Source: Comamonas koreensis (GTDB lineage Bacteria; Pseudomonadota; Gammaproteobacteria; Burkholderiales; Burkholderiaceae_C). From it: a stretch of DNA of 64,000 bases. The notes under the pieces are model-generated. The model did not search any database, was not told the origin of the DNA, and saw nothing but the letters and a program-made list of their open reading frames with translations. Each line of letters begins with the position of its first letter. Position 1 is the stretch's first letter. The translations under genes were made by a program, and so were the position numbers. Location: contig NZ_CP043575.1 in assembly GCF_014076495.1 (NCBI RefSeq), positions 1,054,001-1,118,000 on the forward strand, given 5' to 3'. Positions 1-64,000 of the stretch are shown piece by piece.

Positions 1-1
1 C

Positions 2-334
2 CAGGCCCTGCTGGCACCGCTGCGCCACGGCGTGCCCGATGACCTGCAGCAGCGCCTGCAGCCGCAAGCGCCCGGCACCGGCCGCTTTGAGCAAGTACTG
101 CAGCTGGGCTACTGCGGCCATGACGGGCTGGAGCCGGACTTTCCCCGCATTGCCGAGGCACTGGGCGCCAAGGTGCGCCTGCTGCACGGCGGTGTGGACC
201 GCATCCAGGGCCATGCCCAGGGCCAGCTCATCATCGCCATCGATGGTGCCGCCGCCCGCAACGACTGGGCCGCGCTGACGCAAGGCCCTGCCACCATCGC
301 ACATGAAATCAGGGTACTGGGCTATGTTGTTTGA
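2..334 (+). CDS. metN: Methionine-type ABC transporter ATP-binding protein, C-terminal part (5' truncated)
   Basis: Only the last ~110 residues are in the window; the frame is open from the left edge. They look like the C-terminal NIL (ACT-like) regulatory domain that follows the ATPase core in MetN proteins and binds the substrate for trans-inhibition. The identification rests on this tail plus the overlapping MetI permease downstream. The protein would drive import of methionine or a related sulfur compound at the inner membrane with the downstream permease and MetQ-like binding proteins. The nucleotide-binding motifs lie outside the window, so ATPase identity is inferred from context. Confidence 0.8.
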   Translation, partial: QALLAPLRHGVPDDLQQRLQPQAPGTGRFEQVLQLGYCGHDGLEPDFPRIAEALGAKVRLLHGGVDRIQGHAQGQLIIAIDGAAARNDWAALTQGPATIAHEIRVLGYVV

Positions 335-986
335 ACTGAGTATTTCCATCGACCGTTACTGGAAGGCGCTGGCCGACACCTTCATCATGGTGTCCACCTC
401 GGCCGGTATCGCGCTGCTGGCGGGCATTCCGCTGGCCATCTTGCTGATCGTGACGGCACCTGGTGGCTTTCTCGAATCGCCCCGCACCAACCGCGCCGTC
501 GGCAGCGTCGTCAACGGCTTCCGGGCCACGCCCTTTATCGTGCTGCTGGTCGCGTTGATTCCGTTCACCCGTCTGGTCACCGGCACGACGATTGGCGTCT
601 GGGCGGCGATTGTGCCGCTGGCCATCAGTGCCACGCCGTTCTTTGCGCGCATTGCCGAGGTCAGTCTGCGTGAGGTCGATCCCGGCCTGATCGAGGCGGC
701 ACAGGCGATTGGCTGCAAGAAGTGGGACATCGTGCGCCATGTCTACCTGCCCGAGGCCCTGCCCGGCATCATCGGCGGCTTCACCATCACCCTGGTGGCG
801 CTGATCAGCTCGTCGGCCATGGCCGGCGCGGTGGGGGCCGGTGGCCTGGGCGACCTGGCGATCCGCTACGGCTACCAGCGCTTTGATACGCAGGTGATGC
901 TGATCGTGATCGCGGTGCTGATTGCGCTGGTCACCATCGTGCAGACCGCTGGCGACCGCGTGGCGCACTGGTTGCGCAGCCGCTGA
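324..986 (+). CDS. metI: Methionine-type ABC transporter permease MetI
   Basis: This 220-residue inner-membrane permease matches the usual MetI length of about 217. It has about five hydrophobic helices and the EAA-type coupling loop, seen as LIEAAQAIGCKKWDIVRHVYLPEALPG. The chosen ATG at 324 overlaps the end of metN by 11 bases, which suggests translational coupling, and has AGGG about 10 bases upstream. An upstream in-frame ATG at 303 lacks a ribosome-binding site and would add seven residues not typical of MetI. With three MetQ-like proteins nearby, the transporter could serve more than one substrate; methionine itself is not proven. Confidence 0.93.
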   Translation: MLFELSISIDRYWKALADTFIMVSTSAGIALLAGIPLAILLIVTAPGGFLESPRTNRAVGSVVNGFRATPFIVLLVALIPFTRLVTGTTIGVWAAIVPLAISATPFFARIAEVSLREVDPGLIEAAQAIGCKKWDIVRHVYLPEALPGIIGGFTITLVALISSSAMAGAVGAGGLGDLAIRYGYQRFDTQVMLIVIAVLIALVTIVQTAGDRVAHWLRSR

Positions 987-1007
987 CCGTCCGCGTTATC
1001 GCGGCCC

Positions 1008-1028
1008 ACCACGGCGCAGTGCCGTGGT
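1008..1028 (+). other. Perfect hairpin between metI and the first sfnB-like gene
   Basis: ACCACGGC pairs with GCCGTGGT around a five-base loop in the 102-base gap after metI. No T-run follows, so a complete intrinsic terminator is unlikely. It could be an attenuating or transcript-stabilising hairpin that separates transporter and oxygenase expression. Confidence 0.4.
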
Positions 1029-1088
1029 CTGCAGGCCAGGGCGTGTCTCTGGCCTGTCTCTCTCCGAACCCCTTTCAGAAAGCACCGA

Positions 1089-2351
1089 ATGACTTCAGCG
1101 GTTGCCCAGGGCGCAGCGTTGCCCGCCGATTCCCCACCCCGCCTGCCTTTGCCGCCCAGCCAGCCCGCGCAGATCCGCAGCGAGGCCGAGGCCTTGCAGG
1201 TGGCCGCTGCGCTGGCCGAGAGCTTTCGCGGCGGCGCGGCCCGGCGCGACAGCGAACGCCTGTTGCCCTGGGACGAGATCGAGCGCTATACCGCCAGCGG
1301 CCTGGGCGGCATCACCGTGCCGCGCAGCCATGGCGGCCTGCAGGCCAGCTGGCACACCGTCGTGCAGGTGTTTGCGACCATCAGCGCGGCCGATGCCTCG
1401 CTAGGGCAAATTCCACAAAACCACTTTGCGCTGGTGCAGAACCTGCGCGATACCGCGAGCCCCGCGCAGCAAAGCCGCTGGTTTGCCGATGTGCTGGGCG
1501 GCTACCGGCTGGGCAATGCTGGACCTGAGCGCAAGGGCCGCGCCGCCCAGCTGAGCGATGCCACCGCCAGCCTGCGCCGGGCGGCCGATGGCCGGCTGCT
1601 GGTCAACGGCACGCGCTACTACTCCACCGGATCGTTGTTTGCCCACTGGGTGCCTTTCCGCGCCGAGGACGAGGCGCAGCGCCCCGTGCAGGTCTGGGTG
1701 CGGCGCACGGTGCCGGGCCTGCAGATCATCGACAACTGGAACGCCTTTGGCCAGAAGACCACCGCCAGCGGTGGTGTGGTGCTGACCGATGTGGAGGTTG
1801 AGCCGCGTGATGTGATTGCGCTGCATGACCTGAAGGACCGGCCGACTCTCTCCGGCCCGGTGTCGCAGATTCTGCAAGCCGCCATCGACATGGGCATTGC
1901 CCAGGGCGCGTTTGACGAGGCGCGCCAGTTTGTGCGCGACAAGACCCGTGCCTGGGTGCACTCGGGTGTCGAGCATGCCTGGCAGGACCCCTACATCATC
2001 CAGGAGTTTGGCCAGCTGCAGGTGGAGCTGGATGCCGCGCGCGAGGTGCTGCTCGATGCCGCGCAGCAGTTGGATGCCTTCGCTGCCCAGCCCGTCACCG
2101 ACGAGAGCAGCGCCGAGGCCTCGGTGGCCGTGGCGCGCGCCAAGATCCTGACTACCGAGGCGGCGCTGAACGCCAGCGAACGCCTGCTGGAGCTGGGCGG
2201 TACCTCATCGGCCCGCGCCGGCTACAACCTGGACCGCTATTGGCGCAATGCCCGCGTGCACACCTTGCACGACCCGGTGCGCTGGAAATACCACCTGCTG
2301 GGCAACTACCTGCTCAATGGCCGCGCCCCGCGCCGCCACCAGTGGAACTGA
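1089..2351 (+). CDS. SfnB-type sulfur acquisition oxidoreductase (acyl-CoA dehydrogenase fold), copy 1
   Basis: A 420-residue protein of the acyl-CoA dehydrogenase fold, in the SfnB/DszC group of reduced-flavin-dependent oxidoreductases used for organosulfur compounds. Visible features are the N-terminal helical domain, the central FGQ..ASGG strand region, and the C-terminal segment LLELGGTSSARAGYNLDRYWRN followed by HTLHDPVRWKYHLLG, typical of DszC/SfnB proteins rather than true acyl-CoA dehydrogenases. It is followed 73 bases later by a clearly homologous second copy, so the pair arose by tandem duplication. Where copy 2 and other SfnB proteins read FGNALSE, this copy reads LGNAGPE, so substrate binding may differ. 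The cytoplasmic substrate is unknown. SfnB is known from dimethyl-sulfone/sulfonate use in pseudomonads. Confidence 0.82.
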   Translation: MTSAVAQGAALPADSPPRLPLPPSQPAQIRSEAEALQVAAALAESFRGGAARRDSERLLPWDEIERYTASGLGGITVPRSHGGLQASWHTVVQVFATISAADASLGQIPQNHFALVQNLRDTASPAQQSRWFADVLGGYRLGNAGPERKGRAAQLSDATASLRRAADGRLLVNGTRYYSTGSLFAHWVPFRAEDEAQRPVQVWVRRTVPGLQIIDNWNAFGQKTTASGGVVLTDVEVEPRDVIALHDLKDRPTLSGPVSQILQAAIDMGIAQGAFDEARQFVRDKTRAWVHSGVEHAWQDPYIIQEFGQLQVELDAAREVLLDAAQQLDAFAAQPVTDESSAEASVAVARAKILTTEAALNASERLLELGGTSSARAGYNLDRYWRNARVHTLHDPVRWKYHLLGNYLLNGRAPRRHQWN

Positions 2352-2424
2352 GCCGCCGCAACGCACAACGACTTTGAAGGGCCAGGCCAGCGCCATGCTG
2401 CTGCCAAGCCCATGAGCCACCACC

Positions 2425-3681
2425 ATGACTACCTCTCCCCCTGTGATCGCCGCTGCCAGCCCGGTGGCCCCCGCCCCCGCACCACGCCAGCGCCCCCCCG
2501 TGTTTGCCAGCGAGCAGGCCGCACTGCAACAGGCCCAGCAGCTGGCCGATGCCTGGGCCGGTGATGCGGTACTGCGCGACCGCGAGCGTCGCCTGCCCTG
2601 GGCAGAAATCGAGGCCTACAGCGACAGCGGCCTCTGGGCCATCACCGTGCCGCGCGCCTACGGCGGCCTGCAGGCCAGCGCCTGGACGGTGGCGCAGCTG
2701 ATCGCCACCGTGGCGGCGGCCGATGGATCGCTGGGCCATATTCCGCAGAACCATTTCTATGCGCTGGAGGTGCTGCGCGTGGGCGGCAGCGCGGCGCAGC
2801 AGCGCTTTTTCTACGAACGGGTGCAGGCGGGCGAGCGCTTTGGCAATGCACTGTCCGAGATCGGCCACCGCGACTACCGCCGCCGCTCGCGGCTGGAGCG
2901 GGGCGGCTCGGGCTGGGTACTCAATGGCCGCAAGTTCTACTGCACCGGCGCCATCTTTGCGCACTGGATTCCGGTGCAGACCATGCAGGTGATCGACGAG
3001 GCCCAGGACCCCGTCAGCGTGATGGTGTTTGTGCCGCGCACGGCGCCGGGCGTGACGGTGATCGACGACTGGGACGGCATGGGCCAGCGGGTCACCGGCA
3101 GCGGCTCGGTGCTGCTGGAGAACGTCGCCATCGATGAGGCCTGGATCGTGCCTTTCCAATCGAGCTTCGACAGCCCCAGCACCATCGGGCCGTTTGCGCA
3201 GATCATCCATGCCGCCATCGACCTGGGCATTGGCGAGGGCGCGCTGCGTGCCACCTTGCCCTTTGTGCGCAACCAGTCGCGCGCCTGGGTGGATGCCGGC
3301 GTGGCGCAGGCGAGCGACGACCCCTTGACCCTGCAGGCGCTGGGCAATGTGGAGCTGCGCCTGCATGCGGCGCGGGCGCTGCTGCGGCGCTCGGGCAGCC
3401 TGGTCGATGCCGCGCAGCAGGAGCCCACGGCGCACACGGTGGCTGCGGCCTCGGTGGCCGTGGCGCAGGCACGTGCGCTGGCGCATACGGCCGGCCTGCT
3501 GGCGGCCAACAAGCTGCTGGAGCTGGGTGGCACCTCGGCCACCTTTGCCGAGCACGGCTTTGACAGCTACTGGCGCAATGTGCGCACCCACACCCTGCAT
3601 GACCCCGTGCGCTGGAAATACCATGCCATCGGCAACTATGCGCTGAGCGGCGTGCTGCCCCCGCGCCACGGAGCACTGTGA
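2425..3681 (+). CDS. SfnB-type sulfur acquisition oxidoreductase, copy 2
   Basis: A 418-residue paralogue of the preceding gene, with the same fold and conserved segments (IPQNHFYALEVLR, FGNALSEIGHRDY, KLLELGGTSATFAEHGFDSYWRN, HDPVRWKYH). It probably uses reduced flavin from the nearby FMN reductase to oxidise an organosulfur substrate or intermediate. Its TGA stop shares its last base with the ATG of the next gene, so these two products are likely co-translated and may act in sequence, as DszC and DszA do in thiophene desulfurisation. The exact substrate cannot be read from sequence. Confidence 0.84.
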   Translation: MTTSPPVIAAASPVAPAPAPRQRPPVFASEQAALQQAQQLADAWAGDAVLRDRERRLPWAEIEAYSDSGLWAITVPRAYGGLQASAWTVAQLIATVAAADGSLGHIPQNHFYALEVLRVGGSAAQQRFFYERVQAGERFGNALSEIGHRDYRRRSRLERGGSGWVLNGRKFYCTGAIFAHWIPVQTMQVIDEAQDPVSVMVFVPRTAPGVTVIDDWDGMGQRVTGSGSVLLENVAIDEAWIVPFQSSFDSPSTIGPFAQIIHAAIDLGIGEGALRATLPFVRNQSRAWVDAGVAQASDDPLTLQALGNVELRLHAARALLRRSGSLVDAAQQEPTAHTVAAASVAVAQARALAHTAGLLAANKLLELGGTSATFAEHGFDSYWRNVRTHTLHDPVRWKYHAIGNYALSGVLPPRHGAL

Positions 3682-5132
3682 TGGCCAGCACCGCTGCCGG
3701 CGCGCGGGCGCCCATCATCCTCAATGCCTTCAACATGGCCAGCGTCGGCCATATCAACCATGGGCTGTGGACGCATCCGCGCGACCAATCGAGCCACTAC
3801 CACCGCCTGGACTACTGGACCGGCCTGGCCAAGGAGCTCGAGCGCGGCCTGTTCGATGGGCTCTTCATCGCCGACATCATCGGCGTCTATGACACCTACC
3901 AGCAGTCGGTCGATGTGACCCTGCGCGAGTCGGTGCAGCTGCCAATCAACGACCCGACCCTGGTGGTGCCCGCGATGGCGGCGGTGACCGAGCACCTGGG
4001 CTTTGGCGTAACGGTCAACCTCAGCTACGAGCAGCCCTATCTGCTGGCGCGGCGCTTTTCTACCTTGGACCACCTGACCCAAGGCCGCATTGGCTGGAAC
4101 ATTGTCACTGGTTATCTGGACTCGGCTGCCCGCGCCATGGGCCAGCGCCAGCAGCTGGCGCACGATGCGCGCTATGACCGCGCCGATGAGTTTATGGACG
4201 TGCTCTACCAGCTCTGGGAGGGCAGCTGGAGCGACAGCGCCGTGCTGCGCGACCGCACGCGCCGCATCTATGCCGACCCGCAGCAGGTGCGCCGCGTGCA
4301 GCACAGCGGCCCGCATTTTCAGGTCGATGGCTACCACCTGAGCGAGCCCTCGCCACAGCGCACGCCGGTGCTGCTGCAGGCGGGCAGCTCGGGCCGGGGC
4401 CTGCAGTTTGCCGCGCGCCATGCCGAATGCGTGTTCATGGCCATCCAGGACAAGGCCGCCACCGCCACGCTGGTGCGCCAGCTGCGCGCCGAAGCCGTGC
4501 GTGCCGGCCGCCAGCCCGGCGACATCAAGGTGCTGGTGGGCATGACGCCCGTGGTGGCCGCCACCGCGCGCCAGGCCCAGGAAAAGTACCAGGAGTACTG
4601 CCGCTATGCCAGCCCCGAGGCTGCGCTGGCGCATCTGTCGGCCACGGCCGGCATTGATTTTTCGACCTACCAGCGCGACACGCCGCTGCTGCAGCAGCAC
4701 CGCAGCAATGGCATCGAGAACTCGATCAAGCGCCTGGCCAATGGCCGTGAGGACTACCGCCTGGGCGACCTGCTCGATGAGCTGGCCTTGGGCGGGCGTT
4801 ACGCCACCGTCGTGGGCGATGCCCAGCAGATTGCCGACGAGATGCAGTCCTGGGTGGATGAGGCTGGTGTTGATGGCTTCAACCTTGCCCGCACCGTGGT
4901 GCCCGAATGCTTTGGCGACTTTATCGACCTGGTCGTCCCCGAGCTGCAGTCGCGGGGCCTGCACAAGAGCGCCTATGCGCCCGGCAGCATGCGCCACAAG
5001 CTGTTTGGCCAGGGCGACCGCCTGCCGGCCCACCACCATGCGCAGCAGTTTCGCCAGCAGCCCTCCGTCGGTGGCGTCAGCGTTGCTGCTTCTCCATCCC
5101 TCTCCACACCCCGCGCCCAGGCCTTGGCCTGA
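3681..5132 (+). CDS. NtaA/SnaA/DszA-family FMN-dependent monooxygenase, copy 1
   Basis: A 483-residue member of the luciferase-like (bacterial LLM) superfamily, in the long nitrilotriacetate-monooxygenase component A/DszA branch. Diagnostic stretches are NAFNM near the N terminus, HGLWTHPRDQS, GLFDGLFIAD, TVNLSYEQPYLLARRFSTLD and GRIGWNIVTGYLDSAARAMG. Such enzymes need FMNH2 from a separate reductase and O2, and cleave C-S or C-N bonds. The ATG at 3681 overlaps the upstream stop (TGATG) with GGAG eight bases before it; an in-frame GTG at 3678 is less likely. Located in a sulfur island, it is probably a desulfurising oxygenase. Confidence 0.87.
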   Translation: MASTAAGARAPIILNAFNMASVGHINHGLWTHPRDQSSHYHRLDYWTGLAKELERGLFDGLFIADIIGVYDTYQQSVDVTLRESVQLPINDPTLVVPAMAAVTEHLGFGVTVNLSYEQPYLLARRFSTLDHLTQGRIGWNIVTGYLDSAARAMGQRQQLAHDARYDRADEFMDVLYQLWEGSWSDSAVLRDRTRRIYADPQQVRRVQHSGPHFQVDGYHLSEPSPQRTPVLLQAGSSGRGLQFAARHAECVFMAIQDKAATATLVRQLRAEAVRAGRQPGDIKVLVGMTPVVAATARQAQEKYQEYCRYASPEAALAHLSATAGIDFSTYQRDTPLLQQHRSNGIENSIKRLANGREDYRLGDLLDELALGGRYATVVGDAQQIADEMQSWVDEAGVDGFNLARTVVPECFGDFIDLVVPELQSRGLHKSAYAPGSMRHKLFGQGDRLPAHHHAQQFRQQPSVGGVSVAASPSLSTPRAQALA

Positions 5133-5151
5133 GCGCCATCCAGGAAACCCC

Positions 5152-6015
5152 ATGTCCCAGAACCCTTCTTCTCCGCTGCCAGGCCAACGCCGGCGTTTTC
5201 TGTCCTCGTCGCTGGCCGCTGGCGCCGCGCTGGCCACGGGCGCCTGGCGCAGCACGGCGCAGGCCGCAGTGCCGGTAACGACCAAGGTGCTGAAAGTGGG
5301 GGTGACCTCGGGCCCGCATGAGCAGGTGTTCGAGGCCGTCAAAAAGGTCGCCGAGCGTGACTATGGTCTCAAGATCGAGATCGTGTCCTTCAGCGACTAT
5401 GTGATGCCCAATGCCGCGCTCGATGCGGGTGACCTGGATGCCAACAGCTTCCAGCACGGCCCCTTCCTGCAGGCGGCAATCCGTGCACGCGGCTACAAGC
5501 TGGTGGGCTTTGGCCGCACCTGGGTGGGCCCGATTGCGCTTTTCTCCAAGCGCTACAAGCGGCTCGAAGACGTGCCGGTGGGCGCGCAGATTGCGCTGCC
5601 CAATGACCCGGCCAATGGTGGGCGCGTGCTGCTGCTGTTGGAGAAGGGCGGTCTCATCAAGCTCAAGCCCGGCATCGACCCGATCAAGGGCGTGTTTGCC
5701 TCGACCCAGGACATCACCGACAACCCGCGCAAGCTGCGCTTTGTCGAGCTGGAGTCGCCCATGCTGGTGCGCGCGATGGACGATGTGGAGCTGGCTGCCA
5801 TCAATGCCGACTATGCCTACAAGGCGGGGCTCAACCCCACGAAGGACTCGCTGCTGGTCGAGGGCGGGGACAGCCCCTATGTCTGCCTGATAGCAGTGCA
5901 GGAGAAAAACCGCAACGCCCCCTGGGTGCCGCAGCTGGTGGCCGCCTACCGCACCGACGAGGTGCGCAGCTATATCCAGCAGGCCTTCAATGGCGTGGTC
6001 ATCCCTTCGTGGTGA
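5152..6015 (+). CDS. MetQ/NlpA-family ABC substrate-binding protein with Tat-type signal
   Basis: A 287-residue periplasmic binding protein of the NlpA/MetQ family (KVLKVGVTSGPHEQVFE, GLKIEIVSFSDYVMPNAALD, QHGPFLQ). The N terminus carries QRRRFLSSSLAAGAALATGA, a good twin-arginine motif, with probable cleavage near AQA. There is no lipobox cysteine, unlike classical MetQ lipoproteins. The open frame extends far upstream, but ATG 5152 has AGGAAA just before it and begins the signal peptide. It sits between two NtaA/DszA-type oxygenases and presumably delivers their substrate to MetNI. The ligand may be methionine-like or another organosulfur compound. Confidence 0.87.
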   Translation: MSQNPSSPLPGQRRRFLSSSLAAGAALATGAWRSTAQAAVPVTTKVLKVGVTSGPHEQVFEAVKKVAERDYGLKIEIVSFSDYVMPNAALDAGDLDANSFQHGPFLQAAIRARGYKLVGFGRTWVGPIALFSKRYKRLEDVPVGAQIALPNDPANGGRVLLLLEKGGLIKLKPGIDPIKGVFASTQDITDNPRKLRFVELESPMLVRAMDDVELAAINADYAYKAGLNPTKDSLLVEGGDSPYVCLIAVQEKNRNAPWVPQLVAAYRTDEVRSYIQQAFNGVVIPSW

Positions 6016-6065
6016 TCGGCGTCGCTACACCTGGCATTCACTGATTGCGCTCACCCGCACTGGTT

Positions 6066-7424
6066 ATGACTGACAAAAAAATCATGCATGTCAACGCGTT
6101 CAACATGAACTGCGTCGGACATATCCACCACGGCCTGTGGACGCATCCGCGCGACCAGTCCACCCAGTACCACACGCTCAAGTACTGGACCGATATCGCC
6201 AAGCTGCTGGAGCGCGGCCTGTTCGACGGCATCTTTATCGCCGACGTGGTGGGCTACTACGACGTCTACCAACGCGGCGTGGACCTGACCCTGCGCGAGG
6301 CGATCCAGCTGCCGGTGAACAACCCCTGGCTGCTGGTGTCGGCGATGGCGGCGGTGACCGAGCACCTGGGCTTTGGCCTGACCGCTACCGTCAACGCCCA
6401 CCAGCCCTACACCTTTGCCCGCGATGTCAGCACCCTGGACCAGCTGAGCAACGGGCGCATTGGCTGGAACATCGTCACCGGCTATGTGGACAGCGGCGCG
6501 CGTGGCCTGGGCCAGGATGGCCTGGCCGACCATGACAGCCGCTATGACCGCGCCGACGACTTTCTGGCGCTGGCCTACAAGTTCTGGGAAGGCAGCTGGG
6601 AGGACGGCGCCGTGATCGCCGACAAGGCGCGCCGCATCCATACCCTGCCGGACAAGGTACACCCTGTGGTGCATGACGGCCCGTTCTACCGCGCCAATGC
6701 GATCCACATGAGTGCGCCATCGCCCCAGCGCACGCCGGTGCTGTTCCAGGCGGGCACCTCGCAGCGCGGGCTGCAGTTTGCCGGCCAGCATGGCGAGGGC
6801 ATCTTTATCGGTGCGCGCACGCCGGAGGCGGCCAGGGGTGCCTCGCGCAAGCTGCGTGCGGCCGCCATGGCCGCTGGGCGCAGGGCCGATGACATCAAGA
6901 TCTATGTGGGCGCAGCCGTGGTGGTGGCGCCCACCCAGGCCGAGGCCGAGGAGAAATACGCCGACTACCTGGCCTATGCCAGTGCCGAAGGGGGACTGGC
7001 GCATTTTGCCGCCAGCACCGGCGTGGACTTTGCGCAGTACGACCTCGACGAGCCCATCGTCTACGGCCAGGGCAATGCCATCCAGTCGGCCGTGCAGGCC
7101 GCCCAGCAGCAGGGCCTGACCACGCGGCGCAAGCTGCTCGAACAGTTCAGCCTGGGCAGCCGCTACAACACCATCGTCGGCGACCCGCAGCAGGTGGCCG
7201 ATGCGCTGGAGCGTTGGATCGATGTCGGCGAGATCGATGGCTTCAATCTCACCCGCATCGTCGTGCCCGAGACCTGGGAGGACTTTGCCAGCCTGGCCGT
7301 GCCCGAGCTGCAAAACCGCGGCCGCTACCGCACGCGCTACGAAGAGGGCAGCCTGCGCCACAAGCTGTTTGGCCGTGGGGATGGTCTGCCCGCCAACCAC
7401 CCCGGCGCGCAGCAGCGCCGATAA
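6066..7424 (+). CDS. NtaA/SnaA/DszA-family FMN-dependent monooxygenase, copy 2
   Basis: A 452-residue paralogue of the enzyme encoded at 3681. It has the same signatures: VNAFNMNCVGHIHHGLWTHP, FIADVVGYYDVYQ, TAVTEHLGFGLT-like and GRIGWNIVTGYVDSGARGLG. As a two-component flavin monooxygenase it would use FMNH2 from the MsuE-like reductase of the same cluster. I chose ATG 6066 (MTDKKIM); a TTG at 6045 adds seven residues, and ATG 6084 is possible. No start has a strong ribosome-binding site, so the N terminus is uncertain by a few residues. Two diverged DszA-type enzymes suggest different substrates or successive steps. Confidence 0.86.
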   Translation: MTDKKIMHVNAFNMNCVGHIHHGLWTHPRDQSTQYHTLKYWTDIAKLLERGLFDGIFIADVVGYYDVYQRGVDLTLREAIQLPVNNPWLLVSAMAAVTEHLGFGLTATVNAHQPYTFARDVSTLDQLSNGRIGWNIVTGYVDSGARGLGQDGLADHDSRYDRADDFLALAYKFWEGSWEDGAVIADKARRIHTLPDKVHPVVHDGPFYRANAIHMSAPSPQRTPVLFQAGTSQRGLQFAGQHGEGIFIGARTPEAARGASRKLRAAAMAAGRRADDIKIYVGAAVVVAPTQAEAEEKYADYLAYASAEGGLAHFAASTGVDFAQYDLDEPIVYGQGNAIQSAVQAAQQQGLTTRRKLLEQFSLGSRYNTIVGDPQQVADALERWIDVGEIDGFNLTRIVVPETWEDFASLAVPELQNRGRYRTRYEEGSLRHKLFGRGDGLPANHPGAQQRR

Positions 7425-7431
7425 GAGCCGC

Positions 7432-7538
7432 TAACACAACCCTTGATACGTCGTTGCCCTGCCTTGTCGTACTACTGTACTGCCTGCGGCAGGACGCCTA
7501 GTCTCAACCGCAAACCTTCGGTTTGCTGGGTCGTGTTA
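7432..7538. repeat. Structured intergenic repeat, diverged copy C
   Basis: The core at 7449-7507 aligns with the cores of the two repeats near 43.6 and 43.8 kb (shared TCGTTGC, CTTG.CGTAC, GTACTG.CTGCG and ACGCCT.GTCTCAA blocks). Its inner stem is CCTGCC/GGCAGG where the others have GCAGGC/GCCTGC, a compensated change. Outer arms TAACACAACCC (7432) and GGGTCGTGTTA (7528) pair at 10 of 11 positions but are unrelated to the other copies' arms. It also contains a perfect hairpin GCAAACC-TTC-GGTTTGC at 7510-7526. It lies between two genes of the sulfur island. Confidence 0.65.
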
Positions 7539-7573
7539 CCGGTTCTAAGTACCGAGATTTTTTGAAAGCAGCC

Positions 7574-8380
7574 ATGAAGTTTTTCCCCTCCTTGACAGCC
7601 CTGCTGCTGTCGCTCGCCACCTTGGGCGCCGCCCAGGCCCAGCCACTGCGCGTCGGCGTCACGCCCGGCTCGCTCGCCGATTCCGCCCAGATCGCGGCGC
7701 GCGAAGCCAAGGCCCAGGGGCTCGACGTTCAGATCGTCGAGTTCACCGACTGGACCCTGCCCAATACCGCGCTGGTCAACCGCGATCTGGACCTGAACTA
7801 CTACCAGCACCAGGCCTTCCTCGATACCTTCAACCGCGAAAACCGCCAGGACCTGCGCGCGGCGGCCGTGGGCTCGCGCGGCAATATCGGCATCTTCTCC
7901 AAGCGCTACAAAAGCCTGGCGAGCCTGCCCACCGGCGCCAGCGTGGCGCTGGCCAATGACACCTCGAACCAGGCACGTGCCATTGCCACCTTGCGCGATG
8001 CGGGCCTGGTGACCCTGCGCGCCAATGCGCCGCAGCTGGCCCAGATCGACGACATCGCCAGCAACCCCAAGAAGCTCAAGTTCATCGAAGTGGCCGGCCC
8101 CCAGCTGGCGCGGGCGCTCGATGATGCCGACATCACCGTGGTGAGCCTGGGTGGACTGCTGCAGGCGGGCCAGCTCGAGACCGCCCGCCAGGGCCTGTAC
8201 TACAGCGTCGGCACGGATGCCTTCTGGGCCATCCACTTTGTCACCCGGGCCGATAACGTGAAGGACGCGCGGGTGCGCCAGTTCATTGATATCTACCAGC
8301 AATCCCAGGCGGTGCGCCAGCAGATCCATGCCTCGTACGCCAATGAAAGCCGCTTCTACAGCCTGCCCTGGCTGAAGTGA
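7574..8380 (+). CDS. MetQ/NlpA-family ABC substrate-binding protein
   Basis: A 268-residue periplasmic binding protein with a Sec signal ending LGAAQAQ and the family block PLRVGVTPGSLADSAQIAA followed by VQIVEFTDWTLPNTALV and LNYYQHQAFLD. There is no lipobox cysteine, so it should be soluble in the periplasm. ATG 7574 starts the signal peptide with GAAAG upstream; an in-frame start at 7523 would add a non-hydrophobic leader read from repeat sequence. It is followed 26 bases later by a close paralogue. Probably an alternative ligand-loading subunit for MetNI; ligand unknown. Confidence 0.87.
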   Translation: MKFFPSLTALLLSLATLGAAQAQPLRVGVTPGSLADSAQIAAREAKAQGLDVQIVEFTDWTLPNTALVNRDLDLNYYQHQAFLDTFNRENRQDLRAAAVGSRGNIGIFSKRYKSLASLPTGASVALANDTSNQARAIATLRDAGLVTLRANAPQLAQIDDIASNPKKLKFIEVAGPQLARALDDADITVVSLGGLLQAGQLETARQGLYYSVGTDAFWAIHFVTRADNVKDARVRQFIDIYQQSQAVRQQIHASYANESRFYSLPWLK

Positions 8381-8406
8381 GCCAGCCACCTACCCAAGGA
8401 AAGACG

Positions 8407-9252
8407 ATGAAGACATTTGCGCTGAAAAAATACCTGCTGGCGCTGGGCGCCGGCGCCGTTATGGCCACCGCTATGGCGGCCACCGCCGTGGCAGCCCCGC
8501 TGAAAATCGGGGTCACGCCTGGCTCGCTCGCCGATTCGGTCCAGGTCGCTGCCAAGGAAGCGCGCCAGGCCGGGCTGGATGTGCAGGTGATCGAGTTCAC
8601 CGACTGGACCACGCCCAACACCGCGCTGGATGCCGGCGATATCGATATCAACTACTTCCAGCACCAGGCCTTTTTGGACAATGCGATCCGCGACCGGGGT
8701 TACAAGATCGAGAGCGTGGGCGTGGGCCTGCTGCCCAATATCGGTCTGTATTCGAAAAAGCATGCGGCGCTGGCCGATATCCCCGCCGGCTCCTCGGTCG
8801 GTGTGGCCAATGACCCGGTCAACCAGGCCCGGGGCCTGTTGCTGCTGCAAACGGCCGGGCTTATCAGCCTGCGCCCCGGCGTGGGCGCCAAGGCCAGCGT
8901 GAACGACATCGTCGGCAACCCGCGCAAGCTCAAGCTGCTGGAGGTCGAAGGCCCGCAGCTGGTGCGTGCGCTTGACGATGTGGCCCTCGCCCAGGGCTAT
9001 CCGGCCCACCTGGTCAACGCCGGCCAGCGCGAGCTGGCCAGCCGCGCGCTGCTGTATTCGACCGTCGATGACCTGTACTACGCGATCCGCTTTGTGGCCC
9101 GCAGCGACCGCAAGCAGGACCCGCGCATTGCGCAGTTTGTGCAGCTCTACCAGGCGTCGCCCGCGGTGGCCAAGCAGATCAGCGCCTCGTTTGCCGATGA
9201 CGCCAAGCTCTATTCGCTGCCCTGGAAGAACGCCGCGAAGGCCGCGCCATGA
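8407..9252 (+). CDS. MetQ/NlpA-family ABC substrate-binding protein, tandem paralogue
   Basis: A 281-residue paralogue of the preceding protein, sharing GVTPGSLADS.Q.AA.EA, IEFTDWT.PNTALD and the C-terminal F.....LYSLPWK ending. It carries a Sec signal with cleavage expected near AVAAP, again without a lipobox. AAGGAAAG precedes ATG 8407 at good spacing. Its stop overlaps the next gene by four bases (ATGA), which ties it to the adjacent DszC-like flavoprotein. A tandem duplication with divergence between the two proteins suggests two related ligands. Confidence 0.87.
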   Translation: MKTFALKKYLLALGAGAVMATAMAATAVAAPLKIGVTPGSLADSVQVAAKEARQAGLDVQVIEFTDWTTPNTALDAGDIDINYFQHQAFLDNAIRDRGYKIESVGVGLLPNIGLYSKKHAALADIPAGSSVGVANDPVNQARGLLLLQTAGLISLRPGVGAKASVNDIVGNPRKLKLLEVEGPQLVRALDDVALAQGYPAHLVNAGQRELASRALLYSTVDDLYYAIRFVARSDRKQDPRIAQFVQLYQASPAVAKQISASFADDAKLYSLPWKNAAKAAP

Positions 9253-10529
9253 CCGAGGCCACACTGACACGCCCCGTGCCCGAGGTTGCTGATGCCAAGG
9301 CCCCGCGCCTGACCGATCTGCAGCAGCGTTTTGCGCCGGTGTTTGCGCGCATTGCCGAAGGTGCTGCCGAGCGCGAGCACAGCCGCACTCTCGCCCATGC
9401 GCCGCTGCAATGGCTGCGCGAGAGCGGCTTTACTGCCCTGCGCCTGCCTCAAAGCCTGGGCGGCAGTGGCGCATCGCTGGAGCAGCTGGTGGCCTTGCTG
9501 GTGGACCTGGCCGAGGCCGACCCCAACCTGACCCAGATCCTGCGGCCGCATTTTCTGTTTGTCGACCGCGTGCTCTACCAGGGCTCCCCCGAGGCACAGC
9601 GCCATTGGCTGCCGCTGGTGGCCCAGGGCGCCACCTTTGGCAATGCGACGACCGAGGTGGGCGAGGGGGCCGTCGGCAGCCTGCAGACCACCTTGGTGCC
9701 CGACCCAGCGGTGCCTGGCCAGTGGCGGCTTCATGGCCAGAAGTTCTATAGCACCGGCAGCTTGTATGCCGACTGGATCAGTGTGCTGGCGCGCGCGGTG
9801 GTGCCCGGCCAGCCGGACCAGACGGTGCATGCGCTGGTAGCGGGCGGTGCGGATGGTGTGGAGCGGCTCGATGACTGGCGTGGCTTTGGCCAGCGGCTGA
9901 CCGGATCGGGCACCACGGTGCTGCGCGATGTGCCGGTGCCGGTGCCAGCGCATGCGGTGCTGCAGTTCCGCGCGGGCGAGCCGTCGCCCATCGTGGCCTT
10001 TGCGCAGCTCTTCCACCTAGCGAGTCTGGCGGGCATTGCCCGCGCGCTGAGCCGCGACACGCTGGCCTATGTGCAACAGCGCCGCCGCGTGTTCAGCCAT
10101 GGCGCGGCCGCCCTGCCCAAGGACGATCCGCTGGTGCAGCAGATTGTGGGCCAGCTGGCCAGCACCGCCTATATGAGCGAGCTGGTGGTGCGCGATGTGG
10201 CCCAGGCGCTGGGCCCGATCTTGCGCAGCGCCGAGGCTGGCCATGAGCGCGCGGACAAGGCCCAGCTCGATGCGCTGGAGCTGCGTGCCGCTCAGGCCCA
10301 GGTGGCGGTGGTCGATGCGGTGCTGCAGGCGGCCACGCGCATGTTTGATGTGGGCGGGTCGAGCGCGCTGGCCGAGGACCTGCGGCTGGACCGCCACTGG
10401 CGCAATGCCCGCACGCTGGCCTCGCACAACCCGGTCATCTACAAGGCCAAGTCGGTGGGCGACATGCTGCTCAACGGCGCCGAGCCGGTCTACTTCTGGC
10501 AGGTGGGGCTCGCAGCAAAAAACGCATAA
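9249..10529 (+). CDS. DszC/SfnB-like flavoprotein monooxygenase (acyl-CoA dehydrogenase fold), third paralogue
   Basis: A 426-residue acyl-CoA dehydrogenase-fold protein, more diverged than the two SfnB-like proteins upstream. Seen are FGNATTEVG, WRLHGQKFYSTGSLYADWI, DDWRGFGQRLTGSGTTVL, and a C-terminal MFDVGGSSALAEDLRLDRHWRNARTLASHNP. The HWRNARTL.SHNP signature is typical of DszC and related reduced-flavin monooxygenases. It starts with ATGA overlapping the upstream binding-protein gene, so translation is coupled. Likely a cytoplasmic S-oxygenase using FMNH2; substrate unassigned. Confidence 0.83.
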   Translation: MTEATLTRPVPEVADAKAPRLTDLQQRFAPVFARIAEGAAEREHSRTLAHAPLQWLRESGFTALRLPQSLGGSGASLEQLVALLVDLAEADPNLTQILRPHFLFVDRVLYQGSPEAQRHWLPLVAQGATFGNATTEVGEGAVGSLQTTLVPDPAVPGQWRLHGQKFYSTGSLYADWISVLARAVVPGQPDQTVHALVAGGADGVERLDDWRGFGQRLTGSGTTVLRDVPVPVPAHAVLQFRAGEPSPIVAFAQLFHLASLAGIARALSRDTLAYVQQRRRVFSHGAAALPKDDPLVQQIVGQLASTAYMSELVVRDVAQALGPILRSAEAGHERADKAQLDALELRAAQAQVAVVDAVLQAATRMFDVGGSSALAEDLRLDRHWRNARTLASHNPVIYKAKSVGDMLLNGAEPVYFWQVGLAAKNA

Positions 10530-10653
10530 GAACATGAGATTTCATTCCTTGGCCTGCGGCGGCGCAGTGGTTGTAATGGTTGTCTTGACGCTGGAGGCAG
10601 CGACCCGGATAGGCCGGGCCCTGGCCCCTTGCGTGTGAACGACTGGAATGAAC

Positions 10654-11271
10654 ATGAGCCGCATCTTGAAAACCGTCATCGTCAATGGCAGCCTGGGCAA
10701 GCCTTCGCGCACCCGCAGCCTGCTCGACAGCTTGCATCTGCAACTGGGCCAGGCCCTGGGCCAGTCGGCCCAGGCGGTGCGCCTGGATGTGCGCCATATC
10801 GACCTGGTCGATCTGGTGGCCGACATCGGCCCGGTGCTGTACAAGGATGCGCTGTCCGCCGCCGCCCGTGATGCGCTGGAAGCGATCGAGACCGCGGACT
10901 TCCTGATCGTCGGCTCGCCCGTGTTCCGGGGCAGCCTGCCGGGCCTGCTCAAACACCTGTTTGACCTGGTGGACCAGCATGCGCTGCAGGGCACGCCCGT
11001 GCTGCTGGCTGCCACCGGCGGCAGCCCACGCCATTCGCTGGTGCTGGACCACCAGCTGCGCCCGCTGTTCGGCTTTTTCTCGGCCTTGACCTTGCCGATC
11101 GGCGTCTATGCAACGCCCGAAGACATCCAGGGCGGTGTGGTGGTGAGCGAGGCGCTGCACAAGCATATCTCGCTGGCGGTGAGCCTGGCGGTGCCGGTGC
11201 TCAGCGCGCTGGCGCACAGCCAGCGCAGCAGCCAGCCTGCCTTGCATGCGCTGGAGCGCCAGGCCGCTTAA
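10654..11271 (+). CDS. msuE: NAD(P)H-dependent FMN reductase, MsuE/SsuE type
   Basis: A 205-residue flavodoxin-like reductase (VIVNGSLGKPSRTRSLLDSL at the N terminus for FMN phosphate binding, then ADFLIVGSPVFRGSLPGLLKHLFDL and PVLLAATGGSPRHSLVLDHQLRPLFGFF). It reduces FMN with NAD(P)H and supplies FMNH2 to the SsuD-, DszA- and DszC-type oxygenases of this cluster. It is the only flavin reductase seen here, so it probably serves up to six partners. ATG 10654 is preferred because GGAA lies six bases upstream; ATG 10648 is an alternative adding two residues. Confidence 0.87.
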   Translation: MSRILKTVIVNGSLGKPSRTRSLLDSLHLQLGQALGQSAQAVRLDVRHIDLVDLVADIGPVLYKDALSAAARDALEAIETADFLIVGSPVFRGSLPGLLKHLFDLVDQHALQGTPVLLAATGGSPRHSLVLDHQLRPLFGFFSALTLPIGVYATPEDIQGGVVVSEALHKHISLAVSLAVPVLSALAHSQRSSQPALHALERQAA

Positions 11272-11391
11272 GCGCGTTCAGGCTTCTTTTCAAACGCCAC
11301 CCGCCTGCATACGCTGCGGTCGGGCTGGCGCAGCATGCCCTGCGGCGTCTGCTGCACGCCCCTTGCCTTGCAGCCATCCTGACCCTTTGCC

Positions 11392-12543
11392 ATGGCCTCT
11401 ACCTCATCCCCACCGGAGCTGTTCTGGTTCCTGCCTACCTCCGGCGATACCCGCTACCTGGGCGCCTCGGACTTTGGCCGCCAACCCACGCCCGAGTACC
11501 TGCGCAGCATTGCCACGACCAGCGAGAACCTGGGCTATGACGGGCTGCTGATTCCGACCGGCAGTTCGTGCCTCGACCCCTGGGTGGTGGCATCCAGCTT
11601 GGTCGCGGTCACCCAGCGCATCAAGCTGCTGGTGGCGCTGCGCACCTCGCTGGGCATGCCGGTGCCCAGTGCGCGCCAAGCCGCTACCTTGGATCAGGCG
11701 CTCGCCGGGCGTTTGCTGCTCAATGTGGTGCCCGGGGGCGATGCCACCGAGCTGGAGGCCGATGGCGTGTTTCTGGCCCATGACGAGCGCTATGCCTATG
11801 CCGATGAGTTTCTGAGCATCTGGCGGCGCCTGCTGGCCGGCGAGACGGTGGACCACGAGGGCAAGTACTTCAAGGTCAAGCAGGGCAAGAACTTTTTCGA
11901 GCCAGTGCAAAAACCGTATCCGCCTTTGTACTTTGGCGGCTCCTCCGACGCCGCCCATGACCTGGCGGCCAAGCATGTCGATGCCTACCTGACCTGGGGC
12001 GAGCCGCCCCAGGCCGTGGCGCGCAAGTTTGCCGATATCCGGGCACGTGCCGCCGCTGCCGGCCGCCAGCTGCGCCTGGGCGTGCGCCTGCATGTGATCG
12101 TGCGCGAGACCAACGAGGAGGCCTGGGCCGATGCCGAGCGCCTGATCAGCAAGCTGACCGACGAGGACATTGCGAAAGCGCAGCAGAACTATGCGCGCAT
12201 GGACTCGGTCGGCCAGGCGCGCATGGCGGCCTTGCATGGCGGTAACCGCCAGAAGCTGGAGGTGGCACCCAACCTCTGGGCCGGTGTCGGCCTGGTGCGC
12301 GGCGGTGCCGGTACCGCGCTGGTGGGCGATGCGGCCACCGTGGCCGAGCGCCTGCGCGAGTACATGGACATTGGTGCCGATACCTTTGTGCTGTCGGGCT
12401 ACCCGCACCTGGAGGAGTCGATCCGCTTTGCCGAATTGGTGTTTCCGCTGCTGGGCAAGAAGAGCGTGACCACCGCGCGCTCGCAGACTGGCGGCGCGTT
12501 TGATGTTCGTGGTGTTCAACAATGGAAGGAGTCGGCTTCATGA
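11392..12543 (+). CDS. ssuD: FMNH2-dependent alkanesulfonate monooxygenase
   Basis: At 383 residues it has the length of SsuD (about 380) and its hallmark regions: [14 protein letters not shown] at the N terminus, [39 protein letters not shown] and [19 protein letters not shown]. It converts alkanesulfonate, FMNH2 and O2 to an aldehyde and sulfite, giving cells sulfur when sulfate is scarce. It belongs to the luciferase-like superfamily but to a shorter branch than the two NtaA/DszA-type enzymes upstream. Its last four bases overlap the following amidohydrolase. No SsuABC transporter is adjacent; import may be through the MetNI-type system. Confidence 0.9.
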
Positions 12544-13391
12544 GCCTGCCCGTGATCGATATGCGCTGCCGGCCAGCGTTCTTGCACAACTTTTTTGGCG
12601 CAACGCCCGGCTCGCCCGAGCATGACACCGCCCGCTGGCTGAACCGGCGCGTGGGTACGCGCGGCAGCGATACGCACTTTGAGGAATCGCTGACCCAAGA
12701 CGGCTTTTTAAAGGCGGTGCGCGATGCCGGCCTGAGCCAGGCCGTGGTCGTGGGGCGGCACACGCCTTCGCAGCACCTGCCCAACGATACGATCCACCAG
12801 ATCGTGCAGGGCCACAGCGAGTTGCTGGGCATTGCCGGGGTGGACCCGGTGCTGCAAGGCGAGCAGGCGGCGCTCGACGAGATCGAGCGGGCCGTCAAGC
12901 AGCTGGGCCTGCGCGGCATCGACCTGGAGCCCGGCTTTGGCGACCCGGCGCGCCACCCCGATGACCCCGTGTACTGGCCCGTTTATGAGCGCGCGCGGGA
13001 GCTGGGTGTGCCGGTGTTCCTGATGAGCGGCCCGACCACACCGGACCCGAGCTTCAACGACCCGGCGCGCCTGGCCAAGGTGGCCCAGGCCTTTCCCGAT
13101 CTGCCGCTGGTCGTCTACCACGGCTACTGGCCGCGTGTGCAGGAGGCCATTGGCCTGGCCTTCCGCTACGCCAATGTCTACCTGGTGCCGGACATGTATG
13201 TGTTCCAGCCCGGCCACCAGGCCTATGTGCAGGCGGCCAACCAGTTCCTGGGCGACCAACTGCTGTTCGGCTCGTCCTACCCCTTCCGCCCCATCGGCCA
13301 GAGCATTGACGACTTTCTGGCGCTGGGCTTTGACGAGGCCGTGCTGCCCAAGCTGCTGCATGGCAATGCGGCGCGCATTTTGGGGCTGTAG
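12540..13391 (+). CDS. Amidohydrolase-family protein (Amidohydro_2, TIM-barrel)
   Basis: A 283-residue protein of the amidohydrolase-2 group related to decarboxylases and lactonases ([55 protein letters not shown] near the C terminus, where the metal-binding aspartate is often replaced). ATG 12540 overlaps the ssuD stop (ATGA) and has AAGGAG nine bases before it. Genes of this type often accompany sulfonate and DszA-type oxygenase genes. It may hydrolyse or decarboxylate a product of the oxygenases, but the reaction cannot be stated. Confidence 0.72.
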
Positions 13392-13436
13392 TCGGCCTGC
13401 GGCGAATGCTGCGCCGCTCCCATCCCACTCCACCAA

Positions 13437-13461
13437 GGGCTCCCGACAGGAGCCCTTTTTT
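13437..13461 (+). terminator. Rho-independent terminator of the sulfur island
   Basis: GGGCTCC and GGAGCCC pair around a five-base loop and are followed by six T residues. It lies 45 bases after the amidohydrolase stop and marks the end of the co-directional organosulfur cluster. Confidence 0.9.
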
Positions 13462-13885
13462 GCGTATGCGGCGAGGGCCGCGTGGCAGACCTCTCTGCCG
13501 GGCGGGAGCGCGGTGGTGCGCCATCGGCTGCACGGTCGCTGTTATCCAGAGCAACGCCCCCATGGCCATCGACTTCTTGCACGCCATGGCGATCCAAACC
13601 GCCTGCGCCCCCCGCCGCCGCTACCTGGGGTTTACCCAAGGGTAATTGTCAATAAATCGTCAATAGATTTACAACAAATGTTTCTTAATGTTTTGTTAAC
13701 CAAGCGGTTGGTACATTTTCTAACAGGTTGCGGATAATTGCGTCTTTGGTTTTTTGCTGAGAGAAGTGCTTTTATGTGGGTACTTGCTGCTTTTTGAAGA
13801 ATTCGGAAACCAGGAAATTTTTTTCCTGAATTAATGCATTTTCTCTATCGCAAATTGTTTTTTTATTATTTATGTGGAAAGAACA
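13462..13885. promoter_or_regulatory. AT-rich intergenic leader upstream of the DUF11 surface protein
   Basis: The first half is ordinary GC-rich DNA without a convincing gene. From about 13640 the composition drops sharply to AT-rich, against a high-GC background. It holds a 14-bp palindrome TTACCCAAGGGTAA at 13632-13645, two GTCAATA repeats just after it, and many T-runs. It probably contains the promoter and binding sites for the surface-protein gene; silencing by an H-NS-like protein is possible. I cannot assign -35/-10 boxes with confidence. Confidence 0.5.
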
Positions 13886-16800
13886 ATGATGCTCAAACAA
13901 TCATGGTGGCCATTTTTGCTGCACCGCGCTAAGGCCAAGGCTGCGGTGCTGCTGTTCGCTGCCTCGCCGCTGTACGCGCTGGCCCAGGTGGCTGACGTGC
14001 AAATCACCAAATCCGGCCCATCATCGGCTGTGGGCGGCACGCCGGTGAGCTATGTGCTGGAGATGGATAACAACGGTCCCAACGCGGCGAATGGCGCGCG
14101 TTTTGAGGACGTGTTGCCCGCCGGTCTGGCGAATGTCACGCTGGCCTGTACGCTGGCCACGGGTGGTGCGACCTGCCCGGCCGATCTGGCCTTGGCCGGT
14201 GGCGTGGTGTCTGGCACGTTGGCCAGCTTTCCCAACCAGGGCAAGGTGCGGGTGGAGATCCAGGCCCGTTTTGGCGTGACGGGCCCCAGCACGTTGACCA
14301 ATACAGCGACCATCAGTGCCCCGGCAGGGACCTCCGATCCGGTGCCGGGCTCCAACAGCAGCTCGATCAGCACGGCCATGCGCTATGAGGTGAACCTGGC
14401 CGTCACCAAGACGCAAAGCAGCGACAGCTTCCAAAGCGGCGTGCCGCTGACCTACACCATCAGCTTGCGCAACAACGGCGTGGGCGCTGCCGATGGCGTG
14501 GCGCTGTACGACCGGCTGAGCAACAGCTTTATCAGCCACATTGGGGCAGATCTGGTGTTCAACCAGTGCACGGCCAGCGGTGGCGCGCAATGCCCGGACA
14601 ATGCCAGCTTCCCCAACCACAGCGGTGCCAACGACTACGGCCCGGTGTTCAACGCCACGGTGCCAGTGTTGCCGCCTGGTGGCGCGGTGGTCGTCACCTA
14701 TACGATGACGCCTTATCTGGTGCCCAATGCCGCCTGCGGTCGCCCCGCCGGCCAGTTGTTCAACCAGGCTTCGCTCCAGCTGCTCGATGGCATGGTGGAC
14801 ACCACCCCGGCCGACAACCAGCAGACTGCCATTTTGCAGGTGCCCGGCACGCCCGCCTGTCCCACGACGGATCTGCAGGTGAGCAAGACCCAGGACCCGC
14901 CGGTGCCTGCCATGGGGGATCTGGTGACCTATACGATGACCTTGGTCAATGCTGGCCCGAACGCGGCCAACGGCGCCAGCATCGCGGACATCATCCGCAC
15001 CCATGGCGGCTCGGCCAATTACTTCGCGGTCGACACGCAGTTTCAAAGCTGCTTCGCCGAAGGGGGCGCAGTCTGCCCACCGTCCTCGGAGTTCCTGGAG
15101 CCGAGCGGCAATGCCTCGTATGTGAGCTTGTTCAATACCCAGGTGCCGGTCTTGCCCGTCAACGGGCGGCTGACCATCATCTACCAGGTGCAAACCCGCT
15201 TCAATGGCAGCATTCCATGCGGGCGCACCCTGGGTGGTCTGAACAATGAGTTCTCGGCGAACCCGCCCGACAACATGACCGACTCCAACACCAGCAACAA
15301 CGTGGCGTCGGTGGGTATCCTGGTGCCGGCCACGCCGGCATGCCCCAGAACGGATCTGGCGGTGACCAAGACGCAAAGCGCGGACCTGTACCAGCCGGGT
15401 GTGCCCGTCCATTACACGATGACCGTGACCAACAAGGGCCCTGCAGCTGCCGATGGTGCGTCCATCGCCGATCGTCTGATCACGTTTGAGTTGGCCAACC
15501 GCCTGGATGTGCAATCGTCTGCGATCAGCTGCTCAGCAGCCGGTGGTGCCGTGTGCCCGGACGCTTCAGTGTTTCCTGCGCCTTATACGGGCAGCATCAG
15601 CGGGTTTTCCTGGCCTTTCCAGGCGCAGGTGCCACAGCTGCCGGTGGGTGGCAGTCTGACCATCGGCTACAGCCTGACCTATAGCTATTCCCAAAGCAGC
15701 TGTGACTGGCCATCGGGCTATCTGGTCAACGAGTTCTCGGCCAACCCTGGCGATGGCGTCGAAGAGGCGGTGCCTTCCGACAACGTGGCCACGACGGCCA
15801 TGCAGCGCTTTAGCTGCTCGAACGTGTCGGTCAACAAATCGGTCAACCCGGTCACGGCCACCAGCGGCGCGCAGGTGACCTACGCGGTGGACATGCACAA
15901 CGCCGGCCCGGCCGACACCAGCAATGTGGTCTTCTCCGATCCACTGCCCGCTGGCGTGGTGTTCAGCGATGCCAGCTGCAGCGTGCTGGTGGCGCCTGCA
16001 CAGTGCGGCGCAACGGTCGACTATGACCCGGCCACCCGCACCGTGAGCAGTGTGGTGACGTCGCTGGGCAATGGCGGCGCGGTGCGCTTTGTCATCCAGA
16101 CCACCGCGGGTGGCCAACCGGGCACCTACACCAATACCGCCTATGCGGCGGTACCTGCTGGCGTGATTGACCCCATCCTTGCGTCCAACGAGAGCTATGT
16201 GAACCTGCAGATATTTGCACCGACGACCACCAAGACCGTGACCAAGAGCATTGCAGGCCTGGCGACGGGCTTGCCCCAGGCGATGACCTTCAGTGGCAGC
16301 CTGCGCTGCGGCACGCAGCCTGCGCAAACCTGGACGGCCACGGTCGCCGCAGGCGCGACCAGCGGCACCAGCGCAGCACTGACGGTGTTTGAAGGCGACA
16401 GTTGCACGGCCACCGAAGACACGCCGCCGGCGGCCCCTGCGGGCTATGGCTGGAGCGGTGCGCCAGAGATTGCCGAGCAGGCCCAGGGCTTTACGGTGAC
16501 CAACCGCCTGCAGCGGCTGACGGGCGGTGTGCAACTGACCAAGCGCATCACCGGCCCGGCAGCAGGCGTTGCAGCCGCCAATGGCAGCTTCGACTTCAGC
16601 CTGGATTGCGGCCCGGACGGCATGCACACCGCCAGCGTTACGGTAGCCAATGGGCAAGAAGCCAGCGTCCACTTGGCCGATCTGCCTGCGAATGCCAGCT
16701 GCACAGTGACTGAGACGGGCAAGGCCGCAGCGCCTGCGGGCTACCAGTGGCGGGCGCCGGTGTACAGCGCCAACCCGGTGGTGATACCTGCTGGCAGCGA

Positions 16801-16975
16801 TGTGGCGCTGAGCGTCAGCAATCCGCTGACCAGTAACGGCAGCGTGGTTGACCCCATCGATGGCGGCAACAACGGCAAGCTGCGCGCGGTGCCGGTGGGC
16901 AGTCCCTGGGCCTATCTGGTGCTGACGGGCCTGATCGCGGGCCTGGGTATGGCGCGCAGAAGGCGCATGCTGTAA
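13886..16975 (+). CDS. DUF11-repeat surface protein with C-terminal sorting-type signal
   Basis: A 1029-residue exported protein. A signal peptide ends near LYALAQ. About five DUF11-type immunoglobulin-like modules follow, each beginning like V.KTQS...GVPVTYT...NNGP.AADGA, roughly at residues 40-160, 165-325, 330-490, 490-650 and 650-770. Two smaller modules (about 770-980) resemble the DUF5979/prealbumin-like domains of surface proteins. The end is a short linker, AVPVGSPWAYLVLTGL, a hydrophobic helix and RRRRML, the layout of PEP-CTERM/IPTL-CTERM sorting signals. ATG 13886 follows GGAAAG; ATG 13889 and GTG 13874 are alternatives. Expected to be anchored or released at the cell surface, perhaps as an adhesin. 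Function unproven. Confidence 0.82.
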   Translation: MMLKQSWWPFLLHRAKAKAAVLLFAASPLYALAQVADVQITKSGPSSAVGGTPVSYVLEMDNNGPNAANGARFEDVLPAGLANVTLACTLATGGATCPADLALAGGVVSGTLASFPNQGKVRVEIQARFGVTGPSTLTNTATISAPAGTSDPVPGSNSSSISTAMRYEVNLAVTKTQSSDSFQSGVPLTYTISLRNNGVGAADGVALYDRLSNSFISHIGADLVFNQCTASGGAQCPDNASFPNHSGANDYGPVFNATVPVLPPGGAVVVTYTMTPYLVPNAACGRPAGQLFNQASLQLLDGMVDTTPADNQQTAILQVPGTPACPTTDLQVSKTQDPPVPAMGDLVTYTMTLVNAGPNAANGASIADIIRTHGGSANYFAVDTQFQSCFAEGGAVCPPSSEFLEPSGNASYVSLFNTQVPVLPVNGRLTIIYQVQTRFNGSIPCGRTLGGLNNEFSANPPDNMTDSNTSNNVASVGILVPATPACPRTDLAVTKTQSADLYQPGVPVHYTMTVTNKGPAAADGASIADRLITFELANRLDVQSSAISCSAAGGAVCPDASVFPAPYTGSISGFSWPFQAQVPQLPVGGSLTIGYSLTYSYSQSSCDWPSGYLVNEFSANPGDGVEEAVPSDNVATTAMQRFSCSNVSVNKSVNPVTATSGAQVTYAVDMHNAGPADTSNVVFSDPLPAGVVFSDASCSVLVAPAQCGATVDYDPATRTVSSVVTSLGNGGAVRFVIQTTAGGQPGTYTNTAYAAVPAGVIDPILASNESYVNLQIFAPTTTKTVTKSIAGLATGLPQAMTFSGSLRCGTQPAQTWTATVAAGATSGTSAALTVFEGDSCTATEDTPPAAPAGYGWSGAPEIAEQAQGFTVTNRLQRLTGGVQLTKRITGPAAGVAAANGSFDFSLDCGPDGMHTASVTVANGQEASVHLADLPANASCTVTETGKAAAPAGYQWRAPVYSANPVVIPAGSDVALSVSNPLTSNGSVVDPIDGGNNGKLRAVPVGSPWAYLVLTGLIAGLGMARRRRML

Positions 16976-17011
16976 GCGCGCAGCGCTTGAGCGCTGCGAC
17001 CTAGCCAACCC

Positions 17012-17039
17012 GTGCCCGGCCGCCTCAGCAGCCGGGCAC
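17012..17039. terminator. Possible terminator hairpin between convergent DUF11-protein and LysR genes
   Basis: GTGCCCGGC pairs with GCCGGGCAC around a ten-base loop and overlaps the LysR stop codon. Only three T residues follow on the plus strand. A second perfect hairpin, CGCAGCGC-TTGA-GCGCTGCG, lies just upstream at 16979-16998. Together they probably separate the converging transcripts. Confidence 0.45.
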
Positions 17040-17936
17040 TTTGGCGAATGCGGCCGCCAGATGGTCGATCAATGCCCGCACCGCCGGCAGCATGCCCCGG
17101 CGGGAGGCGAATACCGCATGCACTGCCTCCTTGCGCGGGCCCCATTCGGGCAGCACTTTGACCAAGGTGCCTTTGTCCAGCTGCTCGTGCACCATAATCA
17201 TCGGCAACTGCACCACGCCCAGGCCGGCCATCGCCGCACTGCGCAGTGCCACCATGTCGGTCGTGATCAGGCGAGGCGTGTGCGGGACCTGGATGCTGGG
17301 CATGCTGTCGTGTTCGAGCTTCCACACAAACTGCTGCTCGGGCGAACCCAGCCAGAGGCTGGGCCACTGCGACAGATCGGCAGGGCTGCGCACAATGCCC
17401 TGGCGCGCGGTCAGGATGGGGCTGGCCACCAGGTGCTGGGCATGGACAGAAAGCATGCGCACCGACAGGTCACTGTCCTCCAGCGGCATGGTGCGCACGC
17501 GGATCGCCACGTCAAAGCCCTCGCCAATCACATCGACCGGGCGGTTGGTGGCCTCCAGCTGGATCGTCACCTCGGGGTACATGACCATGAAGTCGGTCAG
17601 CATGCGCTCGACCAGTTCATGGAGCAAGGTGATGGGGCAGCTCAGGCGCACGACGCCCCGGGGCTGGGACTGCACCGCCTCGATGCTCAGCTGCGCGGCC
17701 TCGGCCTCGACCAGCATGGCCTTGCAGTGCTGGTAGTAGGTCTGGCCCAGCTCGGTCACCGCGAACTTGCGTGTGGAGCGCAGCAAAAGGCGCACGCCCA
17801 GGCGCTCTTCGAGCAGCGCAATGCGGCGGCTGAGCTTGGACTTGGGCATGCCCAGCGCGCGCCCGGCGGGCGCAAAGCCGCCATGGTCGACGACTTGGAC
17901 GAAATAGAACAGGTCATTGAGGTCGAATGGCTGCAT
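17025..17936 (-). CDS. LysR-family transcriptional regulator
   Basis: A 303-residue LTTR. The N-terminal helix-turn-helix (about residues 5-62: DLNDLFYFVQVVDHGGFAPAGRALGMPKSKLSRRIALLEERLG) is followed by a periplasmic-binding-type effector domain with VRLSCPITLLHELVERML. It belongs to the branch often annotated as AaeR/DsdC-like LTTRs that control neighbouring genes. It is divergent from the pirin gene with a 143-base gap, the usual LTTR arrangement for regulating a target and itself. Effector unknown. Confidence 0.93.
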   Translation of the reverse strand: MQPFDLNDLFYFVQVVDHGGFAPAGRALGMPKSKLSRRIALLEERLGVRLLLRSTRKFAVTELGQTYYQHCKAMLVEAEAAQLSIEAVQSQPRGVVRLSCPITLLHELVERMLTDFMVMYPEVTIQLEATNRPVDVIGEGFDVAIRVRTMPLEDSDLSVRMLSVHAQHLVASPILTARQGIVRSPADLSQWPSLWLGSPEQQFVWKLEHDSMPSIQVPHTPRLITTDMVALRSAAMAGLGVVQLPMIMVHEQLDKGTLVKVLPEWGPRKEAVHAVFASRRGMLPAVRALIDHLAAAFAKVPGC

Positions 17937-17958
17937 GGGGTGCTCTGCGGGATGGTCT

Positions 17959-17982
17959 TATCGTTCAAAAAATAGAACTATC
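17959..17982. promoter_or_regulatory. Candidate LysR operator between lysR and pirin
   Basis: An imperfect inverted repeat TATCGTTC-N8-GAACTATC lies in the short AT-rich divergent region, 23 bases upstream of the LysR start. LysR proteins usually bind such interrupted dyads with a T-N11-A core. Assignment rests on position and symmetry only. Confidence 0.35.
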
Positions 17983-18079
17983 AAGGCGAATTATGCCGTC
18001 TACCGCTCGCAGTGTTTCAACCCCACAATAACGGTACAGCCTTCCGACACCTAGCTTGGAGGCCAGACAGGAATCCCCG

Positions 18080-18943
18080 ATGAAAAACGTACTGCATGTC
18101 CAAGACGCACCCCGCCAGCACTGGGTTGGCGACGGCTTTCCTGTGCGTTCACTGTTTTCCTACCAAAGCCACGGCAAGCTGCTGAGCCCCTTTTTGCTGC
18201 TCGATTTTGCCGGCCCGGCCGAGTTTGCCCCTGCCAGCGCGCCGCGCGGTGTGGGCCAGCACCCGCACCGGGGCTTTGAGACCGTGACCATCGTCTATGA
18301 CGGCGAGGTCGCGCACCGCGACTCGACCGGCCAGGGCGGCGAGATAGGCCCTGGCGATGTGCAATGGATGACGGCCGGCGCTGGCATCCTGCACGAGGAG
18401 TTCCATTCGCCTGCGTTTACCGCCCATGGTGGCACGCTGCGCATGCTGCAGCTGTGGGTCAACCTGCCTGCCAAGGACAAGGGCGCGCCCGCGGGCTACC
18501 AGGCGATTGTCCAGTCGCAGATCCCTGCGGTGGCCTTGCCTGGCGGCGGCCAACTGCGCGTGATTGCCGGCGATTACCAAGGCCAGCAGGGCCCTGCCAA
18601 GACCTTCACGCCGATGCAGGTCTGGGATCTGCGCCTGGTCGCCGGTGAAAAGCTGGAGCTGGAGCTGCCCGAAGGCTGGAGCACGGCGCTGGCCATCGTG
18701 CAGGGCATCGTGCTGGTCAACGGCAACGATGTGGCGCGCGAGGCGCAGCTGGTGGTGATGGCCCAGGAAGGCCGCAAGCTGACACTGGAGGCCAATGGCG
18801 ATGTCGCCTTGCTGCTGATGAGCGGCGAGCCCATCGACGAGCCCATCGTCGGCTACGGCCCCTTTGTGATGAACAGCCAGCAGGAGATCGTGCAGGCGGT
18901 CAATGACTTCAACAGCGGCAAGTTTGGCAGCATGCGGGCTTGA
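18080..18943 (+). CDS. Pirin-family protein (bicupin)
   Basis: A 287-residue pirin-like bicupin. The N-terminal cupin shows the expected metal site PRGVGQHPHRGFETVTIVYDGEVAHRDSTG with two histidines, then GDVQWMTAGAGILHEEFHSP with a further His and Glu. The C-terminal cupin is present at about residues 170-280. Some bacterial pirins have quercetin 2,3-dioxygenase activity; others modulate metabolism or stress responses. ATG 18080 has AGGAA seven bases upstream; an in-frame TTG at 18056 is rejected. Likely controlled by the divergent LysR. Confidence 0.9.
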   Translation: MKNVLHVQDAPRQHWVGDGFPVRSLFSYQSHGKLLSPFLLLDFAGPAEFAPASAPRGVGQHPHRGFETVTIVYDGEVAHRDSTGQGGEIGPGDVQWMTAGAGILHEEFHSPAFTAHGGTLRMLQLWVNLPAKDKGAPAGYQAIVQSQIPAVALPGGGQLRVIAGDYQGQQGPAKTFTPMQVWDLRLVAGEKLELELPEGWSTALAIVQGIVLVNGNDVAREAQLVVMAQEGRKLTLEANGDVALLLMSGEPIDEPIVGYGPFVMNSQQEIVQAVNDFNSGKFGSMRA

Positions 18944-18984
18944 TCGGCGGGTCTGAGATGCCGCAGCCGTGTTGAGGCGGCCAT

Positions 18985-19015
18985 AAAAAAATGGACACCT
19001 TGGTGTCCATTTTTT
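18985..19015. terminator. Bidirectional Rho-independent terminator
   Basis: ATGGACACC and GGTGTCCAT form a nine-pair stem around TT, flanked by A6 on the left and T6 on the right. It lies between the convergent pirin and SGNH-like genes and can end both transcripts. Confidence 0.9.
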
Positions 19016-19042
19016 CGTTAAGCGCTTGCCAAGGACAGCAGC

Positions 19043-20035
19043 TTACCAATTCGCCTTCATGCGGTCATAGACCCAATCGCCAAAGCGGCGGTGCGCCTGG
19101 GGCGTGTAGTTCACCAGGTCGGAGAACAGGTACTGGTCGACCTTGGAGGCTTCCACCAGGGTGTCGGCGGTGCACAGCGAGGAGTTGATCTGGTTGACGC
19201 CAATGTTCAGGCCATTGGTGGCATCTGCGGTGGTGCAGGCCGGATCAGTGGAGTTGGTGAAGCTGTAGCTGCCGGGGTTGCCGGTCATCGAGTTGAAGTA
19301 GTACTGCACGTCGGCGTACAGCACTTCGGTGCCCGACAGGCCATACAAGGCGTTCAGCAGGCCATTGTTGAAGGCGGTGGTGGCCGCTTCCAGCGTGTTC
19401 GATGGCTTGGGGTCGGCGCTGGGTTGCGCGTTGTCCAGGCTGGTGGCCCACAGCGTGCGGCCCAGGTTGGGCGTGCCCACGGTCAGCACGCGGGGGGCGC
19501 CTGCGCTGTTGAGGCGACGCACCTGCGCTGCCATCTGCTGGCCAGCGGTGGTCATGTCGGCCAGGTACTGGTCGCGGGTCTTGGTGCCGGCGGCGTATTC
19601 GTTGTAGCCGGCAATCACGTCGCTCATGCCGCCACTCATCAGCACAAACTGGTTGCTGGTGAAGGTTGGGTGGGCCGCCAGGTAGCTGTCGATCTGCGCG
19701 GTGATGGAGGGGGCATTGGTCACGCCGGTGGCATCGGGCTGGGAGACGCGGGCATTGCCGTAGGCATAGGCGGTGCCACCATCCTTGGCCGCGGTGATCG
19801 TCAGGTCATAGCGGTAGGCGATTTCACGCGTCCAGTTGTTGTAGCTGCCGTTGCTGACCGAGTAGGGACGGCCATTGGGGTTTTGGCCCAGGTCGGTCAT
19901 TGCATCACCAAAGGTGATGATGCTGTCGGGGCGAATCGAGTTCGCGGTTGAGCTCGATCCGCAGGCCGCCAGCATGGCCACCGAGGCACCAGCCACGGCG
20001 GTCAACACGGTACGGCGCATCCAATTTGCTGCCAT
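19043..20035 (-). CDS. SGNH/GDSL-like lipoprotein with substituted catalytic serine
   Basis: A 330-residue predicted lipoprotein: the signal ends at LAAC with Cys25 as lipid anchor. The mature part has the order of SGNH blocks: FGDAMTDLG at residues 42-50 (block I), VLMSGGMSDVI (block III position), and NYTPQAHRRFGDWVY near the C terminus with the conserved His. Block I reads GDA instead of GDS, so the nucleophile is Ala45 (codon GCA at 19901-19903), and the block III Asn is Ser. Either it is not a hydrolase, or catalysis differs. ATG 20035 has GGAG nine bases upstream; the frame stays open further upstream without a signal peptide. Confidence 0.82.
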   Translation of the reverse strand: MAANWMRRTVLTAVAGASVAMLAACGSSSTANSIRPDSIITFGDAMTDLGQNPNGRPYSVSNGSYNNWTREIAYRYDLTITAAKDGGTAYAYGNARVSQPDATGVTNAPSITAQIDSYLAAHPTFTSNQFVLMSGGMSDVIAGYNEYAAGTKTRDQYLADMTTAGQQMAAQVRRLNSAGAPRVLTVGTPNLGRTLWATSLDNAQPSADPKPSNTLEAATTAFNNGLLNALYGLSGTEVLYADVQYYFNSMTGNPGSYSFTNSTDPACTTADATNGLNIGVNQINSSLCTADTLVEASKVDQYLFSDLVNYTPQAHRRFGDWVYDRMKANW

Positions 20036-20132
20036 GTGAGTTCTCCAGTAAGTAGAGCGTAGTGTAGCGAGGCTGATCCAGGCCACCAAGGTGATGAGGT
20101 AAAGAGAGGTAAAACGCCAGGGGCTAGGCGGC

Positions 20133-21131
20133 TCAGCCAGCCGCCGCCGCGCGCTGCAGACGGTCGCTGACGCCTTCCCAGTCTGCCGTCTCCGGCGGGG
20201 TTTCGATCCAGATGAGCTTGGCGCCCCAGTCGTCCAAGTCGCGCAGCAGGCCAAACAGCTCGCGGGCCGCAGCCAGCGGCGCATTGGGCATGGGCTGCAG
20301 GCGCAGATGGGGGCTGGCGCTGCGCAGTGGGCCGCGGTGGTAGATGGCGATATGCCGCGCGTCGGCCCCCAGCACATCGAGCGCCGATTGCAGCTGCTTG
20401 GCATCCATCAGCCTGACCTTGGCGCTGGGCGCATAGTGCGCGAGCAAGGTGCCCGAGGCGCGCGGGGTATCGGCCGTCAGCTCCTGCATCGACAGCGGGC
20501 GGGTGCCGCAGGCGCGCTCGATATCGTCGCGCGTGATGGCGCCGGGGCGCAGCAGCACGGGCACGCCACGCGTGCAATCGACAATGGTCGACTCAATGCC
20601 GATATCGCAGGCGCCGCCGTCGAGCACCAGCAGTGCGTCACCCAGTTCGGCCGCCACATGGGCGGCCGTGGTCGGGCTGACGCGGCCAAAGCGGTTGGCG
20701 CTGGGCGCCGAGACGCCCCAGACTGGCGGGCTGAGCTGCTGGCAGGCCTGCAGCACCGCTTGCGCCACCGGGTGCGAGGGGCAGCGCAGGCCCACGCTGT
20801 CCTGTCCGGCCGTCGATGCCATCGCCGCACCGGGCAGGCGCGGCAGGATCAGGGTGAGGGGCCCGGGCCAGAACGCATCGATGAGCTGCTGGGCAAACAC
20901 CGGCACGGCCTTGGCGTAGCGCTGCACGCCTGCGGCATCGGCCACATGCACGATCAGCGGGTGGTCGGCAGGCCGGCCCTTGGCGCTGAAGATCTGCGCC
21001 ACGGCGGCGTCGTTGTCGCTGTCGGCGGCCAGGCCGTAGACCGTCTCGGTCGGCAAGCCAACCAGTTGCCCCGCCTGCAGCGCCAGCGCGGCGGCGCGCA
21101 CCGAGGCGTCGAGCTTTCCATCCAGAATCAC
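20133..21131 (-). CDS. sua5: L-threonylcarbamoyladenylate synthase, Sua5 type
   Basis: A 332-residue protein with the YrdC/Sua5 catalytic domain at about residues 5-205 (GQLVGLPTETVYGLAADS, FSAKGRPADHPLIVHV, PPVWGVSAPSANRFGRVSPTTA) and the additional C-terminal Sua5 domain. It makes threonylcarbamoyl-AMP from threonine, bicarbonate and ATP for the t6A37 modification of tRNAs reading ANN codons. No ATG fits; GTG 21131 has GAGGA six bases upstream and starts VILDGKLD. It lies 11 bases after purK in the same direction, so it is probably in the purE-purK operon. Confidence 0.93.
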   Translation of the reverse strand: MILDGKLDASVRAAALALQAGQLVGLPTETVYGLAADSDNDAAVAQIFSAKGRPADHPLIVHVADAAGVQRYAKAVPVFAQQLIDAFWPGPLTLILPRLPGAAMASTAGQDSVGLRCPSHPVAQAVLQACQQLSPPVWGVSAPSANRFGRVSPTTAAHVAAELGDALLVLDGGACDIGIESTIVDCTRGVPVLLRPGAITRDDIERACGTRPLSMQELTADTPRASGTLLAHYAPSAKVRLMDAKQLQSALDVLGADARHIAIYHRGPLRSASPHLRLQPMPNAPLAAARELFGLLRDLDDWGAKLIWIETPPETADWEGVSDRLQRAAAAG

Positions 21132-21142
21132 GTGTAGTCCTC

Positions 21143-22339
21143 TTAGAACGCGGCAATGCCCAGGATGGCAGCGGCTTTGAGTGCCGTCTCGCGCACCTGC
21201 TCGGGCGTGGCAGCCGTGATGTTCAGGTGGCCCATCTTGCGGCCACGCTTGGCATCGACCTTGCCGTACAGGTGCAGGTGGCAGCCGGGCAGGGCCAGCA
21301 CCTGGTCCCAGGCGGGGGTCTGCGCGCTGGCGCTGTCCTTGAACCACAGGTCGCCCAGCAGGTTGAGCATGATGGCAGCGCTGTGCTGGCGCGGTTGCAC
21401 CAAGGGCAGGTTGGCCATGCAGCGCACCTGCAGCTCGAACTGCGACACATCCAGCGCGTTCTGGCTGTAGTGGCCGCTGTTGTGCGGGCGCGGGGCGATC
21501 TCGTTGACGACCAGCTGGCCGCCATCGAGCACAAAGAACTCCACACAGAGCACGCCGACATAGTCCAGGCCCTGGGCCACCGACTGGGCCGCCGCAATGG
21601 CCTGCTCGGCCTGCGCGGCAGGCAGGTTGCCGGCATAGACCTCGGTCACCGCCAGAATGCCTTCGCGGTGCAGGTTGCGCTGCACCGGCAGGTGCACGAT
21701 ATCGCCCTGGCGGCTGCGCGCGACGATGACCGAGCACTCATGGGCGAGCGGCAGCATCTTCTCGAGCACGCAGGCCACCTGCTTGAGCTCGGCCCAGGCT
21801 GCAGTCAGCTCCTCGCGGGTCTTGACGCGGATCTGGCCCTTGCCGTCATAGCCCATGCGGGAGGTCTTCAAAATGCCGGGCAGCAGCGCGTCGTTGACGG
21901 CGGCCAGCTGCTCGGCCGTCTCTATGACCGCATAGGGTGCGCAGGGCACGCCGCATTTCACAAAGTGGGCTTTTTCCGCAGCGCGGTCCTGGGCGATGGC
22001 CACGGATGCGCCGGCGGGCGACACCGGCAGGCTTTGCGCGAGCTGGTTCAGCGCGGCGGCGGGCACATTCTCGAACTCGGTGGTCACCGCAGCGCACAGG
22101 CGCGCCAGCTCGGCCAGGCCTTGCGGGTCTTCATAGCCGCTGCGCACATGGTGGTGGCTGACCAGGCCGGCCGGGCTGGTCGCATCCGCATCCAGCACGG
22201 CGGTGAAGTAGCCCATCGACTGGGCGGCATGGGCAAACATGCGGCCCAGCTGGCCGCCGCCCAGCACGCCCAGGGTGGCGCCGGGCAAAATGGCTTGGGC
22301 CTGGTCTTGCGCCGGGGCGCTGTGGCTGGTGGTGCTCAT
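21143..22339 (-). CDS. purK: N5-carboxyaminoimidazole ribonucleotide synthase
   Basis: A 398-residue ATP-grasp enzyme of purine biosynthesis, converting AIR, ATP and bicarbonate to N5-CAIR. The N-terminal PreATP-grasp motif is [22 protein letters not shown]; later [11 protein letters not shown] and [17 protein letters not shown] mark ATP and product binding. Its start overlaps the purE stop by four bases, so the two consecutive pathway enzymes are translationally coupled. Cytoplasmic; length is normal for the family. Confidence 0.97.
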
Positions 22340-22830
22340 GCGTTCACCGGCAAGGTCATGTTGCGGGCCGCTTCGGTCTGCTCGGCGCGGAAGGCATCGA
22401 GCTTGGCGCGCAGCGCAGGGTCTTCATTGGCCAGCATGGCCACGGCAAACAGGGCGGCATTGGCCGCACCGGCCTGGCCGATCGCGAAGGTGGCGACGGG
22501 CACGCCCTTGGGCATCTGCACGATGGAATGCAGCGAATCAACGCCTTGCAGGTGGCGGCTGGCCACGGGCACGCCCAGCACGGGCACCGGGGTTTTAGCG
22601 GCTATCATCCCAGGCAGGTGGGCTGCGCCCCCAGCGCCGGCGATGATGGCCTTGAGGCCCCGTTCTACGGCGCTCTCGGCAAAACGGAACATGTCATCGG
22701 GCATGCGGTGGGCCGAGACCACCTGGGCCTCAAAGGCAATACCGAATTGCTGGAGAATGGCTACTGCGTGCTGCATGGTCTCCCAGTCGCTGCTGGAGCC
22801 CATGACCACGCCAACTTGGATGGGTGTCAT
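22336..22830 (-). CDS. purE: N5-carboxyaminoimidazole ribonucleotide mutase
   Basis: A 164-residue class I PurE, turning N5-CAIR into CAIR, the step after PurK. Visible motifs are [29 protein letters not shown] (catalytic His) and [19 protein letters not shown], followed by PVLGVPV. The start at 22830 gives the usual PurE N terminus; the in-frame extension to 22893 is rejected. No clear ribosome-binding site is visible before it. It begins the purE-purK-sua5 block and is divergent from the thioredoxin-like gene. Confidence 0.97.
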
Positions 22831-22941
22831 AGTGTGGGTTGGCGGGTGTCTAAGGCAAGAATGCCGGCCCCGCGCTAGGGTGGAACCCGCCATTTTACTT
22901 TTTGCAGTGAAGCTGCCTGATCAACACGGATTTTTAGCGAC

Positions 22942-23898
22942 ATGATCGACGTCACCATTGAGAATTTTGAAGCCGAAGTCATCCAGGCATCCATGCAGGT
23001 GCCCGTGCTGGTGGACTTTTGGGCACCTTGGTGCGGCCCTTGCAAAACCCTGGGCCCCTTGCTGGATAAGCTCGAAGTCGACTACGGCGGCCGCTTCAAG
23101 CTGGTCAAGATCGATTCGGACCAGGAGCAGCAGCTGGCAGGCATGTTCGGCATCCGCTCCATTCCGACCTGCGTGCTGATGATCGGCGGCAAGCCCGTCG
23201 ATGGTTTCATGGGCGCCCAGCCGGAAGGCAAGCTGCGCGAATTTCTGGACAAGCATCTGCCGTCGGAAGCAGCCATGGCCGCCGAAGCGGGCGCCGACGA
23301 AGCCCAGCAACTGCTGGACAGCGGCGATGTGCAGGCCGCGCTGCAGATGCTGCAAGAGTCGCTGGCGGCCGACCCCAGCAATGACGATGCCCGTTTTGAC
23401 TATGCCCGCCTGCTGATCCAGACGGGCGCGGTGACCGAGGCCGAAGCCCAGATCGAGGAGCCGCTCAAGCGCATCCAGCAGCCGCTGCGCTTTGTGGCCT
23501 TGAAGGCCTGGGCCCAGGCGATCCGCTTTGTGCACGAGGACGACCGGGGCGATTGGCCACTCGAGCAGTTCGACGCGGCCATTGCCGCCAACAAGCGCGA
23601 CTTCGACACGCGCTTTGCGAAGGCGCAGGCGCTGATGGCCGAAGGCCAGTGGACCGCCAGCATGGACGAGCTGCTGGAGATCATCATGCGTGACAAAACC
23701 TGGAACGACCAGGCTGCACGCAAGCTGTTTGTCGCCATCCTGGAGCTGCTGACCCCGCCCAAGCCCAAGGCCGCAGACACGGTGCCCGGCACTACGGCCG
23801 GCGGCATTGCGCTGACGGGCAAGGCCAGCAAGCAGGAGGACGAGGTGGGTGCATTGCTCAGCAGCTACCGCCGCCGTCTGAGCATGGCGCTGAACTGA
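22942..23898 (+). CDS. cnoX: CnoX/YbbN-type thioredoxin with C-terminal TPR-like domain
   Basis: A 318-residue protein. Residues 1-110 form a thioredoxin domain with an intact WCGPC active site (Cys31, Cys34) and cis-proline motif SIPTC. The remainder is a helical TPR-like region (ADEAQQLLDSGDVQAALQMLQ, then ALMAEGQWTASMDELLEIIMRDKTWNDQAARKLFVAILELL), as in CnoX. Known members are redox-active holdases that pass substrates to GroEL under oxidative stress. The E. coli homologue lacks the CXXC pair; this one keeps it and could have reductase activity. Stand-alone gene. Confidence 0.9.
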   Translation: MIDVTIENFEAEVIQASMQVPVLVDFWAPWCGPCKTLGPLLDKLEVDYGGRFKLVKIDSDQEQQLAGMFGIRSIPTCVLMIGGKPVDGFMGAQPEGKLREFLDKHLPSEAAMAAEAGADEAQQLLDSGDVQAALQMLQESLAADPSNDDARFDYARLLIQTGAVTEAEAQIEEPLKRIQQPLRFVALKAWAQAIRFVHEDDRGDWPLEQFDAAIAANKRDFDTRFAKAQALMAEGQWTASMDELLEIIMRDKTWNDQAARKLFVAILELLTPPKPKAADTVPGTTAGGIALTGKASKQEDEVGALLSSYRRRLSMALN

Positions 23899-24154
23899 GC
23901 CCCACTGGCGCGGCGGGTGCTGGTAGGCGAGGGCCGGTTTTTTGGGCAGGGGCCCAGCCCTTCCTGTACAGTAGTTGACCTACACCCCGTTGCAACTGCA
24001 AAACAGGGGTATGGTGGTTTGCACCTATACTGATAGCAGCAAAGCGGCGATGGGTGCGCGCAGGTGCCCATTTTGAGCGTCAATAGGCCCAAAGCTGTGG
24101 TCTTTGACGCTTGGGGCGCATGGGGCGTGCCGCTACCGCAGGAGAATCAACACC

Positions 24155-25132
24155 ATGGGATTGTGGCAAAAACTGTTTGGCTGGCTGAGCCCCTCTGCGC
24201 CAACGGCTGCCCCCGCTGAAACCCCGACCCCGCACCCCGCCGCAGCGGCAGGCGGTACGCCGCAGGAGCCTGCGCGCGGCACGCGTGAGCCGGCCTTTGA
24301 CCCGGCGGCCGAGCTGGCTGCGCCCTTGGTCGGCATGCCCAGCGCTGGCGATGTGCCCGCAGCACCCGCTGCCCATCTAGCAGCCGAGGCAGCGCCCAGC
24401 CCGCAGGCCGATCTGTTCGAGGCCGCAGCGGCCCGTGAAGCCGAAGTCCCTCCGTCCATTGCCGATCCCGCACTGCGCGAGGCGCTGTCCGCCTATGCCG
24501 GCATGGCCTGGGACCGCCAACTCGATTTTGCCGAGAGGGTGGGTGACCGCCCCTGGTCGGCCGATACGGCCCAGGGCCTGATCGCCTTTGGCGATGACCT
24601 GCGTTTTCGCATGCAGGTGCTGGGCTCCTACTCCTTCCAATCAGGCACCTGGCTGTGGATCTGGGCCCATACCCAGGCCGAGGTGGCGCCCGCCTTTACC
24701 GAAGTGGCACGCCAGCTGCAAGGCTTTGGCGCGGCCAAGAACCTGGCGCTGTTCACCGAGCCGCGCACCGCGCTGCGCCAGGAAGACCTGCATGTGATCG
24801 GCCTGATTGCCGCTGGCGCCGACAACAGCGCTGGCTACTACCTGGGCAACTATGGCGAGGGCATCTTGCTGGCGCTGATCGATCCCGACCATGGCCTGCC
24901 CACGACCGCGCCCCAGCCCGAACGTGTGCCGACCGTCGTGTCGCAACTGATCAGCGATTTCGAGCTGGACCACCGTGTGCTGCTGCAGCACTACCTGCCG
25001 GCCAAGGGCTTCAGCGTGCAGGAGACGGGCTCGCGCATCACCGGCCAGCATGGCCCACACCGCATCGTTGCCGATCTGGACGGCCAGGGCCGTATCAGTG
25101 CGATCTCCGGCAGCCTGGGCCCTGCCGTCTGA
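24155..25132 (+). CDS. DUF6882-like cytoplasmic protein with disordered N terminus
   Basis: A 325-residue protein of unknown function. Residues about 10-110 are Pro/Ala/Glu-rich and probably disordered. The remaining domain has DDLRFRMQVLGSYSFQSGTWLWIWAHTQAEVAP and later ADNSAGYYLGNYGEGILLALI, which resemble the DUF6882 family. GGAG lies about 11 bases before ATG 24155; the in-frame extension upstream is unlikely. No signal peptide or membrane helix. The 256-base gap before it has no gene I can support. The family label is moderate-confidence and no function is proposed. Confidence 0.7.
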   Translation: MGLWQKLFGWLSPSAPTAAPAETPTPHPAAAAGGTPQEPARGTREPAFDPAAELAAPLVGMPSAGDVPAAPAAHLAAEAAPSPQADLFEAAAAREAEVPPSIADPALREALSAYAGMAWDRQLDFAERVGDRPWSADTAQGLIAFGDDLRFRMQVLGSYSFQSGTWLWIWAHTQAEVAPAFTEVARQLQGFGAAKNLALFTEPRTALRQEDLHVIGLIAAGADNSAGYYLGNYGEGILLALIDPDHGLPTTAPQPERVPTVVSQLISDFELDHRVLLQHYLPAKGFSVQETGSRITGQHGPHRIVADLDGQGRISAISGSLGPAV

Positions 25133-25136
25133 TCGA

Positions 25137-25553
25137 TCAGAAGCGGTAGTCCAGTGTCTTGCCGGGCGTACCGGCTGGCCCCACCTCGACACCCTGGTCG
25201 ATCGTCTTGCCGCCATCGGCGCTGGCCTTGACTGTGTAGCGACCGCTGTCCAGGCGCAGCAGGCAGACGGGCCCCTGGGCCTGGAACTGCGCCACTTCCT
25301 GCCCCTTGCCATCGGCAATCACCACCTGGATCTTTGCGAGGTAGTCGCCCGACTTGGTCGCAAACAGCAGCGACAGCGGGTAGTCCTTCATCGCCGCACG
25401 CATCGCGGTCGATTCATCAATGCCAATGCCGCCGCAGACATACTGCACATCACCTGCTTTTTGCAGCGCGGGGTGCTGCGCATGGGCCGCAGTAGCCGAC
25501 AGCAGCGCGGCGCAGAGCACGGCGGCACTCAGGGTGGGGGTGTGGTTCTTCAA
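25137..25553 (-). CDS. Small secreted protein of unknown function
   Basis: A 138-residue protein with a Sec signal (about residues 1-25, ending ATAAHAQ). The mature part has two cysteines (VQYVCGG and GPVCLL) that could form a disulfide, and a C-terminal strand-rich stretch LDSGRYTVKASADGGKTIDQGVEV resembling small carboxypeptidase-regulatory or transthyretin-like sandwiches. It converges tail-to-tail with the DUF6882-like gene, four bases apart. Likely periplasmic; no function is assigned. Confidence 0.72.
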   Translation of the reverse strand: MKNHTPTLSAAVLCAALLSATAAHAQHPALQKAGDVQYVCGGIGIDESTAMRAAMKDYPLSLLFATKSGDYLAKIQVVIADGKGQEVAQFQAQGPVCLLRLDSGRYTVKASADGGKTIDQGVEVGPAGTPGKTLDYRF

Positions 25554-25651
25554 GGCAGTCCTTTGCAGTCATGGATCTGCCTTGACTGTGCCTGGGCGTT
25601 GCTGTACCGCCTGTCAGCGAAGGGCGGACATGGCGGTACGCCTGCAGCGGC

Positions 25652-27157
25652 TTAAAAGCGTGGCAAATCTGGATGGGACAGCTTACCCGCGCGCACCAGC
25701 ATCTTGCCGTACTCGGCGCAGCGGTTCAGGGTCGGGATCACCTTGCCGGGATTCAGCGAGCCCTGCGGGTCAAATGCGGCTTTCAAGGCCAGCATCTGCG
25801 CGTTCTCCTCGGCCGAGAACTGCACGCACATGCTGTTGAGCTTTTCCACGCCCACGCCATGCTCGCCGGTGACGGTGCCGCCCATGGCAACGCTGGTCTC
25901 CAGAATGTCGGCGCCAAACAGCTCGCAGCGGTGCAGCTGGTCGGGGTCGTTGGCATCGAACAGGATGAGCGGGTGCAGGTTGCCGTCGCCGGCATGGAAG
26001 ACATTGGCGCAGCGCAGCTGGTACTTTTTCTCCATCTGCTGGATGGCGAGCAGGATATCGGCCAGGCGCTTGCGCGGAATGGTCGAGTCCATGCACATAT
26101 AGTCCGGGCTCATGCGGCCGCTGGCGGGGAAGGCGTTCTTGCGGCCGCTCCAAAAGCGCAGCCGCTCTTCTTCGTCCTGGCTGATGCTGATGGCGGTGGC
26201 GCCTGCGGCGCGCAGCACCTGGCTCATATGGGCGACCTCTTCGGCCACCTCTTCGGGCGTGCCGTCGCTCTCGCACAGCAAGATGGCTTCGGCGCTGAGG
26301 TCATAGCCGGCATGCACAAAGTCCTCGACGGCAGCAGTCATTGGCTTGTCCATCATCTCCAGCCCGGCCGGGATGATGCCGGCGGCAATCACGGCGGCCA
26401 CCGCATCGCCCGCCTTGCGCACATCGTCAAAGCTGGCCATGATGCAGCGCGCCAGCTGCGGCTTGGGAATGAGCTTGACCGTCACCTCGGTGGCCACGGC
26501 CAGCATGCCCTCGCTGCCGATCACCGCGGCCAGCAGGTCGTAACCCGGCACATCCAGCGCCTGGCTGCCAAACTCGATGGGCTCGCCCTCGACGGTGAAG
26601 CCCTTGATCTGCAGCACGTTGTGCACCGTGAGCCCGTATTTGAGGCAGTGCACACCGCCGGAGTTCTCGGCAATATTGCCGCCAATGGTGCAGGCAATCT
26701 GGCTCGATGGATCAGGCGCGTAATAGAGGCCGTAGGGTGCCGCAGCATCGCTGATGGCCAGGTTGCGCACGCCGCATTGCACCACCGCCGTGCAGGCGGC
26801 CGGGTCGATGTGCAGGATCTGGTTGAAGCGCGCCATCGACAGGGTCACGCCCAGCGCAATCGGCAGTGCACTGCCGGACAGGCCGGTGCCTGCGCCGCGC
26901 GCCACCACGGGCACCTGCAGCGCATGGCAGGCGTGCAGCACCGCCTGCACCTGGGCATAGGTCTCGGGCAGCGCTACTACCAGCGGGCGCTGGCGGTAGG
27001 CCGTCAGGCCATCGCATTCATAGGGTGTGGTGTCCTCGTCGTGCCACAGCAGGCAGTCGTCGGGCAGCAGCTTGCGCAGGGCGGCCACGACTTCGCGCTG
27101 GCGTTCTGCGCGCTCGGTCAAGGCCGCTGGGGGGGTGGAGAGGTCAACCTGGCTCAT
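25652..27157 (-). CDS. glcD: FAD-linked D-2-hydroxyacid dehydrogenase, GlcD-like
   Basis: A 501-residue flavoprotein with an N-terminal FAD-binding PCMH domain (PVVARGAGTGLSGSALPI, ACTIGGNIAENSGGVHCLKYG) and a C-terminal FAD-oxidase C domain (CANVFHAGDGNLHPLILFD, GGTVTGEHGVGVEKL, FDPQGSLNPGKVIPT). It matches GlcD of glycolate oxidase (about 499 residues), which oxidises glycolate to glyoxylate together with GlcE and GlcF. No glcE or glcF is adjacent, so it may act on another 2-hydroxyacid such as D-lactate or pair with subunits elsewhere. ATG 27157 is chosen; the frame is open to 27196. Confidence 0.87.
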   Translation of the reverse strand: MSQVDLSTPPAALTERAERQREVVAALRKLLPDDCLLWHDEDTTPYECDGLTAYRQRPLVVALPETYAQVQAVLHACHALQVPVVARGAGTGLSGSALPIALGVTLSMARFNQILHIDPAACTAVVQCGVRNLAISDAAAPYGLYYAPDPSSQIACTIGGNIAENSGGVHCLKYGLTVHNVLQIKGFTVEGEPIEFGSQALDVPGYDLLAAVIGSEGMLAVATEVTVKLIPKPQLARCIMASFDDVRKAGDAVAAVIAAGIIPAGLEMMDKPMTAAVEDFVHAGYDLSAEAILLCESDGTPEEVAEEVAHMSQVLRAAGATAISISQDEEERLRFWSGRKNAFPASGRMSPDYMCMDSTIPRKRLADILLAIQQMEKKYQLRCANVFHAGDGNLHPLILFDANDPDQLHRCELFGADILETSVAMGGTVTGEHGVGVEKLNSMCVQFSAEENAQMLALKAAFDPQGSLNPGKVIPTLNRCAEYGKMLVRAGKLSHPDLPRF

Positions 27158-27233
27158 GCCCACACTGTAGCAAGTTGCGGGCAGCGTGCCGGTCACCGGG
27201 GCAACCGCCTGCCGGCAGCGCCCCGGGGGGGCA

Positions 27234-28079
27234 TCAGCGAAAGATGACCGTCTTGTGGCCGTTCATCAGCACGCGGTACTCGCTGTGCCACTTCACTGCG
27301 CGGGCCAGCACCTGGCTCTCGGTGTCCTGGCCGCGGGCGGTCAGGTCTTCGACGGTGTCGGTGTGGTAGGCGCGGGCCACATCCTGCTCGATGATCGGGC
27401 CTTCGTCGAGGTCGGCCGTCACATAGTGGGCGGTGGCGCCAATCAGCTTCACGCCCCGGTCATGGGCCTGGTAGTAGGGCTTGGCACCCTTGAAGCTGGG
27501 CAGGAAGCTGTGGTGGATATTGATCGCACGGCCCGACAGCTTGCTGCACAGGTCGTTGGAGAGCACCTGCATGTAGCGCGCCAGCACGACCAGCTCGGCG
27601 CCTTCGGCCTCGATGATCTCGAACTGCTTGGCCTCGGCCTGGGCCTTGGTCGCCGCCGTCACCGGGATGTGGTGGAAGGGGATGTTGTAGCTGGCCGCCA
27701 GCTGGTAGAAATCGCGGTGGTTGCTGACGATGGCGCGGATGTCGATCGGCAGCAGGCCTTCCTTCCAGCGGAACAGCAGGTCGTTCAAGCAATGGCCCTG
27801 GCGGCTGACCATGATGACGGTCTTGATTTTTTCATCGGCCGCATGCAGGCGCCAGTGCATCTCAAAAGGCTTTGCAAAGGCATCCAGGTCTTCGCGCAGC
27901 TGGCTGGCAGCGCCGGTGCTGGCAAAGCGCACGCGCATGAAAAACAGGCCAGTGGCCGGGTCGTTGAACTGGGCGGCTTCTTCAATATTGCTGCCGTGCT
28001 CCAGCAGGAATCCGGATACCGCGTGGACCAGCCCCCGGCGATCAGGGCACGAGAGAGTGAGGATGTAAGCGTTGGTCAT
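27234..28079 (-). CDS. purU: Formyltetrahydrofolate deformylase
   Basis: A 281-residue enzyme with an N-terminal ACT domain (YILTLSCPDRRGLVHAVSGFL) and a C-terminal formyltransferase-like domain carrying INIHHSFLPSFKGAKPYYQAHDRGVKLIGATAHYVT and DEGPIIEQDV. It hydrolyses 10-formyl-THF to THF and formate, balancing one-carbon pools and supplying formate. The length is typical. The start at 28079 (MTNAYILTL) is chosen over an upstream in-frame start at 28133. It is followed by the GlcD-like gene in the same direction after 76 bases. Confidence 0.95.
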   Translation of the reverse strand: MTNAYILTLSCPDRRGLVHAVSGFLLEHGSNIEEAAQFNDPATGLFFMRVRFASTGAASQLREDLDAFAKPFEMHWRLHAADEKIKTVIMVSRQGHCLNDLLFRWKEGLLPIDIRAIVSNHRDFYQLAASYNIPFHHIPVTAATKAQAEAKQFEIIEAEGAELVVLARYMQVLSNDLCSKLSGRAINIHHSFLPSFKGAKPYYQAHDRGVKLIGATAHYVTADLDEGPIIEQDVARAYHTDTVEDLTARGQDTESQVLARAVKWHSEYRVLMNGHKTVIFR

Positions 28080-28713
28080 AACCTGCCATTGTCGCAGCGT
28101 TGGCCCGGGATTCTCGGTAAAACCCTCGCCCAATGGGATGGATGCGGATCGCCCGAGCCCGCATTCAGACCATGGCAGGGATTTTTGCCGAGGATCCCTT
28201 GGGGAGTTCCCCAGTCGGGATTTGGTTTTATACCCTGGTAAAACGAGGTTCCGACTTTGTAAATAAACGTCAAGATTATAAATTTATTGTTCTGTCATCC
28301 TGTGGTCATCTGGGCAAGCAGCTGACCCGGAAAACTGCAGAAAATCAAAGACATCGACCAGAACCCGTGCGGCTTTGAAGAGGATGGTGGATAAGCGCTT
28401 CCTCGCTTTCCAGGCGTTGGCAGCACGGCATTTCCGCAATCAGTCCAAGCGGGTATGCAGCCACACCACAAGGGTGGTTTCGTGGTTTTCATGTTCGGCA
28501 ATTGGGGGTAGATTGGCAGTTGGTCTCCAACCCCAAGTGAGTTTGGATTGGCCTATCGATTTCACCAAACTGCCGCCCTGACCGTGGGCATGCCCGAGCG
28601 CCATGTCCCGCTGCATGGGGCCGGGGTGCGGGTCGTCTGGCGCCAGTGCTGCCCCAGGGGCGGCCATCGCCGTGATCTGCGGGCACACGACCGATTTTTT
28701 GAGGATTTAACAG
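28080..28713. promoter_or_regulatory. Long regulatory gap upstream of the B12-dependent ribonucleotide reductase
   Basis: No convincing gene is present in these 634 bases. Near 28200-28300 is an AT-rich stretch with two dyads, TGGGGA-GT-TCCCCA (28200-28213) and GTTTTATACCCTGGTAAAAC (28225-28244), followed by TTATAAATTTATTG. They probably mark a promoter and operator for the reductase. I looked for a NrdR box and a cobalamin riboswitch and recognised neither, though a riboswitch cannot be excluded by eye. Confidence 0.4.
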
Positions 28714-31179
28714 ATGAAACGCGACACCATCACCCCGTCTCCCCAGGCCCTGGCTGCCCAGGCACCCCAGGCCATCAGCCTGGATGTGCTCAAGGAGAAG
28801 TACTTCAAGGGTGATGAGTCCAGCATCGAAGACCTGTACAGCCGCGTCGCACGCGCGCTCGCGGCGGTGGAAAAGCCCGAGCTGCAGGCCGAATGGGAAG
28901 CCAGGTTCTACGCCAACCTGCATGCCGGCGCCATTGGCGCGGGCCGCATCATGTCGGCCGCCGGTACCGACATCCAGGCCACCTTGATCAACTGCTTTGT
29001 GCAGCCGGTGGGCGACTGTATCCAGGGCTTTGACGACGAAGGCTACCCCGGCATTTACGAGGCGCTGCGCGAAGCGGCGGAGACCATGCGGCGCGGCGGC
29101 GGTGTGGGCTATGACTTCTCGCGCATCCGCCCCCGGGGCGCCGAGGTCAAGGGTACGGCCTCGATGGCCTCGGGCCCTTGCAGCTATATCAATGTGTTTG
29201 ACCAGAGCTGCTCGACGGTGGAATCGGCCGGCGCACGCCGGGGCGCGCAAATGGGCGTGCTGCGCATCGACCACCCCGATGTGATGGAGTTCATCACCGC
29301 CAAGCGCACGCCGGGCCGCTGGAACAACTTCAATGTGTCGGTGGGTGTGCCCGATGCCTTCATGCAGGCGGTGGTGGACGATGCCGACTGGCAGCTGGTG
29401 CACAGCGGCAAGCCCAATGCCAAGCTGCGCGCCGAAGGCGCGGTGCTGCGGGATGACGGCCAGTGGGTCTACAAGACGGTGCGTGCCCGGGCGATGTGGG
29501 ACACGATCATGACCTCGACCTATGATTTTGCCGAGCCGGGCATTTTGTTCCTCGACCACATCAACGACGACAACAACCTGCGCTACTGCGAGCGCATTGC
29601 CGCCACCAACCCCTGCGGCGAGCAGCCGCTGCCGTCCTACGGCTGCTGCGACCTGGGCCCCATCATCCTGACCCGCTTTGTGCGCAACCCCTTTGGCTTT
29701 GGCGGCCTGCCGAGCTTTGATTTCGACAGCTTCGAGCAGGTCGTGGCCACCCAGGTGCGTGCGCTGGACAATGTGCTGGATGCCACCTTCTGGCCGCTTG
29801 AGCAGCAGCGCGAGGAGTCGGCCGCCAAGCGCCGCATTGGTGTGGGCTTTACCGGTATGGGCAATACCTTGACGATGCTGACCCTGCGCTACTCCGACCA
29901 GGAAGGCCGTGACATGGCCAAACGCATTGCCGAATGCATGCGCGATGCCTCCTACCGCGCCTCGGTCGGCCTGGCCAAAGAGAAGGGTGCCTTCCCCAAG
30001 TTCGATGCCAAGGGCTATCTGGCCAAGGGCACCTTTGCCAGCCGCCTGCCCCAGGACATCCAGGACGACATCCAAAAACACGGCATCCGCAACAGCCACC
30101 TGCTGTCGATTGCGCCCACCGGCACCGTCTCGCTGGCCTTTGCCGACAATGCCTCCAATGGCATCGAGCCAGCCTTCTCCTGGACCTACACGCGCAACAA
30201 GCGCGAGGCCGATGGAAGCAAGAGCCAGTACCAGGTCGAGGACCACAGCTGGCGCCTGTACCGCGAGCTGGGCGGTGATGTGGAGCAGCTGCCTGCCTAC
30301 TTTGTCTCGGCGCTGGAGATGTCGGCCACCGAGCACCTGGCGATGATGGAAACCGTGCAGCCCTATGTGGATACCGCCATCTCCAAGACGGTGAACATCC
30401 CTGCCGACTATCCCTACGAGGACTTCAAGAACCTGTACCTGCAGGCCTGGCGCGCCAATCTGAAGGGCCTGGCCACCTACCGCCCCAACAGCATTCTGGG
30501 TGCGGTGCTGGAGACCACGCCGGCCGCCAAGCCCGAGGCCCCAGCCGCCGAGAAGGCCCCGGCAGCGGCGGTCGTGGACCCGATGAAGCTGGTGATCGAG
30601 CGCCGCCCCGAGGGCGAGCTCAGCGCCGTGGCCGACAAGGTCGAGTACTGGACGCAGGAAGGCCAGCAGCGCCTCTACATCATCGTCTCCTTCCTGCCGG
30701 TGCCCAGCGCCGACGGCAAGAGCATGGTGGACCGCGCGGTGGAGTTCTTCATGCCGGTGGGCCAGAGCGGCGAGTCGCAGCAGTGGATTACCTCCAGCAT
30801 GCGCCTGCTGTCGCTGGCCGCGCGCGGTGGTTTCCTCGAGCGTGCGTTGGCCGACATGCGCAAGGTCGCCTGGGACCGGGGCCCCGTGCGCCTGGGTACC
30901 TACCAGCGCGCCGATGGCACCCATGTGCCGATGTGGCATGACTCGGAAGTGTCCGCCATCGCCTACGCGGTGCAGCAAATCCTGGAGCGCCGCCGCCAGC
31001 AGAACCTGCCAGGTATCAGCCACTCCACCCTGACCCCGGCCGTGCCCGCCCCCGTGGTGAGCCAGGCGATGCAGACCATGGCTGGGAAAAAGTGCAACGA
31101 ATGCGGCGCCCATGCGGTGATCCGCAAAGATGGCTGCGAGTACTGCACCTCCTGTGGTGCAGTGGGTGCCTGCGGCTAA
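28714..31179 (+). CDS. nrdJ: Adenosylcobalamin-dependent (class II) ribonucleoside-diphosphate reductase
   Basis: An 821-residue class II ribonucleotide reductase. Key regions are MRRGGGVGYDFSRIRPRGA, the radical-site motif NPCGEQPL with Cys301, SIAPTGTVS, and a Pro/Ala-rich linker near residue 610. A C-terminal zinc-ribbon follows (CNECG from residue 794, then CEYCTSCG), also carrying the redox cysteines that reduce the active site. It makes deoxyribonucleotides with B12 as radical source, independent of oxygen. The start at 28714 directly follows a GAGGATTT-type weak ribosome-binding site. Standing alone, it needs thioredoxin for turnover. Confidence 0.96.
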   Translation: MKRDTITPSPQALAAQAPQAISLDVLKEKYFKGDESSIEDLYSRVARALAAVEKPELQAEWEARFYANLHAGAIGAGRIMSAAGTDIQATLINCFVQPVGDCIQGFDDEGYPGIYEALREAAETMRRGGGVGYDFSRIRPRGAEVKGTASMASGPCSYINVFDQSCSTVESAGARRGAQMGVLRIDHPDVMEFITAKRTPGRWNNFNVSVGVPDAFMQAVVDDADWQLVHSGKPNAKLRAEGAVLRDDGQWVYKTVRARAMWDTIMTSTYDFAEPGILFLDHINDDNNLRYCERIAATNPCGEQPLPSYGCCDLGPIILTRFVRNPFGFGGLPSFDFDSFEQVVATQVRALDNVLDATFWPLEQQREESAAKRRIGVGFTGMGNTLTMLTLRYSDQEGRDMAKRIAECMRDASYRASVGLAKEKGAFPKFDAKGYLAKGTFASRLPQDIQDDIQKHGIRNSHLLSIAPTGTVSLAFADNASNGIEPAFSWTYTRNKREADGSKSQYQVEDHSWRLYRELGGDVEQLPAYFVSALEMSATEHLAMMETVQPYVDTAISKTVNIPADYPYEDFKNLYLQAWRANLKGLATYRPNSILGAVLETTPAAKPEAPAAEKAPAAAVVDPMKLVIERRPEGELSAVADKVEYWTQEGQQRLYIIVSFLPVPSADGKSMVDRAVEFFMPVGQSGESQQWITSSMRLLSLAARGGFLERALADMRKVAWDRGPVRLGTYQRADGTHVPMWHDSEVSAIAYAVQQILERRRQQNLPGISHSTLTPAVPAPVVSQAMQTMAGKKCNECGAHAVIRKDGCEYCTSCGAVGACG

Positions 31180-31223
31180 GCCTGAAGCAGGGGCTGAACC
31201 TGGCGCCTTGCCCCCTAACGAAG

Positions 31224-31259
31224 AACGCCCGTGTCGCAAGACCGGGCGTTGGTGTTTTC
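31224..31259 (+). terminator. Terminator after the ribonucleotide reductase
   Basis: AACGCCCG and CGGGCGTT pair around an 11-base loop, followed by GGTGTTTT. It lies 44 bases after the nrdJ stop. The downstream MFS gene converges on it. Confidence 0.6.
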
Positions 31260-31290
31260 AGGCTGCTTTGAACAGGTTCTCAGACGGGCA

Positions 31291-32496
31291 TCAGCGCTGC
31301 GGCACCTTGGGCAGGAAGATGGCGACCATGCCCAAGAGCGGCAGGTAGGCGGCCATCGCGTAGACCTGTTCGATACCGCTGCGGTCGGCGATAACGCCCA
31401 GCACGGCGGCGCCCAGGCCGCCCATGCCAAAGGCCAGGCCAAAGAACAGGCCCGAGACCATGCCGATCTTGCCGGGAATCAGCTCCTGCGCGTAGACCAG
31501 GATGGCCGAGAACGCGGAAGACAGCACCAGGCCGATGATGATGGTGAGCACCACCGTCCAGGCCAGGCTGGCGTGAGGCAGGATCAGCGCGAACGGCGCC
31601 ACACCCAGGATCGAGGCCCAGATCACGGGCTTGCGGCCGATGCGGTCGCCAATCGGGCCGCCCACCACCGTGCCCACGGCGGAGGCCAGCAAAAAGACAA
31701 ACAGCAGCAGCTGCGCGTTTTGCACGCCCACGCCAAAGTGCGCCATCAGGTAGAAGGTGTAGTAGCTCGAGAGGCTGGCGATGTAGAAGTATTTGGAGAA
31801 GATCAGTACCAGCAGTACGCCCACGGCGCCCAGCACCTGCGAGCGCGGCAGGCCATTGGCCACCGGGGTGCGCGCGCCTTTGGCCGCGCGGTGCTGCACG
31901 GCGTACCAGCGGCTCACCCAGGCCAGCAGCGCAATGCCGCCGAGCGCCGCCAGGCCAAACCAGGCAATGCTGCGCTGGCCAAAAGGCACGATCACCGCTG
32001 CGGCCAGCAGCGGGCCTAGCGCCGTGCCGGTGTTGCCACCCACCTGGAACAGCGACTGCGCCATGCCATGCTTGCCGCCCGAAGCCATGCGGGCCACGCG
32101 CGAGGATTCGGGGTGGAAGATCGACGAGCCCGTGCCTACCAGGGCGGCGGCTACCAGCACCGTGCTGTAGTTGGGCGCAAAGGCCAGCAGCAGCAGACCG
32201 CCCAAGGTAAAGCACATGCCCAGCGGCAGCGAATAGGGCGTGCTGCGCTTGTCGGTGTAGAGGCCCACCAGCGGCTGCAGCAGCGAGGCGGTGACCTGGT
32301 AGACCAGGGTGATAAAGCCGATCTGGCTGAAGCTGAGCTGGAAGTTGCCTTGCAAGATGGGGTAGAGCGCCAGGATCAGCGACTGCATCATGTCGTTGAC
32401 CATGTGGGCGGTGCTGATGGCACCTAGCACGCCAAAGGCGGTGCGGGGCGGGGCAGCTTGGCGCTGGGCGGGATGGGCGGCGAGGGAGGAGTTCAT
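31291..32496 (-). CDS. MFS exporter, fosmidomycin-resistance (Fsr) type
   Basis: A 401-residue inner-membrane major-facilitator protein with about 12 hydrophobic helices. AFGVLGAISTAHMVNDMMQSLILALYPIL and GLYTDKRSTPYSLPLGM, together with GSSIFHPESSRVARMASGGKHGMAQSLFQVGGNTGTALGPL, are characteristic of the Fsr branch of drug exporters, and GPIGDRIGRKPVI is the second MFS loop motif. It likely exports a toxic small molecule. It is divergent from an AraC regulator, separated by 105 bases. Confidence 0.9.
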   Translation of the reverse strand: MNSSLAAHPAQRQAAPPRTAFGVLGAISTAHMVNDMMQSLILALYPILQGNFQLSFSQIGFITLVYQVTASLLQPLVGLYTDKRSTPYSLPLGMCFTLGGLLLLAFAPNYSTVLVAAALVGTGSSIFHPESSRVARMASGGKHGMAQSLFQVGGNTGTALGPLLAAAVIVPFGQRSIAWFGLAALGGIALLAWVSRWYAVQHRAAKGARTPVANGLPRSQVLGAVGVLLVLIFSKYFYIASLSSYYTFYLMAHFGVGVQNAQLLLFVFLLASAVGTVVGGPIGDRIGRKPVIWASILGVAPFALILPHASLAWTVVLTIIIGLVLSSAFSAILVYAQELIPGKIGMVSGLFFGLAFGMGGLGAAVLGVIADRSGIEQVYAMAAYLPLLGMVAIFLPKVPQR

Positions 32497-32601
32497 GGCG
32501 GCATGGGCCTGTGCGGTTCAAGACAAAGCCGCCATGCTAGGGCCGGGCCATTTGCCTGTCTTGCGCATTTTGGGCTAAAGTCTTCGCAAAACGGACATTT
32601 G

Positions 32602-33375
32602 ATGCCTTACTACTTCCAGACGCTGGAGGAGATGGAGCGCAGCCCTGTGCCCATCGCCTGCCATGCCACCGATTACGCGCCGGGCAGCAGCACCGGCACG
32701 CACCGCCACCCTTTCCACCACCAGCTCATCCATGCGGTGCATGGCGTGATGCTGGTCGCCTCCGACGGCGGCCAGTGGATCGTGCCGCCCACGCGTGGCA
32801 TCTGGATGCCGGCGGGTACCGAGCACCAGGTGCGCCATATCGGCGAGGTGCGCATGCGCAGCCTGTTTGTGCGCCCCCATGCCGCGCCCGGTCTGGCCGA
32901 ACAGGCGCAGGTCGTGGGCATCTCGCCGCTGCTGCGCGAGCTGATTCGCGCGGCGATGCAGATCGACATCCCTTACGCGCCCGATTCACGCGATGGCCGC
33001 TTGATGCGGCTGCTGCTCGACGAGCTGCAGGCGCTGCCGGTGCTGCCGATGCACCTGCCCAGCCCGGCCGACCCGCGGCTGCAGCGCATCTGCGGGCATA
33101 TCCAGCGCAAGCCCGACGATCAGGCCACCTTGGCTGATTGGGCGCGTTTTTTCGAGGTGGACCCCAAGACCTTGCAGCGCCTCTTTCTGCGCGACACCGG
33201 CATGGGCTTTGCCCGCTGGCGCCAGCAGGCGCGGCTGCTGCAGGCGCTGGAGCGGCTGGCACAGGGCCAGAAGGTGATCGATGTGGCGCTGGCGCTGGGC
33301 TATGACAGCCCGGGCGCCTTTGCCACCATGTTCAAGCGCCAGTTCGGCCAGACGCCGTCGGGGTTCTTCCGCTGA
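32602..33375 (+). CDS. AraC-family regulator with N-terminal cupin
   Basis: A 257-residue regulator: residues about 1-130 form an AraC ligand/cupin domain (GTHRHPFHHQLIHAVHGVMLV, PTRGIWMPAGTEHQVRHIG) and residues about 155-257 form two helix-turn-helix motifs (DWARFFEVDPKTLQRLFLRDTGMGFARWRQQARLL, VIDVALALGYDSPGAFATMFKRQFGQTPSGFFR). ATG 32602 gives a complete cupin; the longer frame upstream overlaps the promoter of the MFS gene. Its divergent position suggests that it controls the Fsr-like exporter, a common arrangement. Confidence 0.93.
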   Translation: MPYYFQTLEEMERSPVPIACHATDYAPGSSTGTHRHPFHHQLIHAVHGVMLVASDGGQWIVPPTRGIWMPAGTEHQVRHIGEVRMRSLFVRPHAAPGLAEQAQVVGISPLLRELIRAAMQIDIPYAPDSRDGRLMRLLLDELQALPVLPMHLPSPADPRLQRICGHIQRKPDDQATLADWARFFEVDPKTLQRLFLRDTGMGFARWRQQARLLQALERLAQGQKVIDVALALGYDSPGAFATMFKRQFGQTPSGFFR

Positions 33376-33765
33376 TCAGGCGCCAGGTGCAGGATGCTGC
33401 GCAAACACCTCCTTGGCCACAAACAGGCCATTGAGCGCGGCCGGAAACCCGGCATAGACGGCCATCTGCATGATGATCTCCACCACCTCCTGCTGGCTGC
33501 AACCCACATTCAGTGCCGCCTGGATATGCACCTTCAGCTGCGGTGCCGCATGGCCCATCGCGGTGAGGGCGGCCACCGTGGCTATCTCGCGGCTTTTGAG
33601 GTCCAGCCCCGGGCGGCTGTAGATGTCGCCAAAGGGGAATTCGATCAGGTAATCCGCAAAGTCAGGCGCGATACCGGCCAGGCTGGCCACCACCTGTTCG
33701 CCGGCATGGCCATCTATCTCGCGCAGCTTGTCCAGGCCACGTTGGTAGCGGGAGGTTTCAGCCAT
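33376..33765 (-). CDS. Carboxymuconolactone decarboxylase-family protein
   Basis: A 129-residue all-helical protein of the CMD family ([64 protein letters not shown]). Members include gamma-carboxymuconolactone decarboxylase and AhpD-like peroxidase partners. Only a single cysteine (NVGC) is visible in the usual position, so an AhpD CXXC activity is unlikely. Its start overlaps the end of the upstream MerR gene by eight bases, so it is a translationally coupled target of that regulator. Role perhaps in detoxification. Confidence 0.9.
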
Positions 33766-34180
33766 GGTTCGGGTCCTTCTTTGGAGCGGCGTTTTTGCGG
33801 GGCGGCGCAGAGTCCGCGCTTTCCAGCGCCTGGTAGTGGGCAATCTTGTCTTGCAGCGCCTGGGCGGCTTGCTGCATCGCGGTGATTTCGGCCTGCACCT
33901 CGGCCAGGTGCGTTTGCAGCATGGCGCGCCGCGCTGGCACGGTGGCATCGCCGGTGCTGCGCAACTGGGCGAACAGGCGCATCTTCTGGATGGGCATGCG
34001 GGTGGTGCGCAGGCGGGTCAGAAAGGCGAGCCAGGCCAGGTCTGCTGCGGCATAGCGGCGTTGGCCGCCGGCTGCACGCGCTACGGCGGCAATCAGGCCA
34101 ATGCGTTCGTAATAGCGCAAGGTGTGGGCGCTCAGCCCGGTGCGTTGCGATGCTTCTTCAATGCTGAGGGGTGGTTCCAT
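33758..34180 (-). CDS. MerR-family transcriptional regulator
   Basis: A 140-residue MerR-type activator: winged helix at residues about 4-70 ([49 protein letters not shown]), then a dimerisation coiled coil ([33 protein letters not shown]). There are no metal-binding cysteines, so it resembles NmlR/AdhR-type stress sensors rather than metal sensors. ATG 34180 is chosen because an ATG at 34207 lies within the promoter spacer described below; no ribosome-binding site precedes 34180. It forms an operon with the CMD-family gene. Confidence 0.88.
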
Positions 34181-34186
34181 GCAGGC

Positions 34187-34217
34187 ATTGTCGAAGTTAG
34201 AGCGCACTCTAAGTCAA
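34187..34217 (-). promoter_or_regulatory. MerR-type promoter with 19-bp spacer and operator dyad
   Basis: Reading the minus strand: TTGACT (-35, 34212-34217), a 19-base spacer, then GACAAT (-10, 34187-34192). The spacer and -35 edge contain the dyad TTAGAG-N4-CTCTAA (34197-34212). An elongated spacer with a central dyad is the hallmark of MerR-activated promoters. The expected transcription start falls at or within a base or two of the merR ATG at 34180, so the message may be leaderless. Confidence 0.8.
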
Positions 34218-34303
34218 GCGTCGCCGCCGCTTTTGGGCAAAAAAAACTGTTTGCGCCTGGAGGGTACGCAAACAGCGGGGATGGGGGGCGAGAGGTGCGG
34301 CGT

Positions 34304-34609
34304 TTAGTGCACGATCACCGGTTGCTGGGCCAGGCCGGTATAGCGGTCCAGTGTGGCCTCGACTTCTTCTTCCGTCGGCGCATTGGCTTGCCAGGCCTGG
34401 ATTTGCTGGTGGAACATTTCTGCCCAGGCACCATCGAGGTACAGCTCCTTGCCGCTGCGCTTGTCCACAATCTCAAAACCCTGACGCTGCAGATGGCGCA
34501 GCGGCTCGGTAACGGTGGGGTTGGTGACGGAAGCACCATCGTTGGACAGGGGCAGCTCTGGCGTCAGGTGCAACACCACAAAAGAGTCCGAGTCGTAAAT
34601 CATTTGCAT
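34304..34609 (-). CDS. DUF3567-family protein
   Basis: A 101-residue cytoplasmic protein recognised as DUF3567, a small family common in beta-proteobacteria (MQMIYDSDSFVVLHL, then GFEIVDKRSGKELYLDGAWAEMFHQQIQAWQANAPTEEEVEATLDRYT). Function is unknown. ATG 34609 has a strong AAGGAGG six bases upstream, which decides this start over longer in-frame options. There is no signal peptide or membrane segment. Confidence 0.87.
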   Translation of the reverse strand: MQMIYDSDSFVVLHLTPELPLSNDGASVTNPTVTEPLRHLQRQGFEIVDKRSGKELYLDGAWAEMFHQQIQAWQANAPTEEEVEATLDRYTGLAQQPVIVH

Positions 34610-34792
34610 GATGTTCCTCCTTGTGAAGTGCAGGTGGTGGCAGTTTGCGGATTTGCAAGTCTGCGTCCACATGTCCGTTGTAGCAGGTTTTGATGGCATT
34701 CCTGGCAATTGGCGCCCTTTTTACGGCCAAACGTCGCAAATCAGGGACGTATCGCGCAGGCTTTGTCGTACAAAGCCGCGCAGCGCGGCGGT

Positions 34793-36055
34793 TCAAGGCG
34801 GGCTGTCCACCGTTGCCGCCTGCAGTTGCAGATCGGCAAAATCGCCATTGGACTGGGACAGGCGGATGCGCACCGGCAGGTACTGCAGCGACGGGGCCAG
34901 CCACAGGTGGGCCGTTTGGTCCTGGCCCTTGCGCGGCTGGCGCGTCAGGCGCAAGCTGGGGGTGGGCCCGGCGGGCAGATCCAGCGTTTCGGGGCCGTCG
35001 ACGACAAAGGTCCAGACCTCGGCGCTGCGCGCGCTGGTCACGTTGATCGCCACCGTGCTGCCCGGCGCATAGCGCTCGGGGTTGGCCGCCACCATGCTCG
35101 AGAGCTGCAAAAAGATCGACAGCCGGTCTTGTACGCCAGCGCTCACGGCCTGGGGCTCGTCGCCGTCGCTGTAGCGGATACGGGCTGCCGGGGCATCGAG
35201 CTCGGCGCTGCGCTCTTTGCGCGCCTTGTCGACAAAACGCTGGGGCGCCAGGCCATGGGGCGTAATCAGCCCGCTGCTGGTCTGGCTGCGGCTGCCCATC
35301 AAAAAGGCCGACACCTCCTGCTCGGCCTGGTAGCGCTGGCCATCGGACTTGAACGTCAGCTGCGCCTTGGCCGAATACTGGAAGCCCTTGGCCGAGCCCT
35401 TGGCCTGGAACTGTAGCCGCGCCGAGGGCGGCAGCTTGATCGCTGGCAGCGGGCCGGCATAGCCGGGGCTGCCAATGCCTATCGCGGGCGCGGGTTCGCT
35501 GGCGCTAGCACTGGGCGCCTCCGTCTCGGCCTTGGCCTCCGAGGTGGATGGGCTGGCATCGCCCTGGTCTGCAACGGCATGGAGCGGCTGCAGATCGGCC
35601 GCAGAGCCGGGGATGGGCTCCGGCATGGGCGCGGGGCTCGCTTCGCCGGATGCGAGCAGTTGGTCCAGAGCCGAAGGGGCAGCGGGTGCCGCGTCGGCTT
35701 CTGTGGTGGGCGCTGCCTCCGAGGTGGCTGGTTTTTCGGTGGACGCTTCCCGGAACTTGGGGCCCACACTCGCGCGGCTGGCGGGCGCCTGTTCTGGCGG
35801 CGCTTTTTGGACCTGGGGCCGGGGGGCGGCAGGCGCCGCTTGCGCCACGCTGGGCCTGGAGGCCGGCGTGGGTGCAGGCGGCACGGCAGCCGGGGGCGGT
35901 GGGGCTATTTGGCGCACCTCAAAGCGCAGCTCCTTGGGGGTGCTGCCGGTGATGCGCGCCTTTCTCAGCGCCTCCTGCACCCCGGGCCAGGCCAGCAGCA
36001 GCCCATGGGCGGCCAGCACGGCAAAAGTCAGCAGGATGAGGGGGCGTTGGCGCAT
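34793..36055 (-). CDS. DUF3108-family envelope protein
   Basis: A 420-residue protein with an N-terminal membrane anchor (residues about 5-25, RPLILLTFAVLAAHGLLLAW) and a long Pro/Ala/Glu-rich disordered stretch to about residue 215. The C-terminal DUF3108 beta-rich domain follows (PSARLQFQAKGSAKGFQYSAKAQLTFKSDGQRYQAEQEVSAFLMG, RQPRKGQDQTAHLWLAPSLQYLPVRIRLSQSNGDFADLQL). Similar proteins sit in the periplasm and are sometimes linked to envelope polysaccharide; function here is unknown. ATG 36055 is preferred over the extension to 36091, which precedes the anchor. Confidence 0.85.
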   Translation of the reverse strand: MRQRPLILLTFAVLAAHGLLLAWPGVQEALRKARITGSTPKELRFEVRQIAPPPPAAVPPAPTPASRPSVAQAAPAAPRPQVQKAPPEQAPASRASVGPKFREASTEKPATSEAAPTTEADAAPAAPSALDQLLASGEASPAPMPEPIPGSAADLQPLHAVADQGDASPSTSEAKAETEAPSASASEPAPAIGIGSPGYAGPLPAIKLPPSARLQFQAKGSAKGFQYSAKAQLTFKSDGQRYQAEQEVSAFLMGSRSQTSSGLITPHGLAPQRFVDKARKERSAELDAPAARIRYSDGDEPQAVSAGVQDRLSIFLQLSSMVAANPERYAPGSTVAINVTSARSAEVWTFVVDGPETLDLPAGPTPSLRLTRQPRKGQDQTAHLWLAPSLQYLPVRIRLSQSNGDFADLQLQAATVDSPP

Positions 36056-36103
36056 GAGACGCCCAGTGTAGTGCCTGCTGCGCAGGCCCACAGGGCAGCT
36101 GGA

Positions 36104-36916
36104 TTAGGTTGGCTGCAGGGCCTGACCGCCTGGTTCAGTGCCGCTGTAACCCAGCGCGTGCGAGAGCTGGGCGGCGATGGTCTGCAGGCCCTGGGCGATC
36201 GCGCCTTGGGGGGCGGGGTCGAATGTGGCCTGCGTGCCCAGGCTGGTGATGCCCAGCACCAACTGGCCGCGCGCATCGAAGACAGGCGCACACAGTGCGA
36301 CCACGCTGGGCAGCAGGGTGTCGACCACGCAGGCGGTGCCCTGGCTGCGCACCTGGGCGAACAGCTGGTGCGCGGCGGCGGCGGTCTGGGGCAGGTCGCT
36401 GCGCCCGGCCAGGCGCGCCTGGGCCAGCTCGCGCTCCAGGGCGGCTTCGGTCCGTGCGGCGGGCAGCCAGGCGCCAAAGCAGCGCCCGGTAGCCGATGAG
36501 AGCAGCGGCATCACATCGCCCAGGCGCAGGTGGCCGGTGGTGCCGTGGGGCGGCTCCTCCCAGTGCACGATGGTGGCGCCATGGTTGCCCCAGACGGCCA
36601 GCGCCACCGTGTGGCCCAGGCGGTCGAGCCAATCGGGCATGCGCTCGCGCGCCAGCCGCACCGCATCGCTGCGGCGCAGTGCCGCCAGCCCCAGCTGCAA
36701 GGCCATCGGGCCCAGGTCGTAGCGCGAGGTGGCCGCCTCCTGCTTGACCAGGCCGCTGCGCTGGTAGCTCACCAGATAACGGTGGGCCTTGGCTGCCGGC
36801 ATCGCAGCGGCCTGCGCCAGGTCTTTGAGTGCCAGCGGCCCACGGGCCTCCACCAGCGCCTGCAACAGCGCAAATCCCACCTCGACTGACTGAATGCCTG
36901 CACGATCCTTGTCCAT
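36104..36916 (-). CDS. IclR-family transcriptional regulator
   Basis: A 270-residue IclR regulator with an N-terminal winged helix (residues about 8-70, QSVEVGFALLQALVEARGPLALKDLAQAAAMPAAKAHRYLVSYQRSGLVKQE) and a C-terminal GAF-like effector domain (VALAVWGNHGATIVHWE, SSATGRCFGAWLP, CAPVFDARGQLVLGITSLG). It is divergent from the FAH-family gene across a 159-base gap and probably represses or activates it. Ligand is unknown. Confidence 0.93.
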   Translation of the reverse strand: MDKDRAGIQSVEVGFALLQALVEARGPLALKDLAQAAAMPAAKAHRYLVSYQRSGLVKQEAATSRYDLGPMALQLGLAALRRSDAVRLARERMPDWLDRLGHTVALAVWGNHGATIVHWEEPPHGTTGHLRLGDVMPLLSSATGRCFGAWLPAARTEAALERELAQARLAGRSDLPQTAAAAHQLFAQVRSQGTACVVDTLLPSVVALCAPVFDARGQLVLGITSLGTQATFDPAPQGAIAQGLQTIAAQLSHALGYSGTEPGGQALQPT

Positions 36917-36929
36917 GGCGGTAGTTTAA

Positions 36930-36952
36930 GGTATTCTAAAAAAAAGGAATGC
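36930..36952. promoter_or_regulatory. Candidate IclR operator
   Basis: An imperfect dyad ATTC-N10-GAAT within GGTATTCTA8GGAATGC lies 14 bases upstream of the IclR start, in the only AT-rich part of the divergent gap. IclR proteins bind similar short palindromes. The assignment rests on position and weak symmetry. Confidence 0.3.
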
Positions 36953-37075
36953 ATTTTACTAATCGTAATTTGGCGGCATAAAGCATGGCCATCGGCATGT
37001 GCAAGGGCTGCGCCAAGCACCCAGCCCGGGGGCAATCTGGCACGATAGAGGCATGTTTGACTGTGAGACACCGGT

Positions 37076-38125
37076 ATGAAGCTTGCAAGCTATAAAGACG
37101 GATCGCGCGACGGCCAGCTGGTCGTCGTCTCGCGCGACCTGCGCACGGCCCATTACGCCTCCGGAATTGCGCACCGCCTCCAGCAGGTGCTCGACGACTG
37201 GTATTTCTACGCCCCCCAGCTGCAGGATCTGTACGACACGCTCAATGCTGACCGCGCGCGCCACAGTTTTGATTTCAACCCCGCCCAGTGCATGGCACCG
37301 CTGCCGCGCGCCTACCAGTGGCTCTGCGGCGCCGCCTACCTGAGCCATGTGGCCTTGCTGCGCCAGGCGCCGGGCGAGGATTTGCCCGCTGCGCTGAAGA
37401 CCGATCCCTTGGTCCACCAAGGCGCGGGCGACGCCTTCATCGGCCCCTGCGACGACATCGTCGTGGCCAGCGAGGCCATGGGCATTGATTTCTCGGCCGA
37501 GCTGGCCGTCATCACCGGCGATGTGAAGCAAGACAGCAGCCCCGAAGATGCGCTCGACAGCGTGCGCCTGCTGATGCTGGCCAACCCGGTGAGCCTGCGC
37601 CAGCTGCAGGCGGCCGAGCAGGACAAGGGCGCGGGCCTGGTGCAGAGCAAGCCAGTGACGGCCTTCAGCCCGGTGGCCATCACCCCCGATGAACTGGGCG
37701 ACGCCTGGCGCGGCGGCAAGGTGCACCTGGCCTTGCAGACCAGCTGGAACGGCCGCAAGGTCGGCATGTGCGATGCGGGCCCGGAGATGGATTTTCACTT
37801 TGGCCAGCTGATCGCCCATGCCGCCAAGACGCGCCACCTGCGCGCCGGCACCGTGCTGGGCAGCGGCACCGTCAGCAACAGCGGCGCCGAAAAGCACGGC
37901 CGCATGGACTGGCCCAAGGGCTACGGCTGCATTGCCGAAAAGCGCAGCATGGAAGTGCTGCAAAAAAGCAAGAGCACCACCGGCTTCATGCAGTTTGGCG
38001 ACACGGTGCGCATCGAGATGAAGGGCAAGGACGGCCACAGCCTGTTTGGCGCGATTGACCAGAACGTGGCCTCGCTCTACCAGACGCAGGCCGATGCCGT
38101 GGCCGAGCCGGAGGCCGCTGCATGA
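37076..38125 (+). CDS. Fumarylacetoacetate hydrolase-family enzyme
   Basis: A 349-residue FAH-superfamily protein of the longer type with its own N-terminal domain (MKLASYKDGSRDGQLVVVSRDL). The C-terminal catalytic fold has acidic metal ligands in IDFSAELAVITGDV and the segments FGQLIAHAAKTRHLRAGTVLGSGTVSN and GCIAEKRSMEVL. Members cleave C-C bonds in beta-diketones or hydrate or decarboxylate ring-cleavage products. The actual fumarylacetoacetase of tyrosine degradation is encoded at 40187, so this enzyme probably acts on a different aromatic breakdown product under IclR control. Confidence 0.9.
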   Translation: MKLASYKDGSRDGQLVVVSRDLRTAHYASGIAHRLQQVLDDWYFYAPQLQDLYDTLNADRARHSFDFNPAQCMAPLPRAYQWLCGAAYLSHVALLRQAPGEDLPAALKTDPLVHQGAGDAFIGPCDDIVVASEAMGIDFSAELAVITGDVKQDSSPEDALDSVRLLMLANPVSLRQLQAAEQDKGAGLVQSKPVTAFSPVAITPDELGDAWRGGKVHLALQTSWNGRKVGMCDAGPEMDFHFGQLIAHAAKTRHLRAGTVLGSGTVSNSGAEKHGRMDWPKGYGCIAEKRSMEVLQKSKSTTGFMQFGDTVRIEMKGKDGHSLFGAIDQNVASLYQTQADAVAEPEAAA

Positions 38126-38131
38126 CGGCCA

Positions 38132-38200
38132 GGCTGCATGCATGCCTGCGGCGGACGCAGCCGCTGCGGCGCCGTGCATGCAGCCCTGCGGGCCGCAGGG
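38132..38200. other. Strong dyads between convergent FAH-family and marR genes
   Basis: GGCTGCATGCA (38132-38142) pairs perfectly with TGCATGCAGCC (38175-38185) around a 32-base GC-rich loop. It is directly followed by CCCTGCGG/CCGCAGGG. There is no T-run, so it is not a classical terminator. It may end convergent transcription by structure or be a protein-binding dyad. Confidence 0.5.
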
Positions 38201-38205
38201 CGGCG

Positions 38206-38652
38206 CTACTCGGGCAGGCTGGTCTGGCGCGCGTGCTGCAGCAGGCGGTCGAGCAGCACACTGAGCTGCTCGCGCTCGTCGATCGTCAGCGCCGAGAGAA
38301 TCTCTTCATTGCGGCGGGCGATGACCACCATCACTTTTTCCCAGCATTCGCAGCCCTTGGGCGTGAGGCTGAGCACCACGCCGCGTCCATCGACTTCGCT
38401 GGCTTGCTTGAGCACCAGGCCCTGCTCGACCAGTGCCTGGGTGGAGCGGCTGGCCTGGGCCTTGTTCAGGTTGGCGCGCATCGCCAGGTCATTGACCGAC
38501 AGGGGATGGAACGCGCCAATGGCTGCCAGGCAGCGGGCCTCGCTGATAGGAATGCCCACCTCTTCCTCGTACACCATCTGGGTGGTGCGGTCGGTGACTT
38601 TGGCCAGTGCATGCAGGCGGTGGGTATAGGTACGGTCCAGCGGCGTGTTCAA
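38206..38652 (-). CDS. MarR-family transcriptional regulator
   Basis: A 148-residue winged-helix regulator (ISEARCLAAIGAFHPLSVNDLAMRANLNKAQASRSTQALVEQGLVLKQASEVDGRGVVLSLTPKG, the MarR core with the DGRG wing). I choose the TTG at 38652 because AAGGAG sits five bases before it; an upstream TTG at 38676 has no site. It is divergent from hmgA-fahA across 194 bases and is likely their regulator, responding to homogentisate or a related aromatic acid. That link is inferred from position. Confidence 0.9.
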   Translation of the reverse strand: MNTPLDRTYTHRLHALAKVTDRTTQMVYEEEVGIPISEARCLAAIGAFHPLSVNDLAMRANLNKAQASRSTQALVEQGLVLKQASEVDGRGVVLSLTPKGCECWEKVMVVIARRNEEILSALTIDEREQLSVLLDRLLQHARQTSLPE

Positions 38653-38846
38653 CGCGTCTCCTTGGTTTTGTATCAATGCTGGCTGGGAAAACAGCTACCG
38701 CGACTATGTCACGGAGCCCCGCTTTGCGGAAGCGCCCAGGGCACGCCCACGTCCAGTATTTTCCCTAGGGATTCCTAGTGATCGCTTCACCGCCAGGTCT
38801 GCACGGCCGGCACACCCGCCCCAACAACGACTGAAAGGAGACATGC

Positions 38847-40157
38847 ATGCGCAGTTTGAACGCCGAGCCCCGGCACTATATGACAGGTTTTGCCAACGAA
38901 TGGGCGACCGAGGCCGAGCCGGGCGCGCTGCCTGTGGGGCGCAATTCGCCACAGGTCGCGCCGCTGGGCCTGTATGCCGAGCAGCTGTCGGGCACGGCCT
39001 TTACTGCGCCGCGCCACAGCAACCGCCGCAGCTGGCTCTACCGCATCCGCCCCGGCGCCATGCATGAGCCCTTTGCGCCGCTGGCCCTGCCGCGCTGGCA
39101 AAGCCATGTCACTGGCGGCTTTGACGAGGTGCCCACGCCGCCCAACCAGCTGCGTTGGGATCCGCTGCCACTGCCCGATGCGCCCTGCGATTTTCTGCAG
39201 GGCATCGTCAGCATGGCCGGCAATGCCGCCTGCGGCATCCATCTGTATGCGGCCAACCGCAGCATGGAGGGGCGCTACTTCTACAACGCCGATGGCGAGC
39301 TGCTGATCGTGCCCCAGCAAGGGCGGCTGCAGATTGCCACCGAGCTGGGAACCTTGGAGGTGGAGCCGCAAGAGATCTGCGTGGTTCCCCGGGGGGTGCG
39401 TTTTGCCGTCACCCTGCTCGACGGTACGGCGCGCGGCTATATCTGCGAGAACTACGGCGAGCTGCTCAAGCTGCCCGACCTGGGCGTGATCGGCTCCAAC
39501 GGCCTGGCCAACCCGCGTGATTTCCAGACGCCGGTCGCCGCCTACGAGGACAAGGAGGGCGACTTCGAGCTGGTGGCCAAGCTGCGCGGCCACTTCTGGT
39601 CGGCGCACATCGGCCACTCGCCCCTCGATGTGGTGGCCTGGCATGGCAACTACGCGCCCTACAAATACGATTTGCGCCGCTTCAACACGATCGGCTCGAT
39701 CAGCTACGACCACCCCGATCCGTCGATCTTTCTGGTGCTGCAATCGCCCACCGCGCTGCCCGGCGTGGATGCGCTGGACTTTGTCATCTTCCCGCCGCGC
39801 GTGCTGGTGGCGCAGGACACCTTCCGTCCGCCCTGGTTCCACCGCAATTTCGCCAGCGAGTTCATGGGCCTGATCGAGGGCGCCTACGACGCCAAGGCCG
39901 AGGGCTTTGTGCCCGGCGGCGCCTCCTTGCACAACTGCATGAGCGGCCACGGGCCCGATGCCGATACCTTCGACAAAGCCAGCCAGGCCGACACGCACAA
40001 GCCGCACTACATCGACAACACGATGGCCTTTATGTTCGAGACCCCGGCCGTTATCCAGCCCACCGCCTACGCGCTGGAGACGGTGCAGCTGCAGCATGAG
40101 TACTACCGCTGCTGGCAAGGGCTGCAAAAGCATTTCAAGCCCCAGCGCAAAGCCTGA
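38847..40157 (+). CDS. hmgA: Homogentisate 1,2-dioxygenase
   Basis: A 436-residue non-heme iron dioxygenase opening homogentisate to maleylacetoacetate in tyrosine and phenylalanine breakdown. Diagnostic regions are [65 protein letters not shown], and the iron-ligand area [29 protein letters not shown] with [19 protein letters not shown] 38847 has AAAGGAG six bases upstream. It is 29 bases from fahA, forming an operon. A CCCTAGGG palindrome near 38763 in the upstream gap may be part of the MarR operator. No maleylacetoacetate isomerase gene is present in the window. Confidence 0.97.
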
Positions 40158-40186
40158 GGCGATTCCCCCACTTGGAGACATCAAGC

Positions 40187-41506
40187 ATGACCCTGCTCAA
40201 CGAAACCCATGACCCCGCGCTGCAAAGCTGGGTTCCTAGCGCCCAGGCCGCTGGCAGCGATTTTCCGCTGCAGAACCTGCCCTTTGCCAGCTTTCGCCGC
40301 CAAGGCAGCCAAGAGGCCTGGCGCGGCGGCGTCGCCATTGGCGACCAGATTGTCGACCTGCAGGCGCTGGCCGCCAGCGGCAGTCTGACGGGTGATGCGC
40401 AGCGCGCCGCCGAGGCGGGTGCGCAGGCTTCGCTCAACGCCTTGATGGCGCTGGGCCCCCAGGCCTGGAGCGCACTGCGCCTGGCGCTGTCGCGCGGCCT
40501 GCGCGTGGGCGCGGCCGAGCAGGCGCAGTGGCAGGGCTTCCTGGTGCCGCAAGCGCAGGCCGAGTACAACCTGCCCGCGCGGATTGGCGACTACACCGAC
40601 TTCTACACCTCCATCCACCACGCGACCAATATCGGCAAGCAGTTCCGCCCGGACAACCCCTTGCTGCCCAACTACCAGTGGGTGCCCATTGGCTACCATG
40701 GCCGCTCGTCGAGCATCGTGGTCTCGGGCACGCCGTTCAAGCGCCCGGTGGGCCAGACCAAGGCGCCCGATGCCGCGGTGCCGACGGTCAAGGCCAGCGC
40801 GCGCATGGACATCGAGCTGGAAATGGGCATCTTCATGGGCCAAGCCAATGCGCTGGGCGAGCCCGTCAGCATCGGCGAGGCCGAGGACCATGTGTTTGGC
40901 CTGTGCCTGCTCAATGACTGGTCGGCGCGCGACATCCAGCCCTGGGAATACCAACCGCTGGGCCCGTTTCTGTCGAAGAACTTTGCCTCGACCCTCTCGC
41001 CCTGGGTGGTGACCCTGGAGGCGCTGGCCCCCTACCGCGTCGCCTTTGCGCGCCCCGAAGGCGATCCGCAGCCGCTGCCCTATATGGACAGCGCCCACAA
41101 CCGCGATGCCGGCGCTTTCGACATCGCGCTGGCCGTGGACCTGCAGACGTCCAAGATGCGCGCCGCCGGCCAGCCAGCGGTGCAGATCACCCAGTCCAAC
41201 TACCGCCATGCCTACTGGACCGTGGCGCAGCTGGTCGCCCACCACACCGTCAACGGCTGCAACCTGCAGCCCGGTGACCTGCTGGGCACCGGCACCTTGT
41301 CCGGCCCGAGCCTGGACCAGGCCGCCGCGCTGATCGAGCTGACCGTGGGCGGCAAGCAGCCGCTGACCCTCCCCAATGGCGAGACCCGCACCTGGCTGGA
41401 AGACGGCGACGCCGTGATGCTGCGCGGCTGGTGCGAACGGCCCGGTGCTGCCCGCATCGGATTTGGCCCTTGCGAAGGCCAGATGCTGCCGGCGCGTACG
41501 CTGTAA
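40187..41506 (+). CDS. fahA: Fumarylacetoacetase
   Basis: A 439-residue fumarylacetoacetate hydrolase, the last enzyme of tyrosine degradation, yielding fumarate and acetoacetate. Clear motifs are ARIGDYTDFYTSIHHATNIGKQFRP (calcium and substrate ligands), WVPIGYHGRSSSIVVSG, DIELEMGIFMG, LLNDWSARDIQPWEYQPLGPFLSKNF and GTGTLSGPS. ATG 40187 has GGAG nine bases before it; the preceding TTG is rejected. It is co-transcribed with hmgA. The two functional enzymes flank the usual isomerase step, which may be spontaneous, glutathione-dependent, or encoded elsewhere. Confidence 0.97.
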   Translation: MTLLNETHDPALQSWVPSAQAAGSDFPLQNLPFASFRRQGSQEAWRGGVAIGDQIVDLQALAASGSLTGDAQRAAEAGAQASLNALMALGPQAWSALRLALSRGLRVGAAEQAQWQGFLVPQAQAEYNLPARIGDYTDFYTSIHHATNIGKQFRPDNPLLPNYQWVPIGYHGRSSSIVVSGTPFKRPVGQTKAPDAAVPTVKASARMDIELEMGIFMGQANALGEPVSIGEAEDHVFGLCLLNDWSARDIQPWEYQPLGPFLSKNFASTLSPWVVTLEALAPYRVAFARPEGDPQPLPYMDSAHNRDAGAFDIALAVDLQTSKMRAAGQPAVQITQSNYRHAYWTVAQLVAHHTVNGCNLQPGDLLGTGTLSGPSLDQAAALIELTVGGKQPLTLPNGETRTWLEDGDAVMLRGWCERPGAARIGFGPCEGQMLPARTL

Positions 41507-41613
41507 GCGACAGGTGAGGGGCTGGGGGCAGGTGGACAATGCCATCAGGCCCCGGCGGCGCCCGTAGCCCCGCGCAGCTGAGACAACAAAGATTACTGAC
41601 AGGAGACAACACC

Positions 41614-42585
41614 ATGCCCACCCCTTTTTCCCTGCGCCAGCTACTGGCTGCCGCCGCGCTGGCCTTGCCCGCTCTTGGCCATGCCGCCTACCCCGAGCGT
41701 CCCATTGAATGGGTCGTGCCCTATGCGGCAGGCGGCGGCTCCGATGTGGTCGCCCGCGTGGTGGCCGAGCCAATGGCCAAGGCCCTGGGCCAGTCGATCA
41801 TCATCCTCAATAAGCCTGGCGCGGCCACCAACATTGGTGCCGATTACGCCGCCCGTGCCAAGCCCGATGGTTACACCTTGCTGACGGGCGACACCGGCAC
41901 CTTGGCGGCCAATGCCTACCTGTACCAAAAGCTCAGTTACAGCGCTGAGAAGGACTTTGCGGCGGTGGGCATGCTGGTGCGCTTTCCGCTGATCCTCGTC
42001 GTCAACCCCAAGCTGCCGATCAAGAACCTGGCCGAATTCACTGCCTGGGCCAAGGCGCAGCAGGGTGGCGTCAGCTATGCAACGCCCGGCGCCGGCTCGC
42101 CCCACCACCTGGCGACCGAGATTTTCAAGGAGCAGGTCAAGCTGAGCCTGGTGCATGTGCCTTACAAGGGCGCGGCGCCTGCGGTGCAGGATGTCCTGGG
42201 CGGCCAGGTGCCCTTCATGTTTGTCGACTCGGTCGCCGGCTTCCAGAACATCCAGGCGGGCAAGCTGCGCGCCATCGGCATTGCGACGCCGCAGCGCTCC
42301 AAGGTGTTTCCGGACGTGCCTACCCTCGACGAGCAGGGTGTCAAGGGCTTTGAGGCCTATGCCTGGCAGGGCCTGGTCGTCCCCAAGGCTACGCCTGAGG
42401 ACCGGGTGAACCGCTTGAGCGAGCAGCTTCAGGCCACGTTGAAGGACCCGGCCGTCGTCAAGCGCCTCGAAGACATGGGACTGGAAGTGACGCCGACGAG
42501 CCGCAGCGAGATGGACAAATTCCTCGTGTCCGAGCGTAACAAACTCGGCCCCGTGATAAAAACCAACAATATTCAATTAGATTAG
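41614..42585 (+). CDS. Bug/TctC-family tripartite tricarboxylate-type solute-binding protein
   Basis: A 323-residue periplasmic binding protein with a Sec signal (residues about 1-25, ending ALGHAA). It has the Bug signature AYPERPIEWVVPYAAGGGSDVVARVVAEPMAKALGQ, NKPGAATNIGADYAARAKPDGYTLL and VHVPYKGAAPAVQDVLGGQVPFMF. Such proteins bind carboxylic or aromatic acids for TctAB-type transporters or for signalling; many are orphans, as here. ATG 41614 has AGGAG upstream. It follows the hmgA-fahA operon after 107 bases and could bind an aromatic or dicarboxylate intermediate, but no ligand can be assigned. Confidence 0.92.
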   Translation: MPTPFSLRQLLAAAALALPALGHAAYPERPIEWVVPYAAGGGSDVVARVVAEPMAKALGQSIIILNKPGAATNIGADYAARAKPDGYTLLTGDTGTLAANAYLYQKLSYSAEKDFAAVGMLVRFPLILVVNPKLPIKNLAEFTAWAKAQQGGVSYATPGAGSPHHLATEIFKEQVKLSLVHVPYKGAAPAVQDVLGGQVPFMFVDSVAGFQNIQAGKLRAIGIATPQRSKVFPDVPTLDEQGVKGFEAYAWQGLVVPKATPEDRVNRLSEQLQATLKDPAVVKRLEDMGLEVTPTSRSEMDKFLVSERNKLGPVIKTNNIQLD

Positions 42586-42660
42586 TTAAAAATTGTCGAA
42601 TTGCGTTAAAATCGAAGCGCCAGTTGGTTAACCATTCGGGTTAAAAAAGTTAAGTCACCA

Positions 42661-42691
42661 AGCGCGATGTCCTAGACATCGCGCTTTTTTT
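42661..42691 (+). terminator. Rho-independent terminator
   Basis: AGCGCGATGTC and GACATCGCGCT form an 11-pair stem around CTA, followed by seven T residues. It lies 75 bases after the Bug gene stop and ends the fahA/Bug transcription block. Confidence 0.93.
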
Positions 42692-42795
42692 GTGCCTGCG
42701 CTCTCAAAGAACCCTCGGCTGACACCTTCGCGATAGGGCGCCTGCCCGTGCTGGCGCATGTTCGGCCGTGTTTTTTCTTTGTTGGAAACCCACCC

Positions 42796-43497
42796 ATGGC
42801 TGTAGCGCACCCCCAGATTCTGGCGTTTGACGTATTTGGCACCGTGGTGGACTGGCACGGCAGCATCGCGCGCGAAATGGCCGCCCGCTACCCCCAGGTG
42901 GATGGCGATGCCTTTGCACTGGCCTGGCGCAAGGGCTACCAGCCCGCGATGGACCTGGTGCGCCAGGGCCAGCTGGGCTGGACGCGCATGGATGCGCTGC
43001 ACCGCCGCATTCTGGACGGCATCCTGCCGCAGTTTGGGCTGGGCGACATGCCCGAGGCCGAGCGTGCCGACCTGAACCGGGTCTGGCACCGGCTGGCGCC
43101 CTGGCCGGATGCCGTTGCCGGCCTGCAGCGGCTCAAAAGCCGCTTTGTCATTACGCCGCTGTCCAACGGCAATATTGCCTTGCTCACCCACATGGCCAAA
43201 AACGCCGGGCTGCCTTGGGATTGCGTGTTGTCGGCCGAAGTGTTTCAGGCTTACAAGCCCGATCCCCGGGCTTATCTGGGTGTGGCGGATGTTTTTGGGG
43301 TGGAGGCTGCTTCCGTGATGCTGGTCGCTGCGCATCACAGTGATTTGGCGGCGGCGCGTCAGTGTGGGTTGCAGACGGCTTATGTTGAACGGCCGCTGGA
43401 GTATGGAGCCAACCAGCCCAAAGATGTGACCCCCCAACCCGACAACACCTACCACTGTCGTGATTTGTTGGATCTGGCGGATCAGTTGGGGTGTTGA
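42796..43497 (+). CDS. (S)-2-haloacid dehalogenase, type II (HAD family)
   Basis: A 233-residue HAD-superfamily enzyme with nucleophile Asp12 in ILAFDVFGTVVDWHGSI, the motif II Ser/Asn in TPLSNGNIALLTHMAKNAGLPWD, the motif III Lys in YKPDPRAYLGVADV and the motif IV region VMLVAAHHSDLAAARQCGLQTAYV. It is predicted to hydrolyse L-2-haloacids to D-2-hydroxyacids in the cytoplasm, though related HADs act on other substrates. Start 42796 gives the standard N terminus. It is flanked by a terminator upstream and the repeat region downstream, so it is probably monocistronic. Confidence 0.88.
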   Translation: MAVAHPQILAFDVFGTVVDWHGSIAREMAARYPQVDGDAFALAWRKGYQPAMDLVRQGQLGWTRMDALHRRILDGILPQFGLGDMPEAERADLNRVWHRLAPWPDAVAGLQRLKSRFVITPLSNGNIALLTHMAKNAGLPWDCVLSAEVFQAYKPDPRAYLGVADVFGVEAASVMLVAAHHSDLAAARQCGLQTAYVERPLEYGANQPKDVTPQPDNTYHCRDLLDLADQLGC

Positions 43498-43541
43498 GTT
43501 CTTGTGCTGTTTTGGAGTTTGGACTGTTAATCGTGCGGGGG

Positions 43542-43635
43542 CGCCGATATAGGGCCTGATCCTTCGTTGCGCAGGCTTGCCGTACAGACGTACTGTCTGC
43601 GCCTGCGACGCCTCGTCTCAAGCCCTATCTCGGCG
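43542..43635. repeat. Structured 94-bp intergenic repeat, copy A
   Basis: Outer arms CGCCGATATAGGGC and GCCCTATCTCGGCG pair at 13 of 14 positions around a core with an inner stem GCAGGC/GCCTGC and CGTAC/GTCTG motifs. Copy B, 222 bases downstream, differs by one base in 94. Similarity continues into flanks from about 43507 to 43686. Confidence 0.85.
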
Positions 43636-43763
43636 TTGGGGTGGTGGGGTTGGGCGTTGCGCTTGCTTCTTGAGCCCGCTCCGGCGGACTGTTTCATTTC
43701 ATCTGATGCTTGGGCTGGCGCTGTTCTGAGTTTTTGAGTTTTGGGCTGTTAGTCCTGCGGAGG

Positions 43764-43857
43764 CGCCGATATAGGGCCTGATCCTTCGTTGCGCAGGCTT
43801 GCCGTACAGGCGTACTGTCTGCGCCTGCGACGCCTCGTCTCAAGCCCTATCTCGGCG
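43764..43857. repeat. Structured 94-bp intergenic repeat, copy B
   Basis: Near-identical to copy A (one substitution in the central loop, GTACAGG for GTACAGA). Flanking similarity spans about 43721-43906. The gap 43498-44013 between the dehalogenase and the M20 gene contains only these two direct repeats and a terminator; I see no gene. Confidence 0.85.
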
Positions 43858-43962
43858 TTGGGGTGGTGGCGTGGGCGCTGCGCTTGCTTCTTGGGCCCGC
43901 TCCGGCATACCGGGGCGGGTGTGCAGATTTTGGAGTTGGCTGTTGCACATGGGGTGTCGAAT

Positions 43963-43999
43963 GCAAAAAGCGCCCGGGGTGTCCTCGGGCGCTTTTTGC
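43963..43999 (-). terminator. Terminator of the M20 amidohydrolase gene
   Basis: GCAAAAAGCGCCCG and CGGGCGCTTTTTGC are perfectly complementary over 14 bases with a nine-base loop. On the minus strand the stem ends in T5, 15 bases after the amidohydrolase stop. Confidence 0.88.
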
Positions 44000-44013
44000 T
44001 TGCTTTGCTTCGC

Positions 44014-45219
44014 TTATTTCTTCGCTTGGGCCAGCCACTTGGTGGCCAGCTCTACCCAGTAGGTGGCGCCCAGGGGGATCAGGTCGTCGTTGAAGTCGTA
44101 GCTGGGGTTGTGCAGGGTGCAGGGGCCGCCGCCGTGGCCGATGGCGCGGTGGTCGCCTTCGCCGTTGGCGATAAAGCAGTAGGCGCCGGGCTTGGCTTGC
44201 AGCATGAAGGAGAAGTCTTCGGCGCCCATCGTGGGCTCTTGCGCTTTCACCTTATCGGCGCCGATGATGTCGACCATCACCTGGCGGGCGAACTCGGCTT
44301 CGGGAGCGCTGTTGACGGTGGCGGGGTAGTTGCGGTTGAAGTGGAACTCGCACTGGGCGTTGTTCATCGCGCAGCAGCCTTCGGCCACCTGGCGCATGCG
44401 TGACTCGATCAGGTCCAGCACTTCGGTGCGGAAGGTGCGCACCGTGCCTTGCAGCTCCACGCGGTCGGGGATGACGTTGTTGGCTTCACCGCCGTGGATC
44501 ATGGTCACGGAGATCACGCCGGTATCGAGCGGCTTCTTGTTGCGGGTGATGATGGTCTGGAAGGCGGTCACAATCTGGCAGGCGATGGGCACGGGGTCGT
44601 TGCCCATGTGCGGCATCGCGCCGTGGCCGCCCTTGCCGGTGATGGTGATCTTGAAGTCGTTGCTGGAGGCCATCACCGGGCCGGGGCTCACGGCCATATT
44701 GCCGGCAGCCATGCCGGGCCAGTTGTGCATGCCAAACACCGCCTGCATCGGGAATTTCTCGAACAGGCCGTCCTTGATCATCTCGCGCGCGCCGCCACCG
44801 CCTTCTTCGGCGGGCTGGAAGATCAGGTAGACCGTGCCGTCAAAATCGCGGAACTTGGAGAAATGCTTGGCAGCGGCCAGCAGCATGGCGGTGTGGCCGT
44901 CATGGCCGCAGGCGTGCATCTTGCCGGCATGGCGGCTGGCGTGGTCAAAGGTGTTGGACTCCTGCATCGGCAGCGCATCGATATCGGCGCGCAGGCCCAC
45001 GGCCTGGCCGCTGGCGCCGCCGTCCTTGCCGTGCACGATGCCGACCACGCCGGTGGTTCCCAGGCCGCGGTGGATCGGAATGCCCCATTCCGTCAGCTTG
45101 GCTGCCACCAGATCGGCCGTGCGCACCTCTTCAAAGCACAGCTCCGGGTGGGCGTGGATGTCTTTGCGGATCTGGGCGATGCTGGCCGCTTCGGCCACGA
45201 TGGAATCAATCAGCTTCAT
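44014..45219 (-). CDS. M20-family amidohydrolase (hippurate hydrolase-like)
   Basis: A 401-residue M20D metallopeptidase-like enzyme. Metal-binding motifs are KMHACGHDGHTAMLLAAAKHF and FQPAEEGGGGAREMI, then GKGGHGAMPH in the lid/dimer domain and MGAEDFSFML near the end. These proteins hydrolyse N-acyl amino acids, for example hippurate to benzoate and glycine, or indole-amino acid conjugates. Cytoplasmic, no signal. Its substrate is not readable, but aromatic-acid genes nearby make an aroyl-glycine plausible. Confidence 0.92.
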   Translation of the reverse strand: MKLIDSIVAEAASIAQIRKDIHAHPELCFEEVRTADLVAAKLTEWGIPIHRGLGTTGVVGIVHGKDGGASGQAVGLRADIDALPMQESNTFDHASRHAGKMHACGHDGHTAMLLAAAKHFSKFRDFDGTVYLIFQPAEEGGGGAREMIKDGLFEKFPMQAVFGMHNWPGMAAGNMAVSPGPVMASSNDFKITITGKGGHGAMPHMGNDPVPIACQIVTAFQTIITRNKKPLDTGVISVTMIHGGEANNVIPDRVELQGTVRTFRTEVLDLIESRMRQVAEGCCAMNNAQCEFHFNRNYPATVNSAPEAEFARQVMVDIIGADKVKAQEPTMGAEDFSFMLQAKPGAYCFIANGEGDHRAIGHGGGPCTLHNPSYDFNDDLIPLGATYWVELATKWLAQAKK

Positions 45220-45483
45220 GGAAAATCCTGTTGGCTACATGGGGGTGTATCTGTCTGGCGGCGCCTGGGGGGCCAAGGTGTTGGCGGGCGGCGTGCCAAG
45301 CCCTCTATGGTGCAGCAAAGCCGGGCGCCCCTGCGCTGAAATGTCTTGGGAATAACCCTGGGCCTGGGCCTGGGCCCCGCTCAAAAACGTGCTGCACGCG
45401 ACCCCAGCCCCTGCCATCTGGCGCTACCATGTGCAGCACAACTCTCCCCCCGATTTTGCGCCCTTCTGGGCGCCGCCACTGCC

Positions 45484-47577
45484 ATGACCACTTCCGCTGC
45501 CACCACTACCGTTTTGGGGGCCTGCCCCCATGACTGCCCCGACACCTGCTCGCTGGTCACCACGGTGGTCGATGGCGTGGCCACCAAGGTCAGCGGCAAC
45601 CCCGCGCATGGGCATACCGGCGGCGTGCTCTGCGCCAAGGTGAGCAAATACACCGAGCGCAGCTACCATGCCGACCGGGTGCTGCAGCCGATGAAGCGGG
45701 TGGGGCCCAAGGGCAGCGGCCAGTTCCAGCCGGTGGGCTGGGACGAGGCGCTGGCCGATATCAGCGAACGGCTGCACCGCATTGCGCAAACCGATCCGCA
45801 GGCCATCCTGCCCTACAGCTATGCCGGCACCATGGGCCTGGTGCAGGGCGAGAGCATGGACCGGCGCTTTTTCCACCAGCTGGGCGCCTCGCTGCTGGAC
45901 CGCACCATCTGCGCCAGCGCGGGGTCCGAGGCCTTGCTGCACACCTATGGCGGCAAGCTGGGCATGCGGGTGCAGTTCTTTGCCGAGAGCCGGCTGATCC
46001 TGATTTGGGGCAGCAACAGCATTGGCAGCAACCTGCATTTCTGGCGCTATGCGATGGAGGCCAAGCGCCATGGCGCCAAGCTGGTCTGCATCGATCCGCG
46101 CAAGAGCGAGACCGCCGACAAATGCCATGAGCACCTGCAGCTGCTGCCCGGCACCGACGCGGCGCTGGCGCTGGCACTGATGCATGAGCTGATCACCCAC
46201 GACTGGCTGGACCACGACTACATCGCCCAGCACACGCTGGGCTGGGATGCGCTGAAGGAGCGTGCCTTGCAGTGGCCACCCGAGCGTGCCGCCCAGGTCT
46301 GCGGCATTGATGCCGCGCAGATCCGCAGCCTGGCGCGCGACTACGGCACGACCGAGCTGGCGGCCATTCGCCTCAACTACGGCATGCAGCGCACGCGCGG
46401 CGGCGGCAATGCCGTGCGCGCGGTCGCCTGCCTGCCAGCGCTCGTGGGCGCCTGGCGCCACCGCGCAGGCGGCCTGCTGCTGTCGAGCTCCTCGTCAGCC
46501 CCGGCACGCCGGGGGGCGCTGCAGATGCCGGCGCTCTTGGGCGCGCGCCAGCCCCGCACCATCAACATGAGCACGATTGGCGATGCGTTGCTCAAGCCCG
46601 CCAGTGCTGAGTTCGGCCCGCAGATTGCAGCGCTCCTCTGCTACAACAGCAACCCGGTAGCCGTCGCCCCCGATTCGGCCAAGGTGGTCCAGGGCTTTGC
46701 GCGTGAGGACCTGTTCACCGTGGTGCTGGAGCACTTCATGACCGACACGGCCGACTATGCCGACTATGTGCTGCCCGCCACCAGCCAGCTCGAGCACTGG
46801 GACATCCACACCAGCTACGGCCACACCGATGTGCTGCTCAACCGCCCGGCCATTGCGCCGCTGGGCCAGGCGCGCAGCAATGCCCAGATCTTCCGCGACC
46901 TGGCAGCCCAAATGGCGCGCTACGACAGCGCCTTTGCCGCGCCGCATTTTGCCGACAGCGACGAGGAGCTGTGCCGCCAGGCGGTCGATCCCACGCGCAT
47001 CCCGTTCGAGCAGCTGCTGGACCAGGGCTTTGTCGCGCAGGACCTGCCCGACGCCCCTTTTGCCGAGGGCGGCTTTGCGACGCCCTCGGGCAAGTGCGAG
47101 TTCCACAGCGCGGCGCTGGAGGCCATGGGCATCAACCCCTTGCCCGACTACCTGCCCAACCATGAGCTGCCCACGGCCAGCCACCCGCTGGCGATGATCT
47201 CGCCGCCGGCGCGCAATTTTCTCAACTCCACCTTCGTCAACGTGCGCCAGCTGCGCAGTGCCGAAGTGCGCCCGATGCTGGAGATGCACCCCAGCGATGC
47301 GCAAAGCCGAGAGATTGCCGATAGCGATCTGGTGCGCGTGTTTAACAACCGGGGCGAGCATGTCTGCCATGCCAACATCAACGGCCGCGCCCGGCCCGGC
47401 GTCGTGGTGGGGCTGGGCATCTGGTGGCGCAAGGATGGGCCCAATGGCACCAACGTCAATGAGCTGACCCACCAGCAACTGACCGATATCGGACGCGCAC
47501 CGTCCTTTTATGACTGTGCGGTGCAGGTCGAGCGCATGGTCAATGCCGACATCAGCCATGAAGGAATCGCCGCATGA
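45484..47577 (+). CDS. Molybdopterin-dependent oxidoreductase (DMSO reductase/formate dehydrogenase superfamily)
   Basis: A 697-residue molybdoenzyme. The N terminus has CPHDCPDTCSLVTTVVDGVATKVSGNPAHGHTGGVLCAK, the four-cysteine [4Fe-4S] site of this superfamily, preceding the main molybdopterin domain (QGESMDRRFFHQLGASLLDRTICASAGSEA, LILIWGSNSIGSNLHFW, CIDPRKSETADKC) and a C-terminal MGD-binding domain (ISPPARNFLNSTFVN). There is no Tat signal, so it is cytoplasmic. ATG 45484 starts directly before the cluster motif; the longer frame to 45346 is rejected. Electron partner and substrate are unknown. It overlaps the next gene by four bases. Confidence 0.9.
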   Translation: MTTSAATTTVLGACPHDCPDTCSLVTTVVDGVATKVSGNPAHGHTGGVLCAKVSKYTERSYHADRVLQPMKRVGPKGSGQFQPVGWDEALADISERLHRIAQTDPQAILPYSYAGTMGLVQGESMDRRFFHQLGASLLDRTICASAGSEALLHTYGGKLGMRVQFFAESRLILIWGSNSIGSNLHFWRYAMEAKRHGAKLVCIDPRKSETADKCHEHLQLLPGTDAALALALMHELITHDWLDHDYIAQHTLGWDALKERALQWPPERAAQVCGIDAAQIRSLARDYGTTELAAIRLNYGMQRTRGGGNAVRAVACLPALVGAWRHRAGGLLLSSSSSAPARRGALQMPALLGARQPRTINMSTIGDALLKPASAEFGPQIAALLCYNSNPVAVAPDSAKVVQGFAREDLFTVVLEHFMTDTADYADYVLPATSQLEHWDIHTSYGHTDVLLNRPAIAPLGQARSNAQIFRDLAAQMARYDSAFAAPHFADSDEELCRQAVDPTRIPFEQLLDQGFVAQDLPDAPFAEGGFATPSGKCEFHSAALEAMGINPLPDYLPNHELPTASHPLAMISPPARNFLNSTFVNVRQLRSAEVRPMLEMHPSDAQSREIADSDLVRVFNNRGEHVCHANINGRARPGVVVGLGIWWRKDGPNGTNVNELTHQQLTDIGRAPSFYDCAVQVERMVNADISHEGIAA

Positions 47578-48683
47578 GCGCCGTAGAACAAGCCTTTTCA
47601 GCCAGCTATGCTGCAGCACGCCAGCAGTTTCTCGAGGCTGCCGCCTCGGCCGGAATGGCGCTGCAGTCTCAGTCCCATCCGTTGACCGGGGTAGAGGGCG
47701 AAGCGCTGGCCATGGATGTGGCCCGCGATGGCCCGGCCGATGCCGACCAGCTGCTGATCCTCAGCAGTGCCTGCCATGGCATCGAAGGCTATTGCGGCAG
47801 CGGCGTGCAGGTCTATGCGCTGCGCGATGCCGAGTGGCTGGACAAGGCGCGCAGTGCCGGCGTGGCCGTGCTCTATGTGCATGCGCTCAATCCCCATGGC
47901 TTTTCCTACGGCCGGCGTGTGACGCAGGAGAACGTCGACCTGAACCGCAACTTTGTCGATTTCTCCCAGCCGCTGCCGGGCAACCCGGCCTATGACCAGC
48001 TGCACGACGTGATCGTGCCGGCCCAGTGGCCGCCCACGGCCCAGGTGCAGCAGGCGATGCAGGACTTTATCGACGCACATGGCCTCAAGGCCTGGCAGGC
48101 CGCTGTGGCCCAGGGCCAGTACCGCCATCCGCAGGGCGTGTTCTTTGGCGGCCAGGCCCCCACCTGGAGCAACCAGACCCTGCGCCAGGTGCTGCGCCAG
48201 CACGGCCAAGCGGCACGCCAGATTGCCTGGATCGATGTGCACACCGGCCTGGGCCCTAATGGCTATGGCGAGCGTATCTTTACCGGCCCGCCCGGCGATG
48301 CGGTCATGCTGGCGCGGGCGCGCCGCTGGTGGGATGGCGCCGGCGCCACGCCAGTTACCTCGATCGATGACGGCAGCTCCTCGTCGCCGCCGCTGACCGG
48401 CTTGCTGTGGAACAGCGTGGCGCAGGAATGCCCGCAGGCGGCCTTTACCGGCATGGCCCTGGAGTACGGCGTGCTGCCGGTGCATGCCACCTTGGATGCC
48501 TTGCGTGCCGACCACTGGCTGCACCAGCACCCCGAGGCGCCGGCAGACCAGCAAGCCGCTATCCACCAGCAGATGCGCGAAGCGTTCTACGACGAGAGCG
48601 TGGCCTGGAAGGGGCAGATCATCAGCCAGGCGCGGCAGGCGCTGTTCCAGACCGTCGATGGGCTCAGCCGCGAGGCGCGCTGA
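47574..48683 (+). CDS. M14-family metallopeptidase-like protein (DUF2817)
   Basis: A 369-residue protein with a carboxypeptidase-type zinc fold: SSACHGIEGYCGSGVQ holds the His-Glu pair, NPHGFSYGRRVTQENVDLNRNF the substrate-binding Arg/Asn, and IAWIDVHTGLGPNGYGE the third zinc His, with LEYGVLP supplying the general-base Glu near the C terminus. It is recognised as DUF2817/M14. No signal peptide; likely cytoplasmic amidase or peptidase. Its ATGA start overlaps the molybdoenzyme stop, so both proteins are made from one message, suggesting a shared substrate pathway. Confidence 0.88.
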   Translation: MSAVEQAFSASYAAARQQFLEAAASAGMALQSQSHPLTGVEGEALAMDVARDGPADADQLLILSSACHGIEGYCGSGVQVYALRDAEWLDKARSAGVAVLYVHALNPHGFSYGRRVTQENVDLNRNFVDFSQPLPGNPAYDQLHDVIVPAQWPPTAQVQQAMQDFIDAHGLKAWQAAVAQGQYRHPQGVFFGGQAPTWSNQTLRQVLRQHGQAARQIAWIDVHTGLGPNGYGERIFTGPPGDAVMLARARRWWDGAGATPVTSIDDGSSSSPPLTGLLWNSVAQECPQAAFTGMALEYGVLPVHATLDALRADHWLHQHPEAPADQQAAIHQQMREAFYDESVAWKGQIISQARQALFQTVDGLSREAR

Positions 48684-49248
48684 TCTCCAGCTGAGCGTCC
48701 TGCACCGCGACCTGCTGGCAGCCCCAGTGGTGCAGGCATTCGCGCAGCAAGACCAACAGCGCCGCCTGCGCCGGCGCCAGCTGCAGGCCGCTGCGGCTGC
48801 CGCCCATCATCTGGTGGGCATAGCGGTTGAACAGCTGCTCGATGGCGTCGGTCGTCTGCAGGGCAGCTTGCGGCTCGGGCAGCTGCGCCGCGAGGGCTGC
48901 CATGTCCGGCGCGCGGCACAGCAAAGCCAGCTGGGGCCCCGGCGCTGGCCAGCTGCGGGTCAGCGGCATGATCTGGTCCTCGACCAGCTCAATCACCTGC
49001 TCCACCTGGCCGGCGCCCACGGGTGGGCGGCTCAGGTACTGTGTTGCCAATTGGCCATAGCCCAGTGGCAGATCGTGTCGGATAGGTGACGCGTTTTGCG
49101 GCGCCAGGCGCCAGACATGGCAGGCATCCGGGTCGGCTTGCAGCACCACCCATTCCTGGTCTGGAAAGCGCGCTTGCAGCGCGGCCAAACCCTGCAAAAT
49201 CGCGGGGTTTGAAGGGATGGTCGGGTCGGAGGGCAGGGATGTGGACAT
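48664..49248 (-). CDS. Hypothetical cytoplasmic protein
   Basis: A 194-residue protein that I do not recognise. It is mixed alpha/beta by appearance, with no signal or membrane helix. Visible stretches are ALQARFPDQEWVVLQADPDACHVWRLA, QLATQYLSRPPVGAGQVEQVIELVEDQIMPL and a C-terminal helical AQAALLVLLRECLHHWGCQQVAV. Its 3' end overlaps the convergent DUF2817 gene by 20 bases. Codon usage fits the genome, and no other long frame accounts for the stretch, so it is probably real. Confidence 0.65.
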   Translation of the reverse strand: MSTSLPSDPTIPSNPAILQGLAALQARFPDQEWVVLQADPDACHVWRLAPQNASPIRHDLPLGYGQLATQYLSRPPVGAGQVEQVIELVEDQIMPLTRSWPAPGPQLALLCRAPDMAALAAQLPEPQAALQTTDAIEQLFNRYAHQMMGGSRSGLQLAPAQAALLVLLRECLHHWGCQQVAVQDAQLEISAPRG

Positions 49249-49374
49249 GGTCGCTGGGCAATGCTAAGCGCGCTTGATCGGCGCTGCTCGCTGTATCTTT
49301 TATACATATGCTGTCAGTAGGTGTGTCAGACAAATGCCATTGACGGCGCGAAGCGGCGCCACACAATAAGTGCC

Positions 49375-50640
49375 ATGAATATCCTGCAGTCCAAGCTCGA
49401 AGAGAAGCTGGCGGGTTTGCCAGTGTCGGTTGCCATCTCCATGCCCCAGGGCGGATGGATCGGTCCACCGGACCAGGCGCAAGTGCGTATCCGCTGCCAC
49501 AATGCGGCGGCGCTGGCCTCGCTGGCGGCGGGCGATGTGGGGGTGGTCGGCGCGGCCATCGTCGAGGGCCATGTCGAGATCGAAGGCACGATGCGCGATG
49601 CCATGGCCGCAGCGGTGGCCTTGATGCCCGCCGACCCGGTGGCCGCGCGCTCGACCTGGTGGAGCCGGCTGCTGGCGCGCTCCCGCTCGGCAGCGCTCCA
49701 TACCTTGACCAAGGATTCCGAGCAGATCCAGTTCCACTACGACGTCTCGGACGACTTCTACGGCCTGTGGCTGGACCCGCGCCGCGTCTACTCCTGCGCC
49801 TACTATGCCGAGCCCGGCTACAGCCTGGCGCAGGCGCAGGAGGCCAAGCTCGATCTGATCTGCCGCAAGCTGCGGCTGCAGCCCGGCGAACGTTTTCTGG
49901 ATGTGGGCGCCGGCTGGGGCGGTCTGCTCTTGTGGGCAGCCGAGCACTACGGCATCGAGGGCACGGGCATCACCTTGTCGAAGAACCAGCATGCCTATGT
50001 CAACCGGCTGATCGAACAAAAAGGCCTGCAGGGCCGGGTCCGGATGCTGCTGACCGACTACCGCCAACTGCAGGTGGACCAGCCCTTTGACAAGATCGCT
50101 TCGGTGGGCATGTTCGAGCATGTGGGCCGCGCGCATATGCAGGAGTACTTCAGCGTGCTCAAGCGCCTGATCAAGCCCGGCGGTTTGCTGATGAACCACG
50201 GCATCACCGCTGGCGGCACCGACAACGAACAGCTGGGCGCGGGCATGGGCGATTTCATCGAGAAATACATCTTCCCTGGCGGCGAGCTGATCCATGTCAG
50301 CGCCGTGCTCGAAGAGATGGCCCATGCCGGCTGGGAGATGGTGGACACCGACAACCTGCGCCCCCATTACGCCAAGACCTTGTGGGCCTGGTCCGATGCG
50401 CTGGAGGCGCAGCTCGATGAGGCGCTGGCCATCCTCTCGCACAAGGGCAACCCCGCGCAGGCGGCCAAGACCTTGCGCGCCTACCGCCTCTACCTGGCCG
50501 GTTGCGCCACCGGTTTTGAGCACAGCTGGGTGGCGCTGCACCAGATGCTGGCTGTCATGCCCGATAGATCGATGACGACAGGGACCATGCCTGGTGCACA
50601 ATCACAATACCCGTTCACCCGGGACTATATGTATCGATAA
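49375..50640 (+). CDS. cfa: Cyclopropane-fatty-acyl-phospholipid synthase
   Basis: A 421-residue CFA synthase-family methyltransferase that adds a methylene from SAM to unsaturated fatty acyl chains in membrane phospholipids. Motifs are IQFHYDVSDDFYGLWLDPRRVYSCAYY, FLDVGAGWGGLLLWAAEHYG (SAM-binding), GTGITLSKNQHAYV and SVGMFEHVGRAHMQEYF. The N-terminal domain binds lipid. ATG 49375 is chosen over GTG 49321; the ribosome-binding site is weak. A DUF1840 gene follows after ten bases. Such enzymes harden membranes in stationary phase or acid. Confidence 0.93.
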   Translation: MNILQSKLEEKLAGLPVSVAISMPQGGWIGPPDQAQVRIRCHNAAALASLAAGDVGVVGAAIVEGHVEIEGTMRDAMAAAVALMPADPVAARSTWWSRLLARSRSAALHTLTKDSEQIQFHYDVSDDFYGLWLDPRRVYSCAYYAEPGYSLAQAQEAKLDLICRKLRLQPGERFLDVGAGWGGLLLWAAEHYGIEGTGITLSKNQHAYVNRLIEQKGLQGRVRMLLTDYRQLQVDQPFDKIASVGMFEHVGRAHMQEYFSVLKRLIKPGGLLMNHGITAGGTDNEQLGAGMGDFIEKYIFPGGELIHVSAVLEEMAHAGWEMVDTDNLRPHYAKTLWAWSDALEAQLDEALAILSHKGNPAQAAKTLRAYRLYLAGCATGFEHSWVALHQMLAVMPDRSMTTGTMPGAQSQYPFTRDYMYR

Positions 50641-50650
50641 GGAGCGCACC

Positions 50651-50986
50651 GTGCTATTCAAATTCAAATCGCAGGCCACTGCAGACATGATCATGCTCGA
50701 GCCCGATGCCCGCAAGGTGCTGCAGATCATCGGCAAGGACGCCTCGCCACGCGGCATCATCACCACCGACCAGATTCCGCAGGCCATTGCGGCGCTGCAG
50801 GCCGCCGTGGCGGCTGAAGACGAGCGCGCGCAGGCGGCCAAAACCCAGGATCTGGACCAGGACCCCGAAGACGCCGATGGCCAGGATGTGAAGGCAAGCG
50901 TCGGCCTCAAGCAGCGGGCGGTGCCCTTTATCGAGATGCTGCGCCGCAGCGCGGCTGAGCAGGCCGATGTGGTCTGGGGCGGTTGA
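50651..50986 (+). CDS. DUF1840-family protein
   Basis: A 111-residue small protein matching the DUF1840 family (LFKFKSQATADMIMLEPDARKVLQIIGKD, then RAVPFIEMLRRSAAEQADVVWGG at the C terminus), common in beta-proteobacteria. Function is unknown. The GTG at 50651 is the start because AAGGAGC is six bases upstream, just beyond the cfa stop. The acidic middle (TQDLDQDPEDADGQD) is a likely flexible linker. It is co-transcribed with cfa. Confidence 0.85.
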   Translation: MLFKFKSQATADMIMLEPDARKVLQIIGKDASPRGIITTDQIPQAIAALQAAVAAEDERAQAAKTQDLDQDPEDADGQDVKASVGLKQRAVPFIEMLRRSAAEQADVVWGG

Positions 50987-51017
50987 TACGCACAGTAGCA
51001 ACGCGCCGCGTCCAACG

Positions 51018-51045
51018 AAAAAAAGACTGCCGAGGCAGTCTTTTT
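51018..51045. terminator. Bidirectional terminator
   Basis: AAAAAGACTGCC and GGCAGTCTTTTT form a perfect hairpin with a two-base loop, flanked by A- and T-runs. It separates the DUF1840 gene from the convergent Bug gene. Confidence 0.92.
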
Positions 51046-51061
51046 GCATGGAGGCTGAAGA

Positions 51062-52048
51062 TCAGTCGGCGAAGGTGCCAGCAGCCTTGATGATAGGCGT
51101 CCACTTGGCGATCTCGGCCTGCACAAAGGCCTTGTGGCCTTCGGGTGTGATGCGCTGGTCGGTAGCGACCACGGCGCTCAGGTTCTCGGACTTCTTGATG
51201 AACTCGGGGTCCTTCAGGGCCACCTTCAGCGCGTCGTTGACCTTCTTCAGGATGTCGGCCGGCGTGCCCTTGGGCGCGTACAGGCCGTGCCAGATCGTCA
51301 CTTCAAAGCCCTTGAGGCCTTCTTCCTGCAAGGTCGGCAGGTCCTTGAGCGATGGCGTGGTCAGGCGCTTGGAAGTCGTCACCGCATAGGCCTTGACCTT
51401 CTTGCCCTCGATCTGGCCGGTGGTGTTGGTGGTCTGGTCGCACAGCACATCGACCTGGTTTCCCATCAGGTCGGCAATGGCCGGTGCGGCGCCCTTGTAC
51501 GGCACGGCGGTCAGCGGGATCTTCAAGGTGCTTTGCAGCAGCAGGCCGCACAGGTGCGAGGCAGAACCGATACCGGCATTGGCCAGGTTGACCTTGTCCT
51601 TTTCCTTGTTCAGGTAGGCGGCCAGTTCCTTGTAGTTGTTCGGCGCCAGGGTGGGCTTGCCGATCAGCGTCATCGGCACGTCGTTGATGATGCCCAGGTA
51701 TTCGAAGTCCTTGGTCACATCGAAGGACAGCTTGCGGTAGAGGATGGGGGCCGTGGCCACGCCGATGTGGTTGAGCAGCAGGGTGTAGCCGTCTGGTTTG
51801 GCACGTGCGGCCTTGGCCATGCCGATGGTGCTGCCTGCGCCGTCGGCATTGTCGATGACCACGGTCACGCCATTGAGGGGCTTGCGCAGCGCCTCGGCCA
51901 GGTCGCGTGCCACGCGGTCGGTCGGGCCGCCAGCGGTGAACGGCACGACGATGGTGATGGGCTTGTTGGGGTAGGAGGCGTCAGCATAGGCGCCGGTGGC
52001 GGTAGCGGCCGCCAGGGCCAGTGCAGTCCATTGCATCATCTTGTTCAT
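51062..52048 (-). CDS. Bug/TctC-family solute-binding protein, second
   Basis: A 328-residue periplasmic binding protein with a Sec signal (ALALAAATATGAYA). Bug features are SYPNKPITIVVPFTAGGPTDRVARDLAEALRKPLNG, AGSTIGMAKAARAKPDGYTLLLNHIG and VPYKGAAPAIADLMGNQVDVLCDQTTNTTGQI. There are two cysteines within the mature part (HLCGLL, VLCDQ). No TctAB membrane genes are adjacent, so it is an orphan. It lies downstream of the response regulator in the same direction after a 335-base gap with striking dyads. It could be a target of that two-component system. Confidence 0.9.
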   Translation of the reverse strand: MNKMMQWTALALAAATATGAYADASYPNKPITIVVPFTAGGPTDRVARDLAEALRKPLNGVTVVIDNADGAGSTIGMAKAARAKPDGYTLLLNHIGVATAPILYRKLSFDVTKDFEYLGIINDVPMTLIGKPTLAPNNYKELAAYLNKEKDKVNLANAGIGSASHLCGLLLQSTLKIPLTAVPYKGAAPAIADLMGNQVDVLCDQTTNTTGQIEGKKVKAYAVTTSKRLTTPSLKDLPTLQEEGLKGFEVTIWHGLYAPKGTPADILKKVNDALKVALKDPEFIKKSENLSAVVATDQRITPEGHKAFVQAEIAKWTPIIKAAGTFAD

Positions 52049-52383
52049 AACGGCTTGTCTCTCTTGAGGGGAAAAAGACTGCCATCCTAACGAGAACAGA
52101 CTGGGGTTTTTTCTAAGGTAAACCCTTGTTTTTCCTGAGTGTTTCGAGTTTTTGACAAAGGTTTTTTTTGCGAACTTAAAGCCAAATGGCCGCCCGGCTC
52201 AACCACGGTTTGTGATAGATGCTATCAATATTGATAGTTGAAATGTCGTAAGCCTTGGGCGAAATGTCGTGCGACCAGAGGCAGTGATGGACATTTATTT
52301 GCGCTGGCGCAAGCCGTTTGGCCCGCAACCAGGGGCTTCCAAGCCAAGCAATATCCGTAGCCTTCCTATGGCTTTCACCCCGC
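52049..52383. promoter_or_regulatory. Operator-like region upstream of the Bug gene
   Basis: No gene is seen in this 335-base gap. It contains a perfect 16-base palindrome CTATCAATATTGATAG (52222-52237), preceded by a further GATAG/GCTATC pair, and a direct repeat GAAATGTCGT at 52240-52249 and 52261-52270, spaced 21 bases or two helical turns. The composition is AT-richer than the surroundings, with T-runs near the Bug gene start. This is a good candidate binding site for the neighbouring LuxR-type regulator. Confidence 0.55.
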
Positions 52384-53268
52384 TTACGCGCTCAGCGACC
52401 CGCTGACGATGGCTGCCGCCGCCGCGCGGGTCTCCACGCCCAGCTTTTCAAACACATGCTCCAGGTGCTTGTTGACGGTGCGCGGGCTCATGCCCAGGAT
52501 CTGCGCAATGTCGCGGTTGGTCTTGCCCTTGGCCAGCCAGCCCAGTACCTCCGTCTCGCGCGGCGTCAGCGCTGCATCCTGCAGGCGCTGGGTGCTGGCG
52601 CGCAGGCCCTCATGGCCCAGGCGCAGCACCAGCATGCGCTCGCCAATGCCCACCTCGCCCACCGACTGGGCCAGCAGGCTGCCGCTGCCCAGCGGGTGCT
52701 GGGCGGCGGTTTCCCAGGCTGACTGCAACCAGGCCGTTGCCGCTGCCGCGCTGGCGCCAAAGGCCTGTTCCAGCCACAGCGCTGCTTGCGGCGAGCGCCA
52801 GGCCAGGCGCCCCTGGCGGTCGAGCACCACCACGCCCATGCCGGCCACATCGACCGCGGCCTGGGCCATGCGGCCCACATGGGCGTTGTGCATATGGCGG
52901 GCCAGGCGCGCGAGCACCTCGGGCAGCTTTAGCGGTTTGACGACATAGTCCACGCCGCCGCAGGCAAAGCCTTCGACGATATGGTCGGTCTCCGACAGCC
53001 CGGTCATGAAAATGACCGGCACATGGGCCCAGGCCGGGTGGGCCTTGATCTTGCGGCACAGCGAAAAGCCGCTCTCGCCGGGCATCACGCAGTCGAGCAG
53101 TACGGCGTCCGGCGTGGCGATCTCCAGGCGCTCCAGCGCCTCGGCTGCATTGCGGGCGACCAGCACGGTGTAGTCCTGCTGACTGAGCGCGTCGCAGAGA
53201 AATCCCAGGGTCTCGACGGCATCGTCCACGACGAGAACAACACCGGCATGGGGCGTGAAAGTGGGCAT
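52384..53268 (-). CDS. Response regulator with LuxR-type DNA-binding domain
   Basis: A 294-residue regulator. Residues about 10-125 form a receiver (LVVDDAVETL acidic pocket, Asp59 in DAVLLDCVMPGESG, and the Lys in DYVVKPLKLPE). A middle segment (about 135-225) resembles a degenerate PAS-like region (GMGVVVLDRQGRLAWRS). The LuxR/GerE helix-turn-helix at about 228-285 has LTPRETEVLGWLAKGKTNRDIAQILGMSPRTVNKHLEHVFEKLGVETRAAAA. It starts two bases after the stop of the hybrid kinase, so it is the cognate output of that sensor and is translationally linked. Confidence 0.93.
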   Translation of the reverse strand: MPTFTPHAGVVLVVDDAVETLGFLCDALSQQDYTVLVARNAAEALERLEIATPDAVLLDCVMPGESGFSLCRKIKAHPAWAHVPVIFMTGLSETDHIVEGFACGGVDYVVKPLKLPEVLARLARHMHNAHVGRMAQAAVDVAGMGVVVLDRQGRLAWRSPQAALWLEQAFGASAAAATAWLQSAWETAAQHPLGSGSLLAQSVGEVGIGERMLVLRLGHEGLRASTQRLQDAALTPRETEVLGWLAKGKTNRDIAQILGMSPRTVNKHLEHVFEKLGVETRAAAAAIVSGSLSA

Positions 53269-53270
53269 GG

Positions 53271-56200
53271 TCAGTGGTCCGCAGGCCCTGCAGGCCCGAG
53301 GCTCTCCAGAATGAGGGGAAAGTCAAAACGCTGGGCAGCGGCATCGAGGGCCTGCAGCGTGCCGCGCGATTGGGGGTGGCTGGCCTGGGCGTCCGCCAGC
53401 AGTTTGCGCAGGCCGGCGCCATCGCCAAAGCGCGCCAGGCGCGTGATGTCCGACTGCAGATCCGGCGGCAGGGGCGGCTCCTGCGGCGCCGGTGGCGGCG
53501 CTGCGGGGGCCGTGGTCGCAGAGCCAGCCGAGCCAGCCGAGCCAGCGGCCATGTCTTCTATCCATTCGAGCTTCAGCAGCCAGGCCAGCGTGTCCATCAG
53601 CTCGGACTCCAACACCGGTTTGCCGACAAAGGCCTGGCAGCCGGCGCGCTCGAGCTGCTCGGGCTGGTTCTCGAACAGGTCGGCCGAGACAATGACGATG
53701 GGCAGGTGCATGGCGCTGTACTGCTGGCGCACCAGCGCAGCGGTCTGCCAGCCGCTCAGGTCGTCCATGCTCAGGTCCAGCAACAGGGCGTCGGGTGGCG
53801 TGTCGCGGATGACCTCCAGGCATTCCTGGCCGCTGGCCGCCTCCAGCACGGTAAAGCCCAGCGGGATCAGCACGCCGGCGATCAGCTGGCGGTGGATGGG
53901 CTGGTCATCGACCAGCAGCAGGGTTCTGCGCGGGCCCAGGTAGCCGCCGATAAAGGGGCGGGCCTGGGGCTGGCCGGCCAGTGCGCGCGGCGGGTTGTGC
54001 ACCTCGCTCAGGTACAGGCGCACCGAGAACGTGCTGCCCTGGCCGGGCGTGCTTTGCAGGCTCAGCTCCCCGCCCATCAGCAAGGTCAGCATGCGGGTGA
54101 TGGTCAGGCCCAGGCCGGTGCCGGTGCTGGCGGCGCGGCGCCCGGCACTGCCCCGCTCAAAGGGCATGAAGATGCGCTCATGGTCCTGCGGCGCGATGCC
54201 GATGCCCGTGTCGCGGATGTCAAAGCGCACCACATCGCTGTGGCAGTCCACCTGCAGGCGGATGCTGCCACTGTCGGTAAAGCGGATGGCATTGCCCAGC
54301 AGGTTGATCAGAATCTGGCGCAGGCGCTTGGCATCCGCCCGCACCCAGGCGGGAATGCGGCCTTGCGTCTGCAGCTCGAACTGCAGGCCCTTGGCCTGGG
54401 CCTGCGGCCGCACCATGCGGTTGACCGCTTCGAGAAACTCGGGGAACTGCAGCGGCGCCGGGTCCAGCCGCAGGCGCCCGGCCTCGATGCGTGCCAGGTC
54501 CAGCAACTCGTCGATCAGCGAATGCATGTGCTGGCCGCTGTGCAGCATGGTGCTGATGTTTTCGTGCGCGGGGCCGGGCAGGTCGCTGCGCCGCAGCAGC
54601 AGCTGGGCATAGCCCAGGATGCTGGTCAGCGGCGTGCGCAGCTCATGGGCCATGCCGGCCACATAGCGTGACTTGGCCTGGTTGGCCGCCTCGGCATGCT
54701 CCTTGGCGGCCTGCAGCTGGGCATCGGTGCGCTGGTGGGCCTCGATCTCCTGCATCAGCATCTGCGTCTGGCGCTCGGACTCCTCGCGCGCCATGCGCCG
54801 GCTGTCCTTGGCCAGCACCAGCCACCAGGCGTAGAGCGCGCACAGCAGCGCCAGCAGCGAGAACGCGCGCACAAAGGCCCAGCGCAAATCCGTCTGCCCG
54901 GGCGAGAGGCTTTGCTGCATATAGACCACGAACAAGGCCAGCGCCATGGGGCTGGTCAGCAGCAGCACCGTGCCCGCATAGGACGCGAGCCGAAAGTTGA
55001 TGCTGCGCTGGATGCGCTGGGGCAGCAGGCTCTCGTAGAGGCTGCGCCACTGCACCTGGGCCCGCGCCGTGCTGGGCTTGCAGCGGTCGTGGCAGCGCGA
55101 ATCGAGCGAGCAGCACAGCGAGCAGATCGGCGCGCCATAGGCGGGGCAGCCGGCCATGTCGGCGCGCTCGAACTGGTTCTGGCAGACAGCGCACTGCAGC
55201 TGCGCAGCCTCGAACTGCTCGGGCTGGCGGGCGATATACCAGCGCCCGCCGGTGGCCCAGGCCAGCAGCGGCGATACCAAAAGCGCAATGGCCAGCGCAA
55301 TATAGGGCGCAAAGGCGCTGGCCAGCTCGCCCAGCAGGCCACTATAGGCAATGCCGGCGGCCAGCGCGGCAATGCCCATGGCGCCCAGGCCGACCGGGTT
55401 GAGGTCGTGCAGGTAGGCGCGGCGGAACTCGGTGCCCGTCGGGCTCAGGCCCAGCGGCTTGTTGATGACCAGATCGGCCACCAGCGCGCCAACCCAGGCG
55501 ACTGCGATATTGCTGTAGATGCCCAGCACCTTCTCCAGCGCACTGAACACGCCCAGGGTCATGATCAGCATCGCAATCATCACGTTGAAGACCAGCCACA
55601 CGACGCGGCCGGGGTGGCTGCGGGTGAGGCGCGAGAACACATTCGACCAGGCGAGCGACCCGGCATAGGCATTGGTCACATTGATCTTGATCTGCGCCAT
55701 GATGACGAAGACCAGCGTAATCCAGAGGGCGACGCCCGGGTCCTGCACGATCTTGCCAAAGGCGGTGAGGTAGAGGTGGGTGGGGTCCGAGGCCTCGGCC
55801 ACGGTCGAGCCAAACTGCAGCGCCACATAGGCCAGGTAGGCGCCGCCCAACATGCGCGCCGCACCCAGCAGAATCCAGCCGGGCCCGCCCATCAGCACAC
55901 AAAACCACCAGCGGCCCCGGTTGGAGGCCGTCTTGCGCGGCATGAAGCGCAGGTAATCGACCTGCTCGCCCACCTGCACGATCAGCGCGAAGATCACCGT
56001 GCTGGCCGAGCCGAAATACAGCCAGTTGAAATCGGCGCTGCCCGAGGTCAGGCCCGACAGGCCCGGCAGCTCCTGCACAAACTGCGGCTGCTGGAAGGCC
56101 AGCCACAGGTAGGGGGTCAGCAGCATCACGGCCCACAGCGGCTGGGTCCAGGCCTGCAGCTTGGAGATGAAGGTGACGCCATAGAGCACCATCGGGATCA

Positions 56201-56681
56201 CCACCAGCGCGCACAGCACATAGCAGACCACCAGCGGCCAGCCCAGCGCCATCTGCACCGCCAGCGCCATGATGGCCGCCTCCAGCGCAAAGAAGATAAA
56301 GGTGAAGGTGGCGTAGACCAGCGAGGTGATGGTCGAGCCCAGGTAGCCAAAGCCGGCGCCCCGGGTGAGCAGGTCCATGTCCAGCCCATAGCGCGCCGCG
56401 CAGACCGAGATGGGCCAGGCTGTCAGAAAAATGACGATGCCCATCACCGCAATGGCCCAGGCGGCGCTGCTAAAGCCATAGGCCAAGGTGATGGTCGCGC
56501 CAATGGCCTCCAGCGCCAGAAAGGACAGCCCGCCCATCGCCGTGTTCAGCAGCTGCCACTCGCTCCAGCGCCGGGCCTTTTGCGGCGTATAGCGCAGTGC
56601 GTAGTCCTCCATGGTCTCGTCGGCCACCCAGGCGTTGTATTCGCGGCGGATCGGGAAGATCTTTTGGGACGGTTTGGTCAT
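53271..56681 (-). CDS. Hybrid sensor histidine kinase with N-terminal NCS1 permease-like domain, Cys-rich module and receiver
   Basis: An 1136-residue fusion. Residues about 10-465 are a multi-helix transporter domain of the NCS1 purine/cytosine/allantoin permease type (FPIRREYNAWVADETMEDYALRYTP, then helices through IAVAWVGALVADLVINKPLG). Residues 497-534 are a cysteine-rich module (CAVC, CPAY, CSLCC, CHDRC). Two helices, a coiled coil, HisKA with His679 (AHELRTPLTSILGYAQLL), HATPase (NLLGNAIRFTDSG, DTGIGIAPQDHERIF, GTGLGLTI) and a receiver with Asp969 (LLLDLSMDD) follow. The design parallels CbrA/CrbS-type transporter-kinases, but with NCS1 in place of SSSF. Divergent from the amide/urea transporter genes, it probably senses an amide, urea or nucleobase-type nitrogen compound. 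ATG 56681 is chosen; the frame is open upstream. Confidence 0.9.
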   Translation of the reverse strand: MTKPSQKIFPIRREYNAWVADETMEDYALRYTPQKARRWSEWQLLNTAMGGLSFLALEAIGATITLAYGFSSAAWAIAVMGIVIFLTAWPISVCAARYGLDMDLLTRGAGFGYLGSTITSLVYATFTFIFFALEAAIMALAVQMALGWPLVVCYVLCALVVIPMVLYGVTFISKLQAWTQPLWAVMLLTPYLWLAFQQPQFVQELPGLSGLTSGSADFNWLYFGSASTVIFALIVQVGEQVDYLRFMPRKTASNRGRWWFCVLMGGPGWILLGAARMLGGAYLAYVALQFGSTVAEASDPTHLYLTAFGKIVQDPGVALWITLVFVIMAQIKINVTNAYAGSLAWSNVFSRLTRSHPGRVVWLVFNVMIAMLIMTLGVFSALEKVLGIYSNIAVAWVGALVADLVINKPLGLSPTGTEFRRAYLHDLNPVGLGAMGIAALAAGIAYSGLLGELASAFAPYIALAIALLVSPLLAWATGGRWYIARQPEQFEAAQLQCAVCQNQFERADMAGCPAYGAPICSLCCSLDSRCHDRCKPSTARAQVQWRSLYESLLPQRIQRSINFRLASYAGTVLLLTSPMALALFVVYMQQSLSPGQTDLRWAFVRAFSLLALLCALYAWWLVLAKDSRRMAREESERQTQMLMQEIEAHQRTDAQLQAAKEHAEAANQAKSRYVAGMAHELRTPLTSILGYAQLLLRRSDLPGPAHENISTMLHSGQHMHSLIDELLDLARIEAGRLRLDPAPLQFPEFLEAVNRMVRPQAQAKGLQFELQTQGRIPAWVRADAKRLRQILINLLGNAIRFTDSGSIRLQVDCHSDVVRFDIRDTGIGIAPQDHERIFMPFERGSAGRRAASTGTGLGLTITRMLTLLMGGELSLQSTPGQGSTFSVRLYLSEVHNPPRALAGQPQARPFIGGYLGPRRTLLLVDDQPIHRQLIAGVLIPLGFTVLEAASGQECLEVIRDTPPDALLLDLSMDDLSGWQTAALVRQQYSAMHLPIVIVSADLFENQPEQLERAGCQAFVGKPVLESELMDTLAWLLKLEWIEDMAAGSAGSAGSATTAPAAPPPAPQEPPLPPDLQSDITRLARFGDGAGLRKLLADAQASHPQSRGTLQALDAAAQRFDFPLILESLGPAGPADH

Positions 56682-56752
56682 CACAGGCAGCGCACAGGCG
56701 CTGGGGGCAAGGGATCCGCAGACCAAGCAATATTCAGGCCACGGCAAGGCTG

Positions 56753-56836
56753 GTGCGGCCGGCGAGGTGTGGCCGGCCAAGTGCAGCCGGCCAGGTGTGG
56801 TCGCCGAGACGTGGCCGGTGAGGTGCGGCCGGTGAG
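56753..56836. repeat. Six tandem 14-bp repeats in the divergent kinase/urtA promoter region
   Basis: Six consecutive 14-base units follow the consensus GTGYGGCCGGYGAG (units start at 56753, 56767, 56781, 56795, 56809 and 56823), with a partial seventh. Units differ by one to four bases but keep exact register. The array lies between the kinase start (56681) and urtA (56997), the 315-base divergent gap; the rest of that gap shows no gene. Confidence 0.85.
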
Positions 56837-56996
56837 GTGCACCCCAAGGTGTGTTGGGCGAGCAAGCTTAGCCTGCGGTGGCTACGCAGGGGCTACGTCA
56901 AATGACGTATGGGTGTTTGGCGGCCGCACTTTTAGAGTGGCTACAGGTTTCAACCCGTTACCAGTTCAGCCCGCTGAACCACTTGAGGAGAAAAGC

Positions 56997-58244
56997 ATGT
57001 CTCAGGATTTCCATCAGTCGCTTCGCCGCCGCCGTCTCTTGCAAGGCCTGGGTGCCATCAGTGTGGCGGGTCTGCCCATGCTGGCCCGCGCCCAGACCCC
57101 GCCGACCGCCCAGGTCAACACCACCAAGCTGGCGGTGACCGACACCGAGGTGGTGGTCGGGCAGCTGCACTCGTCGACCGGCACGATGGCGATCTCCGAG
57201 ACCGGCTCCATCCAGGCCGAGCAACTGGCCATTGACCAGATCAACGCGATGGGCGGTGTGCTGGGCCGCAAGATCCGCGTGATCAAGGAAGACGGCGCCT
57301 CCGACTGGCCCACCTTTGCTGAAAAGGCCAAGAAGCTGCTCATCAGCGACCATGTGGCCACCGTGTTTGGCTGCTGGACCTCGGCCTCGCGCAAGGCCGT
57401 GCTGCCGGTCTTCGAGAAGGAAAACGGCCTGCTCTACTACCCCACCTTCTACGAAGGCCTGGAGCAGAGCAAGAACGTCATCTACACCGGCCAGGAAGCG
57501 ACCCAGCAGATTCTGTACAGCCTCGACTGGGCCAAGAAGGAAAAGAACGCCTCCAAGGTGTTCCTGGTGGGCTCGGACTACATCTGGCCACGTACCTCGA
57601 TGAAGATTGCGCGCAAGCACATCGAGACCTTCCAGAAAGGCAAGGTCGTCGGCGAGGAGTACTACCCGCTCAGCAACACCAACTTCAACTCGCTGATCAA
57701 CAAGATCAAGGTGGCCAAGCCCGATCTGATCTTTGCCGCTGTCGTGGGCGGCTCCAACGTGGCCTTCTACAAGCAGCTCAAGGCCGCAGGCATCACCGGT
57801 GACAAGCAGTTCCTGGTGACCCTGTCGGTGACCGAGGACGAAATGCTGGGCATTGGCGGCGAGAACTTTGCCGGCTTCTACTCGAGCATGAAGTACTTCC
57901 AGACGCTGGACAACCCCAACAACAAGAAGTTTGTCGAGGCCTTCAAGGCCAAGTACGGCCCCAAGTCGGTCATCGGCGATGTGACCCAGGCCGGTTACCT
58001 GGGCCCCTGGTTGTGGAAGGCCGCTGTCGAGAAGGCCGGCAGCTTCGATGTCGACAAGGTCGTGGCCGCCTCGCCGGGCATCGAGCTCAACACTGCCCCG
58101 GAAGGCTACGTGAAGATCGACGCCAACCACCACCTCTGGAGCAAGTCGCGCATTGCGCAGGGCCTGCCGGACGGGACCTTCAAGGTGGTGTCCGAGTCGC
58201 CCGAGTTGATCAAACCTGATCCGTTCCCTAAAGGCTACCAATAA
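56997..58244 (+). CDS. urtA: Urea/short-chain amide ABC transporter substrate-binding protein
   Basis: A 415-residue periplasmic binding protein of the UrtA/FmdD branch (Leu/Ile/Val-binding type). A twin-arginine signal SLRRRRLLQGLGAISVAG precedes the mature domain with VVVGQLHSSTGTMAISE, FGCWTSASRKAVLPVFEKENGLLYYPTFYEG and GDVTQAGYLGPWLW. Known UrtA proteins bind urea; FmdD of methylotrophs binds short-chain amides. Since formamidase genes end the operon and no urease is present, amides are at least as likely. ATG 56997 follows GAGGAG. A very long open frame upstream is antisense to the kinase and is not coding. Confidence 0.93.
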   Translation: MSQDFHQSLRRRRLLQGLGAISVAGLPMLARAQTPPTAQVNTTKLAVTDTEVVVGQLHSSTGTMAISETGSIQAEQLAIDQINAMGGVLGRKIRVIKEDGASDWPTFAEKAKKLLISDHVATVFGCWTSASRKAVLPVFEKENGLLYYPTFYEGLEQSKNVIYTGQEATQQILYSLDWAKKEKNASKVFLVGSDYIWPRTSMKIARKHIETFQKGKVVGEEYYPLSNTNFNSLINKIKVAKPDLIFAAVVGGSNVAFYKQLKAAGITGDKQFLVTLSVTEDEMLGIGGENFAGFYSSMKYFQTLDNPNNKKFVEAFKAKYGPKSVIGDVTQAGYLGPWLWKAAVEKAGSFDVDKVVAASPGIELNTAPEGYVKIDANHHLWSKSRIAQGLPDGTFKVVSESPELIKPDPFPKGYQ

Positions 58245-58324
58245 CGCTGCCCCTCCGGCGCGGGCCATAGGCAAACACCCTCTGGCCCGCGCTGCCGCCG
58301 ACCACCACCCGACAAGAGAGCGCC

Positions 58325-59239
58325 ATGACTTTTTCTGAAATGATGAATATCGGGCTGATGCAGGGCTTTGCAGGCCTCAGCCTGTTTGCGGTACTGCTGC
58401 TGATGGGCCTGGGCCTGGCGATTATTTTTGGCCAGATGGGTGTCATCAACATGGCGCATGGCGAGTTCATGACCATCGGTGCCTACACCGTGTTCATGGC
58501 CTCCACCTTGGTGGAAGCCCATGCCCCGGCCTGGATGCCCTACTACTTTCCCTTGTCGATCGTGGCGGCCTTTGTGTTTGCGTTTGTGCTGGGCTGGCTG
58601 GCCGAGTGGGCGTTGATACGGCATCTGTACAAGCGCCCGCTCGATACCCTGCTGGCCACCTGGGGCCTGAGCCTGGGGCTGCAGCAGGTGTTCCGCACGG
58701 TGATCGGCCCCAAAGAGGTGAGCCCCACCTTGCCTGACTGGCTGATGGGTTCCTGGTCGCCCAGTGAGGGGCTGGACATTCCGATCAACGGCATGTTTGT
58801 GCTGGCGCTGGCGCTGCTGGTCACAGCCGGCGTGCTGATCGCGCTCTACCGCAGCCGCTGGGGCCTGCGGGTGCGCGCCACGGTCAGCAACCGCGTGATG
58901 GCCAACGCCATCGGCATCAATACCAAGAAGACCGACCGCCTCACCTTTGCCATTGGCTGCGGGGTGGCGGGCATTGCCGGGGCGGCCTTCACCACCATCG
59001 GCTCGACCGGGCCCACCTCCGGCTCGCTCTACATCGTGGATTCGTTCCTGGTCGTCACCTTTGGCGGCGCCGCCAGCCTGCTGGGCACTGTGGCATCGGC
59101 CTTTGGCATTGCCCAGGTGCAGTCGATCACGGAGTTCTTCCTGAGTGGCTCCATGGCCAAGGTGCTGACCTTGTCCTTCATCGTCGTGGTCTTGATGCTG
59201 CGGCCCCAAGGTCTGTTTGCCAGCAAGGTGCGCCGCTAA
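58325..59239 (+). CDS. urtB: Urea/amide ABC transporter permease UrtB
   Basis: A 304-residue inner-membrane permease of the LivH/UrtB type with about eight to nine helices. Family signs include GLAIIFGQMGVINMAHGEFMTIGAYTVF, LALALLVTAGVLIALYRSRWGLRVRATVSNRVMANAIGIN and FGGAASLLGTVASAFGIAQVQSITEFF. It forms the channel with UrtC and is energised by UrtD and UrtE. The gene starts 80 bases after urtA and is the second gene of the transporter operon. Length is normal. Confidence 0.94.
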   Translation: MTFSEMMNIGLMQGFAGLSLFAVLLLMGLGLAIIFGQMGVINMAHGEFMTIGAYTVFMASTLVEAHAPAWMPYYFPLSIVAAFVFAFVLGWLAEWALIRHLYKRPLDTLLATWGLSLGLQQVFRTVIGPKEVSPTLPDWLMGSWSPSEGLDIPINGMFVLALALLVTAGVLIALYRSRWGLRVRATVSNRVMANAIGINTKKTDRLTFAIGCGVAGIAGAAFTTIGSTGPTSGSLYIVDSFLVVTFGGAASLLGTVASAFGIAQVQSITEFFLSGSMAKVLTLSFIVVVLMLRPQGLFASKVRR

Positions 59240-59262
59240 AGCCGGTGCAAAGGATGACAACC

Positions 59263-60456
59263 ATGAAAGATATGCGTGTGTGGCTGGAGCGAACCGGCCT
59301 GGGCCATGTGGCCATCCTGGCCGTCGTGCTGCTGGCGCTGCTGCCGCTGGGGCTGGACATCTTCCGCCTGAACCTGGTGGGCAAGTACCTGTGCTACGCC
59401 TTTGTGGCCGTGGGCCTGGTGATGCTCTGGGGCTGGGGCGGTGTGCTGAGCCTGGGGCAGGGCGTGTTCTTTGGCTTGGGCGGCTACGCGATGGCCATGT
59501 TCCTCAAGCTCGAAGCCTCGGACAAGGTCAGCACCGCGATCCAGTCCACGCCGGGCATCCCCGACTTCATGGACTGGAACCAGCTCACCGCGCTGCCGCT
59601 GTGGTGGACGCCGTTCGAGTACCTGCCGTTTGCGTTGTTTGCGGTGGTGGCAGTGCCCGCACTGCTGGCCTTCATCATCGGCTTTGCGATGTTCCGCCGC
59701 CGCGTGGGCGATGTCTACTTTGCCATCATCACCCAGGCGGTGGCGCTGATCCTGACGGTGCTGATCATCGGCCAGCAGGGCTACACCGGCGGCGTCAACG
59801 GCATGACCGATCTGCGCACCATGCTGGGCTGGGACATCCGCACCGACAGCGCCAAGTACATCCTCTACTACGTCTGCTGCGGCCTGCTGCTGCTGTCGGT
59901 GGTGGCCTGCCTCTGGATCCAGAAAAGCAAGCTGGGCACCTTGCTGCTGGCGATGCGCGACAAGGAAGACCGCGTGCGCTTCTCGGGCTACGACGTGTCG
60001 ATGTTCAAGGTCTTTGTGTTCTGCCTGGCCGCTGCGATATCGGGCATTGGTGGCGCGATGTTTGCGCTGCAGGTGGGCTTTATGTCGCCATCGATCGTGG
60101 GCATTGTGCCTTCCATCGAGATGGTGATTTTTGCCGCCGTCGGTGGCCGCATGAGCCTGGTGGGGGCCGTCTACGGCGCGCTGCTGGTCAACTTTGGCAA
60201 GACCTATTTCTCCGAGACCTTCCCCGATCTCTGGATGTTCTGCATGGCAGGCCTGTTCATCGTCGTGACCATGTTCTTCCCCAATGGTCTGGCGGGCCTG
60301 TATGCCAGCAAGGTCAAGCCGCTGCTGGCCCGGCGCGCAGCCAAACCCGCCAGTACACCGAGCCACGGCGCAGGCCCTGCCAGCACCAAGCCCGCAACCA
60401 CCAGCAGCAAGGCGCAGGAGCCCGTCGCCGGCAAGCCTGCGGCCGAAGGCGTCTGA
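59263..60456 (+). CDS. urtC: Urea/amide ABC transporter permease UrtC
   Basis: A 397-residue LivM/UrtC-type permease (VMLWGWGGVLSLGQGVFFGLGGYAMAMFLKLE, MFRRRVGDVYFAIITQAVALILTVLIIGQQGYTGGVNGMTDL, VGFMSPSIVGIVPSIEMVIFAAVGGRMSLVGAVYGA). The C-terminal 40 residues form a Pro/Ala/Lys-rich cytoplasmic tail. ATG 59263 has AAAGG nine bases upstream; GTG 59245 and ATG 59254 are alternatives. It lies 23 bases after urtB. Confidence 0.93.
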   Translation: MKDMRVWLERTGLGHVAILAVVLLALLPLGLDIFRLNLVGKYLCYAFVAVGLVMLWGWGGVLSLGQGVFFGLGGYAMAMFLKLEASDKVSTAIQSTPGIPDFMDWNQLTALPLWWTPFEYLPFALFAVVAVPALLAFIIGFAMFRRRVGDVYFAIITQAVALILTVLIIGQQGYTGGVNGMTDLRTMLGWDIRTDSAKYILYYVCCGLLLLSVVACLWIQKSKLGTLLLAMRDKEDRVRFSGYDVSMFKVFVFCLAAAISGIGGAMFALQVGFMSPSIVGIVPSIEMVIFAAVGGRMSLVGAVYGALLVNFGKTYFSETFPDLWMFCMAGLFIVVTMFFPNGLAGLYASKVKPLLARRAAKPASTPSHGAGPASTKPATTSSKAQEPVAGKPAAEGV

Positions 60457-60470
60457 ACCAGGAGCACGCA

Positions 60471-61214
60471 ATGAGCAATACCGATTTCGCACTGGCGGTG
60501 GAGGGCTTGACGGTCTCCTTTGACGGCTTCAAGGCCATCGAGGACCTGACCCTCTATGTCGACAAGAACGAGCTGCGCGTGATCATCGGCCCCAACGGCG
60601 CGGGCAAGACCACCTTGCTCGACCTGATCTGCGGCAAGACCAAGGCCAGCAGCGGCAGCATCAAGTTCCAGAACCAGGAGCTGACGGGCATGGACGAGTA
60701 CCTGCGTGTGCGCAAGGGCATAGGCCGCAAGTTCCAGACGCCCTCGATCTACGAGAACCTCTCGGTCTTCAAGAACCTGGAGGTGTCCTACCCTGAGGGA
60801 CGCTCGGTGTTTGGCGCGCTGCGCTTTCAGTGCACGCCCGCTGTGCAGCAGCGCGTGCAGGCGGTGGCCCAGGAGATTGGCCTGGACCATGTGCTGGAGA
60901 TGGAATCGGGCCTGCTGTCGCACGGGCAAAAGCAGTGGCTGGAGATTGGCATGCTGCTGATGCAGGAGCCCGAGCTGCTGATGCTGGACGAACCGATTGC
61001 CGGCATGAGCGCGCGCGAGCGCGAGTTGACGGCCGATCTGCTCAAGCGCATCTGCGTGGGCCGCTCGGTGATCGTGATCGAGCACGACATGGAGTTTGTG
61101 GCCCGCATTGCGCACAAGGTCACCGTCATGCACCAGGGCAAGATTCTGGCCGAGGGCTCGATGGAGGCCGTGCAGTCCGACCCCAAAGTCATCGATGTCT
61201 ACCTGGGCCACTGA
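60471..61214 (+). CDS. urtD: Urea/amide ABC transporter ATP-binding protein UrtD
   Basis: A 247-residue LivG/UrtD-type ATPase: Walker A GPNGAGKTTL, Q-loop FQTPSIYENLSVF, signature LLSHGQKQWLEIGMLL (SHGQ in place of the usual SGGQ, typical of UrtD), Walker B LLMLDEPIAGMS and H-loop VIEHDMEFV. It drives uptake with UrtE. ATG 60471 has GGAG upstream, 14 bases after urtC. Confidence 0.95.
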   Translation: MSNTDFALAVEGLTVSFDGFKAIEDLTLYVDKNELRVIIGPNGAGKTTLLDLICGKTKASSGSIKFQNQELTGMDEYLRVRKGIGRKFQTPSIYENLSVFKNLEVSYPEGRSVFGALRFQCTPAVQQRVQAVAQEIGLDHVLEMESGLLSHGQKQWLEIGMLLMQEPELLMLDEPIAGMSARERELTADLLKRICVGRSVIVIEHDMEFVARIAHKVTVMHQGKILAEGSMEAVQSDPKVIDVYLGH

Positions 61215-61224
61215 GGAGCCGCAT

Positions 61225-61914
61225 ATGCTGAAAGTCAACGATATCCACGTGGCCTACGGACAGAGCGAGGCGCTGCACGGCATCTCCTTCGAAGGCCGGC
61301 CCAACGAAACCCTGGCCATCATGGGCCGCAACGGCATGGGCAAGACCACCTTGTTCAAGGCGCTGATGGGTGTGCTGCCGCTCAAGAGCGGGGCGGTGCA
61401 GGTGGCGGGGCAGGATGTGTCGCGCGACGAGAGCTATCTGCGCGTGGCCAAGGGCATTGCCTATGTGCCCCAGGGCCGCATGATTTTCCCGACCCTGAGC
61501 GTCGAGGAGAACATCGAGACCGGTCTGGAAAATTCCCGCGACCGCAAGATCCCCGACGAGATCTATGCACTCTTCCCGGTGCTGTGGGATATGCGCCGGC
61601 GCAAGGGCGGCAACCTCTCGGGCGGGCAGCAGCAGCAGCTGGCCATTGCGCGTGCGCTGGTCACCAACCCCAAGGTGCTGCTGCTCGACGAGCCCACCGA
61701 GGGCATCCAGCCGTCCATCATCAAGGACATCGCCAAGGCGCTCAATGAGATCCGCAAGATGCGCGAGATCACCATCGTGGTCTCCGAGCAGGTGCTGCAT
61801 TTTGCGATGGATGTGGCCGACCGTCTGTTCGTGATCGAGGGCGGCCGCATCGTGCACGAGACCGACCGCGCCAACACCAACGAGGCCCACATCAAGTCGT
61901 ACCTGTCGGTTTGA
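61225..61914 (+). CDS. urtE: Urea/amide ABC transporter ATP-binding protein UrtE
   Basis: A 229-residue LivF/UrtE-type ATPase. Walker A GRNGMGKTTLFKAL, Q-loop VPQGRMIFPTLSVEENIETGL, signature NLSGGQQQQLAIARAL, Walker B VLLLDEPTEGIQPSII and H-loop region VSEQVLHFAMDVADRLFVIEGG. It completes the five-gene transporter and lies ten bases after urtD. GAGGAG precedes ATG 61225. Confidence 0.95.
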   Translation: MLKVNDIHVAYGQSEALHGISFEGRPNETLAIMGRNGMGKTTLFKALMGVLPLKSGAVQVAGQDVSRDESYLRVAKGIAYVPQGRMIFPTLSVEENIETGLENSRDRKIPDEIYALFPVLWDMRRRKGGNLSGGQQQQLAIARALVTNPKVLLLDEPTEGIQPSIIKDIAKALNEIRKMREITIVVSEQVLHFAMDVADRLFVIEGGRIVHETDRANTNEAHIKSYLSV

Positions 61915-61922
61915 CACCGCTT

Positions 61923-61946
61923 GCGCGGGCCGCCCGCGCGTTTCTT
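61923..61946 (+). terminator. Possible attenuating hairpin between urtE and fmdA
   Basis: GCGCGGGC and GCCCGCGC are adjacent inverted arms (effective loop of about five bases) followed by TTTCTTGTT. A very stable GC stem with an imperfect T-tract 9 bases after urtE could reduce read-through into fmdA or mark an operon boundary. Confidence 0.45.
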
Positions 61947-61976
61947 GTTCCATTGACTGCATCACAGGAGTTGCAC

Positions 61977-63200
61977 ATGCCCGAAACCCTGATCAAGGTT
62001 GATCTGTCCCAACCGGCCCCTTCCAACGAGAAGGTGCACAACCGCTGGCACCCCGATATTCCGATGGCCTGCTGGGTCAACCCCGGCGATGACTTTGTGC
62101 TGGAGACCTACGACTGGACGGGGGGCTTCATTAAGAACAACGACAGCGCCGACGATGTGCGCGATGTGGACCTGACCACGGTGCACTACCTCTCGGGCCC
62201 GGTCGGTGTCAAAGGCGCCGAGCCCGGTGACCTCTTGGTCGTGGACCTGCTCGACATCGGTGCCAAGGACGAGAGCCAGTGGGGCTTCAACGGCTTTTTC
62301 TCGCAGAAGAACGGCGGCGGGTTCCTGACCGACCACTTCCCGTCGGCGCAGAAGTCGATCTGGGATTTCCAGGGCATGTTCACCACCTCGCGCCATATCC
62401 CTGGCGTGCGCTATGCCGGTTTGATCCACCCGGGCCTGATCGGCACCTTGCCCGACCCCAAGATGCTCGAGACCTGGAATGCGCGCGAGCAGGCGCTGAT
62501 CGACACCAACCCGGACGGCAACCTGGCCAACCCGCCCTTCATGGCGACGGCGCACATGGGCCAGCTCAAGGGCGAGGCGCGCGACAAGGCCGCTGCCACC
62601 GGTGCGCGCACCGTGCCCCCGCGCGAGCATGGCGGCAACTGCGATATCAAGGACCTCTCGCGCGGCTCCAAGATCTTCTTCCCGGTCTATGTCGATGGCG
62701 CCGGCCTGTCGGTGGGCGATCTGCACTTCAGCCAGGGCGATGGCGAAATCACCTTCTGCGGCGCCATCGAGATGGCCGGCTGGGTGCACATGAAGGTCTC
62801 CATCATCAAGGGCGGCATGGCCAAGTACGGCATCAAGAACCCCATCTTCAAGCCCAGCCCCATCGTGCCGACCTACAACGACTATGTGATCTTTGAAGGC
62901 ATCAGCGTCGACGAATCGGGCAAGCAGTACTACCTGGATGTGAACGTGGCCTACAAGCAGGCCTGTCTCAACGCCATCGAGTACCTGAAGAAGTTTGGTT
63001 ACTCGGGCGCGCAGGCCTATTCCATCCTCGGCACCGCCCCCGTGCAGGGCCATATCAGCGGCGTGGTGGACGTGCCCAATGCCTGCGCCACCCTGTGGCT
63101 GCCCACGCAGATCTTTGAGTTCGACATCAACCCCAATGCCGCCGGCCCGGTCAAGTACCTGGATGGCAGCATCGATATGCCGATCTCGTACGACAAGTAA
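61977..63200 (+). CDS. fmdA: Formamidase
   Basis: A 407-residue FmdA/AmdA-family amidase (EC 3.5.1.49 type), hydrolysing formamide, and often acetamide, to the acid and ammonia. Conserved stretches are WHPDIPMACWVNPGDDFVLETYDWTGGFIKNNDSADDVRDVD, HYLSGPVGVKGAEPGDLLVVDLLDIG, PPREHGGNCDIKDLSRGSKIFFPVYV and GAQAYSILGTAPVQGHISGVVDVPNACATLWLPT. ATG 61977 has AGGAG upstream. Placed behind the transporter, it releases nitrogen from the imported amide in the cytoplasm; formate would feed one-carbon metabolism. Confidence 0.95.
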   Translation: MPETLIKVDLSQPAPSNEKVHNRWHPDIPMACWVNPGDDFVLETYDWTGGFIKNNDSADDVRDVDLTTVHYLSGPVGVKGAEPGDLLVVDLLDIGAKDESQWGFNGFFSQKNGGGFLTDHFPSAQKSIWDFQGMFTTSRHIPGVRYAGLIHPGLIGTLPDPKMLETWNAREQALIDTNPDGNLANPPFMATAHMGQLKGEARDKAAATGARTVPPREHGGNCDIKDLSRGSKIFFPVYVDGAGLSVGDLHFSQGDGEITFCGAIEMAGWVHMKVSIIKGGMAKYGIKNPIFKPSPIVPTYNDYVIFEGISVDESGKQYYLDVNVAYKQACLNAIEYLKKFGYSGAQAYSILGTAPVQGHISGVVDVPNACATLWLPTQIFEFDINPNAAGPVKYLDGSIDMPISYDK

Positions 63201-63213
63201 GACGCTGGCTTGC

Positions 63214-63241
63214 GCGGGCCGCTGTGCCGGCCCGCTTTTAT
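63214..63241 (+). terminator. Hairpin with T-run between fmdA and fmdB
   Basis: GCGGGCCG and CGGCCCGC pair around a six-base loop and are followed by TTTTAT. It sits 14 bases after fmdA and may terminate or partly attenuate transcription before fmdB. Confidence 0.55.
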
Positions 63242-63262
63242 CTTTGAGTGCAGGAGACTTTG

Positions 63263-63631
63263 ATGCCAACTTATGACTACGTCTGCCAGCGCTGCGGCCA
63301 ATTCGACGCGCTGCGCCGCCTGTCCGACCGCAACCTGGCCTGCGTCTGCCCGCAATGTGGCGCGGCCTCCGAGCGCGTCATCACCCAGGCCCCGCGCCTG
63401 GCCTGCACCTCCCCCCAGCAGCGCCGCGCCGCCGAGGTCAACGAACGCGCCCGTCATGCGCCGCGCATGTCGCGTGATAATGACCCTGCTGCGGGCAACT
63501 ATGGGCGGCTGCGGCATCCCAGTGGGTGTGGTTGCTGCAGTGGGGGCACTAAAACTGGCGCGGCTGCTGCAGCGGCGCAGCCGGCGCTCAAAAGCCAGGT
63601 GGGGAATCGGCCTTGGATGATCAGCCACTGA
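63263..63631 (+). CDS. fmdB: FmdB-family zinc-ribbon protein
   Basis: A 122-residue protein. Residues 1-42 are a zinc ribbon with PTYDYVCQRCGQFDALRRLSDRNLACVCPQCGAASERVITQAP (two C-X2-C pairs). The tail is basic and contains a further CGCC cluster and an Ala-rich stretch. FmdB proteins were first noted beside formamidase genes and are often described as regulatory; their exact role is unsettled. ATG 63263 follows AGGAGA. Its position after fmdA supports the family call. Confidence 0.87.
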   Translation: MPTYDYVCQRCGQFDALRRLSDRNLACVCPQCGAASERVITQAPRLACTSPQQRRAAEVNERARHAPRMSRDNDPAAGNYGRLRHPSGCGCCSGGTKTGAAAAAAQPALKSQVGNRPWMISH

Positions 63632-63712
63632 GGGGCTGGGATCAGAGATGCGTCAGCGCACAGCCAGGCCAGTTTTGGAGACGCCATAGACATTTGCGGC
63701 GTTTAGGCCTAT

Positions 63713-63739
63713 TATTCACCGCATGTTTAGCGGTGAATA
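63713..63739. promoter_or_regulatory. Perfect inverted repeat around the fic start codon
   Basis: TATTCACCGC and GCGGTGAATA are perfectly complementary ten-base arms with a seven-base loop ATGTTTA that begins with the start codon of the fic gene. A protein bound here, or an RNA hairpin, would block transcription or ribosome entry. Confidence 0.75.
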
Positions 63740-64000
63740 TATCTGGAAATCCCCGCACTGGCCTCAGTGGCAGTTCGATAGCGATGCCCTGGCTGCTCCG
63801 CTGGCGCAGGTCAGCCAGGCACAAGGCATGCTGCTGGGCCGCTTGGCGGATGTCGGCATGGGCCTGCGGGACCAGGCGAGCCTGGCTGCGCTGACGCAGG
63901 ATGTGCTCAAGACCTCCGAGATCGAAGGGGAGTTGCTCAATGTGGCATCCGTGCGCTCTTCCATCGCCCGGCGGTTGGGGCTGGATATTGGGGCGCTTGC
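63723..64000 (+). CDS. Fic-family protein, N-terminal part (DUF4172; 3' truncated by window end)
   Basis: The first ~92 residues match the DUF4172 N-terminal domain of Fic proteins: EYIWKSPHWPQWQFDSDALAAPL, then ASLAALTQDVLKTSEIEGELLN and VRSSIARRLGLD. TSEIEG fits the inhibitory helix motif (S/T)xxxE(G/N) of self-inhibited Fic enzymes, whose Glu blocks ATP binding. The catalytic HPFxxGNGR motif would lie beyond the window. Fic proteins transfer AMP to target proteins and some act as toxins or regulators. No ribosome-binding site is obvious upstream of ATG 63723, and the start lies in a dyad. Confidence 0.83.
   Translation, partial: MFSGEYIWKSPHWPQWQFDSDALAAPLAQVSQAQGMLLGRLADVGMGLRDQASLAALTQDVLKTSEIEGELLNVASVRSSIARRLGLDIGAL

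Follow-up and report, generated by a model that had tools for sequence, protein, structure and literature searches.

A hybrid histidine kinase with a predicted NCS1-like sensor beside urea/amide transport and formamidase genes in Comamonas koreensis

Sensor kinases that carry a transporter-like membrane domain are already known, and CbrA, CrbS and RpuS are, in the available portions of the literature on them, SLC5 proteins. The accessible sections of PMC5715377 describe CrbS as an SLC5-STAC hybrid kinase for acetate and place an inverted repeat just upstream of the target promoters for transport and use of the ligand; at acs, the CrbR repeat spans -52 to -36 (PMC5715377, same sections). For CbrA, a lysine at the Na2 site, K196, has been proposed to act instead of Na+ (PMC13022988, accessible part). 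In NCS1 transporters two conserved aromatic residues sandwich the substrate, W108 and F204 in CodB (PMC9379551). We found no description of an NCS1 version of such a kinase in the open-access papers searched, a scope that leaves most subscription papers outside.

The fmd cluster of Methylophilus methylotrophus, which encodes the amide/urea transporter FmdDEF with FmdA and FmdB, is reportedly induced by short-chain amides and urea; to our knowledge it includes no NCS1-kinase. Similar transport and formamidase genes lie in the window analyzed here (the whole 64-kb stretch of Comamonas koreensis DNA), divergent from a two-component pair. On the strength of comparative sequence data, we consider it quite probable that this pair detects urea or short-chain amides and turns on the genes for importing and hydrolyzing them. 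The features of the locus are as follows.

51062-52048, minus strand: Bug-type binding protein, downstream of the regulator on the same strand
52384..53268, minus strand: response regulator with receiver and GerE (LuxR/NarL-type) DNA-binding domain (Pfam)
53271..56681, minus strand: 1136-aa hybrid histidine kinase whose membrane sensor is NCS1-like (ORF, Pfam, homologue search)
53586..53918, minus strand: internal receiver domain of the kinase (Pfam)
54009..54335, minus strand: HATPase_c domain (Pfam)
54477..54677, minus strand: HisKA domain with phospho-acceptor H box (Pfam)
54798..54995, minus strand: putative extra pair of membrane helices ahead of the kinase domains, about residues 563-628 (model secondary structure and hydrophobic sequence)
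55080..55193, minus strand: eight-cysteine cluster C497..C534, possible zinc-binding linker (invariant cysteines in aligned kinases)
55245..56612, minus strand: NCS1-like sensor domain, residues about 24-479 (predicted fold and profile alignment)
56682..56996, no strand: divergent promoter region between kinase and urtA
56894..56909, no strand: palindrome TACGTCA-AA-TGACGTA, predicted regulator binding site (pattern searches of regions and genomes)
56997..58244, plus strand: urtA, urea/amide-type substrate-binding protein (TIGR03407, over cut-off)
58325..59239, plus strand: urtB, permease (TIGR03409)
59245..60456, plus strand: urtC, permease (TIGR03408)
60471..61214, plus strand: urtD, ATPase (PF00005, PF12399)
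61225..61914, plus strand: urtE, ATPase (TIGR03410)
61977..63200, plus strand: fmdA, formamidase (NF045496, 745.8 bits, cut-off 500)
63263..63631, plus strand: fmdB, zinc-ribbon protein (TIGR02605, NF053663)

UrtA, UrtB, UrtC, UrtE, FmdA and FmdB all scored over their NCBIfam cut-offs, and UrtA over the TIGR03407 cut-off together with the UrtB, UrtC and UrtE equivalogs identifies a Urt/Fmd transporter of urea or short-chain amides.

Domain architecture and kinship of the sensor

The kinase reading frame starts with the ATG at 56681 (ORF list, minus strand) and encodes a single protein in which an N-terminal domain of predicted NCS1 fold is joined to a hybrid kinase by an eight-cysteine linker and then an additional pair of helices. 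Pfam places HisKA, with its H box beginning at residue 679, HATPase_c and a receiver in the single chain, the composition of a hybrid histidine kinase, and the receiver and GerE domains of the partner mark it as a NarL/FixJ (LuxR-type) response regulator. An earlier note on this DNA had read the protein as an NCS1-type sensor fused to a hybrid kinase, a reading borne out by ORF, Pfam, predicted fold and profile alignment; the likeness it drew to transporter-kinases of the CbrA kind is also supported.

Because direct Pfam and PDB sequence searches gave no NCS1 match, the sensor was assigned by means of a fold search and intermediate permeases. PF02133 did not match the sensor at E <= 10 or reach its gathering score, and it matched two of four intermediate permeases over that score. 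Pfam and PDB sequence searches with the sensor retrieved no NCS1 model and no NCS1 structure, and a PDB search with the permease from L154 matched no NCS1 structure. A fold search on the predicted structure returned a LeuT-type fold closest to CodB and Mhp1, with the whole NCS1 fold predicted for the domain, and profile alignment indicated distant sequence kinship to the same two proteins. CodB and Mhp1 thus share the predicted fold of the sensor, which differs from them by its fusion to a kinase. The sensor did not register as an SLC5 symporter domain.

The eight-cysteine segment follows the transporter-like domain, where CbrA and CrbS carry STAC, and its cysteines 497, 500, 512, 520, 523, 524, 530 and 534 are all invariant (32 of 32 aligned kinases). 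Pfam gave no match named STAC at the position of this cluster, though the library may lack a STAC model. Modelled alone, the cysteine domain was predicted weakly (mean pLDDT 71.5, pTM 0.48). A zinc-finger fold was considered for it, and Foldseek returned RING-, FYVE- and PHD-like matches, none below E 0.2; we claim no fold.

At least 8000 homologues of the kinase were scored in a search of 5.8 billion proteins, the nearest among the matches listed being 95% identical, from Comamonas piscis; among the best 80 of 159 confirmed loci, four named Comamonas loci carry kinases 96-97% identical. Database records among the matches listed are labelled 'ATP-binding protein', 'hybrid sensor histidine kinase' or the like, and some state 'purine-cytosine permease-like'. 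Within the family, 221 of 399 genomes had a match at E <= 0.001, at least 4 of the 221 having only free permeases. A draw across the phylum yielded matches in 59 of 398 genomes; judged from the individual rows, 52 of these represent real kinases and the other 7 short or permease-like matches.

Gene neighbourhood across genomes

Neighbour markers were located by tblastn in the kinase loci. Among the named loci (the best 80 of 159 confirmed), urt is divergent from the kinase in 77, and the three without urt have contig edges 56-1090 bp upstream. Where such loci extend at least 8 kb upstream, urt is present in 64/64 and fmdA in 57/64. The earlier note had staked its proposal on conservation of the kinase-regulator pair with urt-fmd in relatives, and these counts from the best 80 of 159 uphold it. 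The regulator lies downstream of the kinase in 75 of the 80 named loci (best 80 of 159) and in 43 of 45 phylum-draw copies.

The phylum set is an unselected draw and comprises all 45 full-length copies outside Burkholderiaceae_C, the family of the source; one contig is counted in both this set and the named set (L096 = L179). At least one of urt, fmdA, amiE, amiS and ureC lay within 9 kb of 43 of the 45 copies; the two copies without any (L183, L201) are at contig ends. Divergent urt accompanied 38 copies, fmdA 32, amiE 19, ureC 4 and amiS 2; one copy (L197) had urtA alone, 6.5 kb off. The in-family set is a selection, not a sample, of 51 hand-picked copies, mainly second or third paralogues. 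In 35 of these ureC is divergent within 4 kb, and UreC, UreA, UreE and UreG were identified beside the urease-linked paralogues. Some urea/amide gene accompanies 42 of the 51, with none within the flanks of the other nine (L124 twice, L128, L132, L143, L146, L150, L205 and L216). The neighbours scanned at these exceptions, which include an RND pump, a metal ATPase, a TonB receptor, EAL proteins, an ABC protein and AMP nucleosidase, revealed no shared theme.

In the phylum draw, as tallied from the rows, 50 of 52 kinase-bearing genomes had a UrtA over the cut-off, compared with 85 of 346 other genomes (Fisher p 1.8e-24). On a tree of the sensors, context labels were clustered, needing 30 changes where shuffled labels averaged 75; context therefore follows lineage, with several switches. 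Relatedness among the genomes raises both synteny and palindrome counts.

Many kinase-bearing genomes of the phylum draw carry two UrtA genes. Compared by eye across rows, kinase-adjacent UrtA proteins scored about 533-564 bits and the other copy about 551-602. Because the adjacent UrtA scores below the other UrtA of the same genome, the kinase-adjacent Urt transporter may prefer amides.

A candidate operator between kinase and urtA

The pattern TACG-N8-CGTA occurs a single time in the 64-kb window, where 0.05 occurrences are expected. Of 119 kinase-urt regions, each taken as the 400 nt before the kinase, 93 contain it (92 of the 118 that are distinct), compared with a shuffled mean of 0.1, and it occurs in 0/39 urease, 0/4 amiS and 2/12 other regions. 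In most Pseudomonas loci two copies of the palindrome lie 22 bp apart. Among the 26 of 119 kinase-urt regions without it, five have this palindrome within 1.5 kb. Because 16 of the 26 come from loci whose sensor shares at most 53% identity with that of Comamonas koreensis, distant clades may use another site. No convincing shared palindrome was found before the urease-linked copies, where the regions are short and partly ureA coding, so the operator lends no support to control by those copies.

Because kinship inflates a count based on regions, whole genomes were searched. With up to two mismatches allowed, the 5.2-Mb genome of C. koreensis holds one exact place and one more at two mismatches, whereas a reversed control pattern gave 18 matches per strand. 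Fifty genomes were hand-chosen from the family and phylum lists, 36 with the kinase and 14 without it. TACGTYA-N2-TGACGTA was found in 21 of the former and none of the latter; the reversed control matched once in all 50. Of the 22 places of TACGTYA-N2-TGACGTA, 21 are at most 1 kb from a kinase start, and the last (G301) sits immediately ahead of fmdB-amiE, a pair set apart from fmdA by a GGDEF-EAL gene on the opposite strand. Five of 76 sites in other loci are more than 1 kb from the kinase, standing about 70-220 bp before urtA (L068, L098), amiE (L053, L061) or fmdA (L172). Since the off-kinase sites precede urtA, amiE, fmdA or fmdB, the palindrome accompanies catabolic genes.

In many comamonads among the aligned relatives, a -10-like element, CCCTAATCT (TTTTAGAGT in C. 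koreensis), begins about 20 nt past the palindrome, which would place the palindrome centre near -42 of urtA. A sigma-70 promoter scan of the kinase-urtA region found nothing.

The pair might instead control only its own expression or a general nitrogen/carbon response, its neighbourhood reflecting inherited gene order. All the data are comparative, related genomes have gene order in common and nine in-family copies lie elsewhere, as such a reading would have it. Yet the association persists in classes whose partner enzymes differ (urt-fmd, urease, fmd-amiS), the palindrome is close to unique within a genome, and away from the kinase it precedes urtA, fmdA, fmdB or amiE in six loci; we regard this reading as very improbable. 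Conserved divergent synteny and a dedicated palindrome between kinase and urt instead argue for the control of urtABCDE-fmdAB that the earlier note had proposed. Its extension of that control to the Bug gene fared otherwise: a downstream same-strand Bug gene occurs in 4 of the 80 named loci (best 80 of 159), all Comamonas, and in 0 of 45 phylum-draw copies and 0 of 51 in-family picks, and the sole palindrome match within the 64-kb window is not at the Bug gene. From the synteny counts we reject the Bug gene as a part of the system beyond Comamonas.

Pocket residues, ligand and comparison with known systems

By alignment, W108 of CodB corresponds to Phe130 of the sensor and F204 to Leu233, and CodB has nothing matching E58, E239, Q240 or K332. 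The aromatic pair is therefore incomplete: in the profile alignment position 130 is the aromatic Phe in 169 of 175 kinases, and position 233 is Leu, which is not aromatic, in 175 of 175. Of the conserved NCS1 substrate residues that the earlier note had singled out for checking, the aromatic at F130 is kept and the TM6 aromatic is lost (Leu233), with E58, E239 and Q240 gained. E58, E134, Q236, E239, Q240 and K332 are invariant in 175/175 kinase sequences (173 different), as are N334, N337, Y339, S342 and W345, and the invariant pocket set is the same whether copies lie beside urt-fmd, urease or fmd-amiS. We infer that the conserved residues line the pocket.

Free-standing permease relatives differ at these positions. 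All 32 kinases compared have Glu58, Glu239, Gln240 and Trp345, as opposed to Phe in 29, Met in 23, Ala in 30 and Leu in 30 of the 32 nearest permeases, none of which has E58, E239 or Q240; at the Lys332 column 30 of the permeases have Arg and two have Lys. The TM8 residue K332 falls close to the Na2 ligands, its register differing between two alignments, and we propose by analogy that it may replace Na+ as suggested for K196 of CbrA. Twelve columns distinguish urt-fmd from urease copies, none of them an invariant candidate pocket residue. One, E383, at the start of the predicted TM10 helix, is Glu in 82 of 92 urt-fmd copies and Gly in 32 of 39 urease copies, and could be a specificity position.

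Since identical residues recur in copies next to urt-fmd, urease and fmd-amiS, our best guess at the ligand, and a likely one, is either urea itself or the chemical group H2N-C(=O)- that the substrates have in common. The neighbourhood fits urea, formamide and acetamide alike. Urea and formamide are inseparable at this locus, since the C. koreensis genome has urease genes elsewhere and the urtA of the locus is its sole UrtA over the cut-off.

A sensor reading a nucleobase, hydantoin, allantoin or other cyclic ureide, with urt, fmd and urease serving its breakdown products, seems improbable to us. The characterized bacterial NCS1 proteins do mostly carry ring compounds, according to the available part of PMC13390362, but the same part reports that an NCS1 protein can accept a non-ring substrate, metformin. 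The recurrent neighbours identified are urea and simple-amide transporters and enzymes, hydantoinase and allantoinase being outside the marker set, and the stacking aromatic of TM6 is Leu in 175/175 kinases. Of the ligands that the earlier note had listed, urea and short-chain amides have thus gained over nucleobases, hydantoin and allantoin, because the TM6 pocket aromatic is lost, polar or charged residues are gained and some members lie beside urease.

The NCS1-like part could also import urea, an amide or a cyclic ureide and report the flux to the kinase in the manner proposed for CbrA, a transporter-kinase that takes up histidine (PMC13022988, accessible part). The whole NCS1 fold predicted for the sensor would allow this. 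However, a dedicated Urt importer adjoins the kinase, and the invariant Lys332 in TM8 near Na2, with the loss of the TM6 aromatic, departs from Na+-coupled CodB, though both points are still compatible with transport. We consider an importing sensor possible but on the unlikely side.

In the receptor mechanism that we favour, urea or an amide would bind through its H2N-C=O group in the NCS1-like pocket, which has lost the TM6 aromatic and gained E58, E239 and Q240. Binding would shift the bundle and hash conformations, and the cysteine linker and helix pair would relay the movement to the kinase, which would autophosphorylate at His679. The LuxR-type regulator would then receive the phosphate, either straight from His679 or by way of the internal receiver or in competition with it. 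A regulator dimer would bind TACGTCA-N2-TGACGTA, probably just upstream of the urtA -35, and activate urt-fmd, amiE where present and possibly its own operon. Related copies next to urease or next to fmdA-amiS may have a comparable role.

More broadly, we tentatively suggest, at somewhat less than even confidence, that these kinases form an undescribed and pervasive class of proteobacterial urea/amide receptors. An NCS1 transporter would have been turned into a receptor by E58, E239 and Gln240 in broken helices and K332 near the sodium site, with coupling through a metal- or thiol-binding eight-cysteine domain and a dedicated operator in the urt-fmd branch. If true, transporter-kinases would include a second class of independent evolutionary origin, perhaps a general sensor of urea and short amides in proteobacteria. 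The use of urea and short-chain amides by bacteria would then have a sensor assigned to it, a point of relevance to nitrogen cycling in soils, waters and wastewater. With a second transporter fold in the same role, in thousands of bacterial proteins, the ways in which transport-type motions drive a kinase could be compared, and the candidate operator could be used in biosensor work.

Among described systems, CbrA/CbrB resembles the locus in having a LeuT-fold transporter domain on a kinase, with K196 possibly equivalent to K332. Unlike the NCS1-like sensor, CbrA has SLC5 and STAC domains, and CbrB is not known to be a regulator of the LuxR type. CrbS/CrbR shares with the locus a transporter-fold sensor on a hybrid kinase and a LuxR-type regulator, and its inverted repeat before target promoters parallels the candidate palindrome before urtA. 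CrbS, however, combines an SLC5 fold with STAC, whereas the kinase described here combines an NCS1-like fold with an eight-cysteine linker; the operator sequences differ, and the ligand of CrbS/CrbR is acetate, whereas we infer urea or an amide at this locus.

Intergenic repeat and a second Bug-like gene

Between the kinase gene and urtA we found a GGTGYGGCCGGC-like 14-bp tandem repeat at window positions 56738-56849, present as six copies in overlapping registers. The repeat is flanked by the palindrome, the predicted regulator binding site, on one side and the kinase start on the other, and is possibly a spacer of variable length. Elsewhere in the window, a second Bug-like gene follows open frames that, judged by eye, resemble homogentisate dioxygenase and fumarylacetoacetase (38847-42585).

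Kinase relatives and their neighbours

In four of the fetched loci (L149, L151, L152 and L153), relatives of reduced length (885-961 aa predicted) adjoin fmdA-amiS-fmdB; in the short relative of L151 we did not find a receiver domain. By domain scan, the neighbour is a REC-EAL protein in L149 (L153 has the same cluster) and a REC-HisKA-HATPase protein in L151 (L152 has the same cluster). These neighbours suggest that the outputs of the short relatives have been rewired.

Cyclic-di-GMP genes (GGDEF and/or EAL) repeatedly adjoin NCS1-like sensor kinases (L223:10786-12705, L124 and L149), and in L223 one such gene lies within the fmd operon. In urt-fmd-ami clusters, AAA-type proteins, ClpB-like and CbbQ-like, adjoin amiE (L159:18601-19632 and L223:14173-15015).

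Unusual architectures and a free-standing permease

Of two homologues, P0008 and P0047, one is 871 aa long, and its precomputed Pfam list shows receiver and LuxR domains without a kinase domain; the other, of 994 aa, matches PF14681 (uracil phosphoribosyltransferase). These architectures are either odd fusions or assembly errors.

As a bridge linking the kinase sensor to NCS1 we used the free-standing NCS1 permease of L154 (L154:8949-12168). It is followed by a carbon-nitrogen hydrolase (PF00795), a hint that the handling of amide-like compounds is already a trait of this branch of NCS1.
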